64,000 nt of DNA. It comes from Anaerolineae bacterium. GTDB lineage: Bacteria; Chloroflexota; Anaerolineae; Aggregatilineales; Phototrophicaceae. Shown piece after piece: positions 1 through 64,000 of this stretch. Position 1 is the first letter of the stretch. The number at the start of each line of letters is the position of its first letter. Below the pieces are notes generated by a model. That model did no database searches and was not told the DNA's origin. It saw nothing but the letters and a program-made list of their open reading frames with translations. The position numbers and the translations under genes are program-made. The stretch covers positions 62,001-126,000 of the forward strand of contig JANWYT010000032.1 of the NCBI GenBank assembly GCA_025055175.1, written 5' to 3'.

Positions 1-111
1 TCGTTATCGTCGAGGATAGCACGACACAGGCTAAACGTCTGCTCGAAGATAAACAAGTCCTGCGAGTTCATCGAGGCAGCGAGCAAAACGTCACTAGGCT
101 CATGTGTGCTG

Positions 112-183
112 CTGGGAAGGCTGGACTCGAACCAACAACCTTGTGCTCCAAAGGCACCTGCTCTGCCATTAAGCTACTTCCCA
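112..183 (-). tRNA. tRNA-Gln (anticodon TTG)
   Basis: Reading the minus strand, a full cloverleaf can be drawn. The 7-bp acceptor stem TGGGAAG/CTTCCCA is 177-183 with 113-119. The D arm is GCT/AGC, the T stem GTTGG/CCAGC with loop TTCGAGT, and the anticodon loop CTTTGGA gives anticodon TTG (glutamine). The top pair of the anticodon stem is a G-A mismatch. The CCA tail is not encoded and must be added after transcription. Confidence 0.93.
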
Positions 184-195
184 ATCGGCAACCAT

Positions 196-223
196 ATTAT
201 AGTACGAAAGAGACTTTTTTCAA
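196..223 (-). promoter_or_regulatory. Promoter of tRNA-Gln
   Basis: On the minus strand a TTGAAA -35 box (218-223) and a perfect TATAAT -10 box (196-201) are separated by 16 bases. Initiation would fall around 190, a few bases ahead of the tRNA 5' end at 183. This is a pattern match to the sigma-70 consensus. Confidence 0.7.
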
Positions 224-410
224 GATTCTGAAAGAGTTCAGAAAGGATCATCGAATGCTACGCTCGCCTAGACGTGTACTGCCTCTGTGAGAGACAAGAT
301 GTTTAGAGGCTGTGGATAACTTTGCATCACCTCATAACTCTTGCATTTTGTTAGCTAAAGTAAGAACTTATATGCTATTTTACTTAACTATTTTAAAAAA
401 AGCAAAATGA

Positions 411-439
411 TTGACAGATTTCGGATATGCTCTTATAGT
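411..439 (+). promoter_or_regulatory. Near-consensus sigma-70 promoter for the secreted protein at 478
   Basis: A perfect TTGACA (411-416) is followed after exactly 17 bases by TATAGT (434-439), five of six matches. It lies in the most AT-rich stretch nearby (about 350-450), which can act as an UP-like element. The transcript would start near 446, and AAGGAG at 464-469 is 8 bases before the ATG at 478. This is one of the best promoters in the window and suggests high expression. The rest of 184-410 shows only the tRNA promoter. Confidence 0.8.
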
Positions 440-477
440 ATTTTCGTGCGTATCTTACATCACAAGGAGAATATCTC

Positions 478-1554
478 ATGAAGTTGCGCATTTTTGCTCT
501 GCTGAGCGTCCTCTCGTTGGCCACCGTGGCTTCCGTCAGCCAGGCTCAAGTCCCTTGTGTCGGCCTCACTGCTGAACAGTGTGCTTCAATCAATCAAGCC
601 ACCAATGACGCGATGGGAGCAGCACAGCCCTTCGCCCAGGGCGCGATGGCTGCCCCGTTGGGCCAAGCCCAAATAAACACCTGCTTTGGTCTCCCTGCTC
701 CTGACTGCGCACTGGTCACCGAAGCAACAGTCAACACGCTGGCCAGCGCCATGTCCTTCGCCCAAGATTGGACAATCGACTTCAGTGTCAATGGCGTCCC
801 TGGCAGTGGGCCAGTCACCTTCAACGTTGTCGGCAGTGGGCCAGTTGTGATTGACATGAGCAACCCAAACGTGCCTCTCAAGTTCGACCAGACGATGAAC
901 GTCCGCTTCAGCGACGGCACGAACAGTGGCAGTGGCCCCGTCCAGGCTCGCATCGTCGATGGCATTATGTACATCGATTTCGGTCAGGGCTGGCGGAGCA
1001 TCGACTTGATGGAGGCAGCCAACAATCCCGATGCTGCTGGCCAACTGCCCATCAACCCTGAAGACTTGATGAGCGGTGAAATCCCTGGGCTAGATGCGCT
1101 GGGCGACGTGCTGCCTACTATAGCGGGCTTGCTGGAGACGCCTGGCTTCTTGAGCTATACGCGCAGCGGCGCCGACTTCACCTTCGTTGCTGATCTAGGG
1201 GCGCTCTTCAAAGACCCCAACTTCAGCAGCAGCCTCATGGGCCTGAGCGCGGGCTTGGGCGAGGAAGCTCAACAGGTTACGGGTGTTCTGATGTTCCTGC
1301 CCATGCTGTTGAACGAGGGCAAGATCACGGTCGTGCAGACGGTAGACGAAGGTGCGAAGCTGGTCACGGGTTTGCAGTTCTTGGTCAACGCCAGCATTAA
1401 CGCGGGTATGCTAGGCGGCGACTCGTCGGCTGCCCCCATCGTTGTCGATCTGAAGTTCACGGTCAAGCTGAGCCGTATCAACGAGAGCTTCGATATTGTC
1501 GCTCCTGAAGGCGCGACCCCGCTCGATCTGCAACAACTGCCGCTAGGCGGCTAA
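478..1554 (+). CDS. Secreted protein with two Cys-containing N-terminal repeats
   Basis: 358 residues with a clear signal peptide (residues 1-23, cleavage probably after SQA). The mature N-terminus carries two related blocks, CVGLTAEQC (about 27-35) and CFGLPAPDC (about 69-77). Each is followed by a similar stretch ending in AT, a repeat with paired cysteines likely to form disulfides. The remainder is rich in beta-strand patterns and Gly/Ser turns and vaguely recalls LolA/LppX lipid-binding folds, but I cannot name the family. A strong promoter and a good ribosome site (AAGGAG, 8-base spacing) suggest an abundant exported protein. It stands alone and converges on the ferredoxin gene. Function unknown. 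Confidence 0.85.
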   Translation: MKLRIFALLSVLSLATVASVSQAQVPCVGLTAEQCASINQATNDAMGAAQPFAQGAMAAPLGQAQINTCFGLPAPDCALVTEATVNTLASAMSFAQDWTIDFSVNGVPGSGPVTFNVVGSGPVVIDMSNPNVPLKFDQTMNVRFSDGTNSGSGPVQARIVDGIMYIDFGQGWRSIDLMEAANNPDAAGQLPINPEDLMSGEIPGLDALGDVLPTIAGLLETPGFLSYTRSGADFTFVADLGALFKDPNFSSSLMGLSAGLGEEAQQVTGVLMFLPMLLNEGKITVVQTVDEGAKLVTGLQFLVNASINAGMLGGDSSAAPIVVDLKFTVKLSRINESFDIVAPEGATPLDLQQLPLGG

Positions 1555-1581
1555 GTAAGCGCTTGTGCGCGATCGTCATCA

Positions 1582-1613
1582 AGAGGGTGGCCCTGCTGAA
1601 GGAGCCGCCCTCT
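1582..1613. terminator. Hairpin between convergent genes, probable bidirectional terminator
   Basis: A 10-bp stem AGAGGGTGGC (1582-1591) pairs with GCCGCCCTCT (1604-1613), with one T-G wobble and a 12-base loop. It sits between the end of the secreted-protein gene (1554) and the end of the ferredoxin gene (1621). No long T tract follows on either side, so it may be a weak or Rho-assisted terminator. Confidence 0.55.
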
Positions 1614-1620
1614 CATGATT

Positions 1621-1980
1621 CTAAGGTCTGTCGCGCCACACAGGCTCCGGCGTTAAATTGTCGGTGGGACGTTCACCGGGGTCATCTAGGCCCTGGCTGA
1701 CTAGACTCATCAACGGCTCAACGGTCATATCGGCTTCGCAGAGGATTTGACAGGACAGGCGCACGCTGCCCAGCAAGCCGCGCTCGCTGAGCTTGTCGTA
1801 CTCTGCCTGCGTCATCTTGTGCGGTTCACCCTCTAGAAAAGAGACGCGGCAAGTGGTGCAGCGGGCGTAGCCGCCGCAGCGGTGCAGAATGTCGATGTTG
1901 TGGTCGCGTAGCACCAGCGTGAGGCGAGCGCCTTGTGGCGCTTCAAACTGGCGACCATCTTTCAAGCGGACGATGGGCAT
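1621..1980 (-). CDS. 2Fe-2S ferredoxin
   Basis: 119 residues, the usual size of a small plant/adrenodoxin-type ferredoxin, an electron carrier. The cluster ligands are visible: CGGYARCTTC (C-x5-C-x2-C, about residues 35-44) and a fourth cysteine in LSCQ (about 77). The N-terminal beta-hairpin MPIVRLKDGRQFEAP is typical, and the x5 spacing is the adrenodoxin/bacterial rather than the photosynthetic pattern. It is a single-gene unit, so its redox partner cannot be told from context. The neighbour at 2136 is divergent. Confidence 0.9.
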   Translation of the reverse strand: MPIVRLKDGRQFEAPQGARLTLVLRDHNIDILHRCGGYARCTTCRVSFLEGEPHKMTQAEYDKLSERGLLGSVRLSCQILCEADMTVEPLMSLVSQGLDDPGERPTDNLTPEPVWRDRP

Positions 1981-2135
1981 AAGACAGACACTCCCCGAAA
2001 ATTAGCGATGGAACTACGAAGCGGCACTTTAACGCACTTCGATGAGCCAGGGCTAAGAGTAGATGTGAGTAAAAAACCATGTTCACAGGCGCGTGGATCA
2101 GCTATCTTTAGGCGCAGTTAACTTCAGGAGCGCTG

Positions 2136-3203
2136 ATGACCCTCATCCCCAAGCCTGAGAAACCTTCGGCTCTGAGCCACACCTTTAGTCCTGCGCCGAG
2201 CAAGACCGAAGAACAGCTCGCAGTCCGACCACTGCTCTACCTGGGAGCTGGCGTGGCGGCGGCCACGGTGCTGCTGCTGAGCCTGCTGAGCAGCCCGCAA
2301 AGCCCCGCCGTCTTGGCGCAAATCTTCACCACGCGCTTCTTGGGAATCTTCATCGAAGCGCTGCCTTTCCTGCTGCTCGGCACGTTCACCAGCGGCCTGA
2401 TCGAAGCCTTTCTGCGCGCCGAAGACTTGGTGCGTTTCCTGCCGAAAAACCGCGTGGTGGCCACGATCGGCGGCGCTTTCTTGGGCCTGGTCTTCCCAGT
2501 GTGTGAGTGCGGCGTCGTGCCAGTGGCGCGACGTCTGTTCACCAAAGGGCTGCCTGTGAGCATGGGCATTGCCTTCCTATTGGCGGCGCCGGTCATGAAT
2601 CCGATTGTCTTCGCCAGCACCTTCATCGCCTTCGGCTGGAGTGGCTTGCTGGTGGGGCGTTTCGTCATGACCGCTCTGGTCGCGATTGCCGTTGGACTGG
2701 TCTTCGCCTTAAGTGCGCGCCGAGCCGATGTGCTGCTGCCAGCTGCCATGCTGGACGCCTGCCCCGTCGCTCAAAAACGCCCGACGCTAGGCCAGGGCCT
2801 GGCCCAGGCTGCCACCATTGCCGCCAGCGAGACGTTTGAAATGGGCCGCTACCTGGTGATTGGCTGTCTGTTGGCCGCTGCCATGCAAACCTTCGTGCCA
2901 CAAGAGGCTCTCATCGCCATCGGCAGCGGTACGGTGACCAGCGTACTGGCCCTGCAAGTGCTAGCCTTCGTCCTTAGTGTGTGCAGCACCGTTGACGCTT
3001 TCCTAGCCCTGGCCTTCGTCAACTTGTTCACGACAGGTTCGCTAGTGGCCTTCCTGTCCTTCGGCCCGATGGTAGACATCAAGAGCGTAGCCATGTTCCT
3101 AGGCGTCTTCCAGCGACGCGCAGTAGCTTATTTAATTCTGCTGCCCTTCCTGATGAACTTGCTGGGCGGTGTCCTCATCAACGTGCTGAATCGGGGGTAT
3201 TGA
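2136..3203 (+). CDS. DUF318/UPF0718-family permease
   Basis: 355 residues with about eight hydrophobic segments. The motif [12 protein letters not shown] (about residues 121-132) is the signature of the COG0701/DUF318 permease family, which includes the organoarsenical exporter ArsP, and a similar cysteine is in [10 protein letters not shown] near 285. ArsP-type specificity is not implied. Substrates are unknown for most members. AGGAG at 2126-2130 is 5 bases before the ATG. The stop overlaps the region of the next start (DUF1980 partner), so the two are surely co-translated. Integral to the cytoplasmic membrane. Confidence 0.88.
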
Positions 3204-3205
3204 GT

Positions 3206-3940
3206 ATGAACACACCGACCAACTGGCGGGAATGGATCAAGGCGGGAATCCTGCTGGGCCTAGCTTTGTACTTGGCCCTGCTCATGCTAGGCGGAAAACT
3301 AGACAACTACATCAACGTGCGCTTCCAGTGGCTGACGATCGTCGCTATCCTCATCTTGAGCGGCTTGGGCCTGTGGAGCGCCTGGCAGCTCTTCAAGGCA
3401 GACAACTTGGCCCGTCAGCACGATGTGGGCGACTATCAGCACGCTCGCGTGAGCGGCTGGTCGCTGAGCCTGCTGATCGTGCCGCTGGCCTTTGGGGTGC
3501 TGTTCCCTTCGCGACCACTGGATGTGAACGCCGTCCAGAGCGTCAGCCTAGCTGCAATCGGCGGAGGACGCGCCAGCGCCAGCATTGCGCCCCAAGACCG
3601 CAATATCCTGGATTGGCTGCGCGAGATCAACCGCGTCGATAACCCCGCCAGCTTCAACGGTCAGCCCGTTGACCTGATCGGCTTCATTTACCGCGAGCCA
3701 GACATGCCCGCCGATCAGTTCATGGTGGCGCGCTTCACTGTGTCCTGCTGCGTAGCCGACGCCTTCGCCATTGGCCTGCCAGTGCAGCTTGAAGGCGCGG
3801 AGCAATACGCTACCGGCGCCTGGGTGCGCCTGCGCGGCGCGCTACAGGTAGGGCAGTTTCGCGGACAGACCATGCCCATCATCCGCCCCCAACAGGTGGA
3901 AGAGATTCCCCAGCCCGACAGCCCGTATTTGTACGGGTGA
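3206..3940 (+). CDS. DUF1980/TIGR03943-family protein (YcgQ-like)
   Basis: 244 residues from ATG 3206; a TTG at 3200, overlapping the upstream stop, is an alternative start. Three hydrophobic segments at the N-terminus (about 14-30, 37-60, 86-103) precede a soluble domain. The conserved segment RFTVSCCVADAFAIG (about 175) with adjacent cysteines is characteristic of DUF1980. In other bacteria this family is regularly paired with a DUF318 permease, as here, so the two probably form one membrane complex. The adjacent Cys pair could bind metal. Substrate unknown. Confidence 0.85.
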   Translation: MNTPTNWREWIKAGILLGLALYLALLMLGGKLDNYINVRFQWLTIVAILILSGLGLWSAWQLFKADNLARQHDVGDYQHARVSGWSLSLLIVPLAFGVLFPSRPLDVNAVQSVSLAAIGGGRASASIAPQDRNILDWLREINRVDNPASFNGQPVDLIGFIYREPDMPADQFMVARFTVSCCVADAFAIGLPVQLEGAEQYATGAWVRLRGALQVGQFRGQTMPIIRPQQVEEIPQPDSPYLYG

Positions 3941-3991
3941 GGATTGGGACAGGTCATTCTACATCCATGCTGCCAAGTCAGATTATGCCCA

Positions 3992-5251
3992 ATGGACGAA
4001 GACAAGAAGCTCGGCTCACGTTCACAGAAGAAGCCTTCCTCAGAAGAAGTCCAGCGCCTCCGCGATGATTGGGAGCTGGCGATTGAAAGACGCGATAAAA
4101 GCCAGATTATTCGGTCAACGCTCAGTTATATACGCGCTCTGCGCCGAAAGAGGGACTTTGGTCTTGCTCTGGCTGTCCTGCGGCAAATAGACAAAAATTA
4201 CGGCTTCAGGACTGATGACCTGCTCTTTGAGCGAGCCATTTGCCTGCGGCACACAGGACGCAGGCAAGAAGCCGTTGAACTCCTAGACGAGCTACTGAGC
4301 AAAGATAATCTGAATTCTACGCTCAAGAGCTATTATCTCAATCAGAAAGCCTCGTGTTTGAAGGAGCTGGGCAAAAGAGACGAAGCACTGGCGATCACGG
4401 ATGAGCAGCTCAAGCGCAACCCAGATGACCCTTACGCTCAGGATTTGCGCAGGCGCCTCCAGGAAGACCTGGAGAAGACGCGCCAGCAGCTCCAGGAGAC
4501 CAAGCAGCAGCTCCGAGAGACAGAGCAGTTCTTGGAGCAGAGCCGACGCAGCAGCTATCTGGGCCTGATGGCGACTGGCATTGCTCATCAGATAAATCAG
4601 CCCGTCGGCATTATTCGCGCCAAAGTCACCGCTGCTCAGAGCGATTTGCAGGAAGGCTTGTTCGACCCTAAGCGCGAGTTGCCCAGCCTGCTGGAGGATA
4701 TTCGCCAGCAAACCGAGCGCCTCGATAGGATCATTCGTCTCTTCCGTGAGCGTGCGCGCGCCGACCGCAGCAAACGTCAAATCGTGGCAGTGAACGACGT
4801 CATGCGCCAGGCCATCGAGTCGATCTTCTCAGAGCAGTTCCGTGAACGCGGCATTGGACTGGAGTATCAACTCACTGAACCCTCACCGTGTGTATGGGCC
4901 AATCCCTACGAGCTGGAAGAGGTAATCGTCAACCTGGTATCCAACGCCCGCGATGCGCTAGAAGGACGGCGCGACGGGGTCATCACCCTGACTTCCTCGT
5001 ACAACTCGCGCGGGGAAGTTGTGCTGGCTGTCATCGACAATGGTCCGGGGCTGGCTGAGAGCGTGCATGATCACCTTTACACGCCCTTCTTCAGCACCAA
5101 AACGACCGAAAAAGGGACGGGTCTGGGGTTGTATATTGCCCGCGATATCGTTCACAATCACGATGGTCGCCTGGAACACGAATCTGTGACTCCGGGAGGG
5201 GCTTGCTTCAAGATCATCTTGCCCGCCTTGGACGAGAAGCAAATGAACTAA
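3992..5251 (+). CDS. TPR-containing sensor histidine kinase
   Basis: 419 residues from ATG 3992; an in-frame TTG at 3944 would add 16 residues, and neither start has a strong Shine-Dalgarno site. There is no membrane segment. The order is a helical TPR-like region (about 25-150), a coiled coil rich in KQQLRET (about 150-180), an H-box around GIAHQINQP (about 190), and the ATPase with NLVSNARDALEG (N box), DNGPGL (G1) and GTGLGLYIA (G2). It is a soluble kinase that autophosphorylates on the H-box His and passes phosphate to the response regulator 11 bases downstream. The TPR part probably senses through a protein partner. Confidence 0.88.
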   Translation: MDEDKKLGSRSQKKPSSEEVQRLRDDWELAIERRDKSQIIRSTLSYIRALRRKRDFGLALAVLRQIDKNYGFRTDDLLFERAICLRHTGRRQEAVELLDELLSKDNLNSTLKSYYLNQKASCLKELGKRDEALAITDEQLKRNPDDPYAQDLRRRLQEDLEKTRQQLQETKQQLRETEQFLEQSRRSSYLGLMATGIAHQINQPVGIIRAKVTAAQSDLQEGLFDPKRELPSLLEDIRQQTERLDRIIRLFRERARADRSKRQIVAVNDVMRQAIESIFSEQFRERGIGLEYQLTEPSPCVWANPYELEEVIVNLVSNARDALEGRRDGVITLTSSYNSRGEVVLAVIDNGPGLAESVHDHLYTPFFSTKTTEKGTGLGLYIARDIVHNHDGRLEHESVTPGGACFKIILPALDEKQMN

Positions 5252-5262
5252 CGGGAGACCTT

Positions 5263-5706
5263 ATGCAGCAGCGACGCTACACCCTTCTGGTGGTTGACGA
5301 CGAACAACAGATGCGCAGCACGCTTGAGTCGTACTTCAGCAAGCGCAACTTCCTTGTACAGACAGCTCAGGATGGCGAAGAGGCTTGGCAGAAGGTACAA
5401 GCCCAGGAATTCGATGTGGCCATCGTCGATATTCGTATGCCCAGGTTGGATGGTATTGAATTGGCCCAGCGCATTCGTAAAGATGGCTATGACACAAGTA
5501 TCATCATCATCACCGGACATGGTGATCGTGATGAAGCGATCAAAGCTCTCAACATCGGCGTGGATCGCTGGGTGGACAAGTCATCTCTCGACATGGGAGA
5601 ACTCCACGAAATTGCTGTGCAGCTGGCGGAAGGCGTGTCGCTGGATCAGGTAAAACGTATCTTGTCTGTGCTGCCCAAGTCCCTCAAGGACATGGATAGA
5701 GATTGA
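5263..5706 (+). CDS. Single-domain response regulator
   Basis: 147 residues, start at ATG 5263 behind GGGAG (an upstream in-frame TTG lies inside the kinase gene). The receiver shows the acidic pair in VVDDE, the phospho-acceptor Asp in VAIVDIRMPRLDG, the conserved Thr in IIITGHGDRD, and WVDKSS in place of the usual KP. A short helical tail of about 25 residues replaces an output domain. It is the evident partner of the kinase just upstream. Its stop TGA shares one base with the ATG of the PIN gene (TGATG at 5704-5708), so the two are translationally coupled. Confidence 0.9.
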   Translation: MQQRRYTLLVVDDEQQMRSTLESYFSKRNFLVQTAQDGEEAWQKVQAQEFDVAIVDIRMPRLDGIELAQRIRKDGYDTSIIIITGHGDRDEAIKALNIGVDRWVDKSSLDMGELHEIAVQLAEGVSLDQVKRILSVLPKSLKDMDRD

Positions 5707-6182
5707 TGGCCTGCTACTACTTCGATACTAACGCGCTCTACAAATACTATCGAGGTGGTGAGAAGGGTGCGGAAGCTCTGGAGAGGATGGTCGGTCAATC
5801 GCTGATCTTCGTATCGGCATTGACGCAGTTGGAGCTGATACAAGTCTTCTTCAAAGAGCAGCGCCGAGGCAACCTCAAGAAGAGGGCAGTCCAGCGACTG
5901 GTTGAAAAAATGAGGCGGGACACCACCACAGATATACAATCATCTCGTCCTTTCAAGATGACAGCTTTCTCTCTGGTGTGCTTTGAGCAGGCAGCAGCGC
6001 TCCTCCTCCAACACGGAAGCGATCTCGCGTTCGGCTCGCTCGATGCCCTTCACCTGGCTATTGCTCAGGAACTCCAAGCTGCTCAACCTGGTGTGAGGAT
6101 GGTGACTTCAGACAGGGGAGTCAAAGCAGTCTGTGAGCGAATCAAACTCGCTTATGTTGATCCTGAGACGGACAAGCTGTGA
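5706..6182 (+). CDS. PIN-domain protein (VapC-like nuclease) coupled to a two-component system
   Basis: 158 residues. The PIN acidic residues are present: Asp in YFDTNALYKYY (about 7), Glu in SALTQLELIQ (about 42), Asp in SLDALHLAIA (about 118) and Asp in VTSDRG (about 139). PIN domains are Mg-dependent RNases and are usually VapC toxins beside a small antitoxin gene. No antitoxin-sized gene lies on either side. The start overlaps the response regulator stop by one base. The product may be an RNase controlled by, or acting through, the two-component pair. The gene group at 4.0-6.2 kb looks less GC-rich than its neighbours. Confidence 0.82.
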   Translation: MACYYFDTNALYKYYRGGEKGAEALERMVGQSLIFVSALTQLELIQVFFKEQRRGNLKKRAVQRLVEKMRRDTTTDIQSSRPFKMTAFSLVCFEQAAALLLQHGSDLAFGSLDALHLAIAQELQAAQPGVRMVTSDRGVKAVCERIKLAYVDPETDKL

Positions 6183-6300
6183 AGTGGCTGAAGCGCATGG
6201 GACGCTGAGTCCAGCAGCCTGGGTCGAAGTCATCCGAGCGTCGTAAGCGCTGCAAACGATCGACAAAGAATGTCGTCGTCTTTGAAGACGTCAAACGTTG

Positions 6301-6306
6301 TATAAT
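6301..6306 (+). promoter_or_regulatory. -10 box ahead of mutM
   Basis: A perfect TATAAT at 6301-6306, 39 bases before the mutM ATG. No convincing -35 box is present at 16-18 bases upstream (GTCTTT is the nearest). The remainder of 6183-6344 shows nothing else. Confidence 0.5.
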
Positions 6307-6344
6307 GGGGGCAGTTTGCTGTCTCTTGCGAAGCGCACCACTGT

Positions 6345-7172
6345 ATGCCAGAACTCCCCGAAGTTGAAACCGTCGTTCGCGGCCTGCGACCGCTCGTCCA
6401 GGGCCGCACCTTCCAATCGGCTCAGGTGCATTGGCCGCGCAGCTTGCACAGCCCCGCGCCACAGGATTTTGCCGTCCGCCTAGCGGGCCAGCAAGTGCGC
6501 GCTGTGCAACGCCGCGCTAAGTATATCATCCTGTCTCTAGATGATGATTACTTGCTCGTCCACCTGAAGATGACGGGTCGGCTCTATGTCTGGCCGTCGG
6601 CGTCTTCTGATGAAGACGCCGATGAGCGCTGGGTGCGCGTCCGCTTGCGCTTCACAGATGGTGATGAGCTGCGCTTCAGCGATGCGCGCAAGTTTGGCAA
6701 ACTCTACCTGACGGCAGACCTGGCCAGCGTCCTGGGCAAGCTAGGGCCAGAACCACTGGAAGACGACTTTCAGCCGCGAGACTTCATCGCTCGTCTGCGC
6801 GGTCACCAGCGCGCCCTTAAGGCGCTGCTGCTGGATCAGACCTTCATTGCTGGCGTAGGCAACATCTATGCCGATGAAGCCTTGTTCCGCGCCGGCTTAC
6901 ACCCGCTACGCCCCGCCCACAGTTTAGACAACGATGAAGCCGTCCGTCTCTACCAAGCTATCCGCCAAGCTATGGGCCAGGCTATAGACCAGATGGGATC
7001 GAGCGTCAACTGGTATCGGCAAGCTGACGGCACGAGAGGCGAGGCGCAACACAGCCTGCTGGCTTATGGCCGAAATGGCCAACCTTGCCTGGTGTGCGGC
7101 ACAACAATTGCCAAAATGCGCGTCGTTCAGCGCGGCACGCATTTCTGTCCTAACTGCCAACCTGCTCCCTGA
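6345..7172 (+). CDS. mutM: Formamidopyrimidine-DNA glycosylase
   Basis: 275 residues, the normal length. This bifunctional base-excision enzyme removes 8-oxoguanine and formamidopyrimidines and cleaves the abasic site. The N-terminus MPELPEVETVVRGL supplies the catalytic Pro2 and Glu3, so the start is certain. The lysine of the beta-hairpin is in LVHLKMTGRL, the helix-two-turn-helix has LLDQTFIAGVGNIYADE, and the C-terminal zinc finger is C-x2-C ... C-x2-C (about 248-271: CLVCG and FCPNCQ). It is followed 24 bases later by a membrane protein of unknown role. Confidence 0.97.
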   Translation: MPELPEVETVVRGLRPLVQGRTFQSAQVHWPRSLHSPAPQDFAVRLAGQQVRAVQRRAKYIILSLDDDYLLVHLKMTGRLYVWPSASSDEDADERWVRVRLRFTDGDELRFSDARKFGKLYLTADLASVLGKLGPEPLEDDFQPRDFIARLRGHQRALKALLLDQTFIAGVGNIYADEALFRAGLHPLRPAHSLDNDEAVRLYQAIRQAMGQAIDQMGSSVNWYRQADGTRGEAQHSLLAYGRNGQPCLVCGTTIAKMRVVQRGTHFCPNCQPAP

Positions 7173-7196
7173 CTCTTACGCCGAAAAGGATGTTTC

Positions 7197-8183
7197 ATGG
7201 ACGATTTTGGCCAATTCATAGGTCAGCTCCCACCTATCCTCTACGTGATGGCCTGTGGGCCGCTGGTGCTGCTCTTCACCTACCTGTCTCTGCGTTCTAC
7301 GCTGCGCCGCTCCAAGTCGCCTACCGTCAACGCGCCGAGCGCAGGTGGTCTGGCTGCCTTGCAAGCAGCGCGCCAAGCCGCTGATGAAGCTGATATGCCT
7401 GACCTCGATCTGTTGGTGGACTTGGCAGACAAGCCCGCCGCGCCCCGCCCCGCTGGCCCGCGTCAGCTCAGCGATTCTCCCATCCCCGTTCGATTGGCCC
7501 AGGGCGCACTCGTCCAAGCCAAAGAACTCATCGCTATCCTGCGCGATGAACGCGATGGCCGCCTCATGGTGCAGGTTGGCTCGTATGGCTATCGTTCTCT
7601 GGCCGATGCCCCAGAAGCCAAGCGCGAATTCACGCGCATTATGAAGGAACTCTCTGGGATCATCATGCAACCCGACGATAATCCACCTCAGACCCAGCCT
7701 GCATCTGCTGCCCCGACTGTGCCTCAGCCTACTTCTGACCCTGACACATCTCCGCACGATTTGTCAGAGAAGCCTGCTAGCCCTGCCCGTCAGACGACTG
7801 AGCGCCAGCAAGCCACCATTCCCCCTGCCGCTAACCCAGCGCCTGACGTGCCGCGCGGCACGCTGCCTGGCGACCTGCCCAGCTACCGCTTTGATGACAA
7901 TCCAGCGGTCATCCAGAGGAATCGCTTTGGCGGGGTGAAGAAGGTGGAATTTGAAGCGCCACCGCCCATCGACATTGCTAGCGCCATCGAAAGCTACTTA
8001 CAGTTCAAGATCAGCCAGACGCCTGCCATGCAGGGACAGCGCATTCACATTCGTCCATCCATCAGCGGCGGAGTGCGTATCGTGGTCGGCGATTCGTCGT
8101 ATGATTTTGTGGATGAGATTCCCGATGTTGAAGTGCGCACCTTCATCCAGACCACCATTGCGGAATGGCAGGCGCGCAACTAG
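7197..8183 (+). CDS. Membrane-anchored protein of unknown function
   Basis: 328 residues. One hydrophobic segment (about 14-31) anchors an otherwise soluble protein. Two compact regions stand out: about 90-155 with ELIAILRDERDGRLMVQVG, and about 255-328 ending in SYDFVDEIPDVEVRTFIQTTIAEWQ. A Pro/Ser/Thr-rich, probably disordered linker (about 160-225) joins them. I do not recognise either domain. It follows mutM closely and may share its transcript. Its TAG stop lies in CTAG (8180-8183), which also provides the stop of the opposing queG gene. Confidence 0.75.
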   Translation: MDDFGQFIGQLPPILYVMACGPLVLLFTYLSLRSTLRRSKSPTVNAPSAGGLAALQAARQAADEADMPDLDLLVDLADKPAAPRPAGPRQLSDSPIPVRLAQGALVQAKELIAILRDERDGRLMVQVGSYGYRSLADAPEAKREFTRIMKELSGIIMQPDDNPPQTQPASAAPTVPQPTSDPDTSPHDLSEKPASPARQTTERQQATIPPAANPAPDVPRGTLPGDLPSYRFDDNPAVIQRNRFGGVKKVEFEAPPPIDIASAIESYLQFKISQTPAMQGQRIHIRPSISGGVRIVVGDSSYDFVDEIPDVEVRTFIQTTIAEWQARN

Positions 8184-9307
8184 AGCAGCTCAGACCAGGC
8201 GGCGCGTACTTGCTCATCGGCTTCATCGGGCAGGCGCGCCGCCAGCAGCGCGCGAGCTTCATCGCCCCACAAGCGCACCAAGCCCCAAGCAGCGTGGCCG
8301 CGCACCAACGGGCTATCGTCTTCTAACAAGCCCAGCAGAGGCGGGATGAATTCTCGCGCGCCGCTGTTGCCTGCGGCAACGCAAGCGTTGCGCACTAGGC
8401 GCGACCGCCCTGTGCGCAGGATGGCTGAACCCGCGAAGCGCGCCCTGAACTGTGCTTCGTCAAGGGTCAGCAGATCAGCCAGAGGCGGAGCGCAGCGCCA
8501 CGCTTCTGCAGGCCTGAGCGCAGGCTCGGCAGTCGCAGGAGCGAAGCGCTGCCAGGGACAAACGTCCTGGCATACGTCGCAGCCATACACCCAGTTGCCG
8601 AAGTCGGCGCGCAGGCTTGTGTCGATCCAGCCTTTGTTTTCGATGGTGTGGTAGCTGATACAGCGCCGCGCATCTAGCACGTGCGGGGCAGGGAAGGCGT
8701 TGGTTGGGCAGGCGCGCAGGCAGCGCGTGCACGTGCCGCACATGGTCGATTGATGAGGTGCGTCGTGAGCGTCGCAGTCTGCTGTCGTCAGGATTTCGCC
8801 GATGAAGAAGCTACTGCCGCGCCTGGGATGGATGAGCAGCGTGTTCTTGCCGACGAAGCCCAGCCCTGCCTGCTGGGCATGAGCGCGCTCCAGGATGGCG
8901 CCGGTGTCGACGTAAACGCGCTGCGCTTGGGCGTGCAAGGCTAGCGCGTCTGCCAGTCGTTCCAAGCGAGCTTGCATGATGTCGTGGTAGTCCAGCCCCC
9001 AGGCATAGGCGGCGATCCTGCCGCGCAGGGGGTCGCGCAAGACGGCTTCATCGACCAAACAGCTATAATCCAGCCCGACGACGATCAGGGTGCGCACATG
9101 GGGCAGGATGATCGACAGGTCGCGGCGGCGCGCCAGACGATCGGGGCGGGCCAGGTAGCCCATCTCGGCGTGCATGCCCTGTTCAATCCAACGCTCATAG
9201 GCAGCCAGGGTGGGGGCGGGCCGCGCTGCCGTCACCCCCACCAAGTTGAAGCCTAAGCGGCGCGCCTGTTCATGTATCCAAGCGCGTCTGAGCAGGGGCT
9301 GGCTCAT
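8180..9307 (-). CDS. queG: Epoxyqueuosine reductase
   Basis: 375 residues from ATG 9307. QueG performs the last step of queuosine synthesis in tRNA, reducing epoxyqueuosine with a cobalamin and two 4Fe-4S clusters. Cluster ligands are in CGTCTRCLRACPTNAF and CDVCQDVCPWQRF (about 185-245). The N-terminal domain with GFNLVGVT and the catalytic-Asp region near LIVVGLDYS fit the family, and the C-terminal 70 residues form HEAT-like repeats. The ATG overlaps the stop of the upstream DUF3048 gene (ATGA at 9304-9307), showing coupling. Tgt, earlier in the pathway, is 3.7 kb away. Confidence 0.95.
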   Translation of the reverse strand: MSQPLLRRAWIHEQARRLGFNLVGVTAARPAPTLAAYERWIEQGMHAEMGYLARPDRLARRRDLSIILPHVRTLIVVGLDYSCLVDEAVLRDPLRGRIAAYAWGLDYHDIMQARLERLADALALHAQAQRVYVDTGAILERAHAQQAGLGFVGKNTLLIHPRRGSSFFIGEILTTADCDAHDAPHQSTMCGTCTRCLRACPTNAFPAPHVLDARRCISYHTIENKGWIDTSLRADFGNWVYGCDVCQDVCPWQRFAPATAEPALRPAEAWRCAPPLADLLTLDEAQFRARFAGSAILRTGRSRLVRNACVAAGNSGAREFIPPLLGLLEDDSPLVRGHAAWGLVRLWGDEARALLAARLPDEADEQVRAAWSELL

Positions 9308-10707
9308 CCACCGTCGTCGACGGGCAAGCTGAGCGGGGTGGGGGAGGGCGTGCCAGCGATAGCCGTCGCTGTTGCCACCATGTCGGCGCGCTGCTCGCTG
9401 ACGACGACGCTGCCCAAGCCGCGCACAATGCTCACCCAACTGCGGCCTGGTTTGAGCATGATGGGAACGTTGTTGCCATAGAACAGCTGAAGGGCTGTGC
9501 CTTCATCGGTGTTGGCGCGCCTCCAGAAGCCAGCGTGGTACTTACCTTCGCGCATCACATAGGCCCGTCCCTGATCCCAGAGCTGAATCTCCAGCGACTC
9601 GTAGGTTGCACCTTCTGGGAACAGGTCGGGGCGGCGTGCGTGCGTCACTTCCAGGATGATGAGGTTATCGGCCCAAATTTGTTGGCCGTCGCCTTTGTCG
9701 AAGTGCGGCACGTTGTCAGTGAAGCGTAGATAGCGACCGCTGAATTCGTCGTACTGCCAGCGCGCGTTGGCTTTGCCCCACCAGTCGATGTAAACGTCGT
9801 TGGCGGGCAGACCGCCTTCGTTGGGAATAGTGCTGAAGGCGAAACCGCGCGCGCGATAGCCGCGATTGGTGTCGCCGCCGCGTCTGCTGGCCTCAGCCCA
9901 TATCTTGGCTGGCTCGCCGAACAGGGTATGTTCAAAGGCCTTGCCCTCTTCGGGATAGCGGCAGAAGCCGGCGTCTTCGCAGTTGTTGCCGATGGATGGC
10001 GAGATGAGGCGGTAGGCCCAGGGCTGGCTGAAGAGCAGGCGCTGGATCGGTTCACTCGTGCCGCTGTAAGCCAGCAGAGCAGCATACATGGTCGTCAGCT
10101 CAATATCGACTAGGCGGGCGCTGCGAATTGAGCCGACCAGAGGCGGCATTTGGGAGCGGAAGATGGCTGCGAAGCGCGTCACGCCGCCTTCAGCTTCCAC
10201 TTCAAAGACGACGTCGGCCATGTTTAGGCCAGTTTGTGGGCGCACCAGCGGTGGGTAGTTGCTGATCTTGACGATCAGGTTGCGACGGTTGCGCGCGTCT
10301 TCGTTGGGATAGAGCTGACCCGTCAGCGGGTTAATGCCTTCGGGATAGCTGAACGGCCCAATGGGCGTGGCTGTCGGCGTGGGCGTATGCGTGGAGGTGA
10401 AGGTCGCCGTCGGTGTGTTAGTGGGCGTGAAAGTCGCCGTCGGCGTAGACGTAGGGCTAGGCGTCGTTGTTGGGGTGGAGGTTGGCCCTGAGGGTGTATT
10501 GGTAGCAAAGCCGAAGCTGCCGCTGTGCGCAGGGCTGGTTGTTTCCGTGGGTGCGCTGAAGCCGCCAACGCTTTCGCTGGTGGTCTGTGGGCCGACGGGC
10601 AGAGGTGTGTTGGTGACAAATTGGCCCAGGCTGGCAGGGATGGAGAACCATTGGACGGCGAGGATAACGGCGAAGAGCAGCCCACCGAGGATGGAGAAGC
10701 GTCGCAT
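9304..10707 (-). CDS. DUF3048 (YerB-like) exported protein
   Basis: 467 residues. I chose ATG 10707 because GAGG lies about 9 bases ahead; an ATG 15 bases upstream overlaps that site. Residues 1-30 are a signal or anchor segment, about 55-118 is an almost pure Thr/Pro linker, and the rest is a DUF3048 domain (PEGINPLTGQ, VKISNYPPLVRPQTGLNMAD, GTSEPIQRL). The Bacillus relative YerB is a lipoprotein of unknown function; this protein lacks a lipobox. It probably acts outside the cytoplasmic membrane. queG overlaps its end by 4 bases. Confidence 0.88.
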   Translation of the reverse strand: MRRFSILGGLLFAVILAVQWFSIPASLGQFVTNTPLPVGPQTTSESVGGFSAPTETTSPAHSGSFGFATNTPSGPTSTPTTTPSPTSTPTATFTPTNTPTATFTSTHTPTPTATPIGPFSYPEGINPLTGQLYPNEDARNRRNLIVKISNYPPLVRPQTGLNMADVVFEVEAEGGVTRFAAIFRSQMPPLVGSIRSARLVDIELTTMYAALLAYSGTSEPIQRLLFSQPWAYRLISPSIGNNCEDAGFCRYPEEGKAFEHTLFGEPAKIWAEASRRGGDTNRGYRARGFAFSTIPNEGGLPANDVYIDWWGKANARWQYDEFSGRYLRFTDNVPHFDKGDGQQIWADNLIILEVTHARRPDLFPEGATYESLEIQLWDQGRAYVMREGKYHAGFWRRANTDEGTALQLFYGNNVPIMLKPGRSWVSIVRGLGSVVVSEQRADMVATATAIAGTPSPTPLSLPVDDGG

Positions 10708-10839
10708 GGGTGAAGACCTCATAGCAAGATGGACGAGGACGCACTGTACAGGTTAGCACGGCGCGCAAGTATACGCCTGTGTGACCTGCTTTGCACAGAC
10801 CATTTGAAGCGATGTAAGCCAAACGGACGGATTCGGCGC

Positions 10840-10845
10840 TATAAT
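10840..10845 (+). promoter_or_regulatory. -10 box ahead of the PIG-L gene
   Basis: A perfect TATAAT at 10840-10845, 43 bases before the ATG at 10889, without a recognisable -35 box. The 10708-10888 interval also has TATACT on the minus strand (10768-10773), a possible -10 for the DUF3048-queG unit. Nothing else is seen in it. Confidence 0.45.
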
Positions 10846-10888
10846 GCAGATATGCTCTTATTGATCCTCAAAAACAGAGGCTCGTATC

Positions 10889-11749
10889 ATGGCGAAACGC
10901 CTGTTGATTTGCTACGCCCATCCTGACGATGAAAGCTTTGGCAGTGGCGCGATGATCGCTAAATACGTGGCTGAAGGGGTGGAAGTTTACTACTTATGCG
11001 CCACTGACGGAGACCGAGGCACGATCCCGACCGAGATGGCTAACCTGTACCCTAGTGTGCGCGAGTTGCGCCTGGCCGAGCTGGAGTGTGCTGCGCGCGT
11101 CCTGGGCTTCAAGCAAGTCTTCGCTTTGGGCTACAAAGATAGCGGCATGATGAACAGCGAACACAATGCTGACCCAGCCTGCTTGTGGTATCAGTACCAG
11201 CACTGCCCTCAGGACGTGGTACGTCGCGTGGTAGAGGTCATGCGCCGAGTGCGTCCCCACGTCGTCCTCACTTTCAACAAGTATGGAGGCTACGGTCACC
11301 CGGATCACATCGCTATCCAGCGCGCCACCGAACAGGCCTTTCACTTGGCAGGTGATGCGCAGTACGCTTCGTCGCTCAGCCCCTGGAAGCCACAGAAGCT
11401 CTACTATGGTGCGCTGCCGACGAGCTTTTTGCGCTTCTTGCTGTGGATGCTGCGGCTGCGGGGCAAAGACCCGCGCAAGATGGGGGTCAACCAAGACATC
11501 GATTTTCAGGCGGTGGTAGATAACGCTGAACCCGTCCACGCCCGTGTGAAGATCGTGGGTTTTTTGAAGGCTTGGGATGAAGCCAGCGCCTGCCACAAGA
11601 GCCAGGGTGGCGGCGGCACGATGGCGCGCTTCCCCGCTTGGCTGCGCCGCCTGCTCTATCGCCATCAAGGCTTCACGCGCGTCGTCCCCCGCCCGCTGAG
11701 CGACGCAGTAGATGAAAATGATCTGTTCGCGGGCGTCATCGCTGACTGA
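10889..11749 (+). CDS. PIG-L/LmbE-family deacetylase
   Basis: 286 residues. The zinc-site motif AHPDDESFG (about 11-19) and the second motif GYGHPDHIA (about 132-140) are those of PIG-L deacetylases. These remove N-acetyl groups from GlcNAc-type substrates such as MshB and BshB precursors and various glycoconjugates. Substrate cannot be told. MshB-like mycothiol or BshB-like bacillithiol roles are possible, but no partner gene of either pathway is in the window. AGAGG precedes the ATG. The next gene (TPR protein) begins 40 bases downstream. Confidence 0.92.
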   Translation: MAKRLLICYAHPDDESFGSGAMIAKYVAEGVEVYYLCATDGDRGTIPTEMANLYPSVRELRLAELECAARVLGFKQVFALGYKDSGMMNSEHNADPACLWYQYQHCPQDVVRRVVEVMRRVRPHVVLTFNKYGGYGHPDHIAIQRATEQAFHLAGDAQYASSLSPWKPQKLYYGALPTSFLRFLLWMLRLRGKDPRKMGVNQDIDFQAVVDNAEPVHARVKIVGFLKAWDEASACHKSQGGGGTMARFPAWLRRLLYRHQGFTRVVPRPLSDAVDENDLFAGVIAD

Positions 11750-11789
11750 GCCTGGAATTGCCGTCAGATGCGGAGGCGCGCAGACCAGC

Positions 11790-12187
11790 ATGGACGAAGC
11801 ACAGCGACCACCGAGCAAGATAGACCGTTTGCTAGACGCGATTGAGCTGGTCGAAGCCAATCGCAAAGCAGAGGCGTTGGTCATCTTACGCGACCTCATC
11901 CGCGAGGACGCCGACTTCGCCGATGCCTGGCTATGGATGAGCATAGCCGTCGATTCAGCAGACAAAAGCCAGGTGTGCTTGGAAAACGTGCTGCGCATTA
12001 ACCCGCGTCATCCAATGGCGCTGGCTGCTCTGGCCCGTCTGCGCGCCGCCGACGCTGCGAGTCAGCGCCGCCGAGAACGTCTGCGCGCACGCCGTGATCT
12101 GTTCATAGGGGCGCTGTGGACATTGACTATGCTGCTGCTGTTTGCCATCCTCTTGTCGTCGGTGCAGCGCTTCTGGGCTAGCCTGGG

Positions 12188-12191
<4 letters not shown>
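11790..12191 (+). CDS. Small tail-anchored TPR protein
   Basis: 133 residues from ATG 11790. A TPR-like pair of helices (about 8-80, with AWLWMSIAVDSADKSQVCLENVL and NPRHPMALAALARLR) is followed by an Arg-rich stretch and a single C-terminal hydrophobic helix (about 108-128), so it would hang on the cytoplasmic face of the membrane. The same arrangement and near-identical motif order recur at 37457, and as the N-terminal part of 37859 and 39385. Function unknown, probably a protein-interaction scaffold. Its TAG stop shares CTAG (12188-12191) with the opposing gene. Confidence 0.75.
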
Positions 12192-14139
<1,948 letters not shown>

Positions 14140-14162
14140 CTAATTTTTAATGATAAAGCGAC

Positions 14163-14171
14163 ATCATAACA
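14163..14171 (-). promoter_or_regulatory. Extended -10 promoter of tgt
   Basis: The minus strand reads TGTTATGAT, a TGn extension joined to TATGAT (plus positions 14163-14171), about 36 bases before the tgt ATG. No good -35 box lies behind it. Confidence 0.5.
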
Positions 14172-14200
14172 CGACTCCTTGCTCTCAAACGAGCAGACGC

Positions 14201-15910
14201 TCAGGGCCGCAGCCCATCGAAGTAAGCGCGCACGACTGGACGCAAGTTAGGAGGCAGCCCCTGGGCTTCCACAGCCTGGCGCGCTGCCTGCTCATAGGCG
14301 CTGAAGACTCGATTGTAAGGGACGCTCAGCTCCCCGCGCGGATTTTGGACGAAGTCGCCCTCAATCAGGCGTCCCTCCTGACCCTGGTTGGGCAAGGCCA
14401 CTTCTGTGCCTGCTTGAGGTGAAAAGACCTGAGGTGCATAGACAGGTGCGAAGGCCTCGCGGCCTGCCGCTCCTGGCTCGGAAGCTTGGGGAGCAGTGCG
14501 GCTGCCCTGGGCTTGAGGATCGCTTGCTTGCAGAGCGGGCGGCGCTTCTCGTCCGAAGCTCGGCTCGCCGTCTTGCTCGTTCGGACTGTCTTGGCTGGTC
14601 TCAGCCTGGCCAGTCGCGTCTTCGCCACTGTTGGCCTGGTCATCCTGGGCCTGAGCGCCACTGCTAGCCTGCTGACTGCGCTCTTGGCCCTGCTGTCCAT
14701 TATTCTGGCCTTGTTGACTACTGGACAAGCCACCGTCTGCTGCTTCGTTGGGCTGGCCTGCAGCGCTAGGACTGGCGGCGCGGGCTTCCCCTTCTGCCAT
14801 CCGTCGGGCGGCTTGGCGGGCCTGCTGAGCGGCCTGTTGAAGTTGCGTTCCATCGGTCTGTTGGATTGTTTGAGCCTGTTGAATGGCCTGGTCGAGAGCC
14901 TGTTGAGCGGCCTGGGTCTGGCCTGACTCAGCGGCTTGAGCAGCCTGTTCCAGGCTCTCGCTCAGGCTGGGCTGGCTCTGTCGTAGCTCCAGGCTGGCGC
15001 GCCTCAGGGCATCGATCAAATCGGCGCTGTTGCGACTCTCTTGGAGGCGAATTTGAGCTTGGCGCAGGGCTTCGGCTAGATCACGAGCCTCTCGCCGAGC
15101 CTGCAAGGCTTCTTGGAGTTGGCGCAGAGCTTCTGCGCGAGCTGCGTTGACTTCTCGGATGGGTTGATCGGCAGCGTTCTCCAGAGCGTTGGCAGCCGCT
15201 ATGAGAGCTGCGAAGGCTTGTTCGCTGCTGCTGGCCCTGTTCAGCTCGTCCAAGCGTGCCTGCAAAGTCCGCAGCAGGTCTTCGCGCTGCTCAGCGGACA
15301 GATTGGGCTGGCGCAGGACGGCCTGCAAGCTCTCCTGCAAAGTCTGGCGGCTCTCATCCAGGCTCAGGGCCAGAGCAGGATCGGGGAGCGCCTGCATTGG
15401 AGCGGGCAAAGGCAGGAGCATAGCGAGGGCCAGAGCCAGCGCAGCACAGGCCAGCGCAGCGCGTTCAGGCCAGGGCCAGCGCAGCGTGCGCCAGGATAAG
15501 CTTTGGGTAGGAGCGCTCTGGGCGCGCTGGATGGCGTCTTGCACCTGAGCAGCGCGCAGGACAGGCAGCGCATCCAATCGACCTGCTTCTAGCTCCAGAG
15601 CGGTAGACAGGCGCTCTTGCAGGCCCAACAAGGCTTCATAGCGGCGCGCCAACCTCAAGGTGGGGCGACGGCGCAGAGCGAGGCCCATCCACAGCAGAGC
15701 CAGGCCCAGGCTCAGGATGAGGCTGCAAGCTAGGATGAGAGACGCGATAGGCCAGCCCAGCGAGCGCAAGGTTAGCGTCATCGCCGACAGAACAACCAGC
15801 AAGGCCACCAGGAGCGGCACAGTCCAGCGCAGCGCCAAGCGGCAGTTGTGCTGTGCTTCCCAGGCGCGCAGGATTCGTTCGAGGTTGGCAGCTTCGACAG
15901 AAGCGTTCAT
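14201..15910 (-). CDS. Membrane protein with long coiled coil and Gln-rich linker
   Basis: 569 residues. Two N-terminal hydrophobic segments (about 26-48 and 53-76) and a third (about 150-170) anchor a very Ala/Gln/Glu/Leu/Arg-rich helical region (about 185-370, probable coiled coil). A Gln/Ser/Asp-rich disordered linker follows (about 370-470), then a C-terminal block with GRLIEGDFVQNPRGELSVPYNRVF and a final short helix. The plan resembles DUF4175-type proteins found near MoxR/DUF58 genes, but those are not here, so I leave it unnamed. It has its own transcription unit upstream of tgt. Confidence 0.8.
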   Translation of the reverse strand: MNASVEAANLERILRAWEAQHNCRLALRWTVPLLVALLVVLSAMTLTLRSLGWPIASLILACSLILSLGLALLWMGLALRRRPTLRLARRYEALLGLQERLSTALELEAGRLDALPVLRAAQVQDAIQRAQSAPTQSLSWRTLRWPWPERAALACAALALALAMLLPLPAPMQALPDPALALSLDESRQTLQESLQAVLRQPNLSAEQREDLLRTLQARLDELNRASSSEQAFAALIAAANALENAADQPIREVNAARAEALRQLQEALQARREARDLAEALRQAQIRLQESRNSADLIDALRRASLELRQSQPSLSESLEQAAQAAESGQTQAAQQALDQAIQQAQTIQQTDGTQLQQAAQQARQAARRMAEGEARAASPSAAGQPNEAADGGLSSSQQGQNNGQQGQERSQQASSGAQAQDDQANSGEDATGQAETSQDSPNEQDGEPSFGREAPPALQASDPQAQGSRTAPQASEPGAAGREAFAPVYAPQVFSPQAGTEVALPNQGQEGRLIEGDFVQNPRGELSVPYNRVFSAYEQAARQAVEAQGLPPNLRPVVRAYFDGLRP

Positions 15911-16002
15911 GTAGAGCCGCTTTCGCTAAGAATTGACTGAATCATAGCGTCAGAGCCACTGCATAACCAGTCCGCCTCTTTGGCTGAGAAACGGTTTGTG
16001 CT

Positions 16003-16848
16003 ATGCTTGAGGCGTCCTACGCTCATGAGACTGTTTGCACTGTGAACCCGCTCATCGCCTGGCTGCGCCAGACCTTCATCCTCGTTCCCGATGTCAAGCA
16101 AGCCTTCTGCGAAGTCGAAGGACACGCTGTCTTTCAATCGCACAACGCCGATCTGGTCGTCGATACTTGGATGGGCGCGCGCTTGCACGTCCATCTCATC
16201 CGCCAAACGCCCAAAATCCGCGACTTGAAGGCTACCCTGAAGGACAACACTGCGCGCAGCGTTGGGACTCTGTTCGTGGTGGCGCCAGAGTTACTGCCCG
16301 CGCCATCGCAGGGGGTGAAGGTCGAAGACTGGCAAGAAGCGCTGTGGTGGCTCAACGATGGCTGGATTTACAGCTACCAGTTCAGCGACGACGGCCTGCG
16401 CCTCATCCAAGTGCATTTAACGCCGACGCCGATTGCCGAACATTTCGACGTGTGGCACATGCCCGACTTCACTATCGAAAGCGTGGCGGTGCGCAGCCGC
16501 GACCTGTATCAGGGCCTCAAGGGCCAGTGGTTCGTCGCTGACATTGCCTCGGTGAGTTACAAGCGCAAAATCAACCAAGAGCGCCGCAATCAGCGCTTTC
16601 ACTATCAGAGCAAGTACACGCACCAGCCCAGGTCCAGCGCTCTCCCCTCGGATCGTCTGGCGGCTTACTTCGACATGTTAGGCGTCTCGCCTGACGCCAG
16701 CGAGCGCGACGTGAAATCGGCTTTTCGTCGCTTGGCTATGCGTTATCACCCAGACGTGAGCGCTCTGCCGCGCCAAGAAGCCGAACGGCTCATCAAAGAG
16801 CTGCTAGAAGCCTACGAAGCCATCAAAGACCACTATGGCTGGTCGTAA
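16003..16848 (+). CDS. Protein with C-terminal J domain
   Basis: 281 residues. The last 65 residues are a J domain: YFDMLGVSPDASERDVKSAF, with the essential HPD in MRYHPDVS (about 247-249), which would stimulate an Hsp70 ATPase. J domains are usually N-terminal. Here about 190 residues of an unrecognised, strand-rich domain precede it, then a basic stretch near 190-205. The start is uncertain. ATG 16003 overlaps an extended -10 (TGCTATGCT, 15999-16007), so a downstream GTG at 16042 may be the true start. It converges on the cold-shock gene. Confidence 0.8.
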   Translation: MLEASYAHETVCTVNPLIAWLRQTFILVPDVKQAFCEVEGHAVFQSHNADLVVDTWMGARLHVHLIRQTPKIRDLKATLKDNTARSVGTLFVVAPELLPAPSQGVKVEDWQEALWWLNDGWIYSYQFSDDGLRLIQVHLTPTPIAEHFDVWHMPDFTIESVAVRSRDLYQGLKGQWFVADIASVSYKRKINQERRNQRFHYQSKYTHQPRSSALPSDRLAAYFDMLGVSPDASERDVKSAFRRLAMRYHPDVSALPRQEAERLIKELLEAYEAIKDHYGWS

Positions 16849-16859
16849 TTCACCATGAA

Positions 16860-16900
16860 AAAAGGGCTGCCTTCCCTAAGTCGGAGAAGATAGCCCTTTT
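16860..16900. terminator. Bidirectional intrinsic terminator
   Basis: AAAAGGGCT (16860-16868) pairs with AGCCCTTTT (16892-16900) around a 23-base loop. The A-run and T-run at the ends give a T tract for either direction. It separates the J-domain gene (ends 16848) from the convergent cold-shock gene (ends 16946). Confidence 0.75.
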
Positions 16901-16945
16901 CGGTTTCAATCCAAAATCAGGCGTTGACGAGATACCCTGAGGCGC

Positions 16946-17176
16946 TTAGCTGCTCGTAGGCGCGGCGCGTACCACCACGACGTTGCTGGCCTGCTTGCCC
17001 TTCTGACCATCGACTACCTCGAATTCGACTTCGTCGCCGTTGTTGAGGGAGCGGTAGCCCTGGCCTTCGATAGCCGAATAGTGGACGAAGATATCGGGGC
17101 CACTGGCCTGCTTGATGAAGCCATAGCCCTTCTCGGCGTTGAACCACTTCACTTGGCCCTGAATGCGTTGTGCCAT
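16946..17176 (-). CDS. csp: Cold-shock domain protein
   Basis: 76 residues, slightly longer than the classic 66-70. A single OB-fold cold-shock domain binds single-stranded RNA/DNA: RNP1 KGYGFI (about 17-22), RNP2 DIFVHYSAI (about 30-38), and [11 protein letters not shown] at the start. The C-terminal VVRAAPTSS tail is short. AGGAG lies 12 bases before the ATG. It is preceded by a TTGACT-17-TAGACT promoter about 180 bases upstream, giving a long leader as in cold-regulated csp genes elsewhere. Confidence 0.95.
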
Positions 17177-17352
17177 TGCTAAAGAATACTCCTGAAAAGC
17201 TGATCTGACTTGCTGGCCGTCACGTCAAAGGGGTGTCGCACATGGTGTTTAATGGAGAAGGGGATTGATCTACAAGCGCTCGTCAACAGCCCGTCACTGC
17301 CGTTCTGCCACACGTTCCCTTGCTTGGTCACCTTGCTCAGACGATATGGGCT
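17177..17352 (-). promoter_or_regulatory. Predicted long 5' leader of the cold-shock mRNA
   Basis: If transcription starts just downstream of the TAGACT box at 17359-17364, the mRNA carries roughly 175 untranslated bases before the csp ATG. In cspA-type genes such leaders refold with temperature. No other gene lies in this stretch. I did not fold it. Confidence 0.45.
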
Positions 17353-17358
17353 AACATA

Positions 17359-17387
17359 AGTCTATGCTAGGCTCACAGACGAGTCAA
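17359..17387 (-). promoter_or_regulatory. Promoter of the cold-shock gene
   Basis: Minus strand TTGACT (17382-17387) and TAGACT (17359-17364) with an exact 17-base spacer. It lies within the 348-base gap 17177-17524 that also holds the glgA promoter. Confidence 0.6.
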
Positions 17388-17477
17388 GTTAAACGATTTT
17401 CACGGGAAGATTAAGTATCTGCGCGCAAAATCAGCTAGGTTACCAGGTTGCTCGTTTCTTCTGATGACCTTTCGCGT

Positions 17478-17483
17478 TATAAT
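17478..17483 (+). promoter_or_regulatory. -10 box ahead of glgA
   Basis: A perfect TATAAT at 17478-17483, 41 bases before the glgA ATG, with a weak TTTCTT at the 17-base position (17455-17460). Confidence 0.5.
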
Positions 17484-17524
17484 CTGCCCTCAGTAATCAT
17501 GCTACCGCAGCAGGGCTTGCTCTC

Positions 17525-18985
17525 ATGAATGTCCTCATCGTCAGTGCCGAAGCCTTCCCCTTCGCCAAAGTGGGTGGTTTGGCCGATGTCATCGGCTCGC
17601 TACCTGCCGCACTCATCGCTCAAGGGGTAGACGCCCGCGTCCTCATGCCGGGTTACGGCCTGATCCCCCACAGCAAGTACGCCATCCATCATCAGTTCAG
17701 CTACAACTTCGACCATCGTCAGGGACGTAGCGAAGTCCACGTCTACATGTGCATCTACCAGGGTGTAACCTTCTACTTCTTGCAGGGCTGGCCCTATTTT
17801 GGGCAGGAGAGCAGCGTCTACACCGAATTCAGCTGGGACATGCCGCGCTTCATCTGGTTCAACCAGGCGGCTATGGCTTTTCTGTGGGAGCTGCGCGCGC
17901 GTCTGAACTGGATGCCCGATGTCGTCAACGTCAACGACTGGCACACTGGCCTGCTGCCCTTCATGATCGCCTATGAGCGTTGGAAGTCTGACTGGAAACA
18001 TTTGGCAACAGTGACGACCATCCACAACATCGCCTACAGCGGCAATTATGCCGGCGGCTTCTTGTTCCAGGCAGGCATACCTGGCCGCGACGACTGGCGC
18101 GCGCGCCGCTATGGCCTGACCGACAATATGCTAGGGATCAGCGTTAGTTACTCAGATATGATTAGCACGGTTAGCCCGCGCTACGCCCAAGAAATTCAGC
18201 ATCCATACGCCGGCTATGAGCTAGCCGAACTGATCCGCGAGCGGCGCGACGACCTGCGCGGCATTCTAAACGGGCTGGACGTGAAATTGTGGAATCCGTC
18301 CACTGATCCCAAGCTGTTCCAGAATTTTGACGCCGACAACTGCGCCGAGCTGCGCATAGAGAACAAGCGCCAACTCCAGCGCAGCATGGGCCTGCGCCAA
18401 GACGACAACGTGCTACTAGTAGGCATGGTCTCGCGTCTAGCTTGGCAGAAGGGGTTTGACCTAGCTGTACCAGCCCTGCGTCGCGCGCTGAGCGAATTTG
18501 AAATTCAGGTAGTCATCTTGGGGACGGGAGAATACGCTATCGAACGCGACGTGGAGAGCTTGGCCCGCCAATTTCCCGACAAGGCGCGCGCCTATCTGAC
18601 GTTCGATGGAGCTGTGGCACAGCAAATTTATGGGGGCTGCGACCTGTTCCTGATGCCCAGCCACTTTGAACCCTGCGGCATGGGCCAGATGATCGCTATG
18701 CGCTACGGGGCGCTGCCGCTGGTGCGCGAGACAGGCGGCCTGGCTGATACGGTACAGAACTACGACGATGGCCAAGCTGACGAGGGGACAGGCTTCGTCT
18801 TCCAACAGGAAGAAGCGCGCGCAGTCTACAACACCCTGCGCTGGGCTTTGGCCACCTACCACCAACGTCCACAGGCCTGGCAGCGCATGCAGGATCGCGC
18901 CATGCGCCAGGACTTCAGTTGGGAGCGCAGCGCGCGCGAGTACATGGCCCTCTATCGGCGTGCCAGCGATAAACGCCCGCGCTGA
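17525..18985 (+). CDS. glgA: Glycogen synthase
   Basis: 486 residues, GT5 family, full length. It transfers glucose from ADP-glucose to the growing alpha-1,4-glucan. The N-terminal nucleotide-sugar motif KVGGLADVIGSLP (about 15-27) is diagnostic. DVVNVNDWHTGLLP, VGMVSRLAWQKGFDL, and the C-terminal PSHFEPCGMGQMIAMRYGALPLVRETGGL with the catalytic Glu are all present. It is followed after 45 bases by glgC, which makes its substrate, and the two form an operon. Confidence 0.96.
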   Translation: MNVLIVSAEAFPFAKVGGLADVIGSLPAALIAQGVDARVLMPGYGLIPHSKYAIHHQFSYNFDHRQGRSEVHVYMCIYQGVTFYFLQGWPYFGQESSVYTEFSWDMPRFIWFNQAAMAFLWELRARLNWMPDVVNVNDWHTGLLPFMIAYERWKSDWKHLATVTTIHNIAYSGNYAGGFLFQAGIPGRDDWRARRYGLTDNMLGISVSYSDMISTVSPRYAQEIQHPYAGYELAELIRERRDDLRGILNGLDVKLWNPSTDPKLFQNFDADNCAELRIENKRQLQRSMGLRQDDNVLLVGMVSRLAWQKGFDLAVPALRRALSEFEIQVVILGTGEYAIERDVESLARQFPDKARAYLTFDGAVAQQIYGGCDLFLMPSHFEPCGMGQMIAMRYGALPLVRETGGLADTVQNYDDGQADEGTGFVFQQEEARAVYNTLRWALATYHQRPQAWQRMQDRAMRQDFSWERSAREYMALYRRASDKRPR

Positions 18986-19030
18986 GGAATATCTACACAA
19001 GTAGGCTTACGAGATTGAGGAGGTTATCTC

Positions 19031-20302
19031 ATGCGAGTGAAGGCTGTCATCCTGGCTGGGGGTAAAGGCACGCGCTTGGCTGCTCTCACCCTGAAGCGGG
19101 CCAAGCCCGCTGTGCCGTTCGCGGGCAAGTATCGCATCATCGACTTCGCCCTGAGCAACTGCGTCAACAGTGGTATCTTCGACGTCATCATTCTGACGCA
19201 ATACCGTCCCCACAGCCTCAACGACCACATTGCCAAAGGCCGCCCCTGGGACTTAGATCGTTCCTTCACGGGCGGCGTCCAGCTCCTCCAGCCCTATCAG
19301 GGCAGCAAAGACACTGACTGGTACAGCGGCACAGCCGACGCTGTGACACAGAACATCAACAGCGTGCGCCGAGGCCGCCCAGAGTACGTCCTCATCCTGT
19401 CGGGCGACCATGTCTACCAGATGGATTACGACATGTTGGTGAACTATCATCGCCAAAAGGGCGCCGAGCTGACGATCTGCACGATCACTGTACCGCTGAG
19501 CGAAGCCAGTCGCTTCGGCATTTTGGAGGTAGATGACGACTATCGTGTCAAGGACTTCAAGGAGAAACCCAAACAACCCACTAGCACCTTAGCCAGCATG
19601 GGCGTCTACGTCTTCAATTACGACACGCTAGAGCGCATGTTGATAGAGGACAAGGCCAACAAGGAGTCTTCGCATGACTTCGGCAAAGATATCATCCCGC
19701 GCATGGTCAAAGAGCAGATGAACGTCTATGCCTATCCTTACGGCGGCTACTGGGTGGATGTAGGGACGCTGGATGCTTACTGGGAAGCACACATGGATTT
19801 GTTGGAGATGCCGCCAGCGCTCAACCTCAATGATCGCACTTGGGTCATCCACACTCGCTCGGAAGAGCGCCCACCGGTGCAGCTCAGCGCTGGCGCGCGC
19901 ATCAGCAAGAGCCTCATCACCGACGGCACAATCGTCAGCGAGGGAGCGGTGATTGAGCGTTCAGTATTGTCGCCGGGGGTGTTCGTTGGGCCTGGGGCAG
20001 TCATCCGCGACAGCGTTGTCCTGACCGATGCCTTCATCGAAGCCGGCGCAGTGGTAGAGCGCGCCATCGTCGATAAGATTGCCGTCATCGGCCAGGGTGC
20101 GGTGGTGGGCAGCAAGGGCAGCAACGGTGGCACAGAGGGCAGTTTAGTGTGTATCGGCAAGAATACGCTGATCCCCAGCGGCTTCACTGTGGGGGCTGGT
20201 TGCATCTTTGGCACAGACCTCACTGTCGCTGACTACACCGACTTCCCCAGCCGCGTCATCCCACCTGGCACGTTCGTCGGTTACAAGCCCAGCAAAGACT
20301 GA
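19031..20302 (+). CDS. glgC: Glucose-1-phosphate adenylyltransferase (ADP-glucose pyrophosphorylase)
   Basis: 423 residues. It makes ADP-glucose from glucose-1-phosphate and ATP, the committed step of glycogen synthesis. The N-terminal ILAGGKGTRLAALT (about 7-20), KPAVPFAGKYRIIDFALSN, LSGDHVYQMDY, and FKEKP are standard, and a left-handed beta-helix with hexapeptide repeats fills residues about 295-410. GAGGAGG (19017-19023) gives an excellent ribosome site 7 bases before the ATG. Members are usually allosteric tetramers; effector specificity is not readable. Confidence 0.96.
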   Translation: MRVKAVILAGGKGTRLAALTLKRAKPAVPFAGKYRIIDFALSNCVNSGIFDVIILTQYRPHSLNDHIAKGRPWDLDRSFTGGVQLLQPYQGSKDTDWYSGTADAVTQNINSVRRGRPEYVLILSGDHVYQMDYDMLVNYHRQKGAELTICTITVPLSEASRFGILEVDDDYRVKDFKEKPKQPTSTLASMGVYVFNYDTLERMLIEDKANKESSHDFGKDIIPRMVKEQMNVYAYPYGGYWVDVGTLDAYWEAHMDLLEMPPALNLNDRTWVIHTRSEERPPVQLSAGARISKSLITDGTIVSEGAVIERSVLSPGVFVGPGAVIRDSVVLTDAFIEAGAVVERAIVDKIAVIGQGAVVGSKGSNGGTEGSLVCIGKNTLIPSGFTVGAGCIFGTDLTVADYTDFPSRVIPPGTFVGYKPSKD

Positions 20303-20317
20303 GCGCACCTACTCGTT

Positions 20318-20355
20318 GTGGTGACGGGGCATGTCACTGCGCGTCTCATCACCAC
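20318..20355 (+). terminator. Inverted repeat after glgC
   Basis: GTGGTGA (20318-20324) pairs with TCACCAC (20349-20355), and an inner alternative GTGAC (20321-20325)/GTCAC (20332-20336) competes with it. No T tract follows. It may be a weak or Rho-linked 3' end for the glg operon. Confidence 0.35.
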
Positions 20356-20382
20356 TAGATGTCCTCTTGCTCATGCAAGCCC

Positions 20383-20411
20383 TTGACAGACTTGCGCGCC
20401 TCCACTATCCT
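20383..20411 (+). promoter_or_regulatory. Promoter of tRNA-Glu
   Basis: Perfect TTGACA (20383-20388), 17-base spacer, then TATCCT (20406-20411). The start would be near 20418, 16 bases before the tRNA. Confidence 0.75.
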
Positions 20412-20433
20412 ACGGCATGTTGTGTGTACGAAT

Positions 20434-20506
20434 GGCCCCATCGTCTAGCGGTCTAGGACACCACCCTTTCAAGGTGGATACGCGGGTTCGAGTCCCGCTG
20501 GGGTCA
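20434..20506 (+). tRNA. tRNA-Glu (anticodon TTC)
   Basis: The acceptor stem GGCCCCA (20434-20440) pairs with TGGGGTC (20499-20505), with one G-T. The anticodon stem is CACC/GGTG-like with loop CTTTCAA, giving anticodon TTC. The T arm is GCGGG-TTCGAGT-CCCGC and the discriminator base is A. CCA is not encoded. The D-loop has the normal GG. The following 20507-20585 holds nothing I recognise. Confidence 0.95.
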
Positions 20507-20585
20507 CACGCCATGCTGAGCGGATAGCCAGCAGCTCACGCTGGCACAACAGCAACGCTGAGATTCATCACGACTACGTGGCGCG

Positions 20586-21686
<1,101 letters not shown>

Positions 21687-21705
21687 TCAGCTGAAGAGAC
21701 AAAGA

Positions 21706-22674
21706 CTAGGCAGCCATCCATCGGGCCAGCGCGTAGTAGATCGGCAGGCCAACGCTGAGGTTCATCGGAAAGGTGACGACCAACGACGCCGTCAAGTAGT
21801 AGATGGGTTGTGCCTGGGGAATGTTGGTCTGTACTACCGCCGGCGCCGTGATGTAGCTAGCGCTAGCAGCCAGCGATCCCATGAGCATGCTGCCTCCTAC
21901 TGATAGGCCCACCACAGTGCCGAGCGCCACTCCCAGCGTCCCATGCACTAGCGGCATAAACAAGCCGTAGCCCACCAGGAAAGGCCCGACGTGGCTCAAA
22001 GCGCGCAGGCGCTTGCCGACTAGCGTCCCCATCTCCAAGAGAAACAACGTCAGAAAGCCAGGAAACAACTGCACGAAGAAGGGCGAGACTTGCTTCTCGC
22101 CTGTCGCTCCGCTCAGCAGGCCGATAAGCGTACCTCCACCTAGTAGTAGGAAGCTCTTGGCGCTCAGCGCCGAACGCAGCGCCTGGCTAGGAGTGGTGCG
22201 CGTCTGGCCCAGGCGTGCGCTGGCGATGGCCAGGCACACCAACACTGCCGGCAGCTCCATGATGACGTACATCGTCGGCATGAAGCCCTCCAGCGGTTCG
22301 TTGACTTCTGCCAAGAAGGTGACGGCAGCGCTGAGCGTAACAGCGCTCACGCCAGAATAGTGAATCGCCAAAGCAATCGAGTCAGCTTCGCTCAATTGGC
22401 CTACGCGCCAGAACAACAGATAGCTGCTGACGGCAACGATGATCCCCAGGACGACAGCCACCAGCGCCGCCACCAAGAATCCCTGCAAAGGTGATTTGGC
22501 CAGGTCAAAGCCACCTTTCAGGCCAATAGAGAACAGCAGGTAGATGCTGATAATGGTGTACACCTGGTCAGGAATGGTCAGGTCGCTCTTGACGCGCACT
22601 GCGATCACCCCCAAAACGAAGGCTAGCACCATCGGCGAAAGCAGGTTAATTTGCAGAACTTCTAGCAGTTCCAT
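21706..22674 (-). CDS. SbtA-family sodium-dependent bicarbonate-type permease
   Basis: 322 residues, about ten hydrophobic segments in two repeats, start at ATG 22674. The family (DUF897) includes cyanobacterial SbtA, a Na/bicarbonate symporter. The first repeat has IHYSGVSAVTLSAAVTF (about 109-125) and the second GSLAASASYITAPAV, equivalent elements that form the substrate site in SbtA. No SbtB-type PII regulator or carboxysome gene is nearby, so bicarbonate is a family-based guess. It may share a transcript with the OYE gene. Confidence 0.88.
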   Translation of the reverse strand: MELLEVLQINLLSPMVLAFVLGVIAVRVKSDLTIPDQVYTIISIYLLFSIGLKGGFDLAKSPLQGFLVAALVAVVLGIIVAVSSYLLFWRVGQLSEADSIALAIHYSGVSAVTLSAAVTFLAEVNEPLEGFMPTMYVIMELPAVLVCLAIASARLGQTRTTPSQALRSALSAKSFLLLGGGTLIGLLSGATGEKQVSPFFVQLFPGFLTLFLLEMGTLVGKRLRALSHVGPFLVGYGLFMPLVHGTLGVALGTVVGLSVGGSMLMGSLAASASYITAPAVVQTNIPQAQPIYYLTASLVVTFPMNLSVGLPIYYALARWMAA

Positions 22675-22878
22675 GAGCTTGCGACAGCCTTGCACAGTGA
22701 CGTGAATATCAGCGCATGAGTGTAGCAGAATTCAGCCGAGAAGTGATCTCTGGCAGCGCCGCCGTCTTAAACATTGTGCTAGAGGCCAGCAGGTCTAGTC
22801 AGTCTTTGGGAGACTATCGCTTTACCCATGCTGCTGAGCCTGGATTTCTGAGCCACCCTGCGCAGGGACGCTCTAGCC

Positions 22879-22887
22879 TGCTATGAT
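22879..22887 (+). promoter_or_regulatory. Extended -10 promoter of der
   Basis: TGCTATGAT (22879-22887), an extended -10, 30 bases before the ATG, with no evident -35 box. The remaining part of 22675-22878 shows no other feature. Confidence 0.5.
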
Positions 22888-22917
22888 AGGACGCCGATTT
22901 GAGCATGAGGAAGTAGC

Positions 22918-24303
22918 ATGGCCCGCAAACCCATCGTCGCCATCGTCGGCAGGCCTAACGTCGGCAAAAGCGCCCTCTTCAATCGTTTAGTCGGCCAGCG
23001 CATGGCCGTCACCCACGATATCCCCGGTACCACTCGCGACCGAATCCAGGGCCAGAGCGACTGGAACGGCGTGGCCTTCCATGTCATCGACACTGGCGGC
23101 ATTGAGGTCTACCAGCCCAAAGGCACGCGCGATGAAAACCCATTAGCCGAAGGCAGCAAAGAGTTTGTGCCGCTCATTCGCGCTCAGGCCCTGCTGGCTG
23201 TCGAAGAAGCCGACGCCATCATCTTCACCGTCGATAACCAACATGGCATTACTGCTGCTGACGAAGCCGTCGCCGAGATTCTGCGCCGCACCAACAAGCC
23301 CATTCTCATCGCTGCCAACAAGGCCGACGACGTGCGCTACAACCCCGACTCGATGGAATTCTACGGCCTGGGCTTAGGGCCGGTCTTCCCCATCAGTGCC
23401 ATTCACGGCCTGGGCGTGGGTGATCTGCTGGACGAACTCATCAAACAGTTGCGCGCTGCGCTGCCCGCCACCGACTTCGATGCCGATGAAGACGATCATC
23501 TCAAGATCGCTATCATCGGGCGGCCCAACGCCGGTAAAAGCACCCTGTTGAACAAGCTGCTGGGCGTAGAGCGAGCCATCGTCAGTCCGATTGCTGGCAC
23601 GACCCGCGACTCGATTGATAGCGACATCCGCTGGCATGGTCAGCGGATCACGCTGATCGACACGGCTGGCATTCGGCGGCGCGGCAAGATTGAACCTGGG
23701 GTGGAACAGTTCAGCGTCATCCGCAGCATGCAAGCCATCGAACGCTGCGACGTGGCCCTGCTGGTGATCGACGGGGCAGAAGGGATCACAGAGCAAGACG
23801 AACACATCGCAGGCTATGTCATCCAGGAATTCAAGAGCCTGGTGTTGGTCATCAACAAGTGGGACGCCGTCACCAAAAATGCGCACACCATGAGCGACTA
23901 TCTGAAGACCGTGCGCGAACGCTTCCACTTTGTGCCATATGCCCCTGTGCTGTTCATCAGCGCTCTGGATGGCCAGCGTATCCACACAGTACTAGAGACA
24001 GCCTACCGCGTCTACGAGAACCGCTGCTTCCGCGCACCTACGGCTCAACTCAACCAGATCGTCCGCGAAGCACTAGACAGACACTCCCCACCCACCAAAG
24101 GCACTCGTCGCCTGAAGATTTTCTACGCGACGCAGGTGAGGACGGCTCCGCCCGTCTTCTTGCTACACGTCAACGACAAAACGCTGCTACATTTCAGCTA
24201 CGAGCGCTATCTTGAAAATCGTATCCGCGAAGTCTTTCCATTTGAAGGCACGCCCATCCGCATTTCTCTGCGCGAACGCGAACGCCGCGAGAAGAAAGAT
24301 TGA
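22918..24303 (+). CDS. der: Ribosome assembly GTPase Der (EngA)
   Basis: 461 residues with two tandem GTPase domains and a C-terminal KH-like domain, the pattern unique to Der, needed for 50S subunit maturation. The first domain has GRPNVGKSALFNRL (about 10), DTGG and NKADD; the second has GRPNAGKSTLLNKL (about 200), DTAGIRRRGKIE and NKWDA. GAGGAAG precedes the ATG. The stop TGA is one base from the stop of the opposing membrane glycosyltransferase gene. Confidence 0.97.
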   Translation: MARKPIVAIVGRPNVGKSALFNRLVGQRMAVTHDIPGTTRDRIQGQSDWNGVAFHVIDTGGIEVYQPKGTRDENPLAEGSKEFVPLIRAQALLAVEEADAIIFTVDNQHGITAADEAVAEILRRTNKPILIAANKADDVRYNPDSMEFYGLGLGPVFPISAIHGLGVGDLLDELIKQLRAALPATDFDADEDDHLKIAIIGRPNAGKSTLLNKLLGVERAIVSPIAGTTRDSIDSDIRWHGQRITLIDTAGIRRRGKIEPGVEQFSVIRSMQAIERCDVALLVIDGAEGITEQDEHIAGYVIQEFKSLVLVINKWDAVTKNAHTMSDYLKTVRERFHFVPYAPVLFISALDGQRIHTVLETAYRVYENRCFRAPTAQLNQIVREALDRHSPPTKGTRRLKIFYATQVRTAPPVFLLHVNDKTLLHFSYERYLENRIREVFPFEGTPIRISLRERERREKKD

Positions 24304-24304
24304 G

Positions 24305-26788
24305 CTAGTCTGGCGTCAACAGCACTATCCCATCCTCCAAGAGCGCGCCGTCCTGGCCTGCAGAGGCGCGCTCCAGGCTAGGCCAGGCGTACAGACCCAA
24401 GACTAGCGCTTGCGGCGCAGCCGCGCCTTCGGGCAGACGCAAGCGGTGTGTAGTGAAGATGCGCTCCCCAACCAGCCAATTCTTGGTAGGATAAAGTGTG
24501 CCAAGCAGCGCTTCGTCTTGTTGCGCCACCACCGATCCCGACGAGTCGCGCAGGTGCAAGAAGATGGTATAATCAGCCGGTGCAGGGCGCAGCGCGCGCC
24601 AGTACAGGTTCACCACTAGATCATGGCCAGGACGCAACGCCGACAATGGCGGCTCCAATTGCACATGGGTCAAGGCCAGCGACTGGGCGAAGATCACGTT
24701 CAGAGACCGAGCTTGGGCGGGCGGCTCTGGAAAAGTGGCCAACGGCAAGCTCAAGCGCGCCGCTTCCCACCAAGTATAAGTCGTGCCAAAGCGGTCAATG
24801 GCCTGGACGGGCGTCGGGCCGGGATAATCGGAGACGCGCAGCATGATCCGATAGCCACCCTGGGCTGCATCCTCGCTCAGACGCAGCCAGCGCGTCTCCG
24901 TCACCACCTCGCCGACCTGCCACATCGGCACAGGGTAGACGTAACGCCACAGGATACGGTTTTCATTGGCAATGCTCTGGCTCTGCACGTCCCAGACCTG
25001 AAGGTCAGCGTAATAGTCTTTGGCACTGCCGCGCGGCACACGCCAGTAAAGCGTGACGGGTATCGTCTCACCAGGCGTAGCGGTCAAAGGAGCGTCCAGA
25101 GCTAGCACTTCTAGTCGGTCATCGAAAGTCGCCAGTGGCGGGCCATCAGGCGGAGCAGGTAGATTGTTGAAGGGATTCTGTGCAGCATCGAAGCGCCAGC
25201 GCTGGCCTAAAGGCCAGCCCTCTGGGCTGATGAAAGGCTGGCCCTCCTCAGCCATGCGCGCCTGCAAAGCCTGCCCCTCTACCATCGTGAGCGGCGGCAG
25301 AGCCACAATCCGACTCTCAGCGGGCAGCAACAGGGCAAACTGCAGCGGCACAGGCGCATTAAGGACAGGCAGCCCAAACTTGTCTTGCACAGGGACGATC
25401 ACTTCACCTGCGGGCAGGGACTGGCCTGCATACCCCTCCATGCGGGGAAAATGCACAGGCCTCAGCCAGGCCGTCGTGGCCAGCTCGTTCAGATTCTCCA
25501 GTGGTACATAGACGGGTTGCGGCGAGTCGATAAGGGTTTGCCAGAAGGCTCTCGCACCCAATCGGTAAAAGTTAGCCAGATTGAGCCAGGAAGATTCGTC
25601 ACGCACGACAGGATTCTCGACGAAGTGATAACGTATGTCAGCGAAGGCTGCCAGCGGCGCATAGACACAGATCAGGATCAGCGCTCCACGTCCAGCCCAG
25701 GCCAAGCCCAGGCGCATCATACTGTTCAAGAACAGCCCAGCCCCCAAGCCGCTGAGGACTGCCAGCGGCGCAAACACTCCCAGCATACGAATTGGGGTCT
25801 CTGGAGCGTCAGACAACACTGAGGGTAGGATCATGACGCCGAAGGCCAGCACAGGTAGGAATGCGCCAACTCTGCGCCAGCGCCACAGCGTCGCCAGCAG
25901 ACCCAGCACGGCTAGGATCAGGAATGGTAAGCTGATAAAAGGCGCGCTGAACGTGCTGTAGCGGATCATCTCAAAGTAACTGCTGGGGCTGATGAAGGGC
26001 TGTATGGCCCGCCCGAAGGCTTCTAGCAGACTGGCAGGCGTCGCAATCGGCACAGCGGTCTCTTGACTCACCTGGTTGAGGCGCCAGTTGAGCCAGTTGG
26101 GGACGCGCAGGAACAGATAAAACCAGGGCAGCATAGCCACAGCCCAGCTCAGGCCTAGGGCTAGCAGGCAGCGCCAACTTAGGCGCGCACGAGGGTTGAG
26201 CAAGGCACTGAGTCCTAGGATTGCTCCAAAGGCTAGTGGAAAGGCCAGCCCGCCTAAGTAGAACGACGTAGCGATCCCACCCATGAATCCCGCCGCGATC
26301 AGACACGAGGGGCGTCGCGTCTGCCAATAGTGGGCTAGCAGCGCCAAAGCTAGGGCGCTGGCCATCGGCAGCCAATTAGCGCGGTAGACGCTGCGCCCAA
26401 TGACGATGATGGGGATGACAGACGCCATCGCCAGAGCAGTCGTCAGGGCGATCCAGACGCGCTGGGGTTGGTCGTGGTACAGCGCACGAGCCAGAGCTGC
26501 CGCACTCGCAACAGCTACCATCCCCAGGAAAATACTGAACAGGCGCGAGGTGAGCGGCGTCACCCCTACCCAGCGCAGCCACAGCGCACGCACGAATGAG
26601 TCAAATGGCTCTGGGCTGTCCTCGAAGTGTAAAGGTAGGCCAGCTCCAACGACGATCCGCCACTGACGCACCAGATAGTTGGCTTCATCGTTGTATATCC
26701 CCGGCGGAATTTGCAGCCAGTCGAAGGTGCGCAACCAAAAAGCCACCAGCAGCGCCACAACAAGCGCCCACAAGCCGACGTGCTTCAT
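24305..26788 (-). CDS. GT39/ArnT-like membrane glycosyltransferase
   Basis: 827 residues. The first two thirds (about 1-410) hold 10 or more hydrophobic segments of the GT-C fold. The motif YNDEANYLVRQ just after the first helix is the acidic catalytic loop of the dolichyl/polyprenyl-phosphate sugar transferases (PMT, ArnT). The last 300 residues are strand-rich and probably lie outside the membrane, with two similar beta domains (VPVTLYWRVPRG and LVVNLYWRALRP). Substrate unknown. It follows the receiver-cyclase gene by six bases and is likely its co-transcript. Confidence 0.85.
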   Translation of the reverse strand: MKHVGLWALVVALLVAFWLRTFDWLQIPPGIYNDEANYLVRQWRIVVGAGLPLHFEDSPEPFDSFVRALWLRWVGVTPLTSRLFSIFLGMVAVASAAALARALYHDQPQRVWIALTTALAMASVIPIIVIGRSVYRANWLPMASALALALLAHYWQTRRPSCLIAAGFMGGIATSFYLGGLAFPLAFGAILGLSALLNPRARLSWRCLLALGLSWAVAMLPWFYLFLRVPNWLNWRLNQVSQETAVPIATPASLLEAFGRAIQPFISPSSYFEMIRYSTFSAPFISLPFLILAVLGLLATLWRWRRVGAFLPVLAFGVMILPSVLSDAPETPIRMLGVFAPLAVLSGLGAGLFLNSMMRLGLAWAGRGALILICVYAPLAAFADIRYHFVENPVVRDESSWLNLANFYRLGARAFWQTLIDSPQPVYVPLENLNELATTAWLRPVHFPRMEGYAGQSLPAGEVIVPVQDKFGLPVLNAPVPLQFALLLPAESRIVALPPLTMVEGQALQARMAEEGQPFISPEGWPLGQRWRFDAAQNPFNNLPAPPDGPPLATFDDRLEVLALDAPLTATPGETIPVTLYWRVPRGSAKDYYADLQVWDVQSQSIANENRILWRYVYPVPMWQVGEVVTETRWLRLSEDAAQGGYRIMLRVSDYPGPTPVQAIDRFGTTYTWWEAARLSLPLATFPEPPAQARSLNVIFAQSLALTHVQLEPPLSALRPGHDLVVNLYWRALRPAPADYTIFLHLRDSSGSVVAQQDEALLGTLYPTKNWLVGERIFTTHRLRLPEGAAAPQALVLGLYAWPSLERASAGQDGALLEDGIVLLTPD

Positions 26789-26794
26789 GGTGCG

Positions 26795-28360
26795 CTAGTT
26801 CAAATCCAGCAGTTCATAAGCCAGCGTCGGCGTCTTGCGTCCTTTGACCTTGATCTCTCCGAGAGGTCGAGCGACAGCGCGCGTGCCGAGCATACGGATG
26901 ACGGCGTCATCGACCAGGATTTGGTTGGGCGCAGCGTATTCTTGTAGGCGTTTAGCCAGGTTGACTGTGTCGCCGATGGCCGTGTAGTTCAAGGCGCGCT
27001 CCATGCCCACGTAGCCCACGATGGCCTCGCCAACGTGGACGCCTACGCTATAGGCGAGCTGATAGCCATACTGCGCGTTGACTTCCTGCACGCCGCGCAG
27101 CAACGCTAGCGCCGCGTCTGCTGCGCGATGGACATGGTCGGGTTGTAGAGTCGGTGCATTGAAGATGGCCATCAGACCGTCGCCCAAGAATTTGTCTAGC
27201 GTGCCTTCCCAGCCCAGGATGACACCAGCAGCATAGCTCAGATAGTGGTTGAGCGTCTCCAAGACTTGTTCAGGTTCAAGCTGTTCACTCCAGGCGGAAT
27301 AGCCGCGTATATCGGCAAACAAGACGCTAATTTCTTGGCGCTTGCCACCTGGGGCAATCTCCTTCGGCCTAGCCAGCACCTGAGCTACAATGCTTGGCGG
27401 CACAAAACGCTCGAAGGTGTCTAGAATTTGGGCGCGGTCGGCGCGCAGGATGGCGTAGTTGCGTGAATTTTCAATGGCAATTGCGGCGTAGTCTGCGATT
27501 GCACCGAGCATAGTCGCGTCGTTGGAGCTGAAGTGTGGCGCTTTAGCGGTGTAGTTGGCGACGCCAATTGCTCCCAAGACGCGCTCATGAAGGATGAGCG
27601 GCGCGTAGGCGACAGAGACGGGTCGTCTGCCACTAGCCTCCATCTGCACCTCCTCACCGCTCAGAACGAGCGACGCAGCATTGCGGATAACGTGGGCAGC
27701 GATGGGGTCTTTGACCACATCGCTGCTGGCTTTGGCCTGCTGGACGAGCTGGTTGCGATAGGCACGGCGCACCAAGCGGCGATTTTCAATCATGACCAGA
27801 TAGCCTTCCTCGGCGCTGGTGACAAAGACCGCTGCATCGACGATGTGAGGCAGCAGCTTGTCCATCTCTATTACGCTGGTCACGCTCTTGCCCACTTTGT
27901 AGATGGTGTTCAGTTCACGCAGGCGGCGCTGCAGCTCGCGGTTGGCCAGCAAGACGCGCTCCGTCAGCGCTTCCTTCTCGCGGCGCAGGCGCGTCTCGCT
28001 CAGGGCTTTGTCGATAGCCTCCAGCATTTCGTCAGCGTAGTAGGGCTTCTTGACGTAATTGCGCACCCCTTTGCGGAAGACTTCGACGGCAATTTCTTCC
28101 GAACCGTGGAAAGTCATCAAGATGATAGGAATATCTACGCCCTGCTCAGACAAGGCATCGATGACCTGGAGGCCGCTCATGCGCGGCATTTGCAAATCTA
28201 GCAGGATCAGATCGGGGCGGTGCTTGAGGGCCATTTGGTAGCCCTCGTAGCCATCGGAAGCTGTCAGGTAACGGTAGCTGTTAGGTTGCAAGACATGTTC
28301 GATCAGGAAGTCTCGGTTGTCTTTGCCATCATCAACGACGAGGATCGTCTCCTCCGCCAT
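26795..28360 (-). CDS. Receiver-GAF-class III adenylate/guanylate cyclase
   Basis: 521 residues. The receiver (1-120) has VVDDG, phospho-Asp in LILLDLQMPRMSG and KKPY. A short coiled coil follows, then a GAF domain (about 155-305), then a class III cyclase (about 335-515). Cyclase elements are the metal Asp in LFADIRGYS, the substrate Lys/Asp in DKFLGDGLMAIF, and NYTAIGDTVNLAKRL with the transition-state Asn and Arg. It should make cAMP or cGMP under control of phosphorylation and a small-molecule or redox signal. It is last in the kinase/regulator cluster. Confidence 0.92.
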   Translation of the reverse strand: MAEETILVVDDGKDNRDFLIEHVLQPNSYRYLTASDGYEGYQMALKHRPDLILLDLQMPRMSGLQVIDALSEQGVDIPIILMTFHGSEEIAVEVFRKGVRNYVKKPYYADEMLEAIDKALSETRLRREKEALTERVLLANRELQRRLRELNTIYKVGKSVTSVIEMDKLLPHIVDAAVFVTSAEEGYLVMIENRRLVRRAYRNQLVQQAKASSDVVKDPIAAHVIRNAASLVLSGEEVQMEASGRRPVSVAYAPLILHERVLGAIGVANYTAKAPHFSSNDATMLGAIADYAAIAIENSRNYAILRADRAQILDTFERFVPPSIVAQVLARPKEIAPGGKRQEISVLFADIRGYSAWSEQLEPEQVLETLNHYLSYAAGVILGWEGTLDKFLGDGLMAIFNAPTLQPDHVHRAADAALALLRGVQEVNAQYGYQLAYSVGVHVGEAIVGYVGMERALNYTAIGDTVNLAKRLQEYAAPNQILVDDAVIRMLGTRAVARPLGEIKVKGRKTPTLAYELLDLN

Positions 28361-28454
28361 ACACGCGCTCCGTCTCCCATAGTCGCCTCAAAGGCACATG
28401 GCGCGCATTCGCTTGACGCCAACGAGCCACTGCGGCTATTGTAGCGCTGGGCCG

Positions 28455-29501
28455 CTATTCTTCAATCCAAGTGTTGGAAATCTCATAGGTCAGGACAGGT
28501 TCGCTGCGCCCTTTGACATAGAGCGGCCCGCGCGAGCGGCCAAAGACGAAGCGCTCGGTCTTCATATAGACCAGCTCGCTCACCAGAATACGACCGCGAT
28601 CCGCAATGCTTTGCAAGCGGCTGGCGATGTTCACTGTGTCACCGACCGCAGTGCGATTCATGAGGTGGTCTGTGCCGACGTTGCCCACCACCGCCAGCCC
28701 GCTGTGAATGCCGAAGTTCACCTTCAGGCGATGTTCTAGAGGGAGTTTTTCATGAAACCAGAAAATTTCATCCTGGATATGCAGAGCCGTCTTGACAGCG
28801 CGCGCGACATGGTCTTCCTGAGGTTGCGGCGTGTTGTACAGCACCATAATCCCATCGCCGATGAACTTATCCACTGTGCCTTCGTAGCGGTTGATGATAC
28901 GCACCATGAAGGTATGATAGCTATTGAGCAGTCGCAGCAAAGTCTCTGGATCGGTGCGCTCTGAGAGGGCTGTGAACCCTTCCAGATCGGCGAAAAGCAC
29001 CGTCACGGTTTGCAAATCGCCCCCCAGACGATTAGCACTCGGATTTTGCAGCAGTTGTTCGACGATAGAAGGGGCAACGAAGCGCTCGAACGTATTGCGC
29101 ACGCGCTGTTCCTGCACGCGCAGCTCATCTGCCGTAGACTTGGCGCGCAGGCTACGATCTACGCGCGCCAACAGCTCGCGCGGGCTAAAAGGCTTGGGCA
29201 GATAGTCATCCGCCCCCATCCCGAAGCCGCGCACACGGCTGTCCACATCGCTTATGGCCGTCAGCATGATGACGGGAATGCTCGCTAGCGCTGGCTGAGC
29301 CTTAAGCCTCTCCAGGACTTCAAAGCCGTTCATGTTAGGCATGTTCACATCAAGCAGGATCAGATCAGGGACAATCGCCTGAGCTTTTTCTAGCGCCGTC
29401 AAGCCGTCGCGCGCCATGATAAGCTCATGCCTGGTCGCGCCGAGGATGTCGCTCACCAGCTCTAGATTATCTGGGTTATCATCAACCACCAGAATTTTCA
29501 C
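28455..29501 (-). CDS. Receiver-class III adenylate/guanylate cyclase
   Basis: 348 residues from GTG 29501, which overlaps the TGA of the upstream response regulator (GTGA at 29498-29501). The receiver (1-120) has VVDDNPDN, the phospho-Asp in LILLDVNMPNMNG and LPKPF. The cyclase (about 165-345) has LFADLEGFTALSER, DKFIGDGIMVLYN and NRTAVGDTVNIASRL, all needed residues present. It lacks the GAF domain of its downstream paralogue. The overlap means it is made in step with the CheY-like protein, and both are likely targets of the kinase at 29936. Confidence 0.92.
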   Translation of the reverse strand: MKILVVDDNPDNLELVSDILGATRHELIMARDGLTALEKAQAIVPDLILLDVNMPNMNGFEVLERLKAQPALASIPVIMLTAISDVDSRVRGFGMGADDYLPKPFSPRELLARVDRSLRAKSTADELRVQEQRVRNTFERFVAPSIVEQLLQNPSANRLGGDLQTVTVLFADLEGFTALSERTDPETLLRLLNSYHTFMVRIINRYEGTVDKFIGDGIMVLYNTPQPQEDHVARAVKTALHIQDEIFWFHEKLPLEHRLKVNFGIHSGLAVVGNVGTDHLMNRTAVGDTVNIASRLQSIADRGRILVSELVYMKTERFVFGRSRGPLYVKGRSEPVLTYEISNTWIEE

Positions 29502-29884
29502 GAGTTGTCCTCTCCGAGTTGCAAATGCTGCTTGAGCTTGCGAGCCAATTCTTGGAGATTGATGGGCTTGGAAATGTAGTCTGTGCAACCAGCCTGCAAG
29601 GCCCTCTCTCGATCCCCCGACATCGCGTGGGCTGTCAGAGCGATAATAGGCAGACTCTGGAAGTCGGGCAGCTTGCGCAGCTCACGAGTCGTTGCCCAAC
29701 CATCCATGCGCGGCAGCGACAAGTCCATCAGGATTAGATCGGGCTTGCTCTGCTGAGCTAAGGCTAACCCCTGCTCACCGTCTCTAGCCTGAACAACCTC
29801 GTAGTCTAGCGAGCTGAGAACGTCGGCAATCAGGATCATGTTGTCGCGGTTGTCTTCAACCACGAGAATGACAGGGCGCGCCAC
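29498..29884 (-). CDS. CheY-like single-domain response regulator
   Basis: 128 residues, a bare receiver of the DivK/CheY type. VVEDNRDN (acidic pocket), LILMDLSLPRMDG (phospho-Asp), IALTAHAM (Thr/Ala switch) and YISKPIN (Lys-Pro) are all present. Without an output domain it probably shuttles phosphate or docks on another protein. It lies between the kinase gene (51 bases upstream) and the first receiver-cyclase (overlapping by four bases). Confidence 0.93.
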   Translation of the reverse strand: MARPVILVVEDNRDNMILIADVLSSLDYEVVQARDGEQGLALAQQSKPDLILMDLSLPRMDGWATTRELRKLPDFQSLPIIALTAHAMSGDRERALQAGCTDYISKPINLQELARKLKQHLQLGEDNS

Positions 29885-29935
29885 AGTCTACTCCTGGCTC
29901 TTTACACTCAATCTTAGCAATGCTTCGACAGGCGG

Positions 29936-30940
29936 TCAACTTGCACCTGCTCCTACGCCGAGCGAAGCCGTTGGCAGAGCCACGAAGAAGGTCGTCCCTT
30001 GCCCAAGCTGGCTGCTCACCCAGATATTGCCATAGTGCATTTCTACCAGACGTTTCACTAGCGCCAGGCCCATGCCAATGCCTTCGTATTCGCGGCTAGC
30101 GCTGCTGTCCACCTGAGAGAAATGGTCGAAGATATAGGTATGGTGTTCAGGCGCAATGCCAATGCCGCTGTCTTCAATGCTGAATAGCACCCAGCAGCCA
30201 TCTCTCAGCCAGCCGCGTACAGGCAGGCTAAACTGCGCAGCTTGCCCATCTTGGACGTGGAGTGTGCGAAGGCTCAGGCGTATGTAGCCCTGATGAGTGA
30301 ACTTGCAAGCGTTGCTCATCAAATTAGCCACTACCTGTTGCAAACGACCGGGATCACCGATAACTTGAGGAAGACCTTCCTCAAAATCGACCTCCAAGCG
30401 CAACCCCTTGTCGTCCGCAATCGCCTGGTAATCTTGGATCACTTGGCGCACGATCCTCTCCCAGTGCAGCGGGACGGCGTCCAGATCAGCTTGACCCATT
30501 GCCAACTTGCTCAGATCGAGGACGGCGTTAATTAAACTACTGAGATGATGGGCGTTCTTCGAGATACGCTGCAAACGATCCTTTTGCTTCTCCGTCAGAG
30601 GACCATAGGTCTGGCTGAAGAGCAGATCGCTATAGCCGATGATCGAGTTGAGTGGCGTGCGTAGTTCGTGGCTCATTGTCGCCATGAACTCGTCTTTGTA
30701 ACGGTTGGCAGCTCTCAGCTCCTGATTCAGCGCTTGCGCTGCCGCTTTTTGGCGGCTCATATCCTGTATCGTGTGTTGAAGCTCGCTCTGGGCAGCTTCC
30801 AGCTGGCGCAGCGCTTCGCTCTGATGCACTCTGAGGTCGCGCAACGCGGCTTGCAGGCGTCGCCTGCCCAACACAAGGGCGAAGTTGGCTGCCAGGCTGA
30901 AGACCAGTAGAAGCGGAATGACAGGCGAGAAGTTATTCAT
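29936..30940 (-). CDS. Membrane-anchored sensor histidine kinase
   Basis: 334 residues from ATG 30940 (the frame is open upstream, and ATG 30988 is an alternative). One hydrophobic segment (about 6-25) and a coiled coil lead directly into the HisKA domain with FMATMSHELRTPLNSIIGY (about 100). The ATPase has NLMSNACKFT, EDSGIGI and GIGMGLALVKRL. It has no periplasmic sensor domain, so the signal is probably intracellular or membrane-derived. The three genes that follow it are receivers, two of them fused to cyclases. Confidence 0.9.
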   Translation of the reverse strand: MNNFSPVIPLLLVFSLAANFALVLGRRRLQAALRDLRVHQSEALRQLEAAQSELQHTIQDMSRQKAAAQALNQELRAANRYKDEFMATMSHELRTPLNSIIGYSDLLFSQTYGPLTEKQKDRLQRISKNAHHLSSLINAVLDLSKLAMGQADLDAVPLHWERIVRQVIQDYQAIADDKGLRLEVDFEEGLPQVIGDPGRLQQVVANLMSNACKFTHQGYIRLSLRTLHVQDGQAAQFSLPVRGWLRDGCWVLFSIEDSGIGIAPEHHTYIFDHFSQVDSSASREYEGIGMGLALVKRLVEMHYGNIWVSSQLGQGTTFFVALPTASLGVGAGAS

Positions 30941-31004
30941 AAAAGCAAGCCTGTGTAGAGCAGCTTTGACCTTGATACATTGTGGCATCGTAGATGAGCA
31001 GACG

Positions 31005-31259
31005 CTACGCTTTGTGGTGGGATTTGGGTTGGTTGCGCGGTCGCGGATCATCGGCGTCGTTAGGCGCAGTCCCAATCAACTCATGCACCCAATTCACCAA
31101 ATCATCTTCGTATTCGCGATAGCTACAAATGTCGCAGGTATAGCACGGGGCGTCTGGAATAGCGATGATCTGCTGCTGCCACACCAGAGCATAAGCCTGG
31201 AGATCGAAGCGCAACACGCCGATGAAGCAGCGTGGGCAAATTTCCTCTGGCTTGTTCAT
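31005..31259 (-). CDS. YgiT-type zinc-ribbon protein
   Basis: 84 residues from ATG 31259. Four cysteines in two pairs, CPRC (about 9-12) and CDIC (about 41-44, preceded by CYTC), form a zinc ribbon like the N-terminal domain of MqsA antitoxins. The C-terminus is charged, ending in RNQPKSHHKA, and there is no helix-turn-helix. No MqsR-like toxin is adjacent. It follows lepB by 11 bases and is likely co-transcribed with it. Role unknown. Confidence 0.75.
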   Translation of the reverse strand: MNKPEEICPRCFIGVLRFDLQAYALVWQQQIIAIPDAPCYTCDICSYREYEDDLVNWVHELIGTAPNDADDPRPRNQPKSHHKA

Positions 31260-31270
31260 GCGACGCCTCC

Positions 31271-31867
31271 CTAGCGGCCCTCGTAGATGTGTCCGCTGAT
31301 GATCCCTATACCCTGGGGCGGCCAATAACGAAAGATAGCCTCGCCGACGATGTGGTCGATGTTGACCGTGCCAAAACGCCGCGAGTCTTGACTGTTGTTG
31401 CGATTGTCGCCCATGACGAAATACTCGTTCGCGCCCAATTGATAGAGAGCGTCAGCACAGCGCGATGTATCGCACGCTTCGTTCAGGTAAGGCTCGTTCA
31501 GCAATTCGCCATTCACGTAAAGCTGCTGATTGCGAAATTCTAGTGTCTCCCCAGGTAAGCCAATCACGCGCTTGATGAGCATGACGCCCTGAGCAAATTC
31601 CGTCGGGTTGACCGAGTTGAAGACGACGATGTCGCCGCGCTGAGGCTGGCCAAACAGATAGTTCAGGCGGCTGACAACCAAGCGATCTCCAGTGGTGAAG
31701 GTGGGGAACATGCTGCGGCCTTCCACCAGCGAACGTGGAATGGCCATGTCGAACAGTACGGTCACGACGATCACGAAGATGATCGTCCGCAGCGTCTCCT
31801 CTAGAAAGCCCGGACGGTGCAAGCGTGGACGCAGATGGTCTTTACGAGGGTCGGGAGTTTCTATCAT
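31271..31867 (-). CDS. lepB: Signal peptidase I
   Basis: 198 residues from ATG 31867, the compact Gram-positive-like form with one N-terminal membrane helix (about 22-40). It cleaves signal peptides of exported proteins outside the membrane. The catalytic Ser is in EGRSMFPTF (about 49) and the catalytic Lys in LIKRVIGLPGE (about 95), followed by the box D/E motif FVMGDNRNNSQDSR (about 150). A TATAAT box (31913-31918, minus strand) precedes it. Confidence 0.95.
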   Translation of the reverse strand: MIETPDPRKDHLRPRLHRPGFLEETLRTIIFVIVVTVLFDMAIPRSLVEGRSMFPTFTTGDRLVVSRLNYLFGQPQRGDIVVFNSVNPTEFAQGVMLIKRVIGLPGETLEFRNQQLYVNGELLNEPYLNEACDTSRCADALYQLGANEYFVMGDNRNNSQDSRRFGTVNIDHIVGEAIFRYWPPQGIGIISGHIYEGR

Positions 31868-31912
31868 GAGTCTGGGCCATTCACGCGAGGTCAAAACACG
31901 GAGACGACGACC

Positions 31913-31918
31913 ATTATA
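31913..31918 (-). promoter_or_regulatory. -10 box ahead of lepB
   Basis: Minus-strand TATAAT, 45 bases before the ATG. TTGCAC at 31933-31938 is only 14 bases behind it, so the -35 assignment is uncertain. Confidence 0.45.
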
Positions 31919-31996
31919 GGGTGAAACAGGATGTGCAACAGGGGAAATTACAGCTCAGAGGCGACGTCTCAGAACTTGGATCAGTGAAGATGAAAC

Positions 31997-32024
31997 ACAA
32001 GCAGGGGCTTCGACCCCTGCTTGT
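31997..32024 (-). terminator. Hairpin terminator after the V4R gene
   Basis: A perfect 11-bp stem ACAAGCAGGGG (31997-32007)/CCCCTGCTTGT (32014-32024) around a 6-base loop, 31 bases past the stop of the V4R gene. Only a short T-containing stretch follows on the minus strand. Confidence 0.65.
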
Positions 32025-32055
32025 TACAGATCATTCAGATGACAGGCGACTCAGC

Positions 32056-32691
32056 TCAGCTGATCGGCTCTTTGTAGATGACATAACGGCCCATGTCATC
32101 GCCTTTGGCAATACAGGTATCGAGGTCAACTTTGAACTCGTTGCCACCTGACACCCAGCGCAGGCCTTCCTGGAGCAAGCCCTGGCCCACAAAGCAGACA
32201 GCACGATCCGTCTTGCGTTCCCAGCACATGGGGCAGCGTTCCAGGGTATAGATGATCTTGTCGCCGCCTTCGTCGTAGACGTTGGAGATTTGATCGGAGA
32301 ATTGGGAGAAGATGTTGGCCATGGCTGGCACGCCAATCTTCAGCTTGGCGTTCAGGGGCAAGACCTTGAAGGCTAAGTCGCCGACGCCCGCCAGCGCGCC
32401 GAAGGCGCGCAAGCCCTGGGCGAACGTCGCGCGGCCAGCGCGCAGCGCTAGACCACGACCACCACGCGGCCCATACATCTCATCCAGGGCCACGTTCAAC
32501 GCCGTGAAGTCGGCAAAGTCGAATTCCTTTTCCAGGTTATCTGGAGGAAAGTTGCCGATCAGGTGTGCTAGGCCTGCCAGATTCAAGATAGCTTTCAGGC
32601 CGTTCTCACCCATCACTTCTTGCATAGCTTCGATGGTGATACGGGCGAATTTGTTCGGGTAGTAATATCCAGCCTTTTTGCGCTCTGGCAT
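32056..32691 (-). CDS. V4R (4-vinyl reductase/hydrocarbon-binding) domain protein
   Basis: 211 residues. The C-terminal half shows the V4R pattern: a small Cys pair in CPMCWERK (about 153), CFVGQGLLQEGLRWVSGG, and the closing CIAKGDDMGRYVI. V4R domains bind small hydrophobic molecules and occur in bacteriochlorophyll-synthesis proteins (BchJ), XylR-type sensors and other proteins. No DNA-binding or signalling domain is attached, so it may act as a small-molecule carrier or sensor with a partner. GGAGG and a TTGCCA-17-TACAAT promoter precede it, and it is monocistronic. Confidence 0.72.
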   Translation of the reverse strand: MPERKKAGYYYPNKFARITIEAMQEVMGENGLKAILNLAGLAHLIGNFPPDNLEKEFDFADFTALNVALDEMYGPRGGRGLALRAGRATFAQGLRAFGALAGVGDLAFKVLPLNAKLKIGVPAMANIFSQFSDQISNVYDEGGDKIIYTLERCPMCWERKTDRAVCFVGQGLLQEGLRWVSGGNEFKVDLDTCIAKGDDMGRYVIYKEPIS

Positions 32692-32770
32692 ACGTTTGCC
32701 TCCAGTCGGTCGTCAGAATGGCACTCGCGCAAGTGCTTGATCCGTTATGGGTACGGTTAGACACGCCTCT

Positions 32771-32799
32771 ATTGTAACGAACCATGCCTGCTCTGGCAA
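32771..32799 (-). promoter_or_regulatory. Promoter of the V4R gene
   Basis: Minus strand TTGCCA (32794-32799), 17-base spacer, TACAAT (32771-32776), about 80 bases before the ATG. Confidence 0.65.
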
Positions 32800-32808
32800 A
32801 TCAAAAAT

Positions 32809-34182
32809 CTACGAGATGCTCAAGAGAGGTGTATCGTGGCGCTCAGTTTGGGGCAAACGCGCCTGCATACTCCAAGGGCCTGTCCAGGTGATTTCCACCT
32901 GGACCAGTTGACCACGCCAATCGCCCTCAGCTTCAAAGAAGACCAGCTTATTCTGAGGAGTACGTCCGCGCCACTTGCCTTTTTGCTGATCCTCGACCAG
33001 CACTTCAACCACCTGTCCCAGGTGACGACGGTTGCTCTGGGCCAGAATTTCGGCTTGCAGAGCTTCCAGCATTTCGTGGCGCGCCTTCTTCTCGTCTTCG
33101 CTCACGTCGTCCACCATGCGCCGCTCGCTGACGGTGTTAGGACGAGGGCTGTAGCGAGCCAAATGGACTTTATCCAGGCGTAGTTCCTCCAAGATAGCAT
33201 AAGTCTTGAGGAACTGCTCATGCGTCTCGCCAGGGAAACCCACGATAACGTCGGTGTGGATGGCCACGTTGGGGATGATGGCGCGAATCTTTTCCACCAG
33301 CCTGCGGTATTGATCGGCGGTGTAGCCTCGGCGCATACGAGCCAGCACTTCGTCGTCACCAGCCTGGATGGGGACTTCAATCTGCGGCATGAGGCGCGGG
33401 AGTTCCGCCACCGTGCGCAGAATCTTCTCGCTCATCCAGTTAGGATGGCTGGTGAGAAAGCGCACACGCAGCACGCCCTCTTCTTCGGCCACGCTATGCA
33501 CCACGCGCAGCAAATCAGCCAGGTCGGGGCCATCGGGGATGTCCTTGCCATAGCGATCCACGATTTGTCCCAGCAGAGTAACCTCTTTCACCCCCTGACG
33601 GGCTAGGCTGCGCACATGAGCCACGATCTCCCCAACGCTGCGGCTGCGCTCTACGCCACGACGAAAGGGGATGATGCAGAAGGTGCAGGCGTGCGAGCAA
33701 CCATAAACCACTGGCACATGGGCGCTGACGAGCTGGCCCTGCTCGTGGACGGGCAGGATAATGTCACCATCTTGCAAGGCATCGCGCTGGCGGCGTCGAT
33801 CAGCTTCTTCGGCCACCCATTCGGCTTCGTAGCCGCGCTCTTGCAAGAACTGTACCATCGGCCCTGGCTCGCTAGGCGCCATGAAGACATCGACGTAGGG
33901 CAGCTTTTGGCGCAAATGCAGCGGATCGCGCACCCCCACCAGGCAACCCATCACGCCGATGATACGGCTAGGCTGCTTCTCTTTGAGCTGGCGCATGGCC
34001 TCCAGACGGCCATAAGCTTTGTCTTCCGCTGATTGCCGCACAACGCAGGTATTGACCACCATAATGTCGGCGGCGTCGGGGTCAAGCGTCGCACGGTGGC
34101 CCAGGCGCTCTAATTCGCTGGCCAAGCGCTGCGAGTCAGCGGTGTTCATTTGGCAACCGAGAGTCCAGATGTAATAGTGCAT
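32809..34182 (-). CDS. miaB: tRNA-2-methylthio-N6-dimethylallyladenosine synthase
   Basis: 457 residues from ATG 34182. A radical-SAM methylthiotransferase acting on A37 of tRNAs that read U-starting codons. The N-terminal UPF0004 domain gives three cluster cysteines (LGCQMN, NTCVVR, MGCLVG), the radical-SAM site is CSHACTFC (about 150-157), and a C-terminal TRAM domain closes the protein. The conserved LLGQNVNSYG of most MiaB proteins reads LLGQIVDRYG here. The parallel methylthio enzyme MtaB is less likely because of the MiaB-like N-terminus. It has its own promoter (34242-34270). Confidence 0.93.
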   Translation of the reverse strand: MHYYIWTLGCQMNTADSQRLASELERLGHRATLDPDAADIMVVNTCVVRQSAEDKAYGRLEAMRQLKEKQPSRIIGVMGCLVGVRDPLHLRQKLPYVDVFMAPSEPGPMVQFLQERGYEAEWVAEEADRRRQRDALQDGDIILPVHEQGQLVSAHVPVVYGCSHACTFCIIPFRRGVERSRSVGEIVAHVRSLARQGVKEVTLLGQIVDRYGKDIPDGPDLADLLRVVHSVAEEEGVLRVRFLTSHPNWMSEKILRTVAELPRLMPQIEVPIQAGDDEVLARMRRGYTADQYRRLVEKIRAIIPNVAIHTDVIVGFPGETHEQFLKTYAILEELRLDKVHLARYSPRPNTVSERRMVDDVSEDEKKARHEMLEALQAEILAQSNRRHLGQVVEVLVEDQQKGKWRGRTPQNKLVFFEAEGDWRGQLVQVEITWTGPWSMQARLPQTERHDTPLLSIS

Positions 34183-34241
34183 AGCGCGAGTTGTGCCTTG
34201 TTTCAATCCTTGCCGAGTACAACGCGTTCGGGGGTAGCGTC

Positions 34242-34270
34242 ATTGTAGCGAAAGGCTTAAGGGTCGTCAA
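34242..34270 (-). promoter_or_regulatory. Promoter of miaB
   Basis: Minus strand TTGACG (34265-34270), exact 17-base spacer, TACAAT (34242-34247), about 60 bases before the ATG. It sits in the short gap after the oxidase gene. Confidence 0.7.
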
Positions 34271-34275
34271 TGCAA

Positions 34276-35358
34276 CTAGACGCGCTCTACCAGGTCGCGG
34301 GTGATTTCGGCCAGGTTGTGGCAGCCAGACAGAGCCATGGCCAAGTCGAATTCGTCTAGCAGCAAGCGCAACACATCCTCCACCCCCTGCTGACCATCTA
34401 CTGCCAAGCCCCACAACACAGGCCTGCCGACGGCCACTGCTCGCGCACCCAGCGCCAGAGCCTTCAGCACGTCTGTGCCGCGCCGTATGCCACCATCCAT
34501 GAGCAGCGTCGTCCGACCGCGCACTGCTTCGGCAATGCGCGGCAGCGCATCCAGAGAGGACGGCACGCTGTCAAGCTGACGTCCACCATGATTGCTGACC
34601 ATGACTGCCGCGACCCCTTGTTCCGCCGCGCGCACAGCGTCATCAGGGCGCAGAATGCCTTTGAGGACGAGGGGTAGGCGCGTGTTGGCCTGAAGCCATT
34701 CCACGTCATCCCAACTTAGGTTATCTTCGCGCAAGAAGGTACGCCAGAACTGTCCCGCCATGCCCTGTTCGCGCATATCGGCCAATTGGCCTTGTTCGTA
34801 AGGACGCAGGTTGGCTTCGCGCAAGCCGTCTGGAATGTGAAAATCGGTGCGTAGCGCGCCTTCACGCCGCCCCAACAGAGGAGTATCGACCGTCAGGACG
34901 AGCGCCCTGTAGCCCGCTTCTTCGGCGCGACGTACCAAATCACGGTTGATAGCGCGGTCTTTGAAGGCATACAGCTGAAACCAGCGCAGGCCTTCAGGAG
35001 CCGCTTCGGCAATCTCTTCAATCGTGCAAGTAGCCATCGTGCTGACGACGTAGGGCAGACCCAGGGCAGCGCAGGCGCGCGCGACAGCCAATTCACCTTC
35101 TGGATGAGCCATACGCTGGAGTGCCATAGGAGCGACGGCGATGGGCGCGGCCCAGCGCTCTCCTAGCACGTCAGCGCGCAAGTCGCGTTCGGCGACGGCA
35201 CGTAGCACGCGCGGCCACAGTCGCCAGCGTTCGAAGCTGGCGCGATTGTCGCGCAGGCTCACTTCGTCGTTGGCGCCACCGGCGTAGTATTCATAGACCA
35301 TCGCGCTGAGCTTCGCGCGGGCCAGAGGCTCGTATTCCAGCAGATTGAGCGGTTTCAT
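34276..35358 (-). CDS. FMN-dependent alpha-hydroxy-acid oxidase/dehydrogenase
   Basis: 360 residues, TIM-barrel FMN enzyme of the glycolate oxidase/lactate dehydrogenase family. YYAGGANDE (about 24), APMALQRMAHPEGE, WFQLYAFKDR (Tyr) and the active-site SNHGGRQLDSVPSSLD with catalytic His and Arg (about 255) are present, then MDGGIRRGTDVLKAL and GRPVLWGLA. It oxidises an L-2-hydroxy acid (glycolate, lactate or similar). Glycolate would link to glyoxylate, which malate synthase at 59.5 kb uses, but the substrate is not proven. It follows the YbjN-like gene by 14 bases. Confidence 0.93.
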   Translation of the reverse strand: MKPLNLLEYEPLARAKLSAMVYEYYAGGANDEVSLRDNRASFERWRLWPRVLRAVAERDLRADVLGERWAAPIAVAPMALQRMAHPEGELAVARACAALGLPYVVSTMATCTIEEIAEAAPEGLRWFQLYAFKDRAINRDLVRRAEEAGYRALVLTVDTPLLGRREGALRTDFHIPDGLREANLRPYEQGQLADMREQGMAGQFWRTFLREDNLSWDDVEWLQANTRLPLVLKGILRPDDAVRAAEQGVAAVMVSNHGGRQLDSVPSSLDALPRIAEAVRGRTTLLMDGGIRRGTDVLKALALGARAVAVGRPVLWGLAVDGQQGVEDVLRLLLDEFDLAMALSGCHNLAEITRDLVERV

Positions 35359-35372
35359 AGGCGCTGTCGTCC

Positions 35373-35840
35373 TCAGGGGTGATGATAGGGGCGGGCGTTG
35401 AACTCGGTCATGAGTTCATTATCGTAGCGGTCGGCGTTATCGGCGATCATCTTGATGAGCGTCTCTAACTCGCGAAATTCCAGATCGAGCAGACTGCGTT
35501 CCAGAAAAAGGTAGATAACATCATCACGCACACCAAAGGCCGCCTGAGACATGCTCAGGTTCAGCTCTAGCAAACGCCGATAGAGGGGCAACAGGCCACT
35601 AGCGGGCAGGTGAAGCAGCGGCGAATAAATCTGCATATAATCACCGCCGCCGTATTCGGCGCGTTTGTGAAACAGGGCAATTTCAATCAAGGCCGAACCG
35701 TAGACGAAGCGCCAGATGTAGTCGTTGCTCTGCTGGCGCGCTTGACTTGGCTCAATTTGCATTTGGCGCAAGAACTTTTCGACGTGGCGGGCGTATGGGG
35801 CTAAGGTGTCAGGCTTGGGGCCGCGACCGAGCAATCCCAT
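35373..35840 (-). CDS. YbjN/T3S-chaperone-like protein
   Basis: 155 residues. SALIEIALFHKRAEYGGGDYMQIYSPL, LPLYRRLLELNLSMSQAAFGVRDDVIYLFLERSLLDLEF and a final helix follow the beta-alpha pattern of YbjN-like proteins, which have the type III secretion chaperone fold and often bind other proteins. No secretion system is present, so the chaperone resemblance is only structural. It is sandwiched with gaps of 4 and 14 bases between the trypsin-fold gene (upstream) and the oxidase (downstream). Confidence 0.78.
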   Translation of the reverse strand: MGLLGRGPKPDTLAPYARHVEKFLRQMQIEPSQARQQSNDYIWRFVYGSALIEIALFHKRAEYGGGDYMQIYSPLLHLPASGLLPLYRRLLELNLSMSQAAFGVRDDVIYLFLERSLLDLEFRELETLIKMIADNADRYDNELMTEFNARPYHHP

Positions 35841-35844
35841 GTAG

Positions 35845-37164
35845 TCATCTCCTCATCAAAGGTGGCTTCAGGCCTCCTGACGAAAGGTCTTTGCCGCAGC
35901 GCAAGCAGCGGTTTTGATACGTCCCCACCCGCGACTGACAAAAGCTACATGGCGCAGCATTTTCGTCATAAAACGCACTCAAGTTGAGCGGGGTGCGCAG
36001 GCGCTGTTGGGCATAAGGATAGACCGCACCGCAGGTTGGGCAGTAGTGAGCATTGTAAACGCTGGCGCTGCTGACCGCGCCGCACGACGGACAGTAGGTC
36101 TCGTGGCCCACCAAAGCTTGGGCTTGTTCCACGTAGCGATAAGCCAGTTGCAGGATTACAGCCATGTGCAGGCCTACGAAGAAGCCATCCCTGCGCGGCG
36201 CGTTGCGCGTCATCATTCCTACGACCTGCTGCGTATTCAGATCGATGATCGGCGCACCGCCAAAGTCCAGCAGATAGTTGAGTTCCGTCGGAAACCACTT
36301 AGGCGACATGGCATCGCGGGTAGGACGACATACGGTGCGCAGCACGTCCTGCTGATGAGAAGCGACCAGCAGCGGGGTATTCTCCGCCAGGTAAGCCACG
36401 TTGGAGAAGCGCGGCAAGCTGTTCACGCGAGCATGGACGCGCACGAGGGCTAAATCATAGTCGGGGAAGGCGCGCACCACCTGCCCCGACAAGCGCTGGC
36501 CATCCAACAGCGCAACTTCGACGCGCATCGCCGAACCAACGACGAAATGCGTCGTGACGATCAGGCCGTCCGAGGAGATAAAGAAGCCTGTCCCTGGACT
36601 CTGTTTACCTCCTAGAATGCCCACCGAGCGCTGCACATGCTCAACCACGTAGGGCAGGCTGTTGGTCGTGCCGCGCTGGTGGGGCAGCGGGTTGGGCGGA
36701 TAGGACACAGGAACTGGAGTAGGATCGTTCGGGAAGATTGCACCTGTGCGCACGTCAATCGGCGGCACAGGCAGGCGACCATCGACAGGCTTCAACTTGA
36801 GCGAGGTGTCGTTGAGCGGATCGGGAGCGAAAGAAGGCAGGCCGCGCGTCGAGTCAGATAGTGGCTTCGTCACGGGTCGATTGGCGGTCGTCACAGGCTG
36901 ACTATCGCTCAGTTGGCGGCTCATCAAGTCGCTCAGGGCGCGATTGATCTCCTCATTTTGTGGATCAAGGCTAGCAGCGCGCTGAAGATAAGCGAGCTGT
37001 TGAGCAGGATCGATGACAGTCTTGGCTAGTCCCATGTAGGCGACAGCCTGCTGCTGAGCATTCAGCTCACCATCACGCAGCAAAATACGGAAGATTCTGC
37101 TAGCCACCTGCGGATAGTTCTGCTGGAGAGCCTGGGTCGCTTGCTCAATATCATGCCAGGTCAT
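35845..37164 (-). CDS. TPR/trypsin-fold/zinc-ribbon protein with altered catalytic residues
   Basis: 439 residues from ATG 37164. A TPR-like helical domain (1-85), a Pro-rich linker (about 86-170), a trypsin-like domain (about 172-350) and two zinc-ribbon pairs (CPSC 358, CPTC 375; CSFC 406, CLRC 420). The protease domain opens with GTGFFISSDGLIVTTHFVVG. Aligned from the following VVG, the position of the catalytic His is Phe207, with a His at 206. The Asp in DYDLALVRV (about 235-237) is kept. The GNSGGP site reads DFGGAPIIDL, giving Gly302 for Ser. It is probably not an active protease. No signal peptide. It heads an operon with the YbjN-like and oxidase genes. Confidence 0.82.
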   Translation of the reverse strand: MTWHDIEQATQALQQNYPQVASRIFRILLRDGELNAQQQAVAYMGLAKTVIDPAQQLAYLQRAASLDPQNEEINRALSDLMSRQLSDSQPVTTANRPVTKPLSDSTRGLPSFAPDPLNDTSLKLKPVDGRLPVPPIDVRTGAIFPNDPTPVPVSYPPNPLPHQRGTTNSLPYVVEHVQRSVGILGGKQSPGTGFFISSDGLIVTTHFVVGSAMRVEVALLDGQRLSGQVVRAFPDYDLALVRVHARVNSLPRFSNVAYLAENTPLLVASHQQDVLRTVCRPTRDAMSPKWFPTELNYLLDFGGAPIIDLNTQQVVGMMTRNAPRRDGFFVGLHMAVILQLAYRYVEQAQALVGHETYCPSCGAVSSASVYNAHYCPTCGAVYPYAQQRLRTPLNLSAFYDENAAPCSFCQSRVGTYQNRCLRCGKDLSSGGLKPPLMRR

Positions 37165-37198
37165 AAGGATCAGCCTGTTCTGTAGCCATATGTTCCTA

Positions 37199-37218
37199 AT
37201 CATACCAGATCATACCAG
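37199..37218 (-). promoter_or_regulatory. Tandem 10-bp repeat that forms two extended -10 boxes
   Basis: ATCATACCAG occurs twice in direct tandem. On the minus strand each copy reads CTGGTATGAT, that is TGG plus TATGAT, an extended -10 element. The pair lies 35-54 bases before the ATG of the trypsin-fold gene. It could be two start sites ten bases apart or a regulator site. The interval 37219-37400 shows nothing else. Confidence 0.5.
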
Positions 37219-37407
37219 ACATGTATTCCGTGTAGATGAGGGTAGTCACGGATACTACTGCGATCTCTTCAGCCTTCCAATCGGTTCAGCGTCCCCCCAT
37301 AGCCCCGAGGAAGAGGGATTGAGGGTGAAGATCACAACGAGCTACGAGCTTTTGGATGTCCACCCTGCTATTGCCGCTCATCAAGGTCGGCAAAAAACCT
37401 CACAGAT

Positions 37408-37416
37408 TGCTATAAT
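37408..37416 (+). promoter_or_regulatory. Extended -10 promoter of the TPR operon
   Basis: TGCTATAAT (37408-37416) is a perfect extended -10 with no -35 match. The transcript would begin around 37423, and AGGAG (37443-37447) serves the ATG at 37457. Confidence 0.6.
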
Positions 37417-37456
37417 GACTCTCGTGTCGTCGGCTCACGCTCAGGAGAACCGAATC

Positions 37457-37843
37457 ATGGTCAATCGCAAGAAACCCAGCGCTGACCAGCCCAACCGCGA
37501 AGTGCTGTTTGATATGGCGGTCGACACCGCAAAGAAGGGCAATCGCAGCGGCGCACGCCTCATGTTCGGCCAAATACTCCAGGAAGACCCGCGCAACATT
37601 CGTGCCATGATGTGGATGGCCAAGCTCTCTAGCAAGCCAGAAGAGCGCGTCAAATGGCTCAAGCGCGTCCTAGAGATCAAGCCCAACTATGCCCAGGCTC
37701 GGCAGGAGCTGGAGAAGATTGCTCACACGACGCAAGCGCAGCGCAACAGTCAACTCCTGCGCTTCGGCACGATTGGCTATGCGGTCGGCCTAGCCTTAAT
37801 CTCGGCGTTGTGGATTCTCTCTACTGCGCTCCAATATCGCTAA
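37457..37843 (+). CDS. Small tail-anchored TPR protein
   Basis: 128 residues from ATG 37457, with AGGAG 9 bases ahead. TPR-like helices (about 15-85, with LFDMAVDTAKKGNRSGARLM and KWLKRVLEIKPNYAQARQELEKI) are followed by a single C-terminal hydrophobic helix (about 104-123). It would be membrane-bound with its TPR part in the cytoplasm. It is closely similar in plan to the protein at 11790 and to the first 130 residues of the next two genes, with which it forms an operon. Function unknown. Confidence 0.78.
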   Translation: MVNRKKPSADQPNREVLFDMAVDTAKKGNRSGARLMFGQILQEDPRNIRAMMWMAKLSSKPEERVKWLKRVLEIKPNYAQARQELEKIAHTTQAQRNSQLLRFGTIGYAVGLALISALWILSTALQYR

Positions 37844-37858
37844 CTGAGGAGGCGTGGC

Positions 37859-39355
37859 GTGGCCCAGAACGACCTAAATGCCCTGCTCCAGCAGGCCATC
37901 GCCAGCGCCAAGCGCGGCGAACGCACCCTGGCGCGTCAGCAACTAGAGCAGGTCATCGCCCGCGACGAGGACAACGAGTTGGCCTGGATTTGGCTGGCTG
38001 GCGTGGTTAACACCCCGCGCGAGCGGCGCGTGTGTCTGGAGCGCGTCTTGGCCATCAACCCGCGCAACCAGCGCGCGCGCCAGGCTCTAGAACAACTCAG
38101 CGCTCAAGAGAGCGGCAGGCGCGCCCCTGCACCTGTCAACAGCCGTCGCGTAGCAGGTGGGGCGCGGGACAGCAGCAGCGGCCTGACCAACCTGCTGATC
38201 GTAGTGCTGGTGCTGGCAGTCATCGGCTTGGGCGGGGCGATCATCAATCGCCTATCGCCGCCAGTACAGACGGTCGTGCTGGCCACTTCGCTGCCTACTG
38301 AGCCTCCTTTCACGCGCACCCCCGTGCCGACGATCACGCCGCCTATCGTCATCGTGACGCGCAGCCTGCTGCCCACCCTGGCGCCAACCTTCACTCCTAC
38401 AGCGACGTTCACGCCCAGCAGCACGCCTTCGCCAGCCCCGACTGACTTCCCGCTCAGGGACTATCAACTGCTCTACGCTGCGCGCGCCAGGGATCAAGCT
38501 CAGCCTGATTTGTTCGCCATACGCGCCGACGGCAGCGCTGAGCAACGGCTGCTGAGCCAGGCAGGCCAGATGGCCTTCAGCGCCGACGGCCAGCGCCTGA
38601 CCTTCATCCGCCAGCAGCCTTCTACCCTGGCAGAAGCCGATCAAGGGACGGACGAAACAGCACTCCCCGCGGTCGTTGGCGAAATTTACCTAGCCGAGAG
38701 CGCCAACCTAGAGGCGGCGCGCCAAGTCTCGCGTCTAGAGGTGGCTTCTGCGTTCTCTCCGCGTCTCTCGCCTGATGGTACACTCATCGTCTTCTATTCA
38801 CCTTACGACGGCGACGACGAGCTATGGCTGCTCAACTCAGAGACACAGCTCGTGAGCAAACTGACCGACAACGAAGAAATCACGGATCGTGATCCATCCT
38901 GGTCGCCTGATGGTCGGCAAATCGTCTTCAGCTCCGATCGCCAGTCGCCTGGCCTGCCCGACTTGTATGTGCTGACGCTCAACGAGGGTGCTGAGCCAGA
39001 GGTGCGCCTGCTCATCGACAATCCTGGCAGCAGCACCGCGCCCGCTTGGTCGCCCGATGGCCGCTGGATCGCCTATTTGAACGACAACGGCGGCAGCGCC
39101 AACGTGTGGGTCGTCGGAGCAGACGGCCAGCGCAACCAGCGCGTGACGATCAGCACAGCCGAAGACCGCGCCCCGTCTTGGTCGCCCGACGCGCGCTTCA
39201 TCGCCTTCGCCTCCAACCGGCAAGACGAGCGTTTCCAGCTTTACATAGTTGAGTGGACGACGCGCCAAGTGACGCGCATCACCCAGCACGAGCTAGACGT
39301 GAGCGCCACTAGCTTCCGCCCTGACTTGCTCATGCGCCTGCGCCTGCGCCCTTGA
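37859..39355 (+). CDS. TPR-transmembrane-TolB-like propeller protein
   Basis: 498 residues starting at GTG 37859 behind GAGGAGG. TPR-like helices (about 1-80), a membrane helix (about 108-130), a Thr/Pro linker (about 140-195), then an outward beta-propeller with WD40-like/PD40 repeats. The repeats are visible as phrases such as DPSWSPDGRQIVFSSDRQ, APAWSPDGRWIAYLND and APSWSPDARFIAFASN. The TPR domain faces the cytoplasm and the propeller the outside, so the protein could pass information or anchor partners across the membrane. Not a TolB orthologue; no Tol genes are near. Confidence 0.85.
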   Translation: MAQNDLNALLQQAIASAKRGERTLARQQLEQVIARDEDNELAWIWLAGVVNTPRERRVCLERVLAINPRNQRARQALEQLSAQESGRRAPAPVNSRRVAGGARDSSSGLTNLLIVVLVLAVIGLGGAIINRLSPPVQTVVLATSLPTEPPFTRTPVPTITPPIVIVTRSLLPTLAPTFTPTATFTPSSTPSPAPTDFPLRDYQLLYAARARDQAQPDLFAIRADGSAEQRLLSQAGQMAFSADGQRLTFIRQQPSTLAEADQGTDETALPAVVGEIYLAESANLEAARQVSRLEVASAFSPRLSPDGTLIVFYSPYDGDDELWLLNSETQLVSKLTDNEEITDRDPSWSPDGRQIVFSSDRQSPGLPDLYVLTLNEGAEPEVRLLIDNPGSSTAPAWSPDGRWIAYLNDNGGSANVWVVGADGQRNQRVTISTAEDRAPSWSPDARFIAFASNRQDERFQLYIVEWTTRQVTRITQHELDVSATSFRPDLLMRLRLRP

Positions 39356-39384
39356 TATTCCCCCTTTGAAGGAGAGACCATTCG

Positions 39385-40926
39385 ATGGCCAAAGCTCAAG
39401 AGTTGCTGCAACAGGGCCTACAAGCCCTGGAAGCCAAAGATCGGGCCAAAGCTCGCGACCTGCTCACCCAGGCGATGGAAGAAGACCCCAACAGCGTCGA
39501 GATCTGGGTGGCGCTCTCGAAGGCCACCGACGATGTAGATGAGAAGCGAATCGCCCTGGCTTCTATCTTGCAGCTTGACCCCAACAACGCTTACGCCAAA
39601 GCCGAGCTAGCCAAAGCCGAGCAGGAGAAGGCGCGCACCTCTGAGGACGTTGAGATCGTCCCAGGAATTACGCGGCGCATGGCGCGCAATACGGCTGTAG
39701 GCCTGACGCTGTACACTATGCTGGTGTGCGGCCTGGCCTTCATCGTTCAGTCGAACATCGTAGGGAGCTACAACGCCCGACAGGCCCAGATTGCCCAGGA
39801 ATTCCAGGCGGCAACGGCTGCCGTCCTGGCCATCACCGAGAGCTGGGAGACGGCCACTCAAGGCGCAGCGGAGACGGCGACTCAGGTCGCGCTCAATGTT
39901 CAGGCGACACTCTTCGCTCAGGCATCGCCCACACCCACAGCCACCGCGACCCGCTCCCGCGATCTGCCCACGCCCATCCCGCCCACCGCCACGCCGACCT
40001 CATTCGTAGTGCAGATCACGCCGCCGCCCTCTAGCTTGTCAGGGAGCATTCTGGCCTGGGGAGGTAGCGTCTTCAATCCAGAGGTGCAGGGCTTCCTCAA
40101 CCTGCTGCAAATCCCTGCCAGAGGCGGTGAGCCGACGCGCGTCAATCGCGACACAGTGCGCTTCCCCACCAGCAACCTCAGCGCCTCGCGCTTGGTCTAC
40201 ATGCGCGCTCTGCGCCCCGCCTGGGTTTTGTATCTCGTCGGGACGAATCGTGACTTGGGCGACGACCTCGCCCCGCGCTTCGCCCAACTCCAGGTGGAGA
40301 ATTTGCGCCAACCACGTTTGTCTAGCCAGGGCAACCACCTCATCTTCATCGCCGATACGCCGCTGCTCGGCTCATCGGCCATCTTCATGTATAACCTGAG
40401 CGACAACCGCTCGATACGCCTGACCAGCGACATCGCCCAGTACCAGAGCGCCGATGTGAACGCCGATGGCACATTGGTCATTGCTGCCAAAGCTTCGGCG
40501 GATGGCGGCAGCGATCTAGTGCTGATCCGTACCGACGATGAGGCCAACGGCTTCCGCCAATTCGCCCTGACGGCCGATGGTGGCGTCACTGTAGAGGCCT
40601 TCCCGCGCTTCGGCCCGGACAGTGCGCAAATTATCTTCCAGGCTCACAGGGGCAATCCCAGCGACAATGACTTGTACGCAGGTCGCCTACTCGGTTCAAG
40701 CGATCCCAACATCGGCTTCAGCTTGGCTGGCGGAGCGCAGCTATTCTACCAAACGCCCAACGATGAGATTTATCCTGTCTTTAGCCCGAATGGGCGGCAT
40801 GTGGCCTTCGCCAGCAATCGTAGTGGGGTCTACAACATCCACATCATCGACTTCAATGACCGCAGCCTAGTCTACCAGCTCACTAGCGAAGTGCAGCCCG
40901 TCTACCCCGCTGATTGGACGAACTAA
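39385..40926 (+). CDS. TPR-transmembrane-propeller protein, paralogue of the preceding gene
   Basis: 513 residues, ATG behind GGAGAGACC. It has the same order as its neighbour: TPR-like helices (1-85, with AQELLQQGLQALEAKDRAKA), membrane helix (about 107-127), an extracytoplasmic helical stretch and Thr/Pro linker (about 130-215), and a propeller whose repeats are more degenerate (VFSPNGRHVAFASNRSG, RFGPDSAQIIFQAHRGN). It probably arose by duplication of the upstream gene. Function unknown. The GT9 gene follows after nine bases. Confidence 0.83.
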   Translation: MAKAQELLQQGLQALEAKDRAKARDLLTQAMEEDPNSVEIWVALSKATDDVDEKRIALASILQLDPNNAYAKAELAKAEQEKARTSEDVEIVPGITRRMARNTAVGLTLYTMLVCGLAFIVQSNIVGSYNARQAQIAQEFQAATAAVLAITESWETATQGAAETATQVALNVQATLFAQASPTPTATATRSRDLPTPIPPTATPTSFVVQITPPPSSLSGSILAWGGSVFNPEVQGFLNLLQIPARGGEPTRVNRDTVRFPTSNLSASRLVYMRALRPAWVLYLVGTNRDLGDDLAPRFAQLQVENLRQPRLSSQGNHLIFIADTPLLGSSAIFMYNLSDNRSIRLTSDIAQYQSADVNADGTLVIAAKASADGGSDLVLIRTDDEANGFRQFALTADGGVTVEAFPRFGPDSAQIIFQAHRGNPSDNDLYAGRLLGSSDPNIGFSLAGGAQLFYQTPNDEIYPVFSPNGRHVAFASNRSGVYNIHIIDFNDRSLVYQLTSEVQPVYPADWTN

Positions 40927-40935
40927 GGCTGAGCT

Positions 40936-41967
40936 GTGCGCATCGTCCTGGTATTGCCCTGCTGCATTGGCGATGTTGTGCTAGGGACAGCCGTCCTCAC
41001 TGCGCTGCGTCGTGCCTATCCGCAGGCCCACATTGCCTGGGCTGTGGGCGAATGGTCAGCGCAAGCGGTAGCCAATCATCCACATGTCGATGAGCTTATC
41101 GATACAGGCAGGGCAGCCCTGCCTTTGTACAACCTGACAGACTTCTGGCGCTTTGTGGGCAAACTGCGCGCGGGTTGCTACGACCTGATGGTGTCGCTGG
41201 TGCGCTCTCCGCTGATGAGCCTGGCAGCGTTGGCCAGCGGCATTCCCCAGCGGGCAGGCCTGGACAGCGGTGGGCGCGGCTTCGGCTACACGCACCGCGC
41301 TCGCGTTGATCCGCACCAGGTACGCCACGAGTCTGAGATTTATCTGGAGACATGTCGCGTCCTGGGCTTGAATACGCAAAATGCCACGCCCAACGTGCCG
41401 CTAGACGCTCAAGCGCGCCAGCAAGTGCGCGCGCTGCTAGATGAGCGCGGCCTGCGCCGACCCTACATCGTCCTCAACCCTGGTGGCGGGGTCAACCCTG
41501 GTATGACCCTCAGCGCCAAGCGCTATCCCATCCCCTGGTTGGCCGAGATTGGCCTGACGCTGGCTCAAGAGAATAACGCGGCGCTGGTGCTGTTGGGAGG
41601 CCCTGATGATGGCGCGCTGCTGGAGGTGCTGCGCTCCGCCATCGGCTGTGATTGGCCCATGCTCAGCTTGGCAGGACGGCTCAGCTTCCCACAGATCGGC
41701 GCACTGGCTTACGACTCGCTGCTGTATTTGGGCAACGACAGCGGTTTGACGCACTACGCCAGCGCCATCGGCGCGCCAACTGTCATGCTTCTAGGGCCAA
41801 CTGACCCCCGCCGCTATGGCCCAGCTGGGCCAAACAGCCTGGCCTTGTGGAAGCCCTGGCAGGCAGACGCGCGCGGGGTGTCGGCTGGCGTGCAGAATTG
41901 GGACTGGGAATGCGACGGCTTGCGTCCGGAAGCGGCCCTAGCTGAACTACGCGCCTGGCTGGGCTGA
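40936..41967 (+). CDS. Glycosyltransferase family 9 protein
   Basis: 343 residues from GTG 40936. The heptosyltransferase-type GT-B fold is evident from MRIVLVLPCCIGDVVLGTAVLTALRRAYP at the start, LNPGGGVNPG (about 175) and YLGNDSGLTHYASAIGAPTVMLLGPTDPRRYGP (about 255-290), the sugar-nucleotide site. Family members move heptoses or other sugars onto lipids or surface polymers. With no LPS genes here the acceptor is unknown. It is the last gene of the TPR/propeller operon. Confidence 0.9.
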   Translation: MRIVLVLPCCIGDVVLGTAVLTALRRAYPQAHIAWAVGEWSAQAVANHPHVDELIDTGRAALPLYNLTDFWRFVGKLRAGCYDLMVSLVRSPLMSLAALASGIPQRAGLDSGGRGFGYTHRARVDPHQVRHESEIYLETCRVLGLNTQNATPNVPLDAQARQQVRALLDERGLRRPYIVLNPGGGVNPGMTLSAKRYPIPWLAEIGLTLAQENNAALVLLGGPDDGALLEVLRSAIGCDWPMLSLAGRLSFPQIGALAYDSLLYLGNDSGLTHYASAIGAPTVMLLGPTDPRRYGPAGPNSLALWKPWQADARGVSAGVQNWDWECDGLRPEAALAELRAWLG

Positions 41968-42034
41968 GCATCGAGCGCAGGTCGAACCGCGCTGCCTCCG
42001 CCAGAGCAGCCTGCTCCAAGCCTGAGGCCATGAT

Positions 42035-42499
42035 TCACAGCGGCCCTGTTCCACCCACTCCGCGCACTTGGCCCACGACAGCCAGCAGCTGGGGCAAGGC
42101 AGCGTCCACGCCCTGAGCAGCGTAGCATATCGCCACCAGGCCCAGCGCCAGAGCATGGGAGTAGCGCGCCCCGACGGGTTCGTCGCCCACCATCGCCAGG
42201 CGCAAAGAAGGCAACAGCAAGCTCATCTCGTCCAGCACCAGGGCCGTCGCGGCGCTCAGGCGCGCCCAAGCGGGTAGGGGACGACCCGTGATCGTCCGTT
42301 GCTGGCGCGCGCTGCGCAAATCGAAGTGGGCCTTGCCGCCCAGGTCATGAGCGTAGAGCAGGCAGCCCCGACCCGCCTGGCAATCGGCGGCGGCCCACAT
42401 AGCGCGCCCGTCTACCGCCACCAACCATTGCGGGGGACTGTCCGTCACCTGCTGGAAGGCCACCAACAGGCGCAGCGGCGGATCGGAGAGGATGGGCAT
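42035..42499 (-). CDS. Unrecognised protein, faintly like part of a GHMP kinase
   Basis: 154 residues, ATG 42499, ending convergent with the GT9 gene. I do not recognise it with confidence. The order LVAVDGRAMWAA, CLLYAHDLGGKAHFDL, WARLSAATALV and VGDEPVGARYSHALALG recalls the N-terminal half of galactokinase-type GHMP kinases, where the last stretch would be the ATP loop (PxGAGLSSS). The serines are lost here, the sugar motif is missing and no C-terminal half exists. It could be a decayed or repurposed fragment, or unrelated. The hydrolase upstream starts 27 bases away in the same direction. Confidence 0.5.
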   Translation of the reverse strand: MPILSDPPLRLLVAFQQVTDSPPQWLVAVDGRAMWAAADCQAGRGCLLYAHDLGGKAHFDLRSARQQRTITGRPLPAWARLSAATALVLDEMSLLLPSLRLAMVGDEPVGARYSHALALGLVAICYAAQGVDAALPQLLAVVGQVRGVGGTGPL

Positions 42500-42526
42500 A
42501 AGCCGCTTAGCTCACCGAAGTGACCA

Positions 42527-43579
42527 TCAGCCCTGCAGCCAGCGGTGCAGCGCCGCGTTGAAGGCTTCAGGCTGTTCCAGATAGGGAGTGTGGCCAGCGT
42601 CCAGCACGAGCTCCTCATAGCGCCCACCGCTGGCCTTGTACTTCTCCAAGACCATGCGCGTTTGGCTGACCATCAGCTGAGGCGGGTAAACATCCTCGCC
42701 AGGATAGCCAGGGATAGCGCCAATCTTGCCCAGGAAGCCCATCTCAAAGGCGCTGGTGTCGCTGACGATCTGATCGTGCGCGCCGCGCACCCACAGGATG
42801 GGCGGCTTGGCGTCTAAGCCATACAGAGCGTCGATGGGCTTCTGATAGGCTGGCGTCAGAGCGTTAATCAGGCCCATCTTGCCAGGAGCGACGTACGGCC
42901 AGTTGGGCGATGAGGTCATGTCCCCTGGATAATCTTCCGGTCCGGTGTGAGTGGAGAGCAGTGAGGAGAGCAGCTCTTCCTCGCGGGCGGGCTTGAAAGG
43001 CTGCCTGAAGTAGAAATTGAGCATGACGTTGCGCGGCGCCATTGGATCATCGGCGCTGCGATCCTCGGCAGCAATGCGCTGGGCGAAGGCAGGGTTGACT
43101 GTGCCACCGCCGCTGCCAGCGAAGTCGTCCCATACGGGTGAGCCATCTGCCCTGGTGCCGCCGAAGCCAAAAGGCGAGCCAGGACAGACTAGAGTCGCTG
43201 TCAGCACCGCCTCTGGAGCATCCATGAGCAAGCGCCACAACACCGAGCCACCAGCGCTATGACCGACGAAATGGGCCTGCTTCAGGCTCAGCGCCTCTAG
43301 CAGGGCCAACAGGTCTTCCACTAAATCGCCCAAACCTCGCGTGGCGTCGATTTTGGCAGCAGGATCAGCGTCGCCGAAGCCGCGCTGATCGATTGCGATG
43401 CCTCGAAAGCCGTCGGGCAGAGCCAGCATAGTCTCTTCCCAGAAAGTAGCGCTGCTGGCGTTGCCATGCACGAAGACGACGGGGATGCCATCATCAGGGC
43501 CGCTGAACAGGACGCGCGTCGCTAAGCGGGCGCTCTGGACAGTCTGAGCGCGAATACCTTCCATCGTGGGAATACTCAT
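42527..43579 (-). CDS. Alpha/beta-fold hydrolase
   Basis: 350 residues from ATG 43579, with GAGGAG 8 bases before it. Alpha/beta hydrolase with oxyanion loop VFVHGNASSATFWEE, nucleophile Ser in VGHSAGGSVLW (about 113), an acid in the VRGAHDQ region (about 270), and catalytic His in LDAGHTPYLEQP (about 332). An insert of about 80 residues after the nucleophile forms a cap. Substrate unknown; haloalkane-dehalogenase, epoxide-hydrolase and esterase members share this pattern. Confidence 0.9.
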   Translation of the reverse strand: MSIPTMEGIRAQTVQSARLATRVLFSGPDDGIPVVFVHGNASSATFWEETMLALPDGFRGIAIDQRGFGDADPAAKIDATRGLGDLVEDLLALLEALSLKQAHFVGHSAGGSVLWRLLMDAPEAVLTATLVCPGSPFGFGGTRADGSPVWDDFAGSGGGTVNPAFAQRIAAEDRSADDPMAPRNVMLNFYFRQPFKPAREEELLSSLLSTHTGPEDYPGDMTSSPNWPYVAPGKMGLINALTPAYQKPIDALYGLDAKPPILWVRGAHDQIVSDTSAFEMGFLGKIGAIPGYPGEDVYPPQLMVSQTRMVLEKYKASGGRYEELVLDAGHTPYLEQPEAFNAALHRWLQG

Positions 43580-43675
43580 AGCGTCTCTCCTCGTCAAAAG
43601 CGACGAACAAGCTCTCTAACAGTACGATCTTAGCCTATCCCAGGCCAGATGAGCAACCGCTATCGGGACGAGCCT

Positions 43676-43704
43676 TTGACCCCACGCAGGCTCTCCGCTA
43701 GACT
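43676..43704 (+). promoter_or_regulatory. Promoter of the GH13 gene
   Basis: TTGACC (43676-43681), 17-base spacer, TAGACT (43699-43704), about 80 bases before the ATG at 43785. Confidence 0.6.
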
Positions 43705-43784
43705 GAAGACAAATCGCCACAGGGCGCGCCAGTGCGCTGGAAAACCTCGGTCATTCGGCAGCCCACCACCGAAACGGAGTCCTC

Positions 43785-45653
43785 ATGCACCTGCCCGACT
43801 GGACGCAAGGCGTCCATCACGACGGCTCGGAAGCTTATGTCTCCAACCCCTACCCACGTCAGGGCGAACAGGTCTGGTTGGGCCTGCGCGTGCCGAAGAC
43901 AGCTCCTGTCACGGCAGCCTTCGTGCGCACCACCGTCGATGGCGAGACGCACCACGCCAAGATGGTCGTCGTCCGCGAATACCCTACCTACAACTTGTGG
44001 CGCGCCGCTCTGACTGTCACTCAGCCCCAGTACGACTACCGCTTCAAACTGATGACCGACGAGGGCATGTATTACCTGAACGCCATCGGCATTTCACGGG
44101 CTGATAGCCCCGACTACTACGATTTCAAACTGCTGGTGGACTACCAAGCGCCACACTGGGTGCGCGAACAGGTCTTCTACCAAATCTTTCCTGACCGCTT
44201 CTACAACGGCGACCCCAGCAACGACGTCCAGGACGACGAATGGGAACGCGAAGGCATGAAGACGCGGCGCATGCCCTGGGGCGCCAGCCCCGTCCCCTGG
44301 GAAGCAGGGCGCAGCATCGATTTCTTTGGCGGCGATTTGCAGGGTATCGCGGCCAAACTGGATTACATCCAGCAGCTTGGGGTGACAGCTCTTTACTTGA
44401 CGCCTATCTTCACGGCCGCCAGCAACCATCGCTACGACGTGACGCGCTACGACGAAGTCGATCCACACCTGGGCGGCGACTCGGCCCTGGCAGAGTTACG
44501 CGCTGCGCTCAGCGTGCGAGCCATGCGCCTCATGCTGGACATCACTCCCAACCACGTTGGCGTCACCCACGACTGGCTCAGGGCCGCTGAAGCGGATCGG
44601 CAGAGCGAAGAAGCTGGTTTTTTCTTCTACGACGAGGCCACAGGCGCGTATGAGACCTGGCTCGGCGTGTCTTCGCTCATCAAGCTGAACTACGGCAGCC
44701 AAGCCCTGCGCGAGCGCATGTATCGTCGGCCTGACTCGGCGCTGCGCCGCTGGCTGAACCCCCCCTATGCGATTGACGGCTGGCGGCTAGACGTAGCCAA
44801 CATGACCGGCAACCTGTCCATGTCTCAGCTCGATCACGAGGTTTGGCGCGAGGTGCGACCGATCCTTAAGGCCGACAACCCAGAACTCTACCTGCTGGGC
44901 GAGTATTTCATGGACGGCACTATGCACACCCAGGGCGATGAGTTGGACGCCGCCATGAACTACGCTGGCTTCAACATCCCCATGCGCCGCTGGTTGGGCG
45001 GTGAGGACGTCGGCGTGCAGGACGGCCAACCCTACGGTGATCCTCACCTCCTGCCCACCGAGGCGCTGGCCCTGCAGTGGCGACGCTTCATGGCTGCCGT
45101 CCCCTACGTCATCGCCTTGCAGCAGTTCAACCAACTAGAGAGCCACGACACCACCCGCTTGCTCTACGTCGTCAAGGGCGACAAGGCCCTATACAAACTG
45201 GGAGTCGCTGTGCTGATGGCCTTTGTCGGTGTGCCGTGCTTGTACTACGGCAGCGAAATTGGCCTGAGCGGGGCGAAAGACCCCGACAACCGCCGCTGCA
45301 TGCCCTGGGATGAAGCCGATTGGGACACCGATTTGCTAGACACGCACCGCCGCCTGAACGCCCTGCGCCGCCAGTCCTCTGCCCTCAAGCACGGTGGCTT
45401 CCAGCTGCTGCTGGCCGAGGGCGAAGTTCTGGCCTTCATGCGCGAGTCCACCAATGAGAAGATCATCATCGTGGGCAATCGCGGCGCGAATCAGACCATC
45501 TCCATCCCTTGTTGGATGGCTGGCCTGGCTGACGGTGCGCACTTGGTGGATGCCCTCAGCGGGTGCGAGGTCATTGTGCGCGGTGGCGAAGCCAGCCTCA
45601 GGCTAGAACACGGTCAAGCAGCTTACCTCAGAGTACAGGCTCAGGGCGAGTAA
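43785..45653 (+). CDS. GH13 alpha-amylase-family enzyme (cyclomaltodextrinase/maltodextrin glucosidase type)
   Basis: 622 residues with an N-terminal beta domain (about 1-115), a catalytic barrel and a C-terminal beta domain. No signal peptide, so it acts in the cytoplasm on maltodextrins or glycogen fragments. QVFYQIFPDRFYNGDPSND is typical of the MalZ/neopullulanase group. Catalytic residues: nucleophile Asp in GWRLDVAN, acid/base Glu in LLGEYFMDG and the third Asp in LESHDTTR. DITPNHVG is conserved region I. Its 3' end overlaps the opposing secreted-protein gene by 13 bases. Confidence 0.93.
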   Translation: MHLPDWTQGVHHDGSEAYVSNPYPRQGEQVWLGLRVPKTAPVTAAFVRTTVDGETHHAKMVVVREYPTYNLWRAALTVTQPQYDYRFKLMTDEGMYYLNAIGISRADSPDYYDFKLLVDYQAPHWVREQVFYQIFPDRFYNGDPSNDVQDDEWEREGMKTRRMPWGASPVPWEAGRSIDFFGGDLQGIAAKLDYIQQLGVTALYLTPIFTAASNHRYDVTRYDEVDPHLGGDSALAELRAALSVRAMRLMLDITPNHVGVTHDWLRAAEADRQSEEAGFFFYDEATGAYETWLGVSSLIKLNYGSQALRERMYRRPDSALRRWLNPPYAIDGWRLDVANMTGNLSMSQLDHEVWREVRPILKADNPELYLLGEYFMDGTMHTQGDELDAAMNYAGFNIPMRRWLGGEDVGVQDGQPYGDPHLLPTEALALQWRRFMAAVPYVIALQQFNQLESHDTTRLLYVVKGDKALYKLGVAVLMAFVGVPCLYYGSEIGLSGAKDPDNRRCMPWDEADWDTDLLDTHRRLNALRRQSSALKHGGFQLLLAEGEVLAFMRESTNEKIIIVGNRGANQTISIPCWMAGLADGAHLVDALSGCEVIVRGGEASLRLEHGQAAYLRVQAQGE

Positions 45654-47323
45654 TAGAAAGCATAGCCCTCCATTGGTATGAACAGCGGCGCGCCCCACCA
45701 CAAAGCCTCTAAAGGTGCGCTGTCTGGAGGCAACTCCACCGTCCACTTAGTGCGGGACTGGTAGGCAAAACTATGCTGGATCATCACCTGGCGCTCGCCC
45801 GTCTGGACGGCGGTGCTGCGCCCATAAGGCGTATAGGCCAGCAGAGCATTGGGCGTGGTGCGCACGTCCACGTTGTCGCGGTCGTCGTCATAGTTGACGC
45901 TGCGCAGGTCGGCGCGCTGAGTGCGCACCCTACCCCTCTCATAAGCCAGATACTCTGCTCCACTCGTCCACAGCAGCGGACGCCTGAGTTGCTCGTCGCT
46001 CAGGGACAAGCGGTGGCGCTCATTGGGACTGATGAGCGCATTCGGCCATGATTCATCGAAGATGTGATCGTACACAATCCAACCTTGCGGCGTACCGTAG
46101 GCTATGTAGCGCCCGTGCACCGAGACGGCTAGCAGCTGACCCCGGCCCAACTGCGCGCTCGGCACGACGAGGCGCTGGCCCGTCGTGCCATATACATCCA
46201 GCAGCCACAGGCCCTCAGCATCCTGGTAGACCAAGTAGCTGCCGTCCGCGCTCCAACGCGCCACACCGCTCCAGCGCACAGGATCGTCGCCGTTCAGGCT
46301 CAGCTCGTGTAGGATTTGAATGGTAGGGTAGTAGGCGCCGGTATAGTTGTCGCTGTTCATCGTGCCAATGCCCCACACGCTCAGGCGCGCACCATCCCAC
46401 ACCACAAAGGCGTCGCTGCTCGGCGAGAACAAGCCTGCTTGGCCTGGCATACGCCAGTTGGCGACTGCCTCTGGTAACCTTTGAAACTCTGTGGAGTCTT
46501 GGTAGTAGGGAAAAAAGCTTGAGTCGAAGCGCAGGCCGTCGTCCTCCCACCACAGGCCGTACACTTCATCAGGCGAGCGCAGCACACAGCCCACTTCGCG
46601 GCAGGCGGGGAGCGGCGAGAACATATTAGGCAGGCTGAAGGGCTGATAAATCTCATCCAGCGGCGGCGTGTTCAGCTTGTAGGGCTGGCCCTCTGGACGC
46701 ACCGAGAAGCGATAGACTGCGCCGTCACGAGTGCGGGCAAAGAGCGGAGCGAACAGCGGCATCCAATGGTCGTAGTCGCCTCGTTCAAACTGGGGCGGTG
46801 GCCCAATCAATGACTCGATCAAGGCGGCGAAATGCTGCGGCGATTCGATCGGAATCCACTCGCTGTCTTCGTCGACGCGCACCATCGGCTGCCATTCGTC
46901 GGCCCTCGTCTCGTGTTTGAGGTCATTCCATTCGCTGTAGTACAAGCCCATCCGCGTGCTGAACGTACCTCCTGCGTTGGCCCTCAGGAACAGGGTGTAA
47001 CCTTCTCCTTCTCTCACTCCGCTCACGCCATCATAGGCACAGCTCAAATCCAGCTCAGCATCGTAGTAGCTGCGCGAATGGGCATTGCTGATACGCTGTA
47101 CCAGCAGCAGGCGCGGCCCCTGGCCCTTCAGGTACTTCCGTACCTCAAAGATGAAGTTCTTGCCCCAGCGATCCACGCGCAAGACTCGGCCTTCAACGAT
47201 TGCATCCGCTTGGTCGACGCTCTGTGCCAACGGTGGCGGCGAGCCGCCTCCGCTGCACGCTTGGGCAGGCAGCGAGGGCCACAGCAGCACAAACAGGAAG
47301 AGTACAGACAGGGGACGGCGCAT
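45641..47323 (-). CDS. Secreted protein with TIMP/NTR-like N-terminus and propeller-like C-terminus
   Basis: 560 residues with a signal peptide (about 1-22, cleavage before CSGGG). The mature N-terminal cysteine and DAIVEGRVLRVDRWGKNFIFEVRKYLKG resemble the OB-fold of TIMP/NTR-like domains, in which the first Cys is essential. The rest (about 190-560) has degenerate WD-type repeats (ARWSADGSYLVYQDAEGLW, AVSVHGRYIAYGTP), suggesting a beta-propeller. It may be a lipoprotein only if the Cys is lipidated, but no lipobox Leu-Ala/Gly-Ser pattern is clear. Function unknown. Confidence 0.8.
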   Translation of the reverse strand: MRRPLSVLFLFVLLWPSLPAQACSGGGSPPPLAQSVDQADAIVEGRVLRVDRWGKNFIFEVRKYLKGQGPRLLLVQRISNAHSRSYYDAELDLSCAYDGVSGVREGEGYTLFLRANAGGTFSTRMGLYYSEWNDLKHETRADEWQPMVRVDEDSEWIPIESPQHFAALIESLIGPPPQFERGDYDHWMPLFAPLFARTRDGAVYRFSVRPEGQPYKLNTPPLDEIYQPFSLPNMFSPLPACREVGCVLRSPDEVYGLWWEDDGLRFDSSFFPYYQDSTEFQRLPEAVANWRMPGQAGLFSPSSDAFVVWDGARLSVWGIGTMNSDNYTGAYYPTIQILHELSLNGDDPVRWSGVARWSADGSYLVYQDAEGLWLLDVYGTTGQRLVVPSAQLGRGQLLAVSVHGRYIAYGTPQGWIVYDHIFDESWPNALISPNERHRLSLSDEQLRRPLLWTSGAEYLAYERGRVRTQRADLRSVNYDDDRDNVDVRTTPNALLAYTPYGRSTAVQTGERQVMIQHSFAYQSRTKWTVELPPDSAPLEALWWGAPLFIPMEGYAFYYSP

Positions 47324-47443
47324 GAAAAACTCCTCGGCTTCGCTTCAACTTACGCTCATTGTACATCCGAAAACTTGAGGGGCGCATAGACGCTCAGCCT
47401 ACGACAGCAAGACGCAAATAAACAACTAAGACGGCTGGCGGGC

Positions 47444-50284
47444 CTACTTCGCCAGCGGCTGCATGTCTAACCAGTTTGGCCCTAGCTCGGCGTTGGCCAC
47501 GATGGGGACGCGCCAGGGTTGGCCCTGGGGGAGCTGAACAGCCTGCATGACCTGGACAGTCAGGCGGGCCACATCTACGGCCTGATCTTCTGGCGCTTCC
47601 AACACTAGCTCATCATGGACTTGCAGGATGAGGCGAGCTTGTGGGTAGGCGCGCAGCTCCGACGCCAGGCGGATCATAGCCTGCTTGAGCATATCGGCGG
47701 CAGTCCCCTGAATGGGCGCGTTGATGGCGGCGCGCAGCTCAGCCTGAGCTTCCTGAGCGCTGGCTCGCCCTTCAGCTAGGGCGCGGAAGTAGCGCCGCCT
47801 GCCGAACAGAGTCTCTACGTAGCCTTGCGTCTTGGCCTGCTTCTCGGTAGCGTCCATGTAGGCTTTGACTTCTGGCAGGCGCTCAAAATAACGTTCAATG
47901 AAAGCCTTCGACTCGGCCATCGTCAGCTCACTGTCGCGCGTCAGGCGATACGCGCCCATGCCATACATCAGGCCGAAGTTGACTTTCTTGGCGAAGGCGC
48001 GTTGCTCAGCGCTCACCTGGCTCAGAGGCACGCCAAAGACTGCCGCAGCAGTGGCCTTGTGGATGTCTTGACCCTGAGCAAAGGCTTCTTGCAGCGTACG
48101 GCTGCCGCTCATGTGAGCCATAATGCGCAGCTCCACTTGGCTATAATCGACGGCGATGAGCAGACAACCAGGCGGGCTAATGAACGCGCGGCGCACCTCG
48201 CGGCCTCGTTCGGTGCGGATGGGGATGTTTTGCAGGTTGGGATTGCTGCTGCTAAAGCGGCCCGTTGATGTGCCGGTCTGGTTATAGCTGGTGTGTACGC
48301 GGCCGGTCTTGGGATGGATCAGGCTGGGCAGCGCGTCGACGTAGGTGTTCTTGAGCTTGCTCAGCTCGCGGTGTTCGATGATGACGGGGATGATGGGGTG
48401 CTGATCGCGCAGAGCATCCAGGGTCGCGCTGTCCGTCGATATGCTGCCCGTACCTGTCTTCTTCAGGCCGCGCGTAGGCAGCTTCAGGTGGTCGAACAGG
48501 ACTTTGCTGAGCTGTTGCGTGCTGTTGACGTTGAAGCTCTGGCCAGCCATGTCCATGATGCGCGCTTCCAGGGCTTGCAGTTCTGCGCTCATCTGGCGGC
48601 CCACCTGCTGTAAGTAAGGCACGTCTAGCAGAGCGCCGTCCTGCTCCATCTGAGCGATGATGGGGATGAGAGGTAGTTCCAGCGTCTCGTAAAGCTGGCG
48701 CTGGCCCAGCCTATCTAGCTCATGCGATAGGAAGCGAGCAGCGCGCCAAGTGACGACGGCATCGGCGCTGGCATAGGGAGCAGCATCTTCTACGGCGACC
48801 TCGGCCATCGTGCGGGCCTTTGCGCCTTTGCCGATCAGCTCCTCGATGTTCTGCATGACGATCTGCAGCTCCTGCAGAGCGAAGTTCTTCAGGCCTAAGA
48901 ATCGACTAATGGGGTCGCGCACCCATTCAGCGATCATCGTATCGAAGCTAATCGGAGACACGTCTAAGCCATGCCGACGCAACACTAGCAGATCGTAAGT
49001 GGCGTTGTGGGCGATTTTAGGGATATGCTGAGCAGTCAGGGCAGGGCGCAGCGCTTCCAACACGCGCTGCAGGGAGAGCTGCTGCACAGCCTGCTCCGGG
49101 AACAGCGTGCCGCTGCCCACCGCTAGGTGACCTACGGGAATGTAATAGCCGGTGCGCTCATCCACAGCCAGGGCGATCCCCACCAGGTCAGCGCGCATGG
49201 GGTCGACTCCTGTCGTCTCTGTATCGAAGACAATCTGAGTAGCAGACTCCAGGCGCGCTACCAGCGCAACCAGCGTCGCTTCATCTCGGACGATGATGGT
49301 TTCGTAGTCCAGCGGTTGTGGCTGGGACGGAGCGACTTCGGCCTGAGATTCGGTGACCTGTCCGCTGGACGGCTCAGCAACTTCCTGGTTATCTTCTTGG
49401 CGCAAGTAAGCGCGTAGGCGCTGGCGCAGCGAGCGGAATTCCAGCTCAGCGAACAGCGCGTCGACAGCTTGAGGATCGAAGTCGTGAGCTACACAGGCGG
49501 CTAGATCCAAATTAATTGGGGCATCGCGCTGGATCGTAGCTAGTCGGCGGCTCAGATAAGCCATGTCGCGGCCTGCGATGAGCTTCTGGCGCAGCGCGTC
49601 CTTAATCTCGTGCAAGTGGGCATAAATGCCGTCCAGCGTGCCGTACTTGAGCAGCAGATCGGTCGCGCCTTTGTCGCCAATGCCTGCTACACCAGGGATA
49701 TTGTCGCTGCTATCACCCTTGAGAGCCTTGAAATCGACGAGCTGATCGGGTCGAAACTTGTATTTCTCCACGAAGACGGCTTCATCGTAGATGATGTCGT
49801 CACCACCTTTGCCGAAGTTGGGCAGTTGGACGCGCGTCAGCGGCGAGATGAGCTGCAAGAGGTCGCGGTCGCCGCTGATGATGAGGACGTTCACCCCCTG
49901 CGCTTCTGCTTGGCTGACGATGGCGCCGATCATGTCGTCGGCTTCATAGCCATCGACAGCCAGGATGGGGATGTTGAAAGCACACACCAGCGCTTCAATG
50001 CGTGCCAACTGCGGAATGAGTTCTTCAGGTGTATCGGCGCGTTGAGCCTTGTAGCCAGGGTAGAGGGCGTCGCGTCCGCTCAGGCCACGGTCAAAGGCGA
50101 CGGCTAAATAATCGGAGCGTTTCTCGGTCAGCAAGCGCAGCAGTTCATCGGCAAAGCGATAGACGGCATACGTGGGTTCACCGCTGCGCGTGGCCATGCG
50201 TCCACCGCCACGCATCACGCTCTGCATGGCGTAGAATTGGCGATAGGCGAAGGCGTGGCCGTCGATCAGAGTCAGGAGTGGCAT
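47444..50284 (-). CDS. polA: DNA polymerase I
   Basis: 946 residues with all three domains. 5'-nuclease (1-290): AFDRGLSGRDALYPGYKAQR, VDGYEADDMIGAI, ISGDRDLLQLIS, GDSSDNIPGVAGIG. 3'-5' exonuclease (about 320-520): FDTETTGVDP, HNATYDLLVL and YASADAVVTW retain the acidic residues, so proofreading should be active. Polymerase: motif A DYSQVELRIMAHMS, O-helix FAKKVNFGLMYGMG, motif C QVHDELVLEAP. It fills gaps in repair and removes RNA primers. It starts 24 bases after the pseudo-receiver gene and is probably on its transcript. Confidence 0.97.
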   Translation of the reverse strand: MPLLTLIDGHAFAYRQFYAMQSVMRGGGRMATRSGEPTYAVYRFADELLRLLTEKRSDYLAVAFDRGLSGRDALYPGYKAQRADTPEELIPQLARIEALVCAFNIPILAVDGYEADDMIGAIVSQAEAQGVNVLIISGDRDLLQLISPLTRVQLPNFGKGGDDIIYDEAVFVEKYKFRPDQLVDFKALKGDSSDNIPGVAGIGDKGATDLLLKYGTLDGIYAHLHEIKDALRQKLIAGRDMAYLSRRLATIQRDAPINLDLAACVAHDFDPQAVDALFAELEFRSLRQRLRAYLRQEDNQEVAEPSSGQVTESQAEVAPSQPQPLDYETIIVRDEATLVALVARLESATQIVFDTETTGVDPMRADLVGIALAVDERTGYYIPVGHLAVGSGTLFPEQAVQQLSLQRVLEALRPALTAQHIPKIAHNATYDLLVLRRHGLDVSPISFDTMIAEWVRDPISRFLGLKNFALQELQIVMQNIEELIGKGAKARTMAEVAVEDAAPYASADAVVTWRAARFLSHELDRLGQRQLYETLELPLIPIIAQMEQDGALLDVPYLQQVGRQMSAELQALEARIMDMAGQSFNVNSTQQLSKVLFDHLKLPTRGLKKTGTGSISTDSATLDALRDQHPIIPVIIEHRELSKLKNTYVDALPSLIHPKTGRVHTSYNQTGTSTGRFSSSNPNLQNIPIRTERGREVRRAFISPPGCLLIAVDYSQVELRIMAHMSGSRTLQEAFAQGQDIHKATAAAVFGVPLSQVSAEQRAFAKKVNFGLMYGMGAYRLTRDSELTMAESKAFIERYFERLPEVKAYMDATEKQAKTQGYVETLFGRRRYFRALAEGRASAQEAQAELRAAINAPIQGTAADMLKQAMIRLASELRAYPQARLILQVHDELVLEAPEDQAVDVARLTVQVMQAVQLPQGQPWRVPIVANAELGPNWLDMQPLAK

Positions 50285-50308
50285 ATAGTCTCCAACAAAG
50301 GGCAGCCC

Positions 50309-52453
50309 TCAGGGGCGCGCAAAGGCGATGAAGTCGCGTAGCTCATCCGTGCTTATGGGGCGGCCTGGCGTAACGATCCAATAGCTGCGATCCCACAGCG
50401 AGTCAGCGAGACGATCAGGGCTGACCGCTGCAACAGCCTGAGCGCTCAGGCTGAGCAGGGCGCGCATGTGGGCCACAGGCGGAGTTTCGCTGGGCGCAGA
50501 AGCGTACAGACTGACGACATCTCGGTATACATTTAGGTCATGGATGAGCCAGCCCTGTTTCGTCAGGTGAACTTCCAGGCTGCGCAGGATGGCCTGCATT
50601 TCGGCGTCCCGCAAAGGAGGCTGATTGGGATGTAGCAACCAGACAAAGGCCAGGGGTGCGACGGTCACAACATTGAGCTGAGAGTCGTCTTGTTCACCTG
50701 CCTCAGCTTGAGCGACAGGTTCAGCTTCGACGGATTGGATGGGGTTGGGCGGCGCGACGATCAGGGGCGGCGGCACGCTGGCCAAGACTTCGTGCAACAA
50801 GCGGGCATGATGTCGGATGGTGGAGACAGTTTGTTGGCCCGCGAACAGCAAGACCAAGGTGAAGGCATCCACTGTACGGATGGCGTAGAGCATGTAGAAT
50901 GCGCCGCTGGTCAACTCTATCGGCGTCATGCGCGCAGCTGTGCCATCTTCCAGCGGCTCAAGGGCGTGCGGCTTGATCTCCTCTAGCAGCGCAGCGGATA
51001 AAATACCACTGCTGCCGACGATCTGGCCCTCACGTACCAGCAGGCAGGCTTCGACCACCGTCTCTAGCGACAAATCGGTCAGGGCCAGGGCCACTTGAGC
51101 GCTTAGAGCCTGAGCATAGCGCACCGAGTCGACTTGGGCCAGCGCTTCATCGGGGACGGATGGCGGTGCGAGGAGCGCTTCTTCTTGCTGAGGTGCAGTC
51201 ACTTCCGTAGCCTGGACAGACTGAGGAGGTGGCTCTTGCTCAGACTGCTCAGCGCGAGCCTGATCGGCACGCAGCGCAGCAGCCAGCGCTTCCGCCAGCA
51301 GGGCGTCTTGGCGCGTCGGCGTGAGCGTCGTGCTGCTCAAATCAACGGGCAGGGGCGCTACAGCTTCTTCCGCAGCTTTGGGCTGTTCGCTTTCGGGCTG
51401 GGGACGCGGCTTGAGCGGATGAATGCGCGGCGCAGGATCGGCAGCGGACGCATCATCCGCTGGCGCGGGGGTCGAACGAGGGATCGGCTCAATGCGGTCG
51501 GTCGGCTGCTGCGCCAAGTCAACAGGCGCTTGAGCCTGGCCCTCATCGGGACGAACGTAGGTCTGCGAAGCAGTGTAGGTGGAGGGCGGCCCATCTAGTG
51601 GAGGCAAATCGGGCAGGAATTCTGGCTCACGCACATAGCGGCCCGAATCGTCTATCCAAGATGGCAGTGGCTTGACCAGGGCCTGGCCTTCTTGCAGGCG
51701 TTCCTGCACACGCTGGATGAACTTGGCCAGCGAGAAGCCCTGGGGTGGCGTGGGAGCGCTGGCAGTCTCCAGGGCTTCTTGTAGGATATGGTTAGCTAGC
51801 AGCTGGCGCGACGCAAGCGAAGGCAGCGTGCTAGTGGTCTCTTCGTCGTCGGCTTCATCCTGGCTGGTGAAGACGCGCGTCGGCTGCGTGCTGGACAAGC
51901 TCACCACCACGTCGCGCACTGTCACGCTCTCCTCAAAGGGCGGGATGGGTGGCTCAGCGGCAGCCAGCCTCTCGAACAGGCGGCTAGATTGCTCATCGCG
52001 GCGCTGCGCTTCAGCTTCATCTTCCACGCTTGGCGCTGGTGGCGAGAGCGAAGCGGCGCTGAGCTTGTGCGGAGCAGAGACGGAAGGCACAGGATCGGTC
52101 AGAATGCTCTGGATGAGGGGGATGAGCTGACGCGCGGCGATAGGCAGGTCGATCACAGCCTGGAGACGGAGGCTTTCTCGCAGGCCGCGCACCAACGGAT
52201 GGTTAGGCGCGACGATGATGGCGATGGCGGGGCGCGTCTGACGCGCTTGCTCTACGAAATTCTCTATGCTCAGGCCGTTAATAGTGCAGTCTAGCAGGAT
52301 CAAGTCGTAAGGCGCACGAGCTAGCTCGGCCAGAGCATCTTCTGGATCAGCAAAAGCGCTGGACAAGAACGAGCCGCTGCGCTCCAAGGCTTCTTTGAGT
52401 TTGATGCTGTGCGCCAGTTGGCGCACGACCAACATGATCCGCTTGACAGGCAC
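50309..52453 (-). CDS. Pseudo-receiver / roadblock-like / degenerate Y1-transposase-fold protein
   Basis: 714 residues. Residues 1-118 have the receiver fold with YDLILLDCTINGLS, but lack the acidic pocket (VVRQLAHS) and the Lys-Pro (IDLPIAAR). A disordered Pro/Ala/Gln/Glu linker follows (about 119-440), then a roadblock/LC7-like alpha-beta domain (about 445-575). The last 115 residues follow the layout of IS200/Y1 transposases: FVWLLHPNQPPL, YRDVVSLYASAP where HUH should be, and LWDRSYWIVTPGRPISTDELRDFI. Both metal histidines (Val646, Ser648) and the catalytic Tyr (Phe708) appear replaced. Probably a repurposed nucleic-acid or protein binder. An extended -10 lies at 52492-52500; polA follows. 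Confidence 0.72.
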   Translation of the reverse strand: MPVKRIMLVVRQLAHSIKLKEALERSGSFLSSAFADPEDALAELARAPYDLILLDCTINGLSIENFVEQARQTRPAIAIIVAPNHPLVRGLRESLRLQAVIDLPIAARQLIPLIQSILTDPVPSVSAPHKLSAASLSPPAPSVEDEAEAQRRDEQSSRLFERLAAAEPPIPPFEESVTVRDVVVSLSSTQPTRVFTSQDEADDEETTSTLPSLASRQLLANHILQEALETASAPTPPQGFSLAKFIQRVQERLQEGQALVKPLPSWIDDSGRYVREPEFLPDLPPLDGPPSTYTASQTYVRPDEGQAQAPVDLAQQPTDRIEPIPRSTPAPADDASAADPAPRIHPLKPRPQPESEQPKAAEEAVAPLPVDLSSTTLTPTRQDALLAEALAAALRADQARAEQSEQEPPPQSVQATEVTAPQQEEALLAPPSVPDEALAQVDSVRYAQALSAQVALALTDLSLETVVEACLLVREGQIVGSSGILSAALLEEIKPHALEPLEDGTAARMTPIELTSGAFYMLYAIRTVDAFTLVLLFAGQQTVSTIRHHARLLHEVLASVPPPLIVAPPNPIQSVEAEPVAQAEAGEQDDSQLNVVTVAPLAFVWLLHPNQPPLRDAEMQAILRSLEVHLTKQGWLIHDLNVYRDVVSLYASAPSETPPVAHMRALLSLSAQAVAAVSPDRLADSLWDRSYWIVTPGRPISTDELRDFIAFARP

Positions 52454-52491
52454 GGCTCAACCGCCTCCAGCCCGGTTAAACACTTGTTCGA

Positions 52492-52500
52492 ATTATAACA
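52492..52500 (-). promoter_or_regulatory. Extended -10 promoter of the 714-residue protein and polA
   Basis: The minus strand reads TGTTATAAT, a full extended -10, about 39 bases before the ATG. The preceding terminator hairpin (52502-52530) occupies the -35 position. Confidence 0.6.
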
Positions 52501-52501
52501 C

Positions 52502-52530
52502 AAGAGGGCGGCGCTCGAGGCTGCCCTCTT
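52502..52530 (-). terminator. Hairpin terminator after the methyltransferase gene
   Basis: An 11-bp stem AAGAGGGCGGC (52502-52512)/GCTGCCCTCTT (52520-52530) with one wobble and a 7-base loop, just past the methyltransferase stop. It abuts the next promoter. The stem core AGAGGGyGGC matches that of the hairpin at 1582. Confidence 0.65.
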
Positions 52531-52544
52531 TCCCCTCAGCTTCT

Positions 52545-53249
52545 TCAGTAAGTACGCCACCAAATGCCTGTGCATTCTGGCAAGATGGTGAGCTGCTCAC
52601 GGCGCACGCGCGCGGCCAGTTCTGGGCCAAAGAAGAATCCCAGCAATGCTTCGGCTTCGTCTACACTCTCAAACTGATAATCGGTGCGCACCCAGCGGTG
52701 CTGGAAGCCGTGTTCTTCTTGCCACCAGCGGTACAACTGGGCTAGGCCCTCGGTGGGTGGGCTGGGCTGTTTCTGGCCTGTCCCCAGCGTCTCAATCAGG
52801 ATAGCTGTGCCATGAGGCTTGAGTAAACGACGCATTTCGTCCAGCATGAGGCCCACCTGGACGCGCCAGTCGCCAAGCGACCAACCAACGGCGTGGCCGA
52901 AGCTCCAGCCTTCGATCACCACGTCAGCGCAACCTGCAGGCAAGGGCATGGCACGGTTGTCGGCCTGAGCCAAGCGCCAGTGGCTCAGGCCGCTGAGCGT
53001 CAACTGCTGCTGAGCCTGGGCCAGCATGGGAAAGGCGAAGTCGAAGGCGTAAACGCGACGGGCCATCAGCGATAGCAGACGAGTGAGACGGCCCGTGCCA
53101 GCGCCGAATTCGACCACTGTTGTGCCGTCCAAGCGACACAGCTCCATCAGGGCCGCAAAGAGAAGCCCGCGCTGATCCTCGCGGCCCACCAGGCGATCAT
53201 AAGCTTCGGCCTGGTGGGCGTAGATGTTCAGGAAATGATCGTCGCTCAT
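52545..53249 (-). CDS. Class I SAM-dependent methyltransferase
   Basis: 234 residues. Motif I VVEFGAGTGRLTRLL (about 42-56), the acidic end of strand 2 in VYAFDFAFPML and WRLAQADNRAMPLP, then ADVVIEGWSFGHAVG. This is a Rossmann-type methyltransferase of the UbiE/MenG-like broad group. The substrate cannot be inferred. It lies 3 bases after the phosphohexomutase gene and must be co-transcribed with it. Confidence 0.9.
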   Translation of the reverse strand: MSDDHFLNIYAHQAEAYDRLVGREDQRGLLFAALMELCRLDGTTVVEFGAGTGRLTRLLSLMARRVYAFDFAFPMLAQAQQQLTLSGLSHWRLAQADNRAMPLPAGCADVVIEGWSFGHAVGWSLGDWRVQVGLMLDEMRRLLKPHGTAILIETLGTGQKQPSPPTEGLAQLYRWWQEEHGFQHRWVRTDYQFESVDEAEALLGFFFGPELAARVRREQLTILPECTGIWWRTY

Positions 53250-53252
53250 GAC

Positions 53253-54680
53253 CTACGAAGCGCTGAACGCTGCAATCTGCTTGTCCAGCTTGGCTTGGTC
53301 AATCTCTGGGTGCTTGTCGAGCTGAGCCTTGAAGACGCGCATGTATTCGACGAGCTGTTCGGCAGTGTAGGCTTCGAAGCGCAGAGCGATGGCCGGCTGC
53401 GTGTTGCTGGCGCGCACCAAGCCCCAGCCGTTGGGGAACAAGGCGCGCACGCCGTCCACTGTAATCACTTCGTACTGCGCTTGCAGAGCAGTCGTGATCT
53501 CGTCGATGATGGCGAATTTCACGGCGTCTGGCGTGGAGAGGATGACCTCTGGCGTGGCCACCAGCTTGGGAATGTCGTCGAAGATTTGAGCCACCGTCTG
53601 GTCGCTGTGCGAGAAGATTTGCAGGGCGCGCAAGGCCACCAGCGGCGCATCGTCGAAGCCATAGTAGTCCTCGCCCATGAACAGGTGGCCGCTGACTTCT
53701 CCACCGAGGGGTGAGCCTATTTCGTTCATCTTCTGCTTCATCAGGCTGTGGCCGCTCTTCCACATGACGGGGACGCCGCCGTACTTCTTGATCTCGTCGG
53801 GCAAAGCTTGGCTAGCCTTCACATCGAAGACCACCGGCGCACCAGGATGGCGGCTCAGCAAGTCGCGGGCCAGCAGTGCCAGCAATCGATCTGCCGCTAT
53901 GTGGTGGCCGTGATTGTCGATGAAGCCACAGCGGTCGCTGTCGCCGTCGAAGGCCAGGCCCAAGTCGGCTTGATGTTCGATGACGGCCCGCTCCAGGTCA
54001 ACGGTCATCTCTGGGTCTTCAGGATTGGGTAGATGGTTGGGGAAGCGTCCGTCGGGCTGGCAGTACAGGCGCACCACATCCAGGCCCAACTGCTCTAGGT
54101 AATGCGGAATGTACGCGCCGATGAGGCCGTTGCCGGCATCGACGACGACTTTCAGGCGGCGGCCCATCGTCACCTTGCCGCTGATCGTCTCAAAGTGGCG
54201 CGCGATCACCGTGTAATCGGCGTCCACCACGCCTTTGCCAATGGCGAATTGACCGCTTTCAATGATCTTCAGCAGGTCTTGGATTTGGCTGTCGGCCAGG
54301 GCCAGCTTGCCATAAGCCATCTTGATACCGTTATACTCGGTAGTCAAATGGCTGCCAGTGATCTGGACGCCTGCGCCTTTGTCGCCGTAGCTGGCAGCGG
54401 CGAAGTAGACCGTCGGCGTAACCACTTCACCGATATCCGTGACGTGCAGACCTGTCGTAGCCAAGCCTTCGATCACAGCACGGCGTAGTGGGTCGCTGGT
54501 CAGGCGGTTGTCTGAGCCGACGAAGACGCGCTCTGTGCCGAAGTGCTGAGGCAGGTACGTCCCCAACGCCTGCCCCACCAGGCGAGCAACTTCTGGGGTG
54601 AGCTGCACAGTCTTGCCCGTATGTCCAGAAGCCACGCCGCGAATGTCATACTTGCGGAAGATGGAACGATCCAGCGTCAT
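53253..54680 (-). CDS. Phosphomannomutase/phosphoglucomutase
   Basis: 475 residues from ATG 54680. Alpha-D-phosphohexomutase that swaps phosphate between C1 and C6 of glucose or mannose, feeding glycogen or surface-sugar synthesis. FRKYDIRGVASG at the start and the metal loop FDGDSDRCGF (about 240) are normal. The sugar-binding loop is GEVSGHLFMGEDYYG and the phosphate loop near the end is RASNTQPAIALRFEA. The phosphoserine loop reads TGSHLTTEYNG, keeping Ser and His but replacing the usual NPP after SH by LTT. Glucose versus mannose preference is unknown. Confidence 0.92.
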   Translation of the reverse strand: MTLDRSIFRKYDIRGVASGHTGKTVQLTPEVARLVGQALGTYLPQHFGTERVFVGSDNRLTSDPLRRAVIEGLATTGLHVTDIGEVVTPTVYFAAASYGDKGAGVQITGSHLTTEYNGIKMAYGKLALADSQIQDLLKIIESGQFAIGKGVVDADYTVIARHFETISGKVTMGRRLKVVVDAGNGLIGAYIPHYLEQLGLDVVRLYCQPDGRFPNHLPNPEDPEMTVDLERAVIEHQADLGLAFDGDSDRCGFIDNHGHHIAADRLLALLARDLLSRHPGAPVVFDVKASQALPDEIKKYGGVPVMWKSGHSLMKQKMNEIGSPLGGEVSGHLFMGEDYYGFDDAPLVALRALQIFSHSDQTVAQIFDDIPKLVATPEVILSTPDAVKFAIIDEITTALQAQYEVITVDGVRALFPNGWGLVRASNTQPAIALRFEAYTAEQLVEYMRVFKAQLDKHPEIDQAKLDKQIAAFSAS

Positions 54681-54718
54681 CAGCAGTCCCTCTCTTTGGT
54701 TGATGGCTATGTGGTGCG

Positions 54719-54727
54719 AGTCTAGCA
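54719..54727 (-). promoter_or_regulatory. Possible extended -10 of the phosphohexomutase gene
   Basis: Minus-strand TGCTAGACT, 39 bases before the ATG; a weaker match to the TGnTATrAT pattern. Confidence 0.35.
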
Positions 54728-54764
54728 CAAAGCGCGCCTGTATGACGACTCTTTTTCTGGTGCG

Positions 54765-55025
54765 TCAGCCACCGCCGCGCACCATGCTGCGCCGCATGTG
54801 GTCATAAACAGGCGTCACTAGCCCGTCGTCTTCGCCTTCAATGACCAGCAAAGAGCGCGAGATGACCATCACGCCCAAGCGCACTGAGTCCAGTGGCTCA
54901 AGCTGTGCTGTCCAGCCTCGGCCTCGTGCTTGCGTCTCGCTGATGGCCTCCCCACCTACTTGGGCCAGAGCGCGCAGCACAACTTCGGCGCGCATGTTGC
55001 GCAGCTCCATCTCGTAACGCGCCAC
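54765..55025 (-). CDS. Small unrecognised protein coupled to moaD
   Basis: 86 residues from GTG 55025, one base after the moaD stop. No signal or membrane segment. The predicted pattern is helix-strand-strand-helix (VVLRALAQVGGEAISE, WTAQLEPLDSVRLGVMVISRSLLVIEGE, VYDHMRRSMVRGGG), and it ends in three glycines. The position and size suggest a partner of the MoaD-like protein, but the family is unknown to me. The terminal Gly run echoes ubiquitin-like carriers though the fold does not obviously match. Confidence 0.65.
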   Translation of the reverse strand: MARYEMELRNMRAEVVLRALAQVGGEAISETQARGRGWTAQLEPLDSVRLGVMVISRSLLVIEGEDDGLVTPVYDHMRRSMVRGGG

Positions 55026-55026
55026 G

Positions 55027-55305
55027 TCAGCCCCCAGCAGACGGCGGGATCAGGGTGATCTGATCTTCTTCTCGGATGGGCGTCTCCAGGCCTTGCAACC
55101 ACTGGACGTTGCGGCCATGCACCAGAACATGCACCAAACCGCTGAGTTCTCCATCGGGAGTCAGCATTTTCTCGCCCAGGGCTGGGCAGGCAGCAGCGAT
55201 GTCTTGGGTGAGCTGGCGCACGGTCTGGCCTGGGGTGAACGGCACAATCAGCTCTTTCGTACCGGCAATATCGCGCAGCATAGCGAACAACTTAATATGC
55301 TTCAT
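55027..55305 (-). CDS. moaD: MoaD/ThiS-family sulfur carrier protein
   Basis: 92 residues from ATG 55305, with AGAGGA 8 bases ahead. Ubiquitin-like fold: MKHIKLFAMLRDIAG at the start, VRQLTQDI, LVHGRNVQWLQGLETPIREEDQITLIPPSAGG at the end, finishing in the Gly-Gly that is adenylated and thiocarboxylated. MoaD is the sulfur donor subunit of molybdopterin synthase. MoaE is not here, and moeA is 7.5 kb away. A general sulfur-carrier role is an alternative. Confidence 0.88.
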   Translation of the reverse strand: MKHIKLFAMLRDIAGTKELIVPFTPGQTVRQLTQDIAAACPALGEKMLTPDGELSGLVHVLVHGRNVQWLQGLETPIREEDQITLIPPSAGG

Positions 55306-55337
55306 GGTCAAAATCCTCTCAATTCGAGTTTATGCCT

Positions 55338-55346
55338 ATCATAGCA
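55338..55346 (-). promoter_or_regulatory. Extended -10 promoter of moaD
   Basis: The minus strand reads TGCTATGAT, 33 bases before the ATG. The opposite strand of this gap carries TACAAT at 55398-55403, a possible -10 for the receiver-kinase gene. Confidence 0.5.
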
Positions 55347-55431
55347 CGCAAATCGTCTGGTACCAAAAGATCGTCTCACGTCACTCGCAACTTCAGTTAC
55401 AATTGAGAGGGTGTTCCAAAGCAGGTGATCC

Positions 55432-56535
55432 ATGACCAAAATCATCGTCATCGAAGATGCCGCAGACCTGCGCGAGTTAGTGATTGAAATGCTGACTTTA
55501 GAAGGCTTTGAAGTTCTAGGAGCAGAGAACGGACGCTTGGGCATCGAACTCATCCGCACAGAGCAACCCGATCTGGTGATCTGCGACATTATGATGGCCG
55601 AAATCGACGGCTACGGTGTCTTAGAAGCCATTCGTCACGATCCGCAGACCGTCCACACGCCCTTTATCTTCCTGACAGCCCAGTCAGACCGCAGCTATAT
55701 TCGTCGTGGTATGCGTTTGGGTGCAGATGATTTCGTCGTCAAGCCCTTCCTGCCGTTAGACCTGCTGGAGAGCATACGTCAGCGCCTCGCGCGCTCGGAA
55801 GAAGAGCGTGCCTTGCGCAATCACCACATTGAAGACCTGCGCCATAGCATCACGGCTTCTCTGCCACATGAGCTGCACACCCCACTCAACATCATCTTGG
55901 GCTACGCTCAACTGCTCATCTCAGAAGCAGACACAGTCACGCCTCCTCAAATCCTGGATTGGGCTGGCAACATACAAAGATCAGCCAAGCGTCTGCTACA
56001 CCTCACGGAGAATTACCTGTGCTACACACGCCTGCGCCTGCTCAAGACATCCGCTGAGGAACTGCGCGCTTATCGGGCCCAGACCACCAGTGACTTGCAC
56101 GTCCTCATCAACGACCAAGCTTTGCGGATTGCTGCGCGTTGTGATCGTCCTGACGATCTGCTGCTGCACTTAGAAGAGGCTGCTGAGGTGCGCTGCGCTG
56201 CGCATGACGCGCTGAAGGTCGTCGATGAACTGCTGGACAACGCCTTCAAATTCTCTGAGGCTGGCACAAGGGTGGAGGTTCGTGGCCAGCAGCAGGTGAG
56301 TCGCTATCTGCTGACGATCCGCGACTATGGTCGCGGCTTCAAGCCAGAGCAGGTGGCCCGCGTCGCCCCGTATATCCAATTTGAGCGCCAGTTCTTTGAG
56401 CAGCAAGGCGTAGGCCTGGGCCTATCCCTGGCTCGGCAGTTAATGGAGCTGTTCGGCGGACGAGTGACGATTGAAGGCATAGACCAAACACAGGGCGGCG
56501 GTACGCTGGTGCGCGTCGAGTGGTTGTTGGCTTGA
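55432..56535 (+). CDS. Receiver-histidine kinase hybrid
   Basis: 367 residues. An N-terminal receiver (1-120: VIEDAADL, phospho-Asp in LVICDIMMAEIDG, FLTAQ, VKPF) leads into HisKA (about 135, SLPHELHTPLNIILGY) and an ATPase domain (ELLDNAFKFS, RDYGRGF, GVGLGLSLARQL). There is no membrane segment, so it is a cytoplasmic kinase whose activity is set by phosphorylation of its own receiver by another kinase. The stop lies in a perfect 8-bp inverted repeat. The next gene is an unrelated LysM lipoprotein. Confidence 0.92.
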   Translation: MTKIIVIEDAADLRELVIEMLTLEGFEVLGAENGRLGIELIRTEQPDLVICDIMMAEIDGYGVLEAIRHDPQTVHTPFIFLTAQSDRSYIRRGMRLGADDFVVKPFLPLDLLESIRQRLARSEEERALRNHHIEDLRHSITASLPHELHTPLNIILGYAQLLISEADTVTPPQILDWAGNIQRSAKRLLHLTENYLCYTRLRLLKTSAEELRAYRAQTTSDLHVLINDQALRIAARCDRPDDLLLHLEEAAEVRCAAHDALKVVDELLDNAFKFSEAGTRVEVRGQQQVSRYLLTIRDYGRGFKPEQVARVAPYIQFERQFFEQQGVGLGLSLARQLMELFGGRVTIEGIDQTQGGGTLVRVEWLLA

Positions 56536-56543
56536 GCCAACAA
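56524..56543 (+). terminator. Perfect hairpin across the receiver-kinase stop codon
   Basis: TTGTTGGC (56524-56531) and GCCAACAA (56536-56543) form an 8-bp stem with a 4-base loop containing the TGA. No T tract follows. It may slow or end transcription before the LysM gene, whose own -10 (TATACT) is near 56550. Confidence 0.45.
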
Positions 56544-56602
56544 AACGCCTATACTAAGGGTGTCTTTGTAGGCTTGCATGGTCGAGTAGCCGGAGGCGTT
56601 CC

Positions 56603-57454
56603 ATGAGACGATGGTTTCTGAGTTGGGTCGTTTATGCCCTGCTGGCCCTAGCTCTGGCGGCCTGCTATCAGCAGGGGTTATCCGAAGAGAGCAGCGCTGA
56701 TCTGATGATCGCGCAGGCTTTCACAGCCAGCCCTTCTCCCAGCCCTGCGCTCGCGTCGCAGGCTTCGCCTCTGGCTGCTGATGGCGAAGCAGGCCAGATC
56801 GTGCTGGTGGCGGAGAATAGCACGCCGCTATTCCAGGGGACGGCCATCGCACAAGAAGCGGATACTTGGTCGCTGACAGCTACTGCCTATGTAGCGCTCA
56901 TCACCCAAACCCAAGAAATTTCGCTCACCCAGACGGCTTTTGCCCTGGGCATTGGCATTCCTCCTACCGCCGCTCCTACATTTGAGCTGGCGACGGCCAC
57001 CTTCCCACCGGCGATTGAGCCGACGCAGCCTGGCATTATCGCGCCTGGCCCGCTTGCTCCTGGTGGAAGTTGCATTCACGAAGTGCGCGCCGGCGATAAC
57101 CTGTTCCGCCTATCGCTGTACTATGGCCTGCCTATCCGCACTATCGCCACTGCCAATGGCATCGCCAACATCAACCTCATAGTCGTCGGCCAGAAGCTGA
57201 CTATCCCTGGCTGCGGCACAACAGGCAACTTTCCACCCCCAACCTCGTTCCCCACAAGCACGCCTGGCTTCGGCATAGGTGGCCCAGGCACGGGCAGCGT
57301 CGGTGGCACAATCCACGTCGTCGATCAGTACGAAACCCTGTTCATCATCTCGCAGCGCTACGGCGTGCCAGTGAACAGCATTGCCGCTGCCAACGGCATC
57401 GCCAACATCAACATGATTATGATCGGTCAGCAGTTGGTCATCCCAGGGCGTTAG
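56603..57454 (+). CDS. LysM-repeat lipoprotein
   Basis: 283 residues. A lipoprotein signal with lipobox LAAC (Cys about 21) leads into a long Ala/Thr/Pro-rich spacer (about 30-150) and two LysM domains. These are about 152-200 (HEVRAGDNLFRLSLYYGL...GIANINLIVVGQKLTIPGC) and about 235-283 (HVVDQYETLFIISQRYGV...GIANINMIMIGQQLVIPGR), so the pair is nearly a duplicate. LysM binds peptidoglycan or chitin-like glycans. No enzymatic domain is present. It would tether the membrane to the wall or act as a wall-binding sensor. Confidence 0.9.
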   Translation: MRRWFLSWVVYALLALALAACYQQGLSEESSADLMIAQAFTASPSPSPALASQASPLAADGEAGQIVLVAENSTPLFQGTAIAQEADTWSLTATAYVALITQTQEISLTQTAFALGIGIPPTAAPTFELATATFPPAIEPTQPGIIAPGPLAPGGSCIHEVRAGDNLFRLSLYYGLPIRTIATANGIANINLIVVGQKLTIPGCGTTGNFPPPTSFPTSTPGFGIGGPGTGSVGGTIHVVDQYETLFIISQRYGVPVNSIAAANGIANINMIMIGQQLVIPGR

Positions 57455-57465
57455 GCGTTTTTTTT

Positions 57466-57999
57466 ATGGAAGAGAAGATCATCGACACACGTGCCATCTA
57501 TGCAGGGCGCGTGGTACGCTTGGATGTGCATCAGGTGGAGCTGCCCAACGGCGTGCAAGGCCGACGCGAGATTCTGACGCACCCTGGCGCTGTGGCCATC
57601 GTCGCCCTAGACGATGAGCAACACGTCCTGCTGGTGCGCCAGTTCCGCTTGGCAGCCAACCAGGTCATGCTGGAGATTCCGGCTGGCACGCGCGAGCCTG
57701 GAGAAGATATCTTCGTCTGCGCTGAGCGCGAGCTACGCGAGGAGACGGGCCAGCGTCCGCTCAAGCTGGAGCATCTGGGCGGCTTCTTCGTCGCGCCTGG
57801 CTACACGACAGAATATATCCACCTGTTCCTGGCCGAAGGCTACGAGCCTGCGCCGCTGACGATGGACGCCGATGAACAGATTAGTGTGGAACGCGTGCCG
57901 CTGCGCGAGGCACTGGCTATGATTGACGATGGACGAATCATCGACGGCAAGAGCGCCGTCGGTCTGCTGCGAGTGGCGCGTCGCCTTAGCCTTGTTTGA
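57466..57999 (+). CDS. Nudix hydrolase, ADP-ribose pyrophosphatase type
   Basis: 177 residues. The Nudix box runs from GTREPGEDIF to CAERELREETGQRP (about 74-98, pattern GX5EX7REUXEEXGU), with an upstream beta-domain HPGAVAIVALDDEQHVLLVRQFR. The Pro-Ala-Gly just before the box (EIPAGTRE) supports ADP-ribose pyrophosphatase (NudF-like), cleaving ADP-ribose to AMP and ribose-5-phosphate. A run of eight T lies directly before its ATG, and no Shine-Dalgarno site is seen. It probably relies on co-translation with the LysM gene 11 bases upstream. Confidence 0.9.
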   Translation: MEEKIIDTRAIYAGRVVRLDVHQVELPNGVQGRREILTHPGAVAIVALDDEQHVLLVRQFRLAANQVMLEIPAGTREPGEDIFVCAERELREETGQRPLKLEHLGGFFVAPGYTTEYIHLFLAEGYEPAPLTMDADEQISVERVPLREALAMIDDGRIIDGKSAVGLLRVARRLSLV

Positions 58000-58020
58000 G
58001 GCACGGCCTGTCGTTATAAT
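57992..58020 (+). promoter_or_regulatory. Promoter of rplS
   Basis: TTGTTT (57992-57997), exact 17-base spacer, perfect TATAAT (58015-58020). The transcript has a leader of about 85 bases before the GTG at 58116; the leader holds the ribosome site GGAGAGG (58101-58107). Confidence 0.7.
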
Positions 58021-58115
58021 GCTAGGCCGCTAAAATCCGAGATTCTATGCATCGCCTGCCCTAGCAGAGCCACGCCGAGGCGAAGCATCCAGGCATTTCA
58101 GGAGAGGACTGGGCC

Positions 58116-58469
58116 GTGAGCAACACCAACGAACTTATGAAAGCGCTGGCTATGCCCGCGCACAACCACCCGCAAGTCGCGGCTGGTGATACTGTCAAAG
58201 TCCATGTACGCATCGTCGAAGGCGACAAGGAACGTATCCAGGTCTTCCAGGGGATCGTGATTCGCGTGCGCGGCGGCGGCAACGAAGCCAACTTCACGGT
58301 GCGCCGTATTGCCAGCCACAGCATCGGCGTGGAACGCACCTTCCTCATCCACAGCCCGCGCATTGACAAAATTGAGATTGTGCGCCGCTCCAAAGTGCGC
58401 CGCGCTCAGCTCTACTACCTGCGCGATGTGCGCGGCAAAGCGGCTCGCTTGAAAGAACGTCGCGGTTAA
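58116..58469 (+). CDS. rplS: Ribosomal protein L19
   Basis: 117 residues from GTG 58116. The core [53 protein letters not shown] and the end [24 protein letters not shown] are typical of bL19, which sits at the 30S-50S interface. The usual upstream neighbours rpsP, rimM and trmD are not here. The amidotransferase gene starts 4 bases downstream, so the two are co-transcribed, an unusual pairing. Confidence 0.97.
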
Positions 58470-58472
58470 CCT

Positions 58473-59219
58473 ATGCTGCGCCCACTGATCGGAATCACCA
58501 CCCACCGACACATCTCTGAGGAGACGGGCTGGGAGTACGACATGAACTACGCCCAAAACGCTCGCGCCATCGAAGCGGCCGGCGGGCTGCCCGTCCTCAT
58601 CCCAGCAGCCCTCAGCCAAGACACTCTGCGCGCTCTGTATGAGCGCCTAGACGGACTCATGTTGCCCGGCGGCGGTGACGTTGATCCTGTTCACTATCAG
58701 CAGGAAGCTCACCCGACAGTGAACCGCATTGACGAAGACCGCGACCGCACTGAGATGACGCTGACGCGCTGGGCAGTGGCCGACGATCTGCCGCTGTTCG
58801 GCATTTGTCGTGGCGTTCAGGTGATGAATGTGGCCCTGGGCGGGACGCTGGTGCAGGACATTCCCTCTCAGGTGCAAACCGACCTCAAGCACGACATCCC
58901 CAACGACCAGCCCCGCAGCACGCGCCTGCATGAGGTCGTCATCAATGAAGGCAGCCGCCTGGCACGTATCCTGGGGACGACGCGCACTGAAGTGAACAGC
59001 CTACACCATCAGGCCGTAGGCGCAATCGCGCCCAGCGCGCAAGCGACGGCTCATGCCCCCGATGGCGTCATTGAAGCGCTGGAACTACCCGACAAATATT
59101 TCGTGCTGGCAGTGCAGTGGCATCCTGAAGACATGATCGACGATAACGAGGCCATGCGCCGTATCTTCGTCGAATTTGTAGAAGCAGCGCGCCGGCGCAT
59201 GGTCACCAAGCTGGCCTGA
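58473..59219 (+). CDS. Class I glutamine amidotransferase-like hydrolase (PuuD type)
   Basis: 248 residues. LMLPGGGDVDPVHY (about 62-75), nucleophile Cys in FGICRGVQVMN (about 110), and QWHPEDM (about 210) give the Cys-His-Glu triad of class I amidotransferases. The GGDVDP loop marks the gamma-glutamyl-GABA hydrolase (PuuD) group, which cleaves gamma-glutamyl amides in polyamine breakdown. No other puu gene is near, so the natural substrate is uncertain. An intrinsic terminator follows. Confidence 0.9.
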   Translation: MLRPLIGITTHRHISEETGWEYDMNYAQNARAIEAAGGLPVLIPAALSQDTLRALYERLDGLMLPGGGDVDPVHYQQEAHPTVNRIDEDRDRTEMTLTRWAVADDLPLFGICRGVQVMNVALGGTLVQDIPSQVQTDLKHDIPNDQPRSTRLHEVVINEGSRLARILGTTRTEVNSLHHQAVGAIAPSAQATAHAPDGVIEALELPDKYFVLAVQWHPEDMIDDNEAMRRIFVEFVEAARRRMVTKLA

Positions 59220-59252
59220 GCTAGTCTCAATTCTTCGACATCCTGCAGGAAG

Positions 59253-59277
59253 GGCGCGCCTGAAAGTGCGCCTTTTT
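59253..59277 (+). terminator. Intrinsic terminator after the rplS/amidotransferase unit
   Basis: GGCGCGC (59253-59259) pairs with GTGCGCC (59266-59272) around a 6-base loop, followed directly by TTTTT (59273-59277). Confidence 0.85.
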
Positions 59278-59313
59278 GCATTCTTGTCCCTCATGTAACC
59301 CTATAACCCTTCT

Positions 59314-59366
59314 CTTGCGACACAATGACGCAAGGCTTGGCTCACGTTAGCGCGTCTTCTTGACGC
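59314..59366 (+). repeat. Inverted repeats upstream of aceB
   Basis: Two hairpin-like repeats follow each other: CTTGCG (59314-59319)/CGCAAG (59329-59334), and GCGTC (59352-59356)/GACGC (59362-59366). Further down, AGCACA (59400 onward) pairs with TGTGCT near 59421. They could be operators or structured RNA controlling the glyoxylate-shunt operon. A TATACT box at 59471-59476 is a candidate -10. The rest of 59278-59523 shows no gene. Confidence 0.4.
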
Positions 59367-59523
59367 ACCTAACAAGCCAGACTCTCGTTAAACGCTTCAT
59401 AGCACATTCTGCACAGAAGATTGTGCTGAATTTCACACATGCTGTTGTTCCTGGAGTGCTGGCCTTTGCTTATACTGCAGGGCATATCTATAAGCCAACC
59501 CAAACCATCCAGGACAGCCGACT

Positions 59524-61110
<1,587 letters not shown>

Positions 61111-61159
61111 GTTTTTGACCTTGTTCCTGCCCTAGTCACACACTGAGGAGACATGTACC

Positions 61160-62476
<1,317 letters not shown>

Positions 62477-62527
62477 TCTCGCAATCCTCCGCTCCTGGGT
62501 GATTGGCTTTTTATACTATTCCTCATC

Positions 62528-62556
62528 GGGTGGGCTGCAAGGCCCACTCTTTTTTT
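62528..62556 (+). terminator. Intrinsic terminator of aceB-aceA
   Basis: GGGTGGGC (62528-62535) pairs with GCCCACTC (62542-62549), with one wobble and a 6-base loop, followed by seven T (62550-62556). Confidence 0.9.
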
Positions 62557-62701
62557 GCTGACGAAAACTCCTCGCGGGGCTTAAGCGCTCCCAGAGATTC
62601 GCTCAGTGTGCAACGCGCTGTGGGCTAAGACGAGAGCGGAGGGCAATAGCTCAAGGGCTACCTATCAGCGAAGCTCAGCGCGATCATATGTCATGATGAA
62701 C

Positions 62702-62730
62702 TTTTCATGAGTAAGAAGGGCGAGTAAAAT
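62702..62730 (+). promoter_or_regulatory. Possible promoter of moeA
   Basis: TTTTCA (62702-62707), 17-base spacer, TAAAAT (62725-62730), 46 bases before the ATG. Both boxes are imperfect. Nothing else is recognised in 62557-62701. Confidence 0.4.
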
Positions 62731-62775
62731 AGAAGGCGGACGTAAAAAGATAAATTGAAGATTAACGAGAAGACG

Positions 62776-64000
62776 ATGGTTCAAAGTGAATTCTTCCGCC
62801 TATTGCCTGTCTCTGAAGCGCTAACCCTTTGGTTGGATGGTCTGCCTAGAATGGAGCGCTGCGAACACCTACCAACAGCGCGCGCCCTGGGGCGTGTGCT
62901 GGCCGAAGCGCCGCGTTCGGCGCTGGCCCTGCCCCAGTTCCCACGCAGCGCGATGGATGGCTACGCTGTGCGCGCCGAAGACACTTACGGTGCATCGCCC
63001 AACCTGCCTGCCTACTTGCGAGTGGTGGGGCGTGTGCCAATGGGTCAAGCCGCTTCTCAATCCATCAGTAGCGGCGAAGCGCTAGAGATTGCCACTGGCG
63101 CTATGTTGCCCCCTGGCGCATCGGCGGTGGTCATGGTGGAGAAGACACAGGACATTGGTGGCGGCGACCTGGAGGTGCATGGGCCTGTCGCGCCCGGCGA
63201 AAACGTCGTGCAGGTAGGCGAAGATGTGGCCGAGGGAGCGGAGATTCTGCCTGTAGGTCACACGCTGCGCCCCCAAGACTTGGGTGGCCTGCTGGCCTGT
63301 GGGATCACCGAAGTTAAGGTGATTGCTCGTCCGCGCCTGGCCCTCGTTGGCAGTGGTGATGAGCTTGTCGCGCCCGATCAGCAGCCCGCCCCAGGCCAAA
63401 TCCGCGATATCAATTCGTATGTGCTGGCGGCGCTGTTTGAGCAAATGGGCGGCGAAGTGCTGCACATGGGCATCGCTCGCGACGATTTCGACGATTTGTA
63501 CCAGCGCGCCGCTAACGGTCTGGCCCAGGCCGACGTCCTAGTGCTGACAGCAGGCAGCTCCATCAGCACCCGCGACTTGACGAGCGCAGTCATCAACAAG
63601 TTAGGCGCGCCAGGCGTCATCCAGCATGGCTTAGCCGTCAAGCCGGGCAAACCCACCATCTTGGGACGCAGCGAAGGCAAAGCTGTCATCGGCCTGCCAG
63701 GTAACCCCGTCTCGGCATACTGCGTCGCCCGCCGGATGATTGGGCCGCTGATCCGCCACCTACTCGGCCAGCGCCCCCGCCATGCGGCAATCCTCAGCGC
63801 TCGACTAAGCGCCAACGTACCGAGCAAGGCGGGCCGCGAAGACACTATCCCCGTCAAACTAACGCACGACGAGCGCAGCCTGTGGGCCACGCCGCTCTTC
63901 GGCAAGTCCAACCTCATCTTTACGCTGATCGAAGCCGACGGCCTACTGACTGTGCCGCTCAACAGCGGTGGCTTGCTGGCCGAGAGCCTGGTCGATGTGG
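62776..64000 (+). CDS. moeA: Molybdopterin molybdenumtransferase (partial, runs off the right edge)
   Basis: ATG 62776; 408 codons are in the window and the frame is still open at the end, so only the last few residues or the C-terminal domain end are missing. MoeA inserts molybdate into adenylated molybdopterin. Seen are the domain-III opening VSEALTLWLDGL, SAMDGYAVRAEDTYG (Asp), TGAMLPPGASAVVMVEKTQ, DINSYVLAALFEQMGG, the GGSS-like site as TAGSSISTRDLTS, KPGKPTILG and GLPGNPVSAYCVA, and a C-terminal domain from about 340. A moaD-like gene is 7.5 kb upstream. Confidence 0.95.
   Translation, partial: MVQSEFFRLLPVSEALTLWLDGLPRMERCEHLPTARALGRVLAEAPRSALALPQFPRSAMDGYAVRAEDTYGASPNLPAYLRVVGRVPMGQAASQSISSGEALEIATGAMLPPGASAVVMVEKTQDIGGGDLEVHGPVAPGENVVQVGEDVAEGAEILPVGHTLRPQDLGGLLACGITEVKVIARPRLALVGSGDELVAPDQQPAPGQIRDINSYVLAALFEQMGGEVLHMGIARDDFDDLYQRAANGLAQADVLVLTAGSSISTRDLTSAVINKLGAPGVIQHGLAVKPGKPTILGRSEGKAVIGLPGNPVSAYCVARRMIGPLIRHLLGQRPRHAAILSARLSANVPSKAGREDTIPVKLTHDERSLWATPLFGKSNLIFTLIEADGLLTVPLNSGGLLAESLVDV

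Follow-up and report, generated by a model that had tools for sequence, protein, structure and literature searches.

An inactivated IS200/IS605 TnpA domain retained in a receiver–roadblock protein of Anaerolineae that is often encoded next to polA

Introduction

On the TnpB side, IS200/IS605 elements have already given rise to a domesticated protein, TldR, which originated from nuclease-dead TnpB. This domesticated TnpB acts as an RNA-guided transcription factor (PMC13418256). It is the nearest parallel in kind to the protein described here, since both are inactivated IS200/IS605-derived proteins reused by hosts. However, TldR comes from TnpB, whereas the domain considered here comes from TnpA and lies inside a multidomain chromosomal protein. 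Here, a dead TnpA domain is kept as a selected host module in many genera. Our searches of the open literature on domesticated Y1/HUH proteins and on Anaerolineae turned up no account of the family, possibly because fusion proteins of unexpected length were left out of a survey of Y1 proteins (PMC6006769).

The protein is encoded in a stretch of 64,000 nt (JANWYT010000032.1, positions 62,001–126,000 of the forward strand), hereafter referred to as the window, within which all positions are counted. Its C-terminal domain resembles IS200/IS605 TnpA (PF01797; 2f4f, 2fyx, 2ec2, 2xm3, 2a6m) in fold, in an end-to-end profile alignment and at the W, Y, P and G positions, but it lacks the HUH motif, the Tyr and the Q ligand, is fused to a receiver and a roadblock domain, and is single-copy, acidic and found in conserved synteny. 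The roadblock domain shares its fold with MglB and the roadblock/LC7 proteins, but has no Pfam match, is fused to the receiver and the pseudo-Y1 domain, and has no linked mglA. Similarly, the receiver has the fold and the degenerate phosphorylation pocket of the aspartate-less receivers (PMC4395418) and RomR, from which it differs in keeping the Asp while lacking the acid pair, Thr and Lys.

Domain organization of the protein

The ORF has a GTG start and is uninterrupted (Table 1). The homologues are 546 to 1471 aa in length and the length of the linker is strongly variable; residues E167, P168, P171, T178, V179 and D181 of the linker were invariant in 22 proteins. The full-length AF2 model had a pTM of 0.29, so the arrangement between domains cannot be interpreted.

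Table 1. Coordinates of the features of the 714-aa protein and of the adjoining gene
Feature	Positions	Strand	Basis
714-aa protein: atypical receiver, long linker, roadblock/MglB-like domain, pseudo-Y1 domain	50309–52453	-	ORF, homologues, AF2 full length
Atypical receiver domain, residues 1–122	52088–52453	-	Z 19 to CheY-like receivers, residue check
D55, equivalent of CheY Asp57	52289–52291	-	Kept in 41/47 complete receivers of the window's order
Long linker, residues 123–444, probably disordered	51122–52087	-	pLDDT mostly <60
Linker motif 1, residues 159–182, LFERLAAAEPPIPPFEESVTVRDV, consensus F..LA.EEPP.P..EESGTVSDL	51908–51979	-	Conserved, linear
Linker segment 2, residues 240–282, FSLAKFIQRVQERL...PLPSW...EPEFLPDLP	51608–51736	-	Conserved
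Roadblock/MglB-like domain, residues 445–564	50762–51121	-	VIA Z 13.4 to MglB 6h5b
Linker from roadblock to Y1, residues 565–594, disordered	50672–50761	-	pLDDT <50
Pseudo-Y1 (IS200/IS605 TnpA-like) domain, residues 597–714	50312–50665	-	Profile, profile-profile, AF2 fold
HUH position, residues 646–648, V-V-S	50510–50518	-	Alignments to TnpA
Catalytic Tyr position, residue 708, Phe	50330–50332	-	Alignments, column counts
Third metal-ligand (Q) position, residue 712, Ala	50318–50320	-	Y---Q rule (PMC6006769), column counts
TnpA structural motif LWDRSYW retained, residues 686–692	50378–50398	-	W 56/56, Y 54/56 in the order
polA (DNA polymerase I), 946 aa	47444–50284	-	24 bp downstream of the 714-aa ORF, same strand

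The structure predicted for residues 1–122 was close to that of receivers (Z 19.1 to 3crn, 2.1 Å over 123 aa), and the match of the single protein to Response_reg (PF00072) was sub-threshold (Pfam E=0.0023). The residues corresponding to CheY positions 12, 13, 57, 87, 106 and 109 are V, R, D, P, V and L. An earlier note on this DNA had described a receiver without an acidic pocket or Lys. The receiver fold is borne out. Of the pocket, the acid pair (V/R), the Thr and the Lys (replaced by L) are missing, yet D55 supplies the phospho-acceptor Asp, and that description holds only in part.

The best structural match of residues 445–564 was the MglB of 6h5b, in complex with MglA (rmsd 2.7 over 111 aa); 3leq was matched at Z 12.6, roadblock proteins gave Z values of about 12.5, and Foldseek returned 6hjm (E about 1e-4). 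A roadblock-like domain had been anticipated at this position, and its fold is confirmed. No roadblock Pfam match was obtained for any of 26 members at E<=1, and the assignment rests on fold only.

Relationship of the C-terminal domain to TnpA

The single window protein remained below the curated cut-offs of both Pfam PF01797 (Y1_Tnp; E=0.025, residues 610–709) and NCBIfam NF033573 (IS200 transposase; E=9.4e-4, residues 601–709). PF01797 was matched by 26/26 family members (best E value 5.9e-11), and residues 597–714 align with IS200/IS605 TnpA over its whole length. The PDB search with a profile built from 31 domains retrieved eight distinct TnpA sequences, with E values from 1.6e-15 (2f4f) to 4.7e-8 (2vhg), the next match having an E value of 0.16. 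With hhalign, the pseudo-Y1 profile was aligned to 23 TnpAs of sister genomes with a probability of 98.6% (E=1.1e-15, 117 columns), as against 0.2% for the control profiles, made from the receiver and roadblock domains of the same protein. The AF2 model of residues 445–714 had a mean pLDDT of 80, with values mostly above 80 within the Y1 domain. Foldseek and VIA both ranked IS200 TnpA first, and VIA gave Z values of 13.7 to 2fyx (2.9 Å, 121 aa) and 13.2 to 2f4f (2.2 Å, 105 aa).

These analyses demonstrate that the C-terminal domain of the 714-aa ORF is a true homologue of the IS200/IS605 TnpA (Y1 transposase). The earlier note had proposed a Y1 fold for the last ~115 residues; the PDB profile, hhalign, Foldseek and VIA all point to TnpA, and the fold predicted for this region is that of Y1. 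In the PDB alignment, the family sequence 'edyvyl' lies under 'PDHIHL' of TnpA and 'eeiqrFie' under 'EVIKKYIE', which places the HUH and Tyr positions where that note had named them. The homologue alignment likewise lines up the motif positions with HUH and Tyr, and V646, V647, S648 and F708 are located as had been proposed.

Loss of the catalytic residues

The H-U-H motif was kept in 0/81 distinct receiver–roadblock–Y1 fusions collected across Anaerolineae; both His residues are present in 25/25 true TnpAs. Among 56 domains from the window's order, the first His position is occupied by Y in 36, F in 13 and H in 3, the second by Y in 39, S in 7 and H in 1, and the Tyr position by F in 51, Y in 3 and L in 2. 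The Q position, which in TnpA provides the third metal ligand four residues after the catalytic Tyr (PMC6006769), reads Q in 25, E in 12 and A in 12 domains; in the window protein it is A712. Together with the W (56/56; 24/24 in TnpAs) and Y (54/56) of the structural motif, P (55/56), the W of the first strand (55/56) and G (48/56) were kept in the order. As the replacements are conserved aromatics, the old active site has been remodelled in the window's order and has not simply drifted. The window protein, with V and S at the His positions, is itself a divergent member of the family. Estimates of dN/dS for the pseudo-Y1 domain were 0.02–0.21 (Nei-Gojobori, six close pairs), and the domain is under purifying selection.

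None of the catalytic features of Y1/IS200 TnpA (HUH, Tyr and the third metal ligand Q) is present in the window protein. Nor is the gene mobile, in the sense of multiple copies without a fixed locus, since there is one genomic copy and its neighbourhood is fixed across genera. The domain is related to TnpA, yet it is no transposase. The proposal of a domesticated, dead transposase is supported in that the fold is Y1 and the loss of both His residues is universal in the fusions. That the loss of H and Y is conserved could be sustained only in part: the His residues are gone in all 81 fusions and Tyr is kept in only 3/56 domains of the order, but the sister lineage f34 keeps it in 10/11.

The lineages differ at the former active site. 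Lineage f34 has Y-L-Q at the HUH position and f121 has HVE. In lineage f42, the fused Y1 domain has exactly one His (LVH, LIH, HVQ, FIH or YVH) and Tyr is lost. The domain has a median pI of 4.70 in the window's order (net charge of -6 per 100 aa), 8.70 in f34 and 9.13 in true TnpAs. The f42 loci (L132, L136, L140, L145, L147 and L193–L195) can be read as intermediates of catalytic decay. Proteins that lack a single His, the two His residues, or these two together with the Tyr make up a natural series for determining which parts of a Y1 fold are useful without chemistry, and it would be of interest to ask about a dimer platform, DNA binding and contact with the clamp.

Distribution and phylogeny

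A contig search with the single protein yielded no matches and the first alignment was too divergent to serve as a query; an alignment of six sequences gave matches. Relatives were found in 35/41 genomes of the window's order (31 aligned), with one copy of the fusion gene in the window's genome. The pseudo-Y1 domain could be aligned end to end across many genera. In a phylum-wide sample of 201 genomes, fusion-type matches were confined to the class Anaerolineae, the matching frames elsewhere being of TnpA size. In the tree of 98 domains, a branch with an SH-aLRT value of 99 separated 74 fusion domains from 24 TnpAs. This topology suits one single captured domain, but it was inferred from only 128 columns and includes long branches, so caution is required. 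In the roadblock tree, the split between Y1-bearing and Y1-lacking proteins was weak (support 66), and the history of gain or loss of the fusion remains unresolved.

The titles of the homologous loci refer to Anaerolineae, Chloroflexi, Aggregatilineales and similar taxa, with one contig titled Bacteroidetes (L105). The latter carries a gene of the Anaerolineae type together with polA and is probably a misassigned metagenome bin. Two apparent long Y1 frames were excluded. The one at L150 belongs to a true TnpA lying within a long open frame, and the one at L152 gave no match to the family.

Genomic context

Of the 79 fusion loci with enough sequence, 46 have polA on the same strand at a distance of no more than 800 bp, and another seven have it farther downstream, again on the same strand. 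In most loci, polA is the sole neighbour shared with the window. The linkage to polA that had been suggested from the window alone is thus common and extends to several families, but it is not universal, being absent within the examined DNA in a substantial minority of loci. The recurrent arrangement in the order is miaB, a conserved protein of 210 aa, a lipoprotein, the fusion gene, polA, argF and a TPR protein. This fixed neighbourhood reflects vertical inheritance and is unlike the behaviour of a mobile element. At one locus (L138), a receiver–roadblock gene without the Y1 domain overlaps the start of polA by 4 nt. The recurrent 210-aa neighbour carries the sequence 'YYPNKFARI..EAMEEIMG' (L116, L094, L035 and L048), and a gene read from its sequence as a CdaA-like diadenylate cyclase also recurs nearby in these loci.

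Possible function

The explanation that we favour, and consider probable although far from settled, is that a domesticated, dead Y1 domain has been kept as a non-enzymatic, probably dimeric protein-interaction module of a host scaffold protein; this function is inferred, in the absence of biochemical data. The roadblock (MglB) and Y1 (TnpA) folds are both dimeric in solved relatives. The C-terminal half of the protein is therefore most likely a dimeric protein-interaction platform, an inference made from models of single chains only. What the data do show is that capture of the Y1 domain dates to an ancestor within Anaerolineae or earlier, and that purifying selection has since maintained it as the final module of a host protein that is inherited vertically and usually linked to polA. 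That the domain works there without chemistry is inferred. The linker, with its conserved short motifs, and the receiver-fold domain may recruit partners to the platform. In the window's order, the active site has been turned into a cluster of aromatics (Y/F for the first His, Y for the second and F for the Tyr), and this cluster and the acidic nature of the domain suggest that it probably binds protein rather than ssDNA. In f34, where the domain is basic and Tyr is kept, DNA binding may persist. Any client can only be guessed at, with Pol I or the replication/repair machinery leading on gene linkage alone. The more specific proposal that much of Anaerolineae uses a dead TnpA dimer as the platform of a polA-linked signalling scaffold, coupling a degenerate receiver and a GTPase-type roadblock domain to replication/repair, is speculative and we regard it as doubtful.

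The earlier note had raised the possibility of a DNA/RNA-binding regulator, and the pseudo-Y1 domain might have retained the ability to bind, but not to cut, structured ssDNA or RNA such as hairpins and fork-like DNA. TnpA binds hairpins and IS608 TnpA binds fork-like DNA (PMC5371812), the f34 domain is basic with Tyr kept, and part of the K/R-rich helix segment 'LKRRSA' survives in the window's order (K 30/56). However, the domain is acidic in that order (pI 4.7, against 9.1 in TnpA), and the conserved basic residues of TnpA at columns 4 (K 8/12), 12 (K 21/25) and 14 (R 24/25) recur as K, K and R in only 3/56, 0/56 and 1/56 domains, column 12 being mostly R in the relatives and H in the window protein. 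A nucleic-acid-binding role is thus not favoured for the window's order, and overall we consider it conceivable but improbable. A role as a replication-linked accessory factor, coupling Pol I or the beta clamp to a signalling input through direct contact, would fit the frequent position of polA on the same strand and the gene overlap at L138. IS608 TnpA also binds the beta clamp (PMC5371812), and clamp and fork binding might be a reason for the link to polA, although there is no evidence of contact with Pol I. Gene order is weak evidence of contact, as argF, miaB and the TPR gene recur without an obvious link, and the conserved linker motifs, compared by eye only, are unlike the QL[SD]LF consensus, so this reading is unlikely on present evidence.

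The match of the roadblock domain to MglB in its complex with MglA (Z 13.4) leaves room for a polarity or GTPase module similar to MglB/RomR, in which the roadblock domain would bind a small Ras-like GTPase while targeting would fall to the receiver and pseudo-Y1 domains. There is a precedent in M. xanthus, where a single GTPase is acted on by both MglB and RomR, a receiver protein (PMC6785124). In the order, 36/41 genomes have a highly conserved gene for a small GTPase, but this gene also occurs where no fusion gene was detected (G012, G025, G032 and G038) and is not linked to the fusion gene. Co-occurrence is therefore uninformative and was dropped as evidence, and we consider this module unlikely. 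Finally, the resemblance might be put down to convergence, or to an inserted IS200 element that is decaying as a pseudogene, because the single protein falls below the Pfam and NCBIfam cut-offs and its catalytic residues are gone. These two readings were rejected as scarcely credible, since sequence profiles, profile-profile alignment and structure all lead to the same result, many genera carry the domain in a form that aligns over its full length, and dN/dS is far below 1.

If the scaffold reading is true, a host function has been built from TnpA, as a counterpart to the domestication of TnpB. In any case, the family is an unstudied, polA-linked protein of a large and mostly uncultured bacterial class, and genome annotation will tend to label such genes 'transposase' or to leave them unnamed.

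Related proteins

Other Anaerolineae have receiver–roadblock proteins without the Y1 domain, of about 255–370 aa (L133–L135, L137–L139, L141–L143, L146, L148 and L149). The Ras-like GTPase (L159:1405-2022, G000:C27), for which the best match per genome was mostly 76–94% identical in 36/41 genomes of the order, adjoins a protein read as PATAN/DUF4388-like. Free-standing f34 proteins of 144–182 aa (L184:1052-1486, L184:2234-2680, L185:873-1388 and L191:980-1528) have the Y1 fold signature without HUH (YFQ, HFE). They are pseudo-Y1 paralogues, two of them in tandem in one genome.
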